DNA from: a virus | Length of the DNA stretch: 28,156 bases | IMG/VR virus record: IMGVR_UViG_3300027911_000055 | Location: 1-28,156 of that record | Strand: one strand, 5' to 3' | Part shown: positions 1 to 28,156 of the stretch, piece after piece | Numbering within the stretch: position 1 is the stretch's first letter | Layout: every line of letters begins with the position of its first letter | Translations under genes and position numbers: made by a program | Notes under the pieces: model-generated | The model's input: only the letters and a program-made list of their open reading frames with translations | Database searches by the model: none | What the model was told of the DNA's origin: nothing

Positions 1-1272
1 GGATTTGGCCCCGGCAGCGGCGGCGACGGGTCCGGAAACGGCGCCGGCGGTCTGGGAGGACCGTTTGGCGGCGGCGGCGGCGGCAGCGACTTCGGAGGCG
101 GTGCGCCATTAGGAGGTTACCAGGGACTGCTTGTCGTCTCCTACCGATCGACGTTCATTGCAGGCATCAAACACAATATTATACTCTTCAATAGTAATTT
201 CTTTAGTACGACGCCAAAGCAGTTTGTAGTAGGACCGGTCAGTAAAGTTCCTGTTCGAATTGCCCACAACATTTATCTTTATGCGGTTAATTTCTTCAGT
301 CGCGGGCTGAAAACATTTCTTGTCACTGATCCGACAACCGTCGTTCCGCCATCGACCGTGAGCTTGTGGGCTCGCACCGTCTTGATGGTAAAGGCGATTG
401 CGGTAATATCCACAGGGGCGACGACTGTAGCACTTGCAGCGTTTTCGGCTCTGATGGTCAAGGGCCAAGGAAGGATAACCGGGACCGTTTCGCTTGCTGC
501 GCAATCGTTATTGGCAGTCAAAGCCAGCGAGACAATGAGCGGTGCGGCTGCGCTGGCGGCTCGGACCGCTCTGCAAGTCAAAGGGCAGGCAGCCGCAATC
601 GGCAAAGCCGCCATGGCGGCTTATGGCGAGTTTCAGGTCAAGGGCGTCGCGGGTTTTTCCGGTGCCGTCGGGCTGGCGGCACGCTCCGCGCTGCAAGTCA
701 AGTCGGCAGGTGCGATCTTCTTTGCGGCGTTTCTGTCGGCACGATCGGCGCTCCAGGTCAAAGCGGCGGCTGCAGCGATGGGAGCGGCGGCGGTGGCGGC
801 CCGCTCGGCCTTGATGGTCAAGGGGGCCGCGGCTTCGTCGGGCGTCGTCGGCTTGGCGGCGCGGTCGGCTTTGCAGGTCAAGTCGGCGGGCTCGATCATC
901 TTTGCCGCATTCCTGTCGGCAAGTTCGAGCCTCCAGGTCAAGTCGGCTGCGGCAGTCAGCGGCGCCGCAGCGCTGGCGGCGCGATCGGCGGCAATGGTCA
1001 AATCGTCCGGAGCCATTTCCGGCATTGCGGCGCTTGCCGCGCAATCGGTCCTGCAAGTCAAATCGCGTGGTGCGATCGTCTTCGGCAACATTGTCGCGTT
1101 GTCGGCCAACACGATGCTGATGGTGAAATCTTCGGCAGCGGCGACCGGAAAAGCGACGCTATCGGCCGCATCCGCTTTGATGACCAAGGGCCGGCTCGGC
1201 TTCGGCGCTGGCTCCGTTATAACCGGTATCGCAGAATGGATCATCACCGCCCGGCGGCGAGGAAGAAGGTAA
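1..1272 (+). CDS. Gly-rich, 20-residue-repeat fibre-like protein (5' partial)
   Basis: The reading frame is open from the first base, so the start lies upstream; 423 residues are visible. Residues 1-40 are a Gly-rich tract. Residues 40-118 are a mixed globular-looking segment. From about residue 120 to 400 there are 14 copies of a unit centred on S-A-L-Q/M-V-K, separated by Ala/Gly/Ser. The K codons fall at 460, 520, 580 and every 60 bases to 1060, with slightly longer spacers (69 and 66 bases) at the two ends. The tail is basic (RRRGRR). Regular short repeats next to a tail-fibre-like gene suggest an elongated fibre or appendage, possibly a solenoid; that role is inferred and I do not recognise a named family. 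It ends 4 bases before the next gene's start, so the two are probably co-transcribed. Confidence 0.7.
   Translation, partial: GFGPGSGGDGSGNGAGGLGGPFGGGGGGSDFGGGAPLGGYQGLLVVSYRSTFIAGIKHNIILFNSNFFSTTPKQFVVGPVSKVPVRIAHNIYLYAVNFFSRGLKTFLVTDPTTVVPPSTVSLWARTVLMVKAIAVISTGATTVALAAFSALMVKGQGRITGTVSLAAQSLLAVKASETMSGAAALAARTALQVKGQAAAIGKAAMAAYGEFQVKGVAGFSGAVGLAARSALQVKSAGAIFFAAFLSARSALQVKAAAAAMGAAAVAARSALMVKGAAASSGVVGLAARSALQVKSAGSIIFAAFLSASSSLQVKSAAAVSGAAALAARSAAMVKSSGAISGIAALAAQSVLQVKSRGAIVFGNIVALSANTMLMVKSSAAATGKATLSAASALMTKGRLGFGAGSVITGIAEWIITARRRGRR
361..1188 (+). repeat. 60-bp coding tandem repeat, 14 units
   Basis: Each unit carries a ctgcaagtcaa-like or ctgatggtcaa-like block. From 451 to 1060 these blocks recur exactly every 60 bases, giving 11 in-phase units; flanking units are spaced 69 and 66 bases. 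Copies are diverged outside the block, so this is an old amplification under protein-level selection rather than a recent expansion. It encodes a 20-residue unit of the form ALAARSALQVKSxGxIxxxA. Confidence 0.85.
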
Positions 1273-1276
1273 TGAA

Positions 1277-2176
1277 ATGTCCGGCTCGAGCGATTATTTC
1301 CAACAGAACACGCTGAACTATCTGGCCGGCTCGCTCGCCATGCCGGCGCTGCCGTCGGTGTGGATGGCGCTGTTCACCGCCGCGCCTACCAGCGACGCGG
1401 GCACGGGCGGAACCGAAGTGCCGTCCACGAACGCCTATGCGCGTCAGCAGGTTGCCGGGCCGCTAACAACGAATGGCACGACGGCCAGCGGCAACGCCAC
1501 GTTGCACTTCGCATCGGTTCCGGCATGGATCGTTGCCGGGATGCTGATACGCGATTCGACGGCGCCGTCTGTCATTCCGGCAAATACAACGGTTCTTTCG
1601 ACGACCTCCACTACCGTCGTGATGAGCGCCAATGCGACCGGCGCCGGTGTCGGCGGCACCGATGTCATCACGTTTTCGATTTTCGCGGCGGCTTCGGCTT
1701 CGTCAGGCAATCCGGAGCCCAATACATTGCCGGGCTCAATTGTCAATTCGGCGGCGGTCGTCACGTTTGCACAGGCGACCGGAACCGGATGGGGTACGGT
1801 CGTTGCATACGGACTTTATGATGCCTCATCAGCGGGTAACTTGCTGAATTGGGACTATCTCGGCAATTTCAAATGGATTCCGTTCTCATGTTCCAACGCA
1901 TCGCCGGGTGTATTTACGACCGATAGCACAGGCGATGTTCCGGCGAATGGATCAAGCGTTGTCGTGACGCAGAAATACGGCGGCACGCTGCCGACCACGG
2001 CGGGTTCATTCTCGGGATTGCTGACAACCGCAGGCTCATCCACGAATACGTTCAACGTCGGTGTCAATACCACCTCGGTCGGCGGCGCCCAATTTCGCCA
2101 AGTCGCCTCCCAGCCGATTGCCGGCAACGTAACGCCATCGTTCGGCACCAATCAGTTCACGATCACCTTGGCTTAA
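1277..2176 (+). CDS. Tail-fibre-like virion protein
   Basis: 299 residues. Residues 25-60 (VWMALFTAAPT, then a GTGGTEV stretch and an ARQ motif) resemble the N-terminal motif of a family annotated in proteobacterial phages as tail fibre or virion structural proteins. The rest is rich in Thr, Ser, Ala, Gly and Val, with beta-strand-like alternation and no charged clusters. The ATG at 1277 follows the upstream stop (1270-1272) with an AAGG-type ribosome site inside the preceding gene. Its position directly behind the repeat fibre suggests a tail appendage. The exact role is uncertain. Confidence 0.65.
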   Translation: MSGSSDYFQQNTLNYLAGSLAMPALPSVWMALFTAAPTSDAGTGGTEVPSTNAYARQQVAGPLTTNGTTASGNATLHFASVPAWIVAGMLIRDSTAPSVIPANTTVLSTTSTTVVMSANATGAGVGGTDVITFSIFAAASASSGNPEPNTLPGSIVNSAAVVTFAQATGTGWGTVVAYGLYDASSAGNLLNWDYLGNFKWIPFSCSNASPGVFTTDSTGDVPANGSSVVVTQKYGGTLPTTAGSFSGLLTTAGSSTNTFNVGVNTTSVGGAQFRQVASQPIAGNVTPSFGTNQFTITLA

Positions 2177-2194
2177 TCGCAGGGAGAATCCCTT

Positions 2195-3244
2195 TTGACC
2201 ATCGTCGCCCAAATCCAGAACCTGCGTTCCTTCGTCACCACGCATCTCGGCGACGTGATCGACTGGAACAAGCACGTCAAGCCAGACCCGCATCTCGCCA
2301 CCACGGGCGATATCGCCTATGTGGAAATCGAAACGCCATTCAACCGCTACAAGCTGGCGATGGGCTCGGCCTATGCGGAGCCGCCGTCGGGCGCGCCGTC
2401 GGTGTGCCGCTCGCTCGGCTGGATCACGTTTCATCATGTCGGCGAGGACAAGTATCTGCTCTCGCCGAAAAACGATCTCGCCTACATGGATATTTCCAAG
2501 CACATCCATGTCCGCGAACTGACCGACGCGGCGGCGGCATGCCGGCGTGATCTGGCGGAATCGGCAACGCCGGAACTTGCCGCACAGGTGCGCATCCGCA
2601 TGAGCGAAGTCGCTGCCAGGGCGGCGAAGTGGGATATCAAGGTGCAGGTGCCGGAGGCGTCGAAGGTCAGTGAGATTGCGGCAGCGCCGCAGCATCATAA
2701 TGTGCCGGTCAAGACGCTAGATGAGAGCCTTCCGATAGCTCATCCAAGTGTAGCGAATGCGTTCTTTTTGCCGGGCGGCCAAGGCCATCCCGGTCCCGCT
2801 CCCTTCGTCGGCGCCCAGATCATCTTTTATGCCCACGACCGCATTGCCGGAATGGATCAGGTCCCCGGCGTATTGGTGAAGATTCAGAAGGACGGCCGCG
2901 CCGCCATGTTCCTGATGGCCGATCTCAACGAGATCACCTTCATGGATAACGTCCATCGCCGCGGCTCCGATGCCGGCAACGGACGGGTGCATACGACGAA
3001 CTGTTGGGATTTCAATCCGGAGTGGCTGAAGGAGCAGGCGCGGATTTGCCATCTCGAAAAGGAAATCAAAAGGATAGAAGACGAACGCGGTCTTGAGCGC
3101 GCTCTGATCGCGGAAGTGTTTGACGATCTTCTGTTGCGTCTGGCGGCTCTCGAAGCCAAGCCCAAGCGCGGACGGCCGCCGAAGCCGGAAGGCGGCGAGA
3201 CAGAGGGCGCGGAAGCGGCGAGTGAATTGGAGCCGGCAACATGA
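2195..3244 (+). CDS. Unrecognised phage protein with C-terminal AT-hook-like motif
   Basis: 349 residues. The start is TTG at 2195, chosen because GGGAG lies 8 bases upstream and the frame begins cleanly 18 bases after the previous stop. The N-terminal two thirds is mixed alpha/beta (VEIETPFNRYKLAMG, LGWITFHHVG, and AMFLMADLNEITFMD later). Residues 280-320 form a charged helical segment. The C-terminus has KPKRGRPPKP, matching the G-R-P core of an AT-hook, a minor-groove DNA-binding element, followed by an acidic tail. It overlaps the next gene by 4 bases. Position just before the portal would suit a packaging role, but there is no Walker A or nuclease motif, so I do not call it a terminase. 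Confidence 0.6.
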   Translation: MTIVAQIQNLRSFVTTHLGDVIDWNKHVKPDPHLATTGDIAYVEIETPFNRYKLAMGSAYAEPPSGAPSVCRSLGWITFHHVGEDKYLLSPKNDLAYMDISKHIHVRELTDAAAACRRDLAESATPELAAQVRIRMSEVAARAAKWDIKVQVPEASKVSEIAAAPQHHNVPVKTLDESLPIAHPSVANAFFLPGGQGHPGPAPFVGAQIIFYAHDRIAGMDQVPGVLVKIQKDGRAAMFLMADLNEITFMDNVHRRGSDAGNGRVHTTNCWDFNPEWLKEQARICHLEKEIKRIEDERGLERALIAEVFDDLLLRLAALEAKPKRGRPPKPEGGETEGAEAASELEPAT

Positions 3245-3636
3245 TGCGCCCGAATCTAGGAGAGAAGCCGAAATTAATGATCGTCTCGGAATTAAGGGAT
3301 CATAAGCGCCGCCGTCCTTTATGTATGTTGTTGCTTCATGCCGACGGTCGGGAACACATTATACAATTTTCGTTTGAGGATTGTACGAATACCATAACTG
3401 AAGGGCAAGAAACAATTCGGGGAAATAATCCGCAGATCCCGATGACAGATGAAGCCCATCAATATGGGCTCGATGGAACAGAATTTCTGCAAACCGTTCT
3501 CGATTATGCCTGGCAAGAGGGATTCCGGCCTCAAGGGTTTTTCGATACGCCTAATGAACTCATGCGCCTGAAAGCGCATCTCAACGATATGCGCGCTCTT
3601 GTATTCAAGGAGCGCGGAATTGATCTGCCTCCATGA
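3241..3636 (+). CDS. Hypothetical protein, AT-richer than neighbours
   Basis: 131 residues. Start and stop overlap the neighbouring genes by 4 bases on each side (ATGA junctions), which implies translational coupling through to the portal gene. ATG 3241 is preceded by GGAG at 8 bases. It is soluble-looking with no membrane segment: a basic patch near residues 20-26, then LCMLLLHADGREHIIQFSF, and a helical C-terminus ending in MRALVFKERGIDLPP. Base composition is visibly richer in A/T than the adjoining genes, suggesting separate acquisition. Function not recognised. Confidence 0.65.
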   Translation: MMRPNLGEKPKLMIVSELRDHKRRRPLCMLLLHADGREHIIQFSFEDCTNTITEGQETIRGNNPQIPMTDEAHQYGLDGTEFLQTVLDYAWQEGFRPQGFFDTPNELMRLKAHLNDMRALVFKERGIDLPP

Positions 3637-5903
3637 ATAACGAACAGACCTCCACCCGTCCCGCCGTCGAAGGCCCCCAGGCGACCGGCTCCGGCACTGC
3701 CGGGCCCGACGCCATGCGGCCGTCGCAGCTTGAGAACAGCGAGGCGCTGCGCATCTTCAAGGCGTGGTTCCGCGGTGACAAGCAGCATTCGGCCGACTGG
3801 CGCGTGCAGGCGAAGATCGATTTCGATTTCGTCGCTGGCGATCAGTGGACGGAAAAGGATCAGGCGCTGCTCAAGGATCAGAACCGCACGCCGATCACCT
3901 TCAACCGCTCGCTGACCATCATCAAGGCGGTCGCCGGCATGGAGATCAATGGCCGCCACGAGATCGCCTATCTGCCGCGCAAGCTTGAAGACTCCGCGAT
4001 CGACGAAACTTTGACCGGCGCCTGCAAGTGGATGGCGGACGAATGCGACGGGGAGGATGAGGAATCCGAACAGTTCCAGCATGCGCTGATCTGCGGCATG
4101 GGTTTCGCCGAGCACCGCATGGATTACGAGGAGGAAGCCGAAGGCAAGTACATCGAGGAAAGCCTCGATCCCCTCGAAATGTATTGGGACCGCACCGCCA
4201 AGAAAAAGAACCTTGTCGATGCCCGCCGCATCTGGCGCGTGCGCGTCATGCCGCTCGGCGATGCGCAACAGCTTTTTCCCGGCTTTTCCGCGGCTCAGCT
4301 TGATGCCAAGTGGGCGCTCGGCGGCGAACCGACGACGCCGCAGAAGACGCTTGAAGAACGTCGCGTCCGCGACGAAAATTCATCGGGACCTCTGTCCGAT
4401 CAGGAAGAGGTGACGATGGTTCACGTTGAATGGTGGGAGCGCGAGGATTGCTGGTGCGTCGCCGATCCGGCGAACAATACCCTGCACAAAATCGATGATC
4501 CGACCTATAAGCGCCTGAAGCAGCGCCATGCCGAAGTCCAGGCCATCATGGCGCAGGCCAATCCCGCCTATCAGCCGCAGGAACTGCACGCCGTCAAGGT
4601 CAAGCGCAAGGTCTTCAAGCAGGCGTTCATCGGCGCCGAGATCGTGGAGATGGGAGACGCGCGTATCCCCGACCGCTATTCCTATTCCTGCGTCACTGGC
4701 GAATTCCACCATAACCGCCGCACCTGGTTCGGCCTCATCCGCACGCTGCGCGATCCGCAGATGTGGGGCAACAAATGGCTGTCGCAGATTCTGCATATCC
4801 TCAACAGCACGGCCAAGGGCGGCATCGTCGCCGAAATGGACGCATTCGAGGATCAGCGCGACGCCGAACAGAAATGGGCGCGGCCCGACGGCATCGTATG
4901 GGCGAAGAAACTCACCAATCCCCAAGGTCACCCGAAATTCCTTCCCAAGCCCGGCACCGGCGATCCCAGCGGCTATATCCAGCTTCTCGAGCTCGCCATC
5001 AACGGCGGACGTGAAGTCACCGGCATCAATCTGGAATTGCTCGGGCAGAAGGATTTGAACCAGCCCGGCATCCTGGAGGCAATGCGCAAGCAGGCCGGGA
5101 TGACGGTGCTTGCCACCATGTTCGATGCGCTGCGCCGCATGCGCAAGATCATCGGCCGCATCCGGCTCTACTATATCCAGAACTTCCTGAGCGACGGCCG
5201 CATCATCCGCATCACCGGCCAGCAAGGCGCCAAGTCGATCCGCCTGCTGCGCGAAAAGACGCTCGGCGAATACGATGTGATCGTGGACGATACCCCCACC
5301 TCGCCCAATCAGAAGCAGGCGACCTGGGGGATCATTTCGCAATTGCTGCCGGCCTTCAAGGATCAGTTGATGGCGCGGCCGGACATCTTCATCAAGCTGC
5401 TGGAATACTCGCCGCTGCCGACGCAGATCGTCGCGGCGGTCGAAAACATGATCCAGAATCCGCCCGGCAAGACGCCGGAGCAACAGAAGATGGAGCAGCT
5501 CCAGGTCGCCGCCGCCGTTGCCAAGATCAGCAAGGATCAGGCGCAAGCCGAACTCTACCAGAAGCAGGCGGCTTCGACGGAAGCGACCTCGATGTACGAT
5601 CTCGCCATGGCGCAGAACCTTCTGCTCAAGCATCAGGGCGACATGGCCGCGGCCTTCAACGAAGCCCGCAAGTCCGGGATGGAAGCCGCCAAGATGCAGG
5701 CCGATACCGAACACGTCGCCGCCAAGACCGGCACCGAACAGGCGAAAGCGGACAATATCCGCGCCCAGACCGTCGGCGAGCATGCCGGCGCGGCGAGTAC
5801 ACATGTCGGAACGCTGATCGATGCGCTGACGCCGATCGGGCATCATGAAGACTTGTTCCCGCCGCCGCTGCCGGCAGCAAGACAGCCGGCGGCGGCGCAA
5901 TAG
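3633..5903 (+). CDS. Portal protein, P22 gp1-like
   Basis: 756 residues, close to the usual size of P22-type portals (about 725). The portal forms the twelve-subunit ring at one capsid vertex through which DNA is packaged and ejected. Family features: an N-terminal segment reading DFVAGDQWTEKDQALLKDQNR (residues about 65-90), followed by ITFNRSLTIIKAVAGMEINGR and later YWDRTAKKKNLVDARRIW. These match the start of P22-family portals. The stem/wing region is followed by a long Gln/Ala-rich coiled-coil C-terminus (about 610-720), as in the P22 barrel. The ATG overlaps the upstream stop (ATGA). The scaffold and capsid genes lie downstream, the standard head-gene order. Confidence 0.9.
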   Translation: MNNEQTSTRPAVEGPQATGSGTAGPDAMRPSQLENSEALRIFKAWFRGDKQHSADWRVQAKIDFDFVAGDQWTEKDQALLKDQNRTPITFNRSLTIIKAVAGMEINGRHEIAYLPRKLEDSAIDETLTGACKWMADECDGEDEESEQFQHALICGMGFAEHRMDYEEEAEGKYIEESLDPLEMYWDRTAKKKNLVDARRIWRVRVMPLGDAQQLFPGFSAAQLDAKWALGGEPTTPQKTLEERRVRDENSSGPLSDQEEVTMVHVEWWEREDCWCVADPANNTLHKIDDPTYKRLKQRHAEVQAIMAQANPAYQPQELHAVKVKRKVFKQAFIGAEIVEMGDARIPDRYSYSCVTGEFHHNRRTWFGLIRTLRDPQMWGNKWLSQILHILNSTAKGGIVAEMDAFEDQRDAEQKWARPDGIVWAKKLTNPQGHPKFLPKPGTGDPSGYIQLLELAINGGREVTGINLELLGQKDLNQPGILEAMRKQAGMTVLATMFDALRRMRKIIGRIRLYYIQNFLSDGRIIRITGQQGAKSIRLLREKTLGEYDVIVDDTPTSPNQKQATWGIISQLLPAFKDQLMARPDIFIKLLEYSPLPTQIVAAVENMIQNPPGKTPEQQKMEQLQVAAAVAKISKDQAQAELYQKQAASTEATSMYDLAMAQNLLLKHQGDMAAAFNEARKSGMEAAKMQADTEHVAAKTGTEQAKADNIRAQTVGEHAGAASTHVGTLIDALTPIGHHEDLFPPPLPAARQPAAAQ

Positions 5904-6157
5904 AATTCTCGCGGCGGCATGGAAAGCAGACATGCAAACAAGCTCCCTCTAGATTCAACGGGGGACGCCTGAATGGCAACGCGAAAGCCTTTAGCCGGAG
6001 CAGCGCCCGGCCCGCGAGAATACCAATCCTGATCGCCAAACCAATGGGCCAGCCTGGATCGCGATCCTGAAGGCAGCAAGGCTCAAGACAAATAACCGTA
6101 TGCGATCGAACGCCTCGGGGCGTAACCCCGAACCGTGCAATCCAGCAAGAGGAATCC
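5904..6157 (+). promoter_or_regulatory. Structured portal-scaffold intergenic leader
   Basis: A 254-base gap between portal and scaffold in an otherwise tightly packed module. It contains a perfect 10-bp inverted repeat, ATTCTCGCGG at 5905-5914 and CCGCGAGAAT at 6012-6021, enclosing about 97 bases. A 6-bp hairpin lies at 6115-6131 (TCGGGG / CCCCGA with a CGTAA loop). A good ribosome site (AGAGGA) precedes the scaffold ATG. It also holds a possible broken micro-gene (5973-6095). It matches no riboswitch I know; an RNA regulatory role is inferred. Confidence 0.4.
5973..6095 (+). pseudogene. Possible 40-codon micro-gene with in-frame TGA
   Basis: ATG 5973 is preceded by GGGGGA about 8 bases upstream. 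It opens 19 codons (MATRKPLAGAAPGPREYQS), then has TGA at 6030-6032. The same frame continues for 20 protein-like codons (SPNQWASLDRDPEGSKAQDK) to TAA at 6093-6095. The upstream mini-ORF from 5919 (17 codons) ends at 5970-5972, directly against this ATG. It could be a nonsense-inactivated small gene, a short functional 19-residue peptide, or chance. Other genes in the window use TGA as an ordinary stop, so recoding is unlikely. Confidence 0.3.
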
Positions 6158-7345
6158 ATGCCTCCGGAGAATTCGAAACGCACCGCCCTGATTGCCGAGG
6201 GACTGACCGAGGCGGAAGCCGATTTCATGATCAGCGGCGGCACCAAGACTGACGGCTTGAATCTGTCGAGCGACGGCACGCCTTCGGAAAAAGTCATTGT
6301 CGAGCCGGTCCGCGATATCGACGACAAGGCGCCGCCGGCCGATGCCAAGGGCCAGCAGCAACCGCATGCCGACGACGATGCCGACAGCCCGCCGCCGCCG
6401 AAGGATTCGCCGTTCTATTCGCGATGGCAGCGCGATAGGCAACGCCGTCAGGAACTCCAGACGGCGCTGAAGGAGCGTGACGACAAACTTGCGGCCACCT
6501 CCGTCGAGATGGCCGCCGAGCGCGAGAAATGGGCGCGCCTCGACGAGCGGCTGCGGGTATTCCGCGAAGCCTCGGAAGCGCCCGACCCGGCCGCCCTTGC
6601 CGCCGCTCAACCAAAGCCGAAGCCCGATCGCGAAGCCGATCCGTTCGGCTACATGGCGTGGCTGGAGGAACGGCTTGAGAAGGTCTCATCCGATGTCGAG
6701 CAGACCACGACACGGACGCAGGAACGCGATGCGGCGGTGGAACTCACCTCGACTTTCCGCAACGATGCCGCGCAATATTCCCGGAACAATCCGGACTTCT
6801 GGGAAACCGCGCCGAATGCCCACGATGGCGCCTATCACTACCTGATGAAGAGCCGCGATCAGGAATTGCTCTATGCCGGTTATATCGACCCGCAGGAACG
6901 GATGCGGATCATCGCCACGGATGAGCGCGATATCGTCGCCCGCGCCTTCCAGAACAAGCAGCGCAATCCCGGCGCGCCGGGACCGTCGGAAGTGCTGTTC
7001 AACCTCGCGGTGTCGCGCGGCTATCAGAAGCGGGCGCCAGCCGCGGCACCGCCGCTCCAGAATGGAGCAGCGCCGCCCGCTGCCAACGGCGCCGCCAACG
7101 GTCAGGCGCGTCCTGGAGCCGCTACAGCGCCGCCCCCAGCCGCCACGACCGTCACCGATCAGATTCGGTCGATCCAGCAGGGCCAGGCCGCCAGCCGCTC
7201 GCTATCCTCTGCCGGCGGTGCCCCGCCGCCTACGGGCATCGATCTTGCCGCCATCGCCGAAATGAGCGACAACGAATACGCCGGTTGGGTACGCGGGCTG
7301 ACGGCGGCGCAAAAGCGCGAGTATCAAAAGCTCATCGGAGCATGA
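6158..7345 (+). CDS. Scaffold-like head assembly protein
   Basis: 395 residues, very hydrophilic. An acidic, Pro-rich N-terminus (DADSPPPPKDS near residue 75-85) leads into a long charged coiled-coil (about 85-210: RWQRDRQRRQELQTALKERD and onward). A central folded segment (about 210-290) contains YSRNNPDFWETAPNAHDGAY. Residues 295-350 are an Ala/Pro/Gly linker. The last 30 residues are helical (NEYAGWVRGLTAAQKREYQK). A disordered N-terminus, coiled coil and small helical C-terminal end, placed between portal and capsid, is the usual pattern of internal scaffolding proteins that guide procapsid assembly. ATG 6158 has AGAGGA at a suitable distance. The call rests on position and architecture. 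Confidence 0.7.
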   Translation: MPPENSKRTALIAEGLTEAEADFMISGGTKTDGLNLSSDGTPSEKVIVEPVRDIDDKAPPADAKGQQQPHADDDADSPPPPKDSPFYSRWQRDRQRRQELQTALKERDDKLAATSVEMAAEREKWARLDERLRVFREASEAPDPAALAAAQPKPKPDREADPFGYMAWLEERLEKVSSDVEQTTTRTQERDAAVELTSTFRNDAAQYSRNNPDFWETAPNAHDGAYHYLMKSRDQELLYAGYIDPQERMRIIATDERDIVARAFQNKQRNPGAPGPSEVLFNLAVSRGYQKRAPAAAPPLQNGAAPPAANGAANGQARPGAATAPPPAATTVTDQIRSIQQGQAASRSLSSAGGAPPPTGIDLAAIAEMSDNEYAGWVRGLTAAQKREYQKLIGA

Positions 7346-7557
7346 TTCAATACGCTTTGCGGTGTGCGCAACACTGCTCCGCTTGGCTGACGTAATCAGC
7401 CGCGCCTTGCGTGTGTGCGCGCTTAACGCCGCTCCGCCCGGTCGGGCTGTCATCGATCATGCTTTGCGGTGTGCTGGAAACACCGCTTCGTGCTGTGCGG
7501 CACGCTCAAAGCGCATTTCACAAAGGAAACAAGACCTCTGACGAGGATTGAAGTTCA
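7346..7557 (+). promoter_or_regulatory. Hairpin-array leader of the capsid gene
   Basis: 212 bases without a gene, holding successive stem-loops: 7359-7377 (GCGGTGT/ACACTGC, one G-U), 7385-7401 (GGCTGA/TCAGCC), 7436-7447 (GCCCG/CGGGC), 7466-7486 (GCGGTGT/ACACCGC) and 7489-7504 (CGTGC/GCACG). A 14-base direct repeat, GCTTTGCGGTGTGC, occurs at 7354-7367 and 7461-7474, so the first and fourth hairpins are duplicates. GAGG sits 11 bases before the capsid ATG. A structured 5' leader could stabilise the capsid mRNA or serve as an RNA processing site; that role is inferred. Confidence 0.5.
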
Positions 7558-9307
7558 ATGGCAATTACCTCATTTGCCTTGAATGACGCCTATGCGGTCA
7601 AGCTGTGGTCGAAAGAGCTTTCGGTCGAAGCGATGAAGTACACCGAAATCTCTCCGCTCATCGGCACGGCGGCGGGCAGCGTCATCTACAAGAAGGAGGA
7701 AACCGAAAAGGGCAAGGGCGATCAGGTCACGTTCGGCCTCTCGCTCCAGATGGCCCAGGACGGTTTTACCGAGAACGAAATCGCGGAAGGCAATGGTGAA
7801 TCGCTCACGATCTATACCGATCAATTGACCATCAATGAATTGATGGCCGTTGGTGGCGTGAAGTCGGATCGCACCATCGACCAGCAGCGCATTCCGTTCG
7901 ATCTCCGCGCCACCGTGCGCGATCGGTTGGCGGAATGGTATGGAAAGCGGATTTCCGTTAACTGAAACTGGCGGAAATAAAACCGGGTGAATTCGGTGGA
8001 CCTCTCATTCGATCAATTCATGGAAAAACGCAAACGAGTCCTGACGCATCAAGTCGCTGGGCTTCGTGGGCTACGCCGTCGAATTGAATATGAGAAATCT
8101 TGCAAGGAAGATGAGCTTGTCGGTGTAAGACTGGCGATTGCAATGGTTTCCAGTGAGACAATACCGAGCCAAGCCGCGCAAGCGGAAGGTGTATCGACTA
8201 TTCCGAAAGGAAGTAGGGGCCAAGCGGCTCCGAAGCGCCCGGCCTCGCGCAAGCGAGTGATGAGATAGTCACCTCTGCGCAGTGATGCGTAGCAGCCGAA
8301 AGGCGGTGCCCGCTTAGCGAACGGGCGCGAAGATCAAGGCAGCTTCTTCAACCAGGTCTGCGGCAACGTCGCAGAAACTCGCACCAAATACACTGGCCTC
8401 CAGGCCGTCACGGCGCCTTCGTCAGGCCGTCAAATCTGGCAAGGCTCCGTCACCGGCGATGAGAACATCACGTCATCCAACACGATGACGTTGGGCCTCA
8501 TCGACAAGATGAAGGAAATGGCGATCACCGCCACTCCGCTCGTCCGCCCGATCAGCGTCAAGCAGCATGGCGGCGAGATCGGCGACTACTATGAGAGCGT
8601 GCAGCAGGGCAAATATATCTGCTACCTCCATCCGTTCCAAGTGACGGATTTGCGCACGAATACGTCGACTGGACAGTGGCTCGATATCCAAAAAGCCGTT
8701 GTCACCGGCGACGGCGCCAAGGGTTCCTCCCTCTATGTGGGTGCTTAAAACTGAGGGCACTCTAGATCGGTAACGATCTACAAAAATAACCCTGTGAAAA
8801 CGGTGAACCTCTTGAAAGAGACAATACCGTGCCAAGCCGCCGCGAGGCGGAAGGTGTAACGACTAGGCAAAAGCCGTAGGGCTAAGCGGCCCGAAGCGCA
8901 GGGCTCCTAAGCAATTTAGGATGAAGATATAGTCTCCTCTGAACGGCGACGTTCAGCAGCCCGCAAGGGCGGTTCCGGCCTAGCGATCCGGAGCGAAGAA
9001 CAGACTCGGCGAATACAACAGCGTCATCCTCAAGTCGGCTTTCGACGTAACGACGGGGTGCAATTCCTCGACGGGTGCGGCGATCACGACGGTGAGGCGT
9101 AGTGTCCTGCTTGGTGCCGAAGCCGCGGTGATCGGCTACGGGATGAAGCATGCAGGCGGCAAATATCTATGGAACGAAGAATTATTCGACCATAAACGCC
9201 GCCTCGAAGTCTCCGCCCTGTCGATCTGGGGAATCAAGAAGTCTCGATTCAACAGCGTCGATTATGGCGTGATCGTCGGCTCCACTTATGCCGTCGCGCA
9301 TACCTAA
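7558..9307 (+). CDS. Major capsid protein, N4 gp56-like, three exons split by two group I introns
   Basis: The exons are 7558-7958, 8340-8745 and 9005-9307; joined they give 1110 bases, a 369-residue protein. Without splicing, exon 1 reads into a stop at 7963-7965, exon 2 into a stop at 8746-8748, and exon 3 has no proper start. Exon 1 (residues 1-133) includes KYTEISPLIG and GDQVTFGLSLQM. Exon 2 (135-269) includes SFFNQVCGN and ISVKQHGGEIGDYYESV. Exon 3 (270-369) starts LGEYNSVIL and ends in AIWGIKK-type and RFNSVDYGVIV sequence. These are hallmarks of the N4 gp56 family of HK97-fold capsid proteins. Junction codons are GT|C (Val134) and Ala269|Leu270. It follows the scaffold gene as expected. 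Splicing is predicted, not observed. Confidence 0.88.
7959..8339 (+). ncRNA. Group IA self-splicing intron 1 in the capsid gene
   Basis: Conserved core helices visible: P3 7983-7987/8238-8242 (CCGGG/CCCGG); P4 7993-7997/8163-8167 (TCGGT/ACCGA); P5 8003-8007/8154-8158; P6 8174-8185 with a GCAA loop; P7 8196-8201/8265-8270 (GACTAT/ATAGTC); P8 8244-8257 with a GCAA loop. Two hairpins between P7 and P3 (about 8200-8230) are the P7.1/P7.2 trait of subgroup IA. P1 pairs exon bases 7951-7958 with 7971-7978, ending in a U-G pair at the splice site. P10 pairs 8340-8342 with 7968-7970. The last intron base is G. The P5 loop carries a 146-base insertion (8008-8153) and no P2 is seen. Boundaries are predicted from pairing. 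Confidence 0.9.
8746..9004 (+). ncRNA. Group IA self-splicing intron 2 in the capsid gene
   Basis: A compact intron without an ORF. P2 is 8763-8780 (TAGATCG/CGATCTA with a GTAA loop); P3 8790-8794/8899-8903 (CCCTG/CAGGG); P4 8800-8804/8826-8830 (ACGGT/ACCGT); P5 8809-8812/8817-8820; P6 8837-8850 with a GCGA loop; P7 8861-8865/8930-8934 (GACTA/TAGTC); P8 near 8906-8920. Small hairpins between P7 and P3 indicate subgroup IA. P1 pairs exon 8739-8745 with 8756-8762, ending in U-G. P10 pairs CTCGG at 9005-9009 with CTGAG at 8751-8755. With these sites the last intron base is A9004 rather than the usual G. A one-base shift (8745-9003) ends in G and gives the same protein. Confidence 0.88.
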
Positions 9308-9322
9308 CGGAGGGAAACGAAA

Positions 9323-9796
9323 ATGCCTTCTAACGTTGACCTTCGCGGGCAGGGCAATCGCCATCATCACACGGCCCAGATCGGCTATCTTGATCAGACG
9401 TTCATCGTGGGAACAGCTCTCACGACGACGTCCGGACAACCGACCGGGTTGCTGATTCCGACGGCGGCCGGCACCTACAACTTCCAGATCGGAAGTCTGC
9501 CGGCGGGCGCGCGCATCTTGCGTGCCAGCATGGTGACCGGCACGGCGATTGCCGGCAGCACCATGACGACGCAACTCGGCATTGCGTCGGCCGATACGTC
9601 GCTGACCTCCGCGCTTACCACCGGTACGGCGGCCGGCTGGGCTGCGTTCACCTTGTCGGCGAGCGCGAACCTCTATGTATTGACCGAACAGCGGCCGATC
9701 TGGGCACAGCTTGTCCTCGCCGGTACGCTCACTGCGCTCCAGACCGATCTGATTCTCGAATATGCCGTGGTTCACGGCCCGCAGAGTCAGTTCTAA
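9323..9796 (+). CDS. Small virion protein, possible capsid decoration
   Basis: 157 residues, 15 bases after the capsid stop, with GGAGGG ahead of the ATG. The N-terminus is basic and His-rich (RGQGNRHHHTAQ). The body is almost free of charge and rich in Thr, Ala, Gly and Ser, with alternating hydrophobic strands (GTYNFQIGSLPAGARILRAS, LILEYAVVHG near the end). This beta-rich composition and placement right after the major capsid gene are typical of head decoration or stabilising proteins. No family recognised; role inferred from position. Confidence 0.65.
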   Translation: MPSNVDLRGQGNRHHHTAQIGYLDQTFIVGTALTTTSGQPTGLLIPTAAGTYNFQIGSLPAGARILRASMVTGTAIAGSTMTTQLGIASADTSLTSALTTGTAAGWAAFTLSASANLYVLTEQRPIWAQLVLAGTLTALQTDLILEYAVVHGPQSQF

Positions 9797-9805
9797 GCGA
9801 TCTTG

Positions 9806-9830
9806 CGGGAGGCGTTCGCGCCTCCCGTTT
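9806..9830 (+). terminator. Rho-independent terminator inside the head module
   Basis: A perfect 9-bp GC-rich stem, CGGGAGGCG / CGCCTCCCG, with a TTCG tetraloop, followed by TTT then CCCC and TTT. It lies 10 bases after the stop of the small virion gene downstream of the capsid. The T-run is short and interrupted, so partial read-through is likely. It would make the capsid segment more abundant than the genes that follow. Confidence 0.75.
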
Positions 9831-9849
9831 CCCCTTTCCATCAATTCCT

Positions 9850-9881
9850 GCGACGGCATCGCGGCGATGATCGCCCGTCGC
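9850..9881 (+). promoter_or_regulatory. Branched stem-loop before the next structural gene
   Basis: GCGACGG at 9850-9856 pairs with CCGTCGC at 9875-9881 and encloses a smaller stem (CATCG/CGATG). It sits between the terminator and the ribosome site (GGAG) of the gene at 9907. It could protect the 5' end of a downstream transcript or be part of a processing site; no direct evidence beyond the pairing. Confidence 0.3.
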
Positions 9882-9906
9882 GTCGCGCTGTCCGGAGAAT
9901 ACGAAA

Positions 9907-10368
9907 ATGCCTCTCACCGTTCTGAGCGGAATGCCCACGGGAGTATCCGAAGAATATCAGGATATGGCGTTCAAGTGCGGCAATCCGCAGATTTACAACA
10001 TGCCGACGCCGGCATCCTATGCCGCCGCAGCGTCCACGACTTATCTCTCAACCGATATCCTGGGTTTCATGATCCTGGATGCCGGCAACGGCGCGAGCGC
10101 TCATACGGCGACGCTGCCAACCGCGGCGCTGCTGGCGGCGGCGATCCGCGGGATTTTCTCATCTCGCGGCGTTATTGTCGGCGACTCGCTGTTTTTCGTG
10201 ATTGCCAATACCAGCAGCGGCGCCGGCGCATTCACGGTCGCTGCCGGTTCGGGCGGCACGTTCGACACGCATGCGGCGCAGACAATTGCGCAGAATACCA
10301 GCCGCGAGTTCATGATCCGCTTCACCAACGGCACGCCGGGTTCCGAAGCCTATTCGATCTACGGCTGA
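9907..10368 (+). CDS. Small structural protein of the head-neck region
   Basis: 153 residues. ATG 9907 has GGAG about 10 bases upstream. The protein is poor in charged residues and rich in Ala, Thr, Gly and Ser with beta-strand patterning. Notable stretches are GVIVGDSLFFVIANTS and FTVAAGSGGTFDTHAAQTIA, followed by REFMIRFTNG near the end. The sequence pattern resembles the small beta-barrel or spike-like proteins encoded next to capsid genes. It has its own leader after the terminator, and a 9-base gap to the neck gene. Family not recognised; virion role inferred from context. Confidence 0.6.
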   Translation: MPLTVLSGMPTGVSEEYQDMAFKCGNPQIYNMPTPASYAAAASTTYLSTDILGFMILDAGNGASAHTATLPTAALLAAAIRGIFSSRGVIVGDSLFFVIANTSSGAGAFTVAAGSGGTFDTHAAQTIAQNTSREFMIRFTNGTPGSEAYSIYG

Positions 10369-10377
10369 TCGTCCCCC

Positions 10378-11043
10378 ATGCCCACCGTCCCGATCACCAA
10401 CAACACGCTCGGCCAGATGAAGGCGGATGTCGCCTTCCAGCTTGGCAATCGTGGCGACCTGTCCGCTTCTTCGGCGGCGGTCGCCAGCGCCATTGCGGAG
10501 GCGATCGACTTCTATCAGGCGGAACGGTTCTGGTGGTCGGAATCGCGCGATATCATCCTCAACACGGTGCAGGGCCAGGAATTCTACACCGCGGCGGACA
10601 ATCCGGCCATCCCGACGCTGTCGGCGTTCGATTACGTCATCCTCTATATCGGTGCGATCCCGTGGCCGATCGCGCGGCGCACCGATGTCGAAATCGAGGT
10701 GTTGAACCAGAACGGCCTGATGCGCGGCCAGCCGTGGAACTGGTCCTACTATAACGAACAGCTGCGGCTCGGGCCGGTGCCCGATACGGTCTATCAGATG
10801 CGCATCGCGGCGCATCAATCGGTGGCGCCGCCGGCCAGTGACAGCGCGACCGGCAATCCGTGGATGACCAATGCCGAGAAGCTCATCCGCTGCCGCGCCA
10901 AATATGAAATTTTCCTCCACGTCATCCGCAACGACGAACAGGCGGAAGCGATGGCTGCGGCGGTGACGGAAGCCTATGAGATGCTCAAGGGCAAGACCAA
11001 CCGGCTGCTGGGACGCGGGTATATGGCACCGATGGAGTTTTGA
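10378..11043 (+). CDS. Head-completion / tail-adaptor protein (P22 gp4-like)
   Basis: 221 residues, mostly helical. The N-terminus (TLGQMKADVAFQLGNRGDLS, then AIAEAIDFYQAERFWWSES) matches the pattern of short-tail adaptor proteins that bind under the portal ring. The middle has a QGQEFYTAADN turn and a DTVYQMRIAAHQ strand segment. The C-terminal helix (LIRCRAKYEIFLHVIRNDEQ) carries many charges. P22 gp4 is about 166 residues, and related adaptors in alphaproteobacterial podoviruses are around 200-220. It precedes the gp10-like gene, the same order as in P22 (gp4 then gp10). Confidence 0.7.
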   Translation: MPTVPITNNTLGQMKADVAFQLGNRGDLSASSAAVASAIAEAIDFYQAERFWWSESRDIILNTVQGQEFYTAADNPAIPTLSAFDYVILYIGAIPWPIARRTDVEIEVLNQNGLMRGQPWNWSYYNEQLRLGPVPDTVYQMRIAAHQSVAPPASDSATGNPWMTNAEKLIRCRAKYEIFLHVIRNDEQAEAMAAAVTEAYEMLKGKTNRLLGRGYMAPMEF

Positions 11044-11046
11044 GCG

Positions 11047-11226
11047 ATGAAGATCAATCAATTCATCCATCCGAGCGGACGCCCGACGCGCGATGAAAGA
11101 GAAGTCCGTCTTTCGATTCCGCGCATCCCGCGCCAGGAACCATTGACGCCACGGCTGCAACGGCGCGAACTGGCACATGCGATCGGATTTCATGCGCAGC
11201 TTGCGCGTGATGATGATGACGATTGA
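11047..11226 (+). CDS. Small hypothetical protein, 59 residues
   Basis: ATG 11047 lies 3 bases after the adaptor stop, and the ORF runs to TGA at 11224-11226, filling the gap before the next gene. The sequence starts MKINQFIHPSGRPTRDER, is strongly basic in the middle (RIPRQEPLTPRLQRREL) and ends in five Asp residues. It has no membrane segment. The tight fit between neighbours supports a real gene; function unknown. Confidence 0.5.
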   Translation: MKINQFIHPSGRPTRDEREVRLSIPRIPRQEPLTPRLQRRELAHAIGFHAQLARDDDDD

Positions 11227-11231
11227 GAATC

Positions 11232-13043
11232 ATGGCCGCCGCTGATCCGCTGCTCCCCTTCGGCGAATACCGCCCCGACGTGTCGGACTATGAAGGCATT
11301 GCCTCGCAGGCAATCACCAATGTCGTCCCGCGCGGCGACGGCTACGGCCCGGCGCAGGATTTATTGACCTATACCAAATCGCTGCCGGCCGCCTGCCGTG
11401 GCGCTTTCACGGCGCGCAAGACCGATGGCACCGTGGTTACCTTCGTCGGCACCGCGACCAAGCTCTATGAGCTCAGCAACACGGATTTTTCCTGGACCGA
11501 CGTATCGCGCGGCGGCGGCACCTATGGCACGCTGGCGAGCACCGACAATTGGCAATTCGTCCAGTTCGGCGTCCTGGTGTTCGCGACGCAGAAAAACGAT
11601 CTGCTCCAGGTCTTCAACATCTCGACGCCTTCGACGACCTTCACCAATGAGACCGGCTCACCGCCCCAGGCGGCCTATATCGCGGTCGTCGGCCAGTTCC
11701 TGGTGTTGACGGGATTGCTTGCGCTGCCGTTCCGCGCCGTGTGGTCGGGGCTTGGCGATCCCACCAACTGGACGGCGGGCGTCAATCAGTCCGATTTCCA
11801 GGATTTCACCGATGGCGGCATAACGCGCGGCGTGGCGGGCGGCGAATATGGCGTGATCTTCCAGGATACGGTCATTCGCCAACTCACCTATGCGCCGGGC
11901 TCGGCCTACATCTTCCAGATTACCCGCATCTGCGAAGACCAGGGCTTGCTCGCGCCCTATTCCATCATCAAGGCGGCAAGCAACATCATTTTCCTGTCGG
12001 CGCAAGGTTTTCAGAAGCTGACGCCCGGCACGGTTCCGGTGCCGATCGGCAAGGAGCGGGTGGACCGTTCGTTCTTCGCCGATTGGGACTCGTCCAATCC
12101 GCAATTGCTGATCGGCTCGAACGATCCCAATTCGACGCGGGTCTATTTCGGCTACAAATCCGTCAACGGCGCGGCCGGCTTGATGGACACCATCCTGCAG
12201 TACGATTATGTGCTCGACCGCTGGGCGCCGCTGCATGGGACGCCGGCGGAATACATTTTCACTGCGACCAAATCGGGACTGACGCTGGAAAATCTCGATG
12301 TTGCGGCGACGCAGACGATTGCCATCATCGGAGCGGCGAACAACGGTTCCGGCAAGGTTCGGCTGACGGTGTCGGGGATCGCGCTGCCGACATGGACGGC
12401 GCCGGCCGATGGCGCGCCGAGGCCGACGGTATTGGGCCAATTGTTTTCGGAATCCGGGGTGCCGTTGACGGACGAGTCCGGCAATATTCTGACCGGACCC
12501 GCCGTTGTCGATATCTGGAATGTCGGCGGCACGGTCGAAGCCAACGGTGAATCGCAAATCGTCGTGGTCGTCGATGCAACGCATGTCGATATGCCGAACG
12601 TGAATTTCGTCCATACCTATACGAGCGGCGGCATCATCTCCGGGCCGCTGGATGCGATGACGGTCGGATTGGATTCCTTTGCCAATTCATCGCTGCCGGA
12701 ACTGGCCGGCTTTAACAGCAGCCATGCGCTGGGCTTTTTCAGCGGCGCGAACCTTGAAGCCAAGCTTGAGACGGCGGAAAAGGGCGATATCGGCATCCGG
12801 CTGTTCGTCAGCGGCTTTCGCCCGGTGACCGATGCGGCGGCCGTGGTGGGTTCGGTATCCTACCGCGAGAGCTTGCAGGCGGCGCGCGTCTATTCGCCGG
12901 AATGGCCGGTGACGCCGGGCGGCTTCATTCCAGCGATGGTATCGACGCGCTATGCGCGCGGCAAAATCCGCATTCCCTATGGCTCGATCTGGACCTATGC
13001 GATGGGCGTCGAGCCGCATACGCAACTCGACGGGACTAATTGA
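11232..13043 (+). CDS. Tail/neck protein, P22 gp10-like DNA stabilisation family
   Basis: 603 residues from ATG 11232; a TTG nine bases earlier is possible but less likely. The N-terminal PLLPFGEYRPD followed by NVVPRGDGYGPAQDL is the typical opening of this phage family, in which a 'P-x-G-E-Y-x-P' segment precedes a beta-propeller. Repeated short blades with VGTATKLYELS, FGVLVFATQKND, VGQFLVLTG and AVWSGLGDPTNW are visible to about residue 350 (ILQYDYVLDRWAPLHG). The C-terminal third is a beta-rich domain. Such proteins close the portal channel after packaging and form the tail hub. It is followed directly by the tailspike gene. Confidence 0.75.
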   Translation: MAAADPLLPFGEYRPDVSDYEGIASQAITNVVPRGDGYGPAQDLLTYTKSLPAACRGAFTARKTDGTVVTFVGTATKLYELSNTDFSWTDVSRGGGTYGTLASTDNWQFVQFGVLVFATQKNDLLQVFNISTPSTTFTNETGSPPQAAYIAVVGQFLVLTGLLALPFRAVWSGLGDPTNWTAGVNQSDFQDFTDGGITRGVAGGEYGVIFQDTVIRQLTYAPGSAYIFQITRICEDQGLLAPYSIIKAASNIIFLSAQGFQKLTPGTVPVPIGKERVDRSFFADWDSSNPQLLIGSNDPNSTRVYFGYKSVNGAAGLMDTILQYDYVLDRWAPLHGTPAEYIFTATKSGLTLENLDVAATQTIAIIGAANNGSGKVRLTVSGIALPTWTAPADGAPRPTVLGQLFSESGVPLTDESGNILTGPAVVDIWNVGGTVEANGESQIVVVVDATHVDMPNVNFVHTYTSGGIISGPLDAMTVGLDSFANSSLPELAGFNSSHALGFFSGANLEAKLETAEKGDIGIRLFVSGFRPVTDAAAVVGSVSYRESLQAARVYSPEWPVTPGGFIPAMVSTRYARGKIRIPYGSIWTYAMGVEPHTQLDGTN

Positions 13044-13054
13044 AGGAGTTTCGG

Positions 13055-14656
13055 ATGACCGTTTTGAGAATTCTGATTTGTATGTTGTGCTTGGCGGCAC
13101 CGGCAGAAGCGCAGCAAAGCTTCAGCAATTATCTCAATGGGCTTCCAAGCACCATATTGCCGGGAGCGACGGATAAGCTCTATATTTTACAAGGTTCAAC
13201 GCCTCGCAGCATTGCGCCGTCGGCATTGATTGGTGCGATATCTGTAATTGGCTATGGTGCCAAATGTGATGGTGTTACCAATGATACGACCGCGTTTAAT
13301 AACGCATGGTCTGCAGCGGCAGCGGCTGGCGGCGGTCTTATTACTGTGCCGGGTGGCGTGACGTGCCTGGGAAATTTCTCTTTCAGTGGCAACAATGTTA
13401 CCTTGGCCGGAGCCGGCGTTCAAGGCACAATTCTTAAATCATTTGCTTCCGGCAATTTGATCAGTGTTTCCAATTCCAATTTCTCGCGGATAACCGGATT
13501 TAGCTTACAACCCGGTTCATTCGGCTCCGGGGCCGCAATCGCGGAAGCGAACACGGTTGACAATCTCAAGATTGATCATGTCGCCATTGGCGTATTCACC
13601 TATGGCGTGCAATGCAACGGCACCGTTGGTGCACAGACATCAGGCAACGATTTTACCGATAACTTCATTCTTAGCAATGGCTCGACGACGACGAGCCTAT
13701 CCTACACATACTGCAACGATTTTCACATTCTAAATAATCAGTTTGGGCAAGCTTCAGGTGCAGTCACATTTGCTGGCCACGGTGTCCAACTTACGAATTC
13801 CAACGCCGGCCAAGTCAAGGGAAATTTCATCTGGCAAAACACGATCGGCATGGAGATCGATTCATCTAATGAAAACTGGGTTTCGGACAACCGCTTTACG
13901 CAAAGCCAGCAACAGGGATTTATTGCGAACGGTGCTGTTCGTCTGACGTTCCAGAGCAATCAGCTTTATCAAAATTCGAACGCTTCAGTGGGCGCCGTCG
14001 AAAGCGCAAAATTCGTTGGATTGGTCGCGTCGGTCATAAACGGAAATCTGTTCTATGACTGGAGCGGCACCAATCATGTTAACTATCATCTGACGCTCGA
14101 TGCGACCAGCGGAGATATATCGATTTTAGGTAATTGGTTCGATTCGTTTGTAACCTCCCAGCCCCTGAATATTTCCCCAACTCCATTTGATGTGGTGCTC
14201 AAAGGCAATGTGCCGACACAGAATGCCTATACCAATAGTGCCCCTTCAAGCTCATTGCTGAAACATTCTTCCGCAATCGGTCAATATACTGCTTCCACGG
14301 CTTCTGGTGTCGGCGGTGCAGGAAGCACGATATTTGTTGGTCTTAGTGGTGCTAATGCAAGCGAGGGTTCTGCCGGGGTGATTCCGATCACAACGGCTGG
14401 TATTATCACGTGCTTTACGGTCATTAATGGAACAGCGCCCGGAGCTGGGCAGTCCTTTACCTACAATCTTCGCTACAACTCTGGCGCAACGAGTTTGTCA
14501 GGTAGCGCCAGCGGGGCAAGCACATTCCGCACCGATGTTTGCAGCCAAGCGAATGCTCAAGTCGTCAATCCGGGCTCGACAATCGATCTCCAGATTGTCT
14601 CAAGTGCAGGCGCGGCGGCATCTCAATTTTGGGCGACGATTACTGAAGATCAGTAA
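13055..14656 (+). CDS. Beta-helix tailspike / pectate-lyase-like protein with signal peptide
   Basis: 533 residues. ATG 13055 is chosen because AAGGAG sits 8 bases upstream. Residues 1-19 (TVLRILICMLCLAAPAEA after Met) look like a signal peptide with cleavage after A-E-A, which is unusual for a virion protein. At residues 60-105, GYGAKCDGVTNDTTAFNNAW then GGGLITVPGGV is the classic opening of the pectate lyase 3 / tailspike beta-helix fold, which often binds or cuts host surface polysaccharide. Repeated N-x-[IVF] rungs continue to about 390. The last 130 residues are a separate Gly/Ser/Thr-rich beta domain. The gene is A/T-richer than its neighbours. It could be a tailspike or a secreted moron enzyme. 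Confidence 0.75.
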   Translation: MTVLRILICMLCLAAPAEAQQSFSNYLNGLPSTILPGATDKLYILQGSTPRSIAPSALIGAISVIGYGAKCDGVTNDTTAFNNAWSAAAAAGGGLITVPGGVTCLGNFSFSGNNVTLAGAGVQGTILKSFASGNLISVSNSNFSRITGFSLQPGSFGSGAAIAEANTVDNLKIDHVAIGVFTYGVQCNGTVGAQTSGNDFTDNFILSNGSTTTSLSYTYCNDFHILNNQFGQASGAVTFAGHGVQLTNSNAGQVKGNFIWQNTIGMEIDSSNENWVSDNRFTQSQQQGFIANGAVRLTFQSNQLYQNSNASVGAVESAKFVGLVASVINGNLFYDWSGTNHVNYHLTLDATSGDISILGNWFDSFVTSQPLNISPTPFDVVLKGNVPTQNAYTNSAPSSSLLKHSSAIGQYTASTASGVGGAGSTIFVGLSGANASEGSAGVIPITTAGIITCFTVINGTAPGAGQSFTYNLRYNSGATSLSGSASGASTFRTDVCSQANAQVVNPGSTIDLQIVSSAGAAASQFWATITEDQ

Positions 14657-14739
14657 GTCACCACTTTTCAGCGCCAACAAGACAAACAGGCAGAAATGGT
14701 GAAGACGTCAAGAGATGAAGCAGAGCGGAAAAAGAAATA

Positions 14740-15045
14740 ATGGCCGGTCTCACCCTCAATCCCGGCGAAAAGGATCTCCGCATTATCGTCGACGTGATCC
14801 GCCAATTGACGGAGGGCAAAAACAATGCCACCGGAACCTTCACGCTTACGGCCAATGCCACGACGACGACGGTGGCGGCGCCGAGCTGCACGCCGGCTTC
14901 CATCGTCGTGTTGTCGCCGCAGACGCCGGATGCCGGCAATGACGGCGCCACGACCTCGATCGCGCCGGGAAATGCGCAATTCGTGGTGACGCACGCCAAT
15001 AATGCGCGGGTCGATCGCACCTTCGGCTATGTGGTGTTCGGATGA
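14740..15045 (+). CDS. Small tail-module protein
   Basis: 101 residues. The ATG overlaps the stop of a 14-codon mini-ORF (14696-14740, TAATG junction). The protein begins LNPGEKDLRIIVDVIRQLTEGKNNATGTFTL, then Thr-rich strands (TTTTVAAPSCTPASIVVLSP) and ends NARVDRTFGYVVFG. This resembles a short structural family often found beside tail-fibre genes of alphaproteobacterial phages. It overlaps the collar-domain gene by 4 bases, so the two are likely made in equal amounts and act together. Function not established. Confidence 0.65.
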   Translation: MAGLTLNPGEKDLRIIVDVIRQLTEGKNNATGTFTLTANATTTTVAAPSCTPASIVVLSPQTPDAGNDGATTSIAPGNAQFVVTHANNARVDRTFGYVVFG

Positions 15046-15506
15046 CAGGCCGGTTGTTTCTGCAAAAAGGCGGCGGTGCGGGTCAGGATGGCGAATTCGT
15101 CCAGGTCGATGTGAGTGATCTGTCAGGATCATTCGCTGCGTTTCCATCCGGTACCGTCATGCTGTTCCAGCAGACGGCGGCGCCGACGGGCTGGACCAAG
15201 ATCACCACCTATAACGACGTGGGTTTGCGGGTGGTGTCGGGCACGGCGGGCGCCGTCACCACTAATACCGCATTCTCCACGGTGTTTTCGCAATCGGCGA
15301 CCGGCGGCCATTCCCTCTCCATTGCCGAACTGGCGGCCCATACGCATTCGGCCCTCGTTACAGGCAGTACCGTTGTTCCTGCTATCCCTTGCGCGAACCA
15401 ATTGACGACGGGCAATACCGGATCGACCGGCAGCGGCACCGCCCATACTCACACGATCGCGCTGCAGCTCAATTACGTCGACTTGATTCTCGCTAGCAAA
15501 AATTGA
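15042..15506 (+). CDS. Tail collar domain protein (short)
   Basis: 154 residues. Residues 34-60 (FPSGTVMLFQQTAAPTGWTK) are the well-known opening of receptor-binding tail fibre ends of the collar type (P-x-G-x-V..F...AP.GW). It then has SLSIAELAAHTHSALVTG and a second T-H-T block near the C-terminus, typical of the His-rich metal-binding rungs in these fibre tips. The frame ends QLNYVDLILASKN, the usual conserved end. It probably forms or caps a short tail fibre. Overlaps the preceding gene by 4 bases. Confidence 0.75.
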   Translation: MTGRLFLQKGGGAGQDGEFVQVDVSDLSGSFAAFPSGTVMLFQQTAAPTGWTKITTYNDVGLRVVSGTAGAVTTNTAFSTVFSQSATGGHSLSIAELAAHTHSALVTGSTVVPAIPCANQLTTGNTGSTGSGTAHTHTIALQLNYVDLILASKN

Positions 15507-15516
15507 GGCTTAAAAC

Positions 15517-15819
15517 ATGACAAAATACACCATTGTCCCGGCGGATAACATGGTGATCATTGATGGCGAGGCGCATGTGGTCGATTGCGCGGCGGTCGAT
15601 CCAAAAATTCACGCCATCCAATGGTCCGGAACCGCCGGCTGGATCGAATTCGTCGATGCCGATCCCTATGATGGCCAATGCGATCCGCATCGGCCGCTGA
15701 CCGATTTCGCGCCCTGGCAGCATCTGATCGACGACTGGACGGCAGCGAAGGCCGCCGCCGCAACGCCGCCGCCAGCGCCGAAACCTGTCGGAGCCGGAGC
15801 GCATGTCATTGCAAGCTAG
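15517..15819 (+). CDS. Small tail-associated protein
   Basis: 100 residues. The motif IQWSGTAGWIEFVDADPY and the C-terminal FAPWQHLIDDWTAAKAAA resemble short proteins encoded after tail-fibre genes, in which a strand-rich N-terminus is followed by a helix. An Ala/Pro-rich tail follows. The last 17 bases overlap the cupin gene. It may be a fibre assembly factor, but I do not recognise a defined family. Confidence 0.55.
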   Translation: MTKYTIVPADNMVIIDGEAHVVDCAAVDPKIHAIQWSGTAGWIEFVDADPYDGQCDPHRPLTDFAPWQHLIDDWTAAKAAAATPPPAPKPVGAGAHVIAS

Positions 15820-16084
15820 TGAGCTGCGGACCGGCGGCCTGTCCGGCTTCGTCCTCACATTCGAGCATTCCGGCGACACGCTGCCGATGCACGATCACAC
15901 GGCGGCCGACGTTCACATTACCGTGGTGGCGCGCGGCCGGGTGCGAATTCATGGTCCCACCATCGGGTCGAACGACTATGCGGCCGGCGCGGTGATCGAT
16001 TTCGAAGCGGGCCATCCGCATGAAATCGTGGCGATCGACGACAATTCCCGCGTCGTCAATATCGTCAAGCAGGCTGTCCGATGA
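15803..16084 (+). CDS. Small cupin-fold protein
   Basis: 93 residues, a single cupin domain. Motif 1 is visible at H30, H32 and H38 (MHDHTAADVHITVVARG). Motif 2 is AGAVIDFEAGHPHEIVA with H71 and H73, giving the usual His cluster for metal binding. GGAG precedes the ATG, which lies inside the end of the previous gene. The stop overlaps the next gene's ATG. Small cupins occur in tail modules of alphaproteobacterial phages; whether this is structural or an enzyme acting on a sugar or surface compound is not known. Confidence 0.7.
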   Translation: MSLQASELRTGGLSGFVLTFEHSGDTLPMHDHTAADVHITVVARGRVRIHGPTIGSNDYAAGAVIDFEAGHPHEIVAIDDNSRVVNIVKQAVR

Positions 16085-16410
16085 ATGAAATCCCGCGTGC
16101 CAAGGCCGGTCTTATCTGTCCGCTGCACCGCAAGGCGATGGCGAAGGTCTGCCATACCTGTCCGTTATGGATTCAGATGCGCGGCAAGAATCCCAATACT
16201 GGCCAGGAAGCCGACGAATGGAATTGTGCGTTGGCATGGCTGCCGATGCTGTTGGTGGAAAATGCCCAAATTGGGCGCCAAGCCGGCGCGGCGGTGGAAA
16301 GCTTTCGCAATGAAATGGTCAGGACCGGAAACCGGATTATTTCGATGGCGAATGAGAAAAAGCAGATGGATAAACCAAGCAGCAATCTTATTGGTGAGCC
16401 ATTTGTGTGA
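16081..16410 (+). CDS. Cys/His-containing hypothetical phage protein
   Basis: 109 residues. The N-terminal half has ICPLHRKAMAKVCHTCPLW, then NCALAW, giving four Cys and two His in a spacing that could bind zinc. The C-terminal half is helical (NAQIGRQAGAAVESFRNEMV). It overlaps its neighbours at both ends (ATGA and TGTGA junctions), so it is translated as part of a coupled cluster with the cupin and the GNAT-like gene. This small family recurs in tail modules of related phages, without a known role. Confidence 0.65.
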   Translation: MNEIPRAKAGLICPLHRKAMAKVCHTCPLWIQMRGKNPNTGQEADEWNCALAWLPMLLVENAQIGRQAGAAVESFRNEMVRTGNRIISMANEKKQMDKPSSNLIGEPFV

Positions 16411-16817
16411 ATCATATTGTCTGCGTCGCGCCCGATCGCATCGCCGAAATCTGGCCTCATGTCCGTCCGTTCATTGAAAACGCTTTCCACAACGGTCGCG
16501 GCGACGATGACGCTGAAACCGTTCATCGCGATCTACTCTCCGGCTTCTCGCTGCTGTGGATCGCCTGGGACGAAGCGCAAGCGACGATCGCCGCCGCGGC
16601 CACGACCAAGCTGATCGACGTGGCGCGCGGCAAGGTCTGTCTAGTCACCGCATGCGGCGGCAGCGGTATCCAACGATGGGCGCATGGCCTCGCCGCGATC
16701 GAAGCGTACGCCAGGGCGGAAGGCTGCCGTTATGTGCGATTCGAGGGGCGCAAAGGTTTCAAGCGCGTGTTTCGCGATTATAGACAGCCTTGGATCGTGC
16801 TGGAAAAGCGGCTTTAG
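16407..16817 (+). CDS. GNAT-like acetyltransferase fold protein
   Basis: 136 residues, GTG start at 16407 overlapping the previous stop. The layout fits a small GNAT protein: an N-terminal helical part (IWPHVRPFIENAFHNGRGDD), strands LLWIAWDE and ARGKVCLVTACGGSG, a helix (AHGLAAIEAYARAEGC), then YVRFEGRKGFKRVFRDYR. The R/Q-x-x-G-x-G/A acetyl-CoA loop is not clear, so catalytic activity is uncertain. Similar 'phage GNAT' proteins lie beside tail genes in short-tailed phages. Stop is followed by AGGAG for the next gene. Confidence 0.55.
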   Translation: MNHIVCVAPDRIAEIWPHVRPFIENAFHNGRGDDDAETVHRDLLSGFSLLWIAWDEAQATIAAAATTKLIDVARGKVCLVTACGGSGIQRWAHGLAAIEAYARAEGCRYVRFEGRKGFKRVFRDYRQPWIVLEKRL

Positions 16818-16827
16818 GAGATAAATC

Positions 16828-17958
16828 GTGTCCGGCCAGACCACAACCCAACAGACGCAGCAATCGCAGACCCAGCCGTGGACGCCTGCGATTCCGATGC
16901 TCACCAACATCCTCGGGCAGATCGGCCAGGGCAACCTTGCCCCGACCGCCGCACAGACCGGTGCCGTCAATCAGATTGCCGGCGAGGCCGCCGGCACGCC
17001 GAGCTTTGCCGGCCAGGGCATCGGCACGGTCAACAATCTGTTCGGATCGAATACCAATCCGCAACAGAACATTCTTTCGAATGCCTACGGCAACGTTTCA
17101 TCGGCGCTGCGGCCGATGCTCGATCCCGGCTATACCAATCCGATGACCAATCCGAATCTTGGCGCCGCGATGAGCACGCTCAATTCGGATATCACCAATC
17201 AGACGGCGGGAGAATTCGCGGCGGCCGGGCGTCCGGTCGGCACCAATGCCGACGCTTCGCAGGCCATCGCGCGGGGTGTCTCGCAGGGCGAAGCCGGCCT
17301 GCTGACGAACGAGTTCAACACGCTCACCGGCAATCAGCTTGCCGCCGGCAATCAATTGACCGGCGCGGCCGGCGCCACGGCGGGCGGCTTGACGGCGCAG
17401 CAGCAGGCGCAATTGGCGAGCGAGTTGCAAGGCATGCAGGCTTCCGGCGCCATTCCGGGAATGCTGATGCAGCCCGGCATGGCGAACCTTGGCGCGGCCG
17501 GCATGCAGGCCGGCTTGCCCTGGATGAATCTGGCGCAGGCCGAAGGCTTGACGGTGCCGATCGCCGGCCTCGGAGCGGAATCGCAGGGGACCGGGACGAC
17601 GACGCAACAGCAATCGCCGTTCTCGAATATTCTCGGCGGGGCCATGGGAGGGCTGGGATTGCTCGGCGGCACCGGAGCGTTCGGGGCGAGTGGATGGCTG
17701 GCGCCGCTGATGCTTTCGGATGAACGCGCCAAGGAAGATATCCGGCCGATCGGGCTGCTATATGACGAGACGCCCGTGTTCTCCTATCGCTACAAAGGCG
17801 ACGCCACGCCGCGCATCGGACTTATCGCGCAGGATGTCGAGACACGGCGGCCGGATGCGGTGCGCGAGTTCGGCGGCGTCAAGGCGGTCGATTACGGTAA
17901 GGCGACCGAACGTGCCCGCATGATCGGCATGCTGGCGGATTTGCAGATGGCAGCATAA
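16828..17958 (+). CDS. Tail protein with C-terminal S74 self-cleaving chaperone domain
   Basis: 376 residues, GTG start with AGGAG 7 bases upstream. Residues 1-285 are uncharged, rich in Gln, Gly, Ala, Asn and Thr (ending LGGAMGGLGLLGGTGAFG). The last 80 residues are an S74 peptidase/intramolecular chaperone domain: LSDERAKEDIRPIG (S297, D298, K302), FSYRYKGDATPRIGLIAQDVE, then AVDYGKATERARMIGMLADL. This family helps trimerise fibres or spikes and then cuts itself off just before the conserved Ser. The N-terminal portion would thus be the mature virion part. Good match in order of motifs. Confidence 0.82.
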   Translation: MSGQTTTQQTQQSQTQPWTPAIPMLTNILGQIGQGNLAPTAAQTGAVNQIAGEAAGTPSFAGQGIGTVNNLFGSNTNPQQNILSNAYGNVSSALRPMLDPGYTNPMTNPNLGAAMSTLNSDITNQTAGEFAAAGRPVGTNADASQAIARGVSQGEAGLLTNEFNTLTGNQLAAGNQLTGAAGATAGGLTAQQQAQLASELQGMQASGAIPGMLMQPGMANLGAAGMQAGLPWMNLAQAEGLTVPIAGLGAESQGTGTTTQQQSPFSNILGGAMGGLGLLGGTGAFGASGWLAPLMLSDERAKEDIRPIGLLYDETPVFSYRYKGDATPRIGLIAQDVETRRPDAVREFGGVKAVDYGKATERARMIGMLADLQMAA

Positions 17959-17960
17959 CG

Positions 17961-18131
17961 ATGCCAATTGACCAAATCCGGGTTTTTCGTCAGGTCCAGA
18001 CATCGGATGGAAATATTAACATCATCATTGATGATCGTTGGGCGGCTTTGTTTCCAAAAGAAACTGCCGATCAGATTACATTTCTAGTCGAGCATGCGAA
18101 TCGTGCAATTTCGAAAATAAAAGGTGATTGA
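17961..18131 (+). CDS. Small hypothetical protein, 56 residues
   Basis: ATG 17961 starts 2 bases after the S74 gene and TGA ends at 18131, where the next ATG begins (TGATG). The sequence starts MPIDQIRVFRQVQTSDGN and has NIIIDDRWAALFP followed by a helix (EHANRAISKIKGD). It is AT-richer than the flanking genes. The exact fit and junction overlap support a real gene. Function unknown. Confidence 0.55.
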   Translation: MPIDQIRVFRQVQTSDGNINIIIDDRWAALFPKETADQITFLVEHANRAISKIKGD

Positions 18132-18649
18132 TGGCAATCGACTGGACGCAGTTCTTCAACCCGTCCGCCTGGGGCTCCTGGGCGCCTGGCCAACAAGGCA
18201 TTCTCAATCCGGCGGTGGCGGGTGCGCCGAATGCGCCGCAACCATCCGGGGGAATTGTTGGCCCCAGTGCGCCGCCGGCACAGATCGCGGGCGCCAACGC
18301 GCCGGGTGCGCCTCCGGTGCCGATGGCAGCGCCGCCCGCGCCAGCCGGTGGTCAAGTTGGCAATATCGGCTATGGCCTCGGCGTCGGGACGAATGGGCCG
18401 ATTCCGGCAGCGCCGGCTCCGCAGGCCAATCCTTCGACCGGCCAGAACTGGAACGGTCTGTTGCAGAAAGCCGCCTTGATGGCGCAGCCGTTAGGCGGCA
18501 CTGCGCCGCCGCCGCTGCAAATGGCGAAGCCGGTCGGGCCGGGGCAATTGCCGCCATCGATGGGCTGGAGTGGCGGCAATCCACCTCTCGGAAGCGTACC
18601 ACTATCCCGTCAGTTCAATCCTGGCATGCTCAACAATAATTGGATGTGA
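18131..18649 (+). CDS. Pro/Ala/Gly-rich virion-associated protein
   Basis: 172 residues from ATG 18131, which shares its A with the preceding TGA. After MAIDWTQFFNPSAWGSW the chain is a low-complexity Pro/Ala/Gly/Asn sequence with several GxxPxAP segments, probably disordered. It ends QFNPGMLNNNWM. Composition and position in front of two large Ala-rich proteins suggest it is one of a set of internal or ejected virion proteins. No defined domain. Confidence 0.6.
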   Translation: MAIDWTQFFNPSAWGSWAPGQQGILNPAVAGAPNAPQPSGGIVGPSAPPAQIAGANAPGAPPVPMAAPPAPAGGQVGNIGYGLGVGTNGPIPAAPAPQANPSTGQNWNGLLQKAALMAQPLGGTAPPPLQMAKPVGPGQLPPSMGWSGGNPPLGSVPLSRQFNPGMLNNNWM

Positions 18650-18658
18650 GAAATCGCC

Positions 18659-20359
18659 ATGGCGATGCTCGACATGCTTCAATTGCCAGACGGCTCCTAC
18701 GGCATGCCGGCGGCGCAGCCGATGGTCGATCCTTACACCGGGCGCGATCCGCGGGAGATTGCGGCGGAACGCCTGCGGCGCTCGATCCGCCGGCCGGCAC
18801 CGGCGGCGATCGATTATGGCGATTGGCAGAGTGGTGCGGCGCCGGTTCCGTTCACGCCCGGCGGTCCCGGCCTGGCCGATGCCGCAGCGGGCCTAGCAGC
18901 GCCGCCTGCCGCGCCCGCGCCGTCGCCCTTGCCGATGCCGGCCGCTGCGCCCGCACCTATGGGCGAGCCTCCTGCGGCGGCTCCAGGGCCGTCCGCGATG
19001 CCGCCATGGGAGGGCATGCTCAATGCGCCGCTGCCTGCGGACATCATGGGCGGCGGTTATCCGCGTCCCACGCCCGCTCCGGTACCGTCTCCGGCCGCTC
19101 TGCCGCCCGCCTCCGCGCCTGCTTCCGGCCCCATCGAGAAACCGGCATCGGTGCCGCCGACTTCGGTGCTCGGTCGCATGGCTAACGGCATCGGCGACAT
19201 GCTCAACAATCGGTCCTCGACCCTGCTTGCGCTCGGTGCCGGCCTGATGGGCTCGCAGAATATCGGGCAGGGACTGTCCCGTGGCTTTGCGGCGGCGATC
19301 CCGGCGCAGCAGGCCGACATCAAGCAGCAGCAGCAGAACCAGACCGTGGCGGCGTTGATCAAGCGCGGCATGCCGCCGGATGTTGCGCTGGCGGCGGCCG
19401 GCAATCCGGCCATCATGCAGCAGATCATCGGGCAGGTGTTCGGCCCGAAAGCCTTGCAGCATGTGACCGTCAAGGATCGCATGGGCAATGAAATCCCGAT
19501 GGCGTTCGATCCTTCAACCGGCAAATATACGCCGGCCAATACCGGCGGCGCCGCTTCGTCGCTGACGGCCGGTGATCCGACCAAGACCGGGGAGGACTAT
19601 CTCAAGACGCTCGATCCGCTGACGCAGAACGAGGTCAAGGCATTCGCCGAAGGCCGTGCGCCGGTGACCGCACGCAATCTGCAAACCATGCTGCCGCTGG
19701 TGACGCAATACGATCCGAGCTTCGATGCGACGCAATATCCGGTACGGCTGGCTACTCGCAAGAGCTACACCTCGGGCAAGGATTTCCAGGAAACCCAGGC
19801 GCTCAACACCGTCGCAGGGCATATGGGTCGCCTCGCTGATGCTGCGGAGGGACTCGGCAATACCGGATTCAAGCCATGGAATTACGTCAAGAATGCCGCC
19901 GCGGACATGACGGTCGGGTCACCGGCCTTGGTGAAGTTCCGCAATGATCTGGTGACGACGCAGAACGAACTCGCCAAAGCCTATCATGGCGGCCATGTTT
20001 CGGATTCCGCCTATAATGCCTTCAACAAGGCGATCGGCGAAGCCCAGACGCCGGCCGAATTGAAAACCGCGATCGGCGAAATCAGCGGCCTTCTGCAAAG
20101 CAAGATCGAAGCGAAGGAATCCGGCTACCGCAGTTCGATGGGCGCCGCGCCGCTGCCATCGGAATTCAAGGCGATCAATGACGAGGCGCGGCATTCGTTC
20201 CAGAAGATCGGCGATTGGGCGCATGGGGTGAAACCCGCGGCGGGCGAGGCGCCGGCACGTCCGGCGGCTCCGGCTTCGGGATTGCCCGGCTTCACTCCGA
20301 AGCCGGGCGGGACCTATCGCTGGGATGAGACAACTGGGCACATGATCGAAGTCAAATGA
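18659..20359 (+). CDS. Large internal virion / ejection-type protein
   Basis: 566 residues. Residues 1-180 are Pro/Ala-rich and probably disordered. Residues 180-250 contain a hydrophobic helix (RSSTLLALGAGLMGSQNIG) followed by a Gln-rich stretch (QQADIKQQQQNQTVAALIKRG). The rest is helical and charged (VSDSAYNAFNKAIGEAQTP), ending ETTGHMIEVK. Size, composition and position in the tail end of the late operon fit proteins injected with DNA by short-tailed phages (analogous to P22 gp7/gp16/gp20), but no direct homology is evident. Its stop overlaps the next start. Confidence 0.6.
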   Translation: MAMLDMLQLPDGSYGMPAAQPMVDPYTGRDPREIAAERLRRSIRRPAPAAIDYGDWQSGAAPVPFTPGGPGLADAAAGLAAPPAAPAPSPLPMPAAAPAPMGEPPAAAPGPSAMPPWEGMLNAPLPADIMGGGYPRPTPAPVPSPAALPPASAPASGPIEKPASVPPTSVLGRMANGIGDMLNNRSSTLLALGAGLMGSQNIGQGLSRGFAAAIPAQQADIKQQQQNQTVAALIKRGMPPDVALAAAGNPAIMQQIIGQVFGPKALQHVTVKDRMGNEIPMAFDPSTGKYTPANTGGAASSLTAGDPTKTGEDYLKTLDPLTQNEVKAFAEGRAPVTARNLQTMLPLVTQYDPSFDATQYPVRLATRKSYTSGKDFQETQALNTVAGHMGRLADAAEGLGNTGFKPWNYVKNAAADMTVGSPALVKFRNDLVTTQNELAKAYHGGHVSDSAYNAFNKAIGEAQTPAELKTAIGEISGLLQSKIEAKESGYRSSMGAAPLPSEFKAINDEARHSFQKIGDWAHGVKPAAGEAPARPAAPASGLPGFTPKPGGTYRWDETTGHMIEVK

Positions 20360-20652
20360 CCATCGAAGATTCCGGTCCCGATCACAGCGCATATCCGACC
20401 GGCGAACAGATCAGCCGGGAGTTTCTGCGCGGCGCTGCCGGCAGCGATATCGAACTGATCGATTGCAATTTCTGGGACCATAAGCGGCGGTTCGAGTTCG
20501 CGTTCAGGAAGGATGGGGTCGACGCGCTCATTTCCAAAAAGCTCCATCCAAGGAATGGCGGATTGGGAATGTGGGAGCGCGCTGCGCTGGCGATTGCTTT
20601 TGAACTTGGTCAGGCGGCGGCGATGGGTAAAATCGGACTTGTCGAATCATGA
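20356..20652 (+). CDS. Small hypothetical protein between ejection-type genes
   Basis: 98 residues, overlapping both neighbours by 4 bases (ATGA). The N-terminus is acidic (MTIEDSGPDHSAYPTGEQIS). The middle reads IELIDCNFWDHKRRFEFAFRK, and the C-terminal half is a mixed helix (MWERAALAIAFELGQAAAMG). No transmembrane segment. The coupled translation with two large virion genes suggests an assembly or chaperone partner; not recognised as a family. Confidence 0.6.
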   Translation: MTIEDSGPDHSAYPTGEQISREFLRGAAGSDIELIDCNFWDHKRRFEFAFRKDGVDALISKKLHPRNGGLGMWERAALAIAFELGQAAAMGKIGLVES

Positions 20653-22667
20653 CCATCAACGTCTCCGGCCCTGACGGGGTCACCATCCAATTCCCGGATA
20701 CGATGGACGGCGAGGCGATCAGCCGCGTCATGGCGCAGCATTTCGGCTCGCCGGAAGTCAAGGCGAAGGTGTCTCCGATTACGACTGGCGGAGTGGTTTC
20801 GGCGGCGCTCGATGTTCCGGTGCTCGGGCCGGTGGCGCGCAAGATCGATGCCGGATTGCGGGCACTCGGAGCACCGCTGACCAACCCAACAGGATTGATC
20901 GAACAGCGGCCGGAGCCGACATTGGGCGGGCGCTATAGCGCTGCACTGGAAAGTCTCGAAAAGCCGCTCCAGAAGTTCGAGGAAGAACATCCCGTCGCCG
21001 CTGGCCTCGCGAACGTGGCAGGCACCACGGCGGCCACGCTGCCGCTGGCGGCCACTGCTGCCGGCGCCCGTGTGCTAGGCCTCGGGGGGCGCACGCTCGC
21101 CTCCCAGATGGGCCAGGGGGCGGCCAGCGGCGCCGGCATCAATGCGGTGGATGCGGCATTGCGCGGCAATGATCCGCTGGCGGCGGCGGCGATCGGCGGC
21201 AGCATCGGCGGCGTCGTGCCGGGGGTGGCGCGAGCCATCAGCATTCCGGCATCGGCGGCAATCAATACGGTACGCGGCATCGTCAATACGCCCGAGGAAG
21301 CGGCACGGCGTGTCGGCACCGCCATCGGCATCGATCGCGCGGCCGGCGCGGCTGGATTAACCGATGCACAATTCGCCGCTGAGCAGGCGCGCGGCACGCC
21401 CGTCAACTTGATGGACCTCGGCGGCGAGACCACGCGGGCGCTGGCGCGCTCGGCGGCCAACACCTCGCCGGAAGGACGGCAAATACTCAACAAGGCGATC
21501 GATGACCGCTTCGCGACGCAATCGCAGCGGCTGTCGGACGATCTCAATTCGACCTACAATTATCCGAACGCCCATGCACAACAGCAGGCGCTCGATGTCG
21601 AGTCCCGCATCGTCAACCGGGCGAACTATAATCGCGCGATGAAGGAGGGCGAGGGTGGCCTGTGGTCGCCGGAGCTGGAGCGGCTGGCAGGCAGCGATGC
21701 GGTCGCGGGCGCGATGCAGAAAGCGGCCAGCGCCACCAAGGACGAGGCCATTATCGGCGGTTACGGGGCGATGAATCCGCGCATCACCTTCACGCCGGAT
21801 GGCCGCATGCAATTCACCAAGGGTCCGTCCGGCGTTCCGACCTATCCGGATTTGCGTTTCTGGGACCTGACGCGCCGGCATCTGACCGATGCGGCAACAC
21901 AGGCGCAGATGCGCGGGCAGGCCACGGAAGCGGCGCGGCTCGGCATCTTCGCTGGCCATCTCAATACCGAACTCGATAAGCTGGTGCCGAGCTATGCGCA
22001 GGCGCGTGCGGGCGCGGCGCATTTCTTCGGCGCAGAAAATGCGCTCGATGCCGGGCGCAAGTTCGCATTGGAGGGGCGTACCGATAATCGTGCCGCCCGC
22101 GATGCCCTCGATGCGATGCCCGACGTGCAGAAGAAACTGTTTCAGGACGGCTTTGCCGATGCGCTAATCCAGAAGATCAGGTCGGTTCCGGACCGGCGGA
22201 ACGTGGTCAACAGTATCGCCAATTCCGATACGGCCAAAGAGCAATTGCGCGTTGCGCTTGGAACGCAACGCGCCAATGAATTCATGGGCCGGCTTCACGT
22301 CGAAAACGTCATGGACGCCGCCCGCGGGGCGGTGCAGGGCAATTCAACCACGATCCGGCAATTGACCGAAATGGGGTTGGCGGGCGGCGCCAGCGGCTTG
22401 CTGTCGGGCGATCCGCAATCGGTGCTCAATGGAGCGCTGGTCTATGGCGCGCTTCGTCATGGTGCGACGGCGGCGCTCGCAGGCGTCAATCAGAAGGTGG
22501 CGACCGAAGTCGCGCGCCTGCTCACGTCCGGCAATCCGGGGCAGGTCCGTATCGGCATGAACATGCTGGGGCGCAATCCGCAATTGCTGGAAAGCCTGCG
22601 GCGCTTCAATGTCGCGTTCGCGCGATCCGCCAGCAGGCAGTTGCAGCCGGATCAGACGAAGCAATAG
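20649..22667 (+). CDS. Large internal virion / ejection-type protein
   Basis: 672 residues. The N-terminus (INVSGPDGVTIQFPDTMDGE, then AISRVMAQHFG) resembles the short domain that starts large virion proteins in many alphaproteobacterial phages. Residues 120-220 are Ala/Gly-rich with hydrophobic helices (VAGTTAATLPLAATAAGARV; AAIGGSIGGVVPGVARAIS). The remainder is long, helical and charged (ARSAANTSPEGRQILNKAID; FAHL/GHLNTELDKLVP-type). This mix of amphipathic and membrane-like helices suits a protein that crosses the host envelope during DNA entry. It ends exactly next to the stop of the opposite-strand gene. Confidence 0.65.
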   Translation: MTINVSGPDGVTIQFPDTMDGEAISRVMAQHFGSPEVKAKVSPITTGGVVSAALDVPVLGPVARKIDAGLRALGAPLTNPTGLIEQRPEPTLGGRYSAALESLEKPLQKFEEEHPVAAGLANVAGTTAATLPLAATAAGARVLGLGGRTLASQMGQGAASGAGINAVDAALRGNDPLAAAAIGGSIGGVVPGVARAISIPASAAINTVRGIVNTPEEAARRVGTAIGIDRAAGAAGLTDAQFAAEQARGTPVNLMDLGGETTRALARSAANTSPEGRQILNKAIDDRFATQSQRLSDDLNSTYNYPNAHAQQQALDVESRIVNRANYNRAMKEGEGGLWSPELERLAGSDAVAGAMQKAASATKDEAIIGGYGAMNPRITFTPDGRMQFTKGPSGVPTYPDLRFWDLTRRHLTDAATQAQMRGQATEAARLGIFAGHLNTELDKLVPSYAQARAGAAHFFGAENALDAGRKFALEGRTDNRAARDALDAMPDVQKKLFQDGFADALIQKIRSVPDRRNVVNSIANSDTAKEQLRVALGTQRANEFMGRLHVENVMDAARGAVQGNSTTIRQLTEMGLAGGASGLLSGDPQSVLNGALVYGALRHGATAALAGVNQKVATEVARLLTSGNPGQVRIGMNMLGRNPQLLESLRRFNVAFARSASRQLQPDQTKQ

Positions 22668-22967
22668 CTACAAGCCCAAATGGCGGATCAGTAATGCAAC
22701 CGCCAGCATCCCCAGCAGGATATAGGGCGTCGAGGTGTGGAAATATTCCCGCACTTCCTGTCCGGCTTCATAGGCCGAATAGGGTTCTCTGCCGTCTTTC
22801 TTGCGGTCGTTGTTTTCGATCCTGATGCCGATCCAGAATATCCCGACCATCATCAGGAACCATGGGATATAGCCGAGATCGACGATGGCATGGACGAACG
22901 GTTTGACGATAAGCGCCATCACGGCGATGAAAACGATGGTGAGAACCATCCGCATGATCATTGGCAT
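22668..22967 (-). CDS. Small three-helix membrane protein, opposite strand
   Basis: 99 residues from ATG 22967; the frame is open a further 12 codons upstream (TTG). It has hydrophobic helices at about residues 5-25 (VLTIVFIAVMALIVKPFV), 33-51 (YIPWFLMMVGIFWIGIRI) and 80-97 (YILLGMLAVALLI), joined by a charged loop (NNDRKKDGREPYSAYEAGQE). Its stop touches the stop of the preceding + gene and its start region lies in front of the next + gene, so it fills the gap precisely. Size and three membrane helices resemble a class I holin, and a putative muramidase follows. However, the reverse orientation and lack of a clear ribosome site leave its role open. Confidence 0.6.
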   Translation of the reverse strand: MPMIMRMVLTIVFIAVMALIVKPFVHAIVDLGYIPWFLMMVGIFWIGIRIENNDRKKDGREPYSAYEAGQEVREYFHTSTPYILLGMLAVALLIRHLGL

Positions 22968-23002
22968 GGCCGGGCATGTAGCATGCAATTGAGGGCTTGA
23001 CA

Positions 23003-23722
23003 ATGGCCGAATCAGCTTCGATCCGCACCAATAATCCCGGCGCCCAATGGTTCGGTCCGATCGCCCGCCAGTTCGGCGCGACGGGCGCGGAAGCGTTGCC
23101 GGGCGGCAACAATGCGGCGATATTCGACGATCCGGTCAATGGCGCGGCGGCGCAATTCGCGCTATGGGGCAAGAGCTATGCCGGCATGCCGCTGTCGGCG
23201 GCGATCGCGAAATGGTCGGGCGGTAATTCTTCGCCGGCTTATGCAGAATTCATCCAGAAGCAGACCGGGCTTTCGCCGGATACGGTCCTGACTCGTGACA
23301 CGTTGGCGGGACCGCAAGGGCTTGCGCTCGCCAAGGCGCAGGCGCGCTGGGAAGCCGGCAAGGAATATCCGCTGAGCGACGATCAGTGGCGGACGGCGCA
23401 GGCCAAAGCGTTTGGCGGCGCAGCGCAGCCGGCCGCCGATGCGTCTTCCATGCCCAGTACGAACCAGGGCGCCATTGCCGCATCGGTCCCAGCGGCGGCG
23501 CCTGGGGGGCCGGCGCCGGGGATGTCTCCTTCTGGGATGGGGATGCTCTCCGGCGCCGATCTGTCCGCGGATCAATCGAATGCTCCGAACATCGGCATGC
23601 TGGTCCAGCGCGCCCTCGCTATGGCGGGACCGCAGCAGATGCCGGCGCCGCCGCCGATCCAGTATGCGGTTCCGGCGGCGATGCGGGCGAGGCTTCAAGC
23701 GGCGGCTTTGGGACAAGGCTGA
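23003..23722 (+). CDS. Putative virion muramidase, PRD1 P5-like
   Basis: 240 residues or slightly fewer from ATG 23003, preceded by GAGGG. Residues 5-90 (SIRTNNPGAQWFGPIARQFG, IFDDPVNGAAAQFALWGKSY, LSAAIAKWSGGNSSPAYAEF) match the fold seen in 'structural protein P5'-type and VgrG-linked peptidoglycan-acting domains of many phages. The catalytic residues are not obvious to me, so enzymatic activity is inferred. Residues 145-240 are a Pro/Ala/Met-rich disordered tail ending MRARLQAAALGQG. As part of the late operon it may act on the cell wall during entry or lysis. Confidence 0.65.
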   Translation: MAESASIRTNNPGAQWFGPIARQFGATGAEALPGGNNAAIFDDPVNGAAAQFALWGKSYAGMPLSAAIAKWSGGNSSPAYAEFIQKQTGLSPDTVLTRDTLAGPQGLALAKAQARWEAGKEYPLSDDQWRTAQAKAFGGAAQPAADASSMPSTNQGAIAASVPAAAPGGPAPGMSPSGMGMLSGADLSADQSNAPNIGMLVQRALAMAGPQQMPAPPPIQYAVPAAMRARLQAAALGQG

Positions 23723-23732
23723 AAAGTCAAAT

Positions 23733-23746
23733 AGGAGGCTATCATT
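23733..23746 (+). promoter_or_regulatory. Strong ribosome site pointing to an AUU start codon
   Basis: AGGAGG at 23733-23738 is a full-strength Shine-Dalgarno sequence, and 5 bases later comes ATT (23744-23746) in frame with the tail collar gene. There is no ATG or GTG in this frame; an in-frame TAG lies at 23732-23734. The next possible standard start, TTG 23762, is 23 bases from the site. The residues read from ATT are ISFWQWLKTAGSN. Confidence 0.75.
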
Positions 23747-24736
23747 TCTTTTTGGCAATGGTTGAAAACCGCCGGCAGCAACGGCAACGCCGATACGACC
23801 ATCAATTGGGCGGAAGGCATGCCGCCCGCCAGCGTCAACGATTCCGGCCGTGCCATGATGGCGCGGCTCGCGGAATATCGCGATGACGTTTCAGGATCGC
23901 TGACGACGGCCGGGACGTCGACGGCCTACACGCTGACCACCAATCAGGGATTTGCATCGCCGCCGAACAACGGCCAGCTTGTTTGCTTCGTGCCGCATGT
24001 CACCAATGGAGCGGCCCCGACATTGGCGACGGATGGCGGCACGGCGTTTCCGCTTCAAACGTCGCCCGGCGTCGCCGTCATATCGGCAAGCCTGATTCAG
24101 GGCACGCCCTATGCGGCGAGCTATAACAGCTCGCAAGGCGCGTGGATGATGTTCGGCGCCGGACCGGCCGCTATCGTCCCACTCGGCGTGGCGCTGGATT
24201 ATACCGGTGCGGCGGCACCGAGTTCGCAATGGGCGCTGGCAGCCGGACAGGCGATTTCGCGCACGACATTCGCGGCCTATTTTTCGCTGGTCGGGACGAC
24301 ATATGGAGCCGGCGACGGCTCAACCACATTCAATATTCCCGATTTGCGCGGACGGACTGTTTTCGGCGTGGATAATATGGGCGGTTCGGCGGCGAACCGG
24401 ATCACGGTCGCGGGAGGAAATTTCGACGGGACCGTGCTGGGAGGCAATGGGGGAGCGCAGAATCATACGTTGACGACCGCGGAACTGGCGGCGCACAATC
24501 ACACCGCAACGTCGACGGTGACCGATCCGGGACATACACATACTTACACGACGACGCTTTCCGCCGGCGGGGCCACGTCGTCCTATAGCACGAATGGTAC
24601 ATTGTCGACGCCGAACACAGGTTCCTCGGTTACCGGCATCACGGTCGGCACGACAACTGCCAATGCCGGCAGCGGCAATGCCCATACGATCCTCAATCCC
24701 GCGATCATGCTCAACAAGATCATCCGGGTGCAGTGA
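23744..24736 (+). CDS. Tail collar domain protein (long)
   Basis: 330 residues if started at ATT 23744, or 324 from TTG 23762. The N-terminal FWQWLKTAGSNGNADTTINW then AEGMPPASVNDSGRAMMARL is a widespread phage tail-fibre opening, normally MSFWxWxKT, which supports the AUU start. A middle beta-region follows. From about residue 140, PLGVALDYTGAAAPSSQWAL, FNIPDLRGRTVFGVDN and LAAHNHTATSTVTDPGHTHT form the phage tail collar domain with its His-rich rungs, ending LNPAIMLNKIIRVQ. It probably makes a receptor-binding fibre. The second collar gene in the window; the two are not recent copies. Confidence 0.85.
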   Translation: MSFWQWLKTAGSNGNADTTINWAEGMPPASVNDSGRAMMARLAEYRDDVSGSLTTAGTSTAYTLTTNQGFASPPNNGQLVCFVPHVTNGAAPTLATDGGTAFPLQTSPGVAVISASLIQGTPYAASYNSSQGAWMMFGAGPAAIVPLGVALDYTGAAAPSSQWALAAGQAISRTTFAAYFSLVGTTYGAGDGSTTFNIPDLRGRTVFGVDNMGGSAANRITVAGGNFDGTVLGGNGGAQNHTLTTAELAAHNHTATSTVTDPGHTHTYTTTLSAGGATSSYSTNGTLSTPNTGSSVTGITVGTTTANAGSGNAHTILNPAIMLNKIIRVQ

Positions 24737-24741
24737 TCAAG

Positions 24742-24770
24742 CGCCGACCGGAGACCATTCCTCGGCCGGC
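24742..24770 (+). terminator. Hairpin between convergent operons
   Basis: Between the stop of the late operon (24736) and the stop of the minus operon (24778) lies an imperfect GC-rich stem, GCCGACCGG with CCTCGGCCGGC across an 8-base loop. It has no T-run on either side, so it may only slow polymerases or rely on Rho. Position between two converging operons suggests a two-way terminator. Confidence 0.35.
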
Positions 24771-24777
24771 GATGATA

Positions 24778-25281
24778 TCATCCCCTCGCGATCCGCGCCG
24801 CGCCGCTGACGAAGGTGCTCTGTTCGCTCTCCACGAAAGCATAGCGCCACAGACCGCGCAGCATCAGCGTCGCCTGGGCGAGCGACTGCTTGTCGAACGG
24901 CACCCGGCCGGACTGGATGGCGGCATTGAGGATCGAACATACCCACATCCGTTCCGCATCGGTCGGATGGGTCTGGCGATTGAATTCGCTGCTGCTCTGG
25001 GTTCCAAAACCTGTGGCGGCGGATGGCGCGGCGGTCGAGGTGGCTTTTACGGGCATGGCCTCGATCGCCGTTGCACTCTTGACGTTGCGCAGCGTGCGGC
25101 CTTCGAACGTGCTTTCGGTGTATTCGATGTCATAGGTGACGCCGGCCTGGAACAGCCCGACGGTTTCCTTGAAGGCACCGACGCGGGCGGTTTGATTGGT
25201 GGCGGGATCGACACCGACGATGACGCGGCGGCTCTTGCCGGGCGGCTCGATGGATTGGACGAGCATTCGCATGGTGGGCAT
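24778..25281 (-). CDS. Early-operon protein, unrecognised (last gene of minus operon)
   Basis: 167 residues from ATG 25281, preceded by GGAG at 8 bases. The first half is strand-rich (RMLVQSIEPPGKSRRVIVGV, GLFQAGVTYDIEYTESTFEG), with the look of a small OB- or SH3-type barrel. The second half is helical (MWVCSILNAAIQSGRVPFD, SLAQATLMLRGLWRYAFV). It could be a nucleic-acid-binding protein of the replication or recombination set, but I see no defining motif. It lies directly behind the small gene at 25283-25516. Confidence 0.65.
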   Translation of the reverse strand: MPTMRMLVQSIEPPGKSRRVIVGVDPATNQTARVGAFKETVGLFQAGVTYDIEYTESTFEGRTLRNVKSATAIEAMPVKATSTAAPSAATGFGTQSSSEFNRQTHPTDAERMWVCSILNAAIQSGRVPFDKQSLAQATLMLRGLWRYAFVESEQSTFVSGAARIARG

Positions 25282-25282
25282 G

Positions 25283-25516
25283 TCACAAACTCCGTTTGAT
25301 TGCTGCTGCACGCAATGCGGCAGCCATTGTCGGATGCATTATCAAAGTACGTCCTCCATCGATGGAAAACGCGGTGTTCTTCGGTCGATATAAAATGCGT
25401 ATATTTTGTCGGTGACCGTATTTTATTCGCCGGCGCGCACGCGAAGGGGAGCGGACTAATGACCAATCCTCGTATGGATCAACCAAATTTTCATCCTCAA
25501 TGATGCGTTGGAACAT
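25283..25516 (-). CDS. Small basic hypothetical protein, minus operon
   Basis: 77 residues from ATG 25516, whose A is shared with the upstream TGA (TGATG); GGAG is correctly spaced. It has an acidic start (IIEDENLVDPYEDWS), a basic centre (SPSRARRRIKYGHRQNIRIL) and a helical end (MAAALRAAAIKRSL). The base composition is AT-richer than the genes on both sides. Coupled translation supports expression. Function unknown; the basic core may bind nucleic acid. Confidence 0.6.
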   Translation of the reverse strand: MFQRIIEDENLVDPYEDWSLVRSPSRARRRIKYGHRQNIRILYRPKNTAFSIDGGRTLIMHPTMAAALRAAAIKRSL

Positions 25517-26283
25517 CACAAACTCCTATCCGTGGTTTCCGTGATGCCGGCGGGGAAGTCGCCGCAGGCTTTCTTGTAGGCGCGGGCGGCGGTGAGGATC
25601 GCTTCGGCGATGCCGTCCGTCAGTCCCATTTCCTCGATCGCAGCCTTCCAGTTCGTGACCGTGAGTACTTTCGAATTCCGCATCGTCATGACGCGGCCGA
25701 AGCCGCCGCCGATGCGGACCTTGGCGTCCCGGTCGGCGCGCTGCACGACGCGGGCGGCGCGGGCGAGATCGCTGATGGTCTGTTCGGCCTCGTCATGGAC
25801 GGCGGCGAGATCGATATCGCAGACGCCCTGGGCGGCATCCTCGATGGCCTCCTGGCGCCTGCGTTCGGCCTCCATGGCGGCTTCCGCGAGAGCTGCAGCG
25901 GTGCGGCGGGCTTCCTCGGCGATGCGCTGCCGCTCGACTTCTTGCCGGCGTATGAAGTCCTCGATGCGCTGGGTGAGCATGTCGCGGAGTTTCTCCAGCG
26001 TAGTCCGGGCCGGCTTGAAGCTGTCGTTGATGGCCTTGACGCGGGTATTGAGCGGACGCACGGCGGCGTCACGCTCATCCTCCATGGCCTGCCAGGCGGC
26101 TTTGGCGCGATCGACAAGCGCCTTGGCCTCGCGGGCGGCTTCCTCGGTCTCAACGGCGGGATGGCTCGCCATCCAGGTTGACAGGGCCGTGGTGGTGGCC
26201 TTGGCGCGATCGATGGTGGTCTCGACTGGAGGGTTGTTGTGGCCGATGCCGGCCAGGACGGCGGTGGCGGTGCGGTCAAGCAT
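25516..26283 (-). CDS. Coiled-coil early phage protein
   Basis: 255 residues. GAGG precedes ATG 26283. The N-terminal AGIGHNNPP motif is common to a set of alphaproteobacterial phage early proteins. Residues 30-165 form a long, charged coiled coil (EEAAREAKALVDRAKAAWQA; RRQEVERQRIAEEARRTAAA). The C-terminal domain has KVRIGGGFGRVMTMRNSKVL and TNWKAAIEEMG, then a final helix. Similar proteins are encoded next to ssDNA-annealing or exonuclease genes, so a recombination-linked role is plausible but inferred. The longest gene of the operon. Confidence 0.7.
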   Translation of the reverse strand: MLDRTATAVLAGIGHNNPPVETTIDRAKATTTALSTWMASHPAVETEEAAREAKALVDRAKAAWQAMEDERDAAVRPLNTRVKAINDSFKPARTTLEKLRDMLTQRIEDFIRRQEVERQRIAEEARRTAAALAEAAMEAERRRQEAIEDAAQGVCDIDLAAVHDEAEQTISDLARAARVVQRADRDAKVRIGGGFGRVMTMRNSKVLTVTNWKAAIEEMGLTDGIAEAILTAARAYKKACGDFPAGITETTDRSL

Positions 26284-26292
26284 GGCGTTTCC

Positions 26293-26403
26293 TCAAAATG
26301 GCGCTGGCAGATAGCTATAGACCAGCAGGTGAGCGATCAGGGCGATGACGGTGACCAAAGCGAGCACGAAGGTCGCCGGGACAAGCACGATGGCAGGGCG
26401 CAT
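26293..26403 (-). CDS. 36-residue single-pass membrane peptide
   Basis: ATG 26403 opens 2 bases after the stop of the preceding gene (26406-26408), and the TGA at 26293-26295 leaves 9 bases before the next ATG. The product is one hydrophobic helix (IVLVPATFVLALVTVIALIA) with a short polar tail (YSYLPAPF). Its fit between two genes and clear membrane character support it as a real small gene. Function unknown. Confidence 0.55.
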   Translation of the reverse strand: MRPAIVLVPATFVLALVTVIALIAHLLVYSYLPAPF

Positions 26404-26405
26404 GG

Positions 26406-26654
26406 CTACTCCGCCGCCTGGAGATGGTTCGCATCGGCGATATCGTCAGCCGCCGCGAATGCGGCACCGTTGATGGCTTCGATCAGGCGCGCGGTGAAGG
26501 CATGCGATCCGGTGAAGATCGTGATCTCGCCATGGCGGTTGCCCTCGCCGTCGAAGATTTCGATTTGCAGGGGAGCCGACAGCGTATAAGTGCTGCGGGC
26601 CACGATCTTCGGTTCGCCGCGATAATTGGGATGAAATGTTACGGTTGTGTTCAT
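26406..26654 (-). CDS. Small hypothetical protein, minus operon
   Basis: 82 residues; GGGGAG lies 8 bases before ATG 26654. It has an N-terminal strand-rich half (TVTFHPNYRGEPKIVARSTY, LQIEIFDGEGNRHGEITIFT) and a helical end (FTARLIEAINGAAFAAADD). No catalytic or DNA-binding motif is evident. It is 12 bases downstream of the 120-residue gene and 2 bases upstream of the membrane peptide gene, so it is operon-encoded. Function unknown. Confidence 0.65.
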   Translation of the reverse strand: MNTTVTFHPNYRGEPKIVARSTYTLSAPLQIEIFDGEGNRHGEITIFTGSHAFTARLIEAINGAAFAAADDIADANHLQAAE

Positions 26655-26666
26655 GGCTATCTCCCC

Positions 26667-27029
26667 TCACGCGGCCGATGACGTATAGCGATAGGAGGAA
26701 AGCTCGTCCTGTACCCATCCCTCGATGCGGGTGGCGTATTGATGATCTATGGCGTCCATTACCAGCAGCATGAAATGCTCATCGGTGTCGCCGTCGAGAT
26801 TGATGAGCCCGCCGCGGGCTTCCTTGCCCATGCGCTGATTGTCGGCGCAAACCCAAAGATCGGAGACGATCCAGTCGCCGCCGGCGATCGACGGATCGAT
26901 GGTGATTTCCATCATGCCTTCGAGCGGAGCGGCGCGCATCGGCTCGCCGGCCTGGAATTTCCAGAACAGGTCGACCTGGAATTCCTTTTGGATGGAAATG
27001 GTGCTAAAGTGCGGATAGACCGTGGCCAT
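26667..27029 (-). CDS. Hypothetical protein, minus operon
   Basis: 120 residues. GAGG is 8-9 bases ahead of ATG 27029. It has a mixed alpha/beta sequence with MMEITIDPSIAGGDWIVSDL and WVCADNQRMG, followed by an acidic segment (NLDGDTDEHFMLLVMDAIDH) and an aromatic end (SSYRYTSSAA). One Cys; no metal-binding pattern. Separated from the upstream 56-residue gene by about 120 bases containing two hairpins. Function not recognised. Confidence 0.65.
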   Translation of the reverse strand: MATVYPHFSTISIQKEFQVDLFWKFQAGEPMRAAPLEGMMEITIDPSIAGGDWIVSDLWVCADNQRMGKEARGGLINLDGDTDEHFMLLVMDAIDHQYATRIEGWVQDELSSYRYTSSAA

Positions 27030-27066
27030 GTGACTTGTCCTCTATGGCTGGGGTTTAGGGCCTTGC

Positions 27067-27145
27067 GGGAAGGCTGCAACCCTTCCCCTTGGCCTGCTCT
27101 TTGGGCTGGCGCCCGATAGGCGTCCCGCATGGGGGCGCCCGTCGG
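27067..27145 (-). promoter_or_regulatory. Hairpins in the gap of the minus operon
   Basis: The 119-base gap between the genes ending at 27149 and starting at 27029 has a perfect 7-bp stem, GGGAAGG / CCTTCCC (about 27068-27088). It also has a GC-rich inverted pair GGCGCC / GGCGCC (about 27115-27140). No T-run follows in the minus direction. They may act as an attenuator or mRNA processing site that separates the first two small genes from the rest. Confidence 0.35.
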
Positions 27146-27148
27146 GGA

Positions 27149-27319
27149 TCAGGCAACGTCAAATTCGGCAAGCACGTGTTCGGCCACATAATCGCAAATC
27201 GATTTATCGGCCTGTGCTTCGTCCGGCATGGCCACCACTCGTGCCTTATAGATACGGTTCAATTCGGCGAGTTGGTCGGCGGAATAACCCTCGGTGTTGT
27301 CGGTGCGAAAGCGTTCCAT
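27149..27319 (-). CDS. Small hypothetical protein, 56 residues
   Basis: ATG 27319 is preceded by AGAGGAAA at a normal distance. It encodes MERFRTDNTEGYSADQLAEL, then NRIYKARVVAMPDEAQADKS and a final acidic helix. Charged, helical and soluble. It lies 48 bases downstream of the 38-codon gene. Small genes of this type are common at the start of phage early operons. Function unknown. Confidence 0.6.
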   Translation of the reverse strand: MERFRTDNTEGYSADQLAELNRIYKARVVAMPDEAQADKSICDYVAEHVLAEFDVA

Positions 27320-27367
27320 TGTCGTTTCCTCTCTCTGTAGGGGAGGCGGCCCGGCGGCCGCCGGCTT

Positions 27368-27484
27368 TCACTTCTTCCGGGTCGCCCCGGCGCTCGAATA
27401 TTCAATCCGGCTACTTGCGATCATCTTCTCCCAGTCCGACTGCTTGGGCGGGGTGGCGGGCTTCGGTGCGGTCTGCTTGGTCAT
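27368..27484 (-). CDS. 38-residue leader gene of the minus operon
   Basis: ATG 27484 has AGAGGAA upstream and is the first gene after the predicted promoter (27517-27545), with an mRNA leader of about 25-30 bases. It encodes MTKQTAPKPATPPKQSDWEK followed by MIASSRIEYSSAGATRKK. Hydrophilic, Pro/Lys-rich and probably disordered. It could be a small regulatory or counter-defence peptide, or simply a leader; no function can be assigned. Confidence 0.55.
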   Translation of the reverse strand: MTKQTAPKPATPPKQSDWEKMIASSRIEYSSAGATRKK

Positions 27485-27516
27485 GTCCGGGTTCCTCTTG
27501 CCTTGTCGATGATTGT

Positions 27517-27545
27517 GTTGTACTCCGGTTTCATGGCATCGTCAA
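27517..27545 (-). promoter_or_regulatory. Sigma70-type promoter for the minus operon
   Basis: On the minus strand, TTGACG (27545-27540) and TACAAC (27522-27517) are separated by exactly 17 bases. Five of six and four of six match the -35 and -10 consensus. The first gene's ATG is about 33 bases past the -10. Binding half-sites for a regulator overlap the spacer and the -35. Confidence 0.65.
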
Positions 27546-27564
27546 TCCATGAAACCATGAAACC
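27527..27564. promoter_or_regulatory. Operator: three GGTTTCATGG/CCATGAAACC half-sites
   Basis: GGTTTCATGG (27527-27536) is inverted relative to CCATGAAACC (27547-27556), a perfect 10-bp inverted repeat with a 10-base spacer. A third overlapping copy, CCATGAAACC, is at 27555-27564. The first lies between -10 and -35 of the minus promoter, and the second lies just upstream of -35. The third overlaps the start codon of the ribbon-helix-helix gene. Multiple tandem half-sites are typical for regulators of that fold. Confidence 0.7.
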
Positions 27565-27736
27565 AGAAAAGAAATCGCGACATTCTGTCACAGGTACGCC
27601 TGTACAGGTGCGCTTACAGCCGAGCCAGTTGTCGGAATTGGATGAATGGCGGCGGATGCAACCGGACTTGCCCAATCGGAGCGAGGCGCTCCGCCGGATG
27701 ATGGAAATTGCGTTGAAGGTGAAAAAACCGCGCTAA
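27557..27736 (+). CDS. Ribbon-helix-helix transcription regulator
   Basis: 59 residues from ATG 27557; the frame is open 18 codons further upstream, but that part overlaps the operator and is not protein-like. Visible fold: strand TPVQVRLQ (residues about 13-20), helix A (SQLSELDEWRRMQ), turn PDLPNRS, helix B (EALRRMMEIALKV) and a basic end. This is the MetJ/Arc (CopG) pattern, with the N-R-S-E-A helix start. Dimers insert the strand into the DNA major groove at tandem half-sites. Located divergent to the minus operon with matching repeats in between, so it probably represses both promoters. Confidence 0.75.
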   Translation: MKPEKKSRHSVTGTPVQVRLQPSQLSELDEWRRMQPDLPNRSEALRRMMEIALKVKKPR

Positions 27737-27838
27737 CGCGAGTTGCGCTGATCGAACGATGATCGCACTCCCGCTTGATCCCGCTCGGTTCTCTCCTGAA
27801 TCAAACTGATCTGCCTCTCCCACTCCGGAGATATCCCA

Positions 27839-28156
27839 ATGACCCGCATCTTCCAGGTGATCGTCATCCTGTTGTTCGCCGTCGTCATGGCCCTCTGGCT
27901 GCTTTGCTTCGCCGCGCTGTTGTCCACTTTCGCCCGCAACAACGGCGAATGGAACGATGTTCCCGACCACATCCGTTCGTGGTTCAAGAGCGTGCGCAGT
28001 CCGAACGGCGTGCCATGCTGCGACATTGCCGACGGTCATCAGACGACTTGGGACAAACGCCCCGGAAATAATAATTACTGGGTACCGATCGCGGGCGAAT
28101 GGCGCGAGGTGCCTCCGGAAGCCGTCGTCTACAATGCCGGCAATCCGACCGGCGAG
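27839..28156 (+). CDS. Membrane-anchored or secreted hypothetical protein (3' partial)
   Basis: ATG 27839 has GGAG 8 bases upstream; 106 codons are visible and the frame runs off the window. Residues 3-27 (RIFQVIVILLFAVVMALWLL, then CFAALLSTFA) are a signal anchor. The outer part has PNGVPCCDIADGHQTTW and YWVPIAGEWREVPPEAVVYN, with a Cys pair. This outer part resembles a hypothetical protein common in Bradyrhizobium and related genomes and prophages. It may be an exported moron or a lysis-related protein; uncertain. Confidence 0.65.
   Translation, partial: MTRIFQVIVILLFAVVMALWLLCFAALLSTFARNNGEWNDVPDHIRSWFKSVRSPNGVPCCDIADGHQTTWDKRPGNNNYWVPIAGEWREVPPEAVVYNAGNPTGE

Follow-up and report, generated by a model that had tools for sequence, protein, structure and literature searches.

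In mycobacteriophage LittleE, removal of an intron from the transcript of capsid gene 13 was shown at the RNA level by RT-PCR and also via the protein sequence (PMC3706429), and a capsid intron of lactococcal phage Tuc2009 is cited in the text of that paper. For a crAss-like phage, a capsid gene in five fragments was reported, where group I intron domains are encoded in 3/4 of the intervening segments (PMC7886860). There are published precedents for more than one group I intron per capsid gene. New here are introns at about nine positions of the PF13252 capsid gene, one such gene with three introns, and the share of head proteins among the genes that host this intron lineage.

The capsid gene and its uninterrupted relatives

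The window, i.e., the whole analysed stretch of 28,156 nucleotides, is a virus record from one metagenomic assembly of 28 kb. Positions 7558-9307 (plus strand, as are all window features below) form a single major capsid gene of family PF13252 (Phage_capsid_3), with 369 codons in three exons. Exon 1 (7558-7958) holds codons 1-133 and two bases of Val134, exon 2 (8340-8745, or to 8744 for an alternative junction) extends to Ala269, and exon 3 (9005-9307) reads from Leu270 to the stop. Joined, they give 1110 nt, i.e., 369 amino acids plus stop, which agrees with the codon count of the preliminary description, and they contain no stops or frameshifts. Each of the three fragments alone matches a consecutive stretch of PF13252 (positions 2-125, 129-260 and 262-375 of 376), and the spliced protein gives a full-length match in the profile search (2-375 of 376, E 6e-81). 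The gene is continuous across both interruptions, and this coverage bears out the earlier claim that three adjacent ORFs make up one N4 gp56-like capsid protein. With regard to an intact capsid gene elsewhere, which had been named as possible counter-evidence, a profile search of the 28,156-base record found no second PF13252 copy.

Both intron sites are empty in the best relatives, L003 (78% identical) and L066 (79%), whose capsid genes run uninterrupted through them. There, the sequence reads GTC AGC or GTA TCG at the first site of the window and GCT CTT or GCG CTC at the second. The record also encodes a P22-type portal (profile match), and the relatives located in bacterial genomes are mostly alphaproteobacterial. 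Given the portal and these relatives, assignment to a short-tailed, proteobacterial phage seems reasonable.

Beside the gene itself, two repeats were observed in the window. The leader upstream of the capsid gene (7354-7498) carries the 14-nt repeat GCTTTGCGGTGTGC in two exact copies and one at 79%, and a 180-nt unit occurs in two tandem copies at 636-989, inside a repetitive ORF (358-1272).

Intron cores and predicted splice junctions

Intron 1 spans 7959-8339 (381 nt) and intron 2 spans 8746-9004 (or 8745-9003; 259 nt, ±1 nt). In the Rfam search proposed by the preliminary description, intron 2 scores 65.6 bits against RF00028 and thus exceeds the curated cut-off of 50, but intron 1 stays below it with 47.7 bits (E 4.7e-11). 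The assignment of intron 1 also draws on junction enumeration and covariation, and that of intron 2 on its MFE fold, which recovers P2, P3, P4, P5, P6, P8 and P9. In the structure derived from 11 introns, the P7 strands GACTA and TAGTC pair in both introns, namely 8196-8200 with 8266-8270 in intron 1 and 8861-8865 with 8930-8934 in intron 2. The two introns are 74% identical over 189 nt in their 3' half, and their P7.1/P7.2 hairpins may place them in subgroup IA.

Loop L5 of intron 1 contains a 139-nt insert (8011-8149) with a G+C content of 47.9% vs. 60.6% for the window and a folding z of -2.1. Intron 1 furthermore contains a 93-codon ORF (7987-8268) without recognised homology, i.e., no matches in Pfam, PHROGs or phage genomes, and matches in IMG/VR limited to pieces that overlap the intron core. 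With these searches blank beyond the core, the ORF was not retained as a candidate homing endonuclease. Intron 2 is occupied by the ribozyme core, such that neither capsid intron has a recognisable homing endonuclease (Pfam and PHROGs; core only for intron 2), and a profile search for HNH (PF01844) found none in the whole record.

To assess covariation, we trimmed large loop inserts from 11 capsid-gene introns, aligned these and wrote down helices P3, P4, P6, P7, P7.1, P7.2, P8 and P9. The core is conserved and covaries: over all core helices, including the P7 pseudoknot, 91.3% of cells are paired, and 27 pairs changed on both sides. P3, P4 and P7 are paired in 98.7%, 98.2% and 98.2%, respectively, with double changes. 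The covariation score is 0.515 vs. 0.129 (sd 0.019) for shuffling and at most 0.131 for slid partners, where part of the excess is expected since the structure was read from the same sequences; the double changes that recur in P3, P4, P7.1, P7.2 and P9 go beyond that expectation. Covariation over the 11 related introns thus supports a shared core that would include intron 1.

Group I introns usually follow an exon-end U, which wobble-pairs with a G in P1, and their last base is usually G. We enumerated in-frame cuts and scored them on exon-end U, intron-end G as well as P1 and P10 pairs. For junction 1, there is a single best cut with U7958 before the intron, G8339 as its last base, and eight pairs in P1 and three in P10 (CAG/CUG); the GT|C junction claimed for Val134 is therefore fully canonical. 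For junction 2, two best cuts are tied. The cut U8745|C9005 has seven P1 and five P10 pairs with an intron-end A, and the cut C8744|A9004 has an intron-end G with an exon-end C. That is, GCT|CTC makes A9004 the last intron base and GC|A CTC makes it G9003. One rule must yield here, because U8745 and G9003 together shift the frame. Both cuts encode Ala-Leu and leave the protein unchanged, so the Ala269|Leu270 junction holds for the protein, but not for the exact cut: the GCT|CTC given before leaves a terminal A, and a one-base shift restores the G and loses the exon-end U. A similar ambiguity is seen for intron 1 of L203, and for 8/9 introns solved in relatives a junction with exon-end U and intron-end G lies at or near the best protein score. 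In the literature searched, we found no natural intron that deviates from the terminal G or the exon-end U.

Proposed splicing and alternative explanations

Very probably, the locus is a PF13252 (N4 gp56-type) major capsid gene with two group I introns that lack recognisable endonucleases. We infer that both introns are spliced, possibly without protein help. The capsid pre-mRNA would fold two ribozymes. In each, P1 would determine the exon base behind which a guanosine held by P7 attacks, and the exon released thereby would attack the 3' splice site aligned by P10. Both splicings together would yield a continuous 369-codon message.

Points that count against this explanation are that intron 1 lies under the Rfam cut-off, that junction 2 departs from one usual base and that the record is a single metagenomic assembly. 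The first two would suit a decaying capsid gene whose introns have lost splicing, the record then being a defective provirus or a dead lineage. However, the exons carry no stops or frameshifts at 78-79% identity to intact relatives, and both P7 helices as well as most core pairs are intact, which renders decay improbable. That only a single metagenomic record is at hand would also fit misassembled sequence inside an intact capsid gene. Yet chimeras do not give two insertions that are precise, in frame and equipped with a group I core each, and comparable insertions are found in the same gene in independent records, so that we consider an artefact hardly conceivable. Equally far-fetched is the splicing-free assembly of three separately made capsid pieces: every fragment is indeed an open frame, but the fragment boundaries coincide with the ribozyme ends and the relatives encode a single chain. 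A capsid gene split by two group I introns, as the preliminary description had read 7558-9307, is the only explanation in keeping with three adjacent Pfam fragments, relatives without interruption, the matches to Rfam and a covarying core.

Related introns, their host genes and known systems

Among 74 loci picked by similarity to exon 1, 2 are interrupted (about 3%), and the interrupted state is therefore uncommon. In addition to the window gene, about eight PF13252 genes proved to be interrupted, namely L158 and L151 (two introns), L203 (three), L389 (two), L004, L257, L123 with L333, and MW202512. The preliminary description's view that two such introns in one capsid gene are rare has to be tempered given these cases as well as LittleE, Tuc2009 and the crAss-like capsid. 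Half of the interrupted PF13252 genes have more than one intron. Put on window codon numbers by hand mapping, there are about nine intron sites (codons ~8, 31, 88|89, 132, 134, 227, 269|270, 326 and 329). The RF00028 matches in L158, L203, L257 and MW202512 all lie within the capsid gene. In L389, exactly the first window site is occupied by an intron of this kind, with an ORF bearing HNH-like motifs; the occupied site of L203 was rejected as this match, since it is six bases apart. We also rejected L149 as an interrupted capsid (unrelated flanking DNA; the contig may be chimeric) as well as L311 and L343 (intron motif away from the capsid gene).

In a small intron tree, both window introns cluster with intron 2 of L203 and intron 1 of L158 (support 0.944), and introns 1 and 3 of L203 cluster as well (0.924), groupings that suggest spread between positions. 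We infer that the window introns came from endonuclease-bearing relatives, through homing or recombination.

L203 holds its three group I introns within 1.8 kb (1758-3544), the maximum found here in PF13252. In intron 1 of L158 (about 5302-5633, minus strand), the L6 stretch LWSEALLVETIKYTDL resembles the capsid N-terminal LWSKELSVEALKYTEI and seems to be a piece of capsid sequence captured by an intron of the capsid gene. In the Manatee Spring phage (MW202512.1, 26027-27724), the public annotation shows, in place of the intron-interrupted capsid gene, a shortened capsid protein and small genes labelled hypothetical or 'icea'. Standard annotation would likewise report the capsid of the window phage as broken.

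To survey host genes, loci were found by intron-core motifs only, and 73 upstream exons were scanned with PHROGs and Pfam. In this motif-based sample, at least 22/73 hosts are major head proteins of four or more families; among the matches listed, these are nine phrog_1328, nine phrog_9953, three PF13252 and one (L160) of the head families, with up to seven RNA polymerase and five tape measure hosts next. Removal of close relatives from the sample was incomplete, short exons stay unassigned, and most of the nine phrog_1328 cases have a common site, so the head-gene excess is a lead and not a measured enrichment. In L160, two window-related group I introns (5074-5280 and 6121-6335, minus strand) flank a capsid gene that belongs to a different family (PF25209-like, with a score below cut-off). 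In L153 (6704-7413), a phrog_9953 major head protein exon lies between two intron cores that are separated by about 560-590 nt.

Because related introns sit in the shell genes of many phages at many positions, shell genes look like a favoured target. That the lineage has a preference for invading major capsid genes, in unrelated capsid families and at numerous sites in each gene, is a tentative reading that we rather doubt; beyond site-specific DNA homing, a possible route would be reverse splicing into the abundant late capsid mRNA. This reading departs from the preference for genes of nucleotide and DNA metabolism that has been reported for phage group I introns and that a recent survey calls mysterious (PMC12350094). 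The host-gene pattern is unexpected and worth proper counting, and with one essential gene invaded repeatedly, at about nine positions, the gene preference of phage introns becomes a testable question. The most abundant virion protein needs efficient splicing of its mRNA, which makes the capsid gene a demanding test of intron neutrality.

One close comparison is with the introns in the PF13252 genes of MW202512, L158, L203, L389, L004, L257 and L123, i.e., the same capsid family with cores closely related to those of the window. They lie mostly at other gene positions, and most have an HNH-like Cys-pair ORF in loop L6, whereas the window introns lack a recognised endonuclease. A Pfam scan of the intron ORFs of two relatives gave no HNH match; Cys pairs and a DHI/DHV motif are visible by eye, and the label HNH-like is used because of this inspection and the 'icea'/'hnhc' annotation in MW202512. 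LittleE also has an intron, probably of group I, in its major capsid gene, with U before it and G at its end (PMC3706429). It is the only one there, measures about 820 bp and includes an HNH gene, in contrast to two short introns without recognised endonuclease in the window, and LittleE differs in capsid sequence and in its actinobacterial host. The crAss-like case, from the Zeta group, resembles the window in that a single major capsid gene carries several group I introns, but there the capsid is in five fragments, the introns were recognised via intron-type protein domains, and the phages infect Bacteroidetes (PMC7886860).
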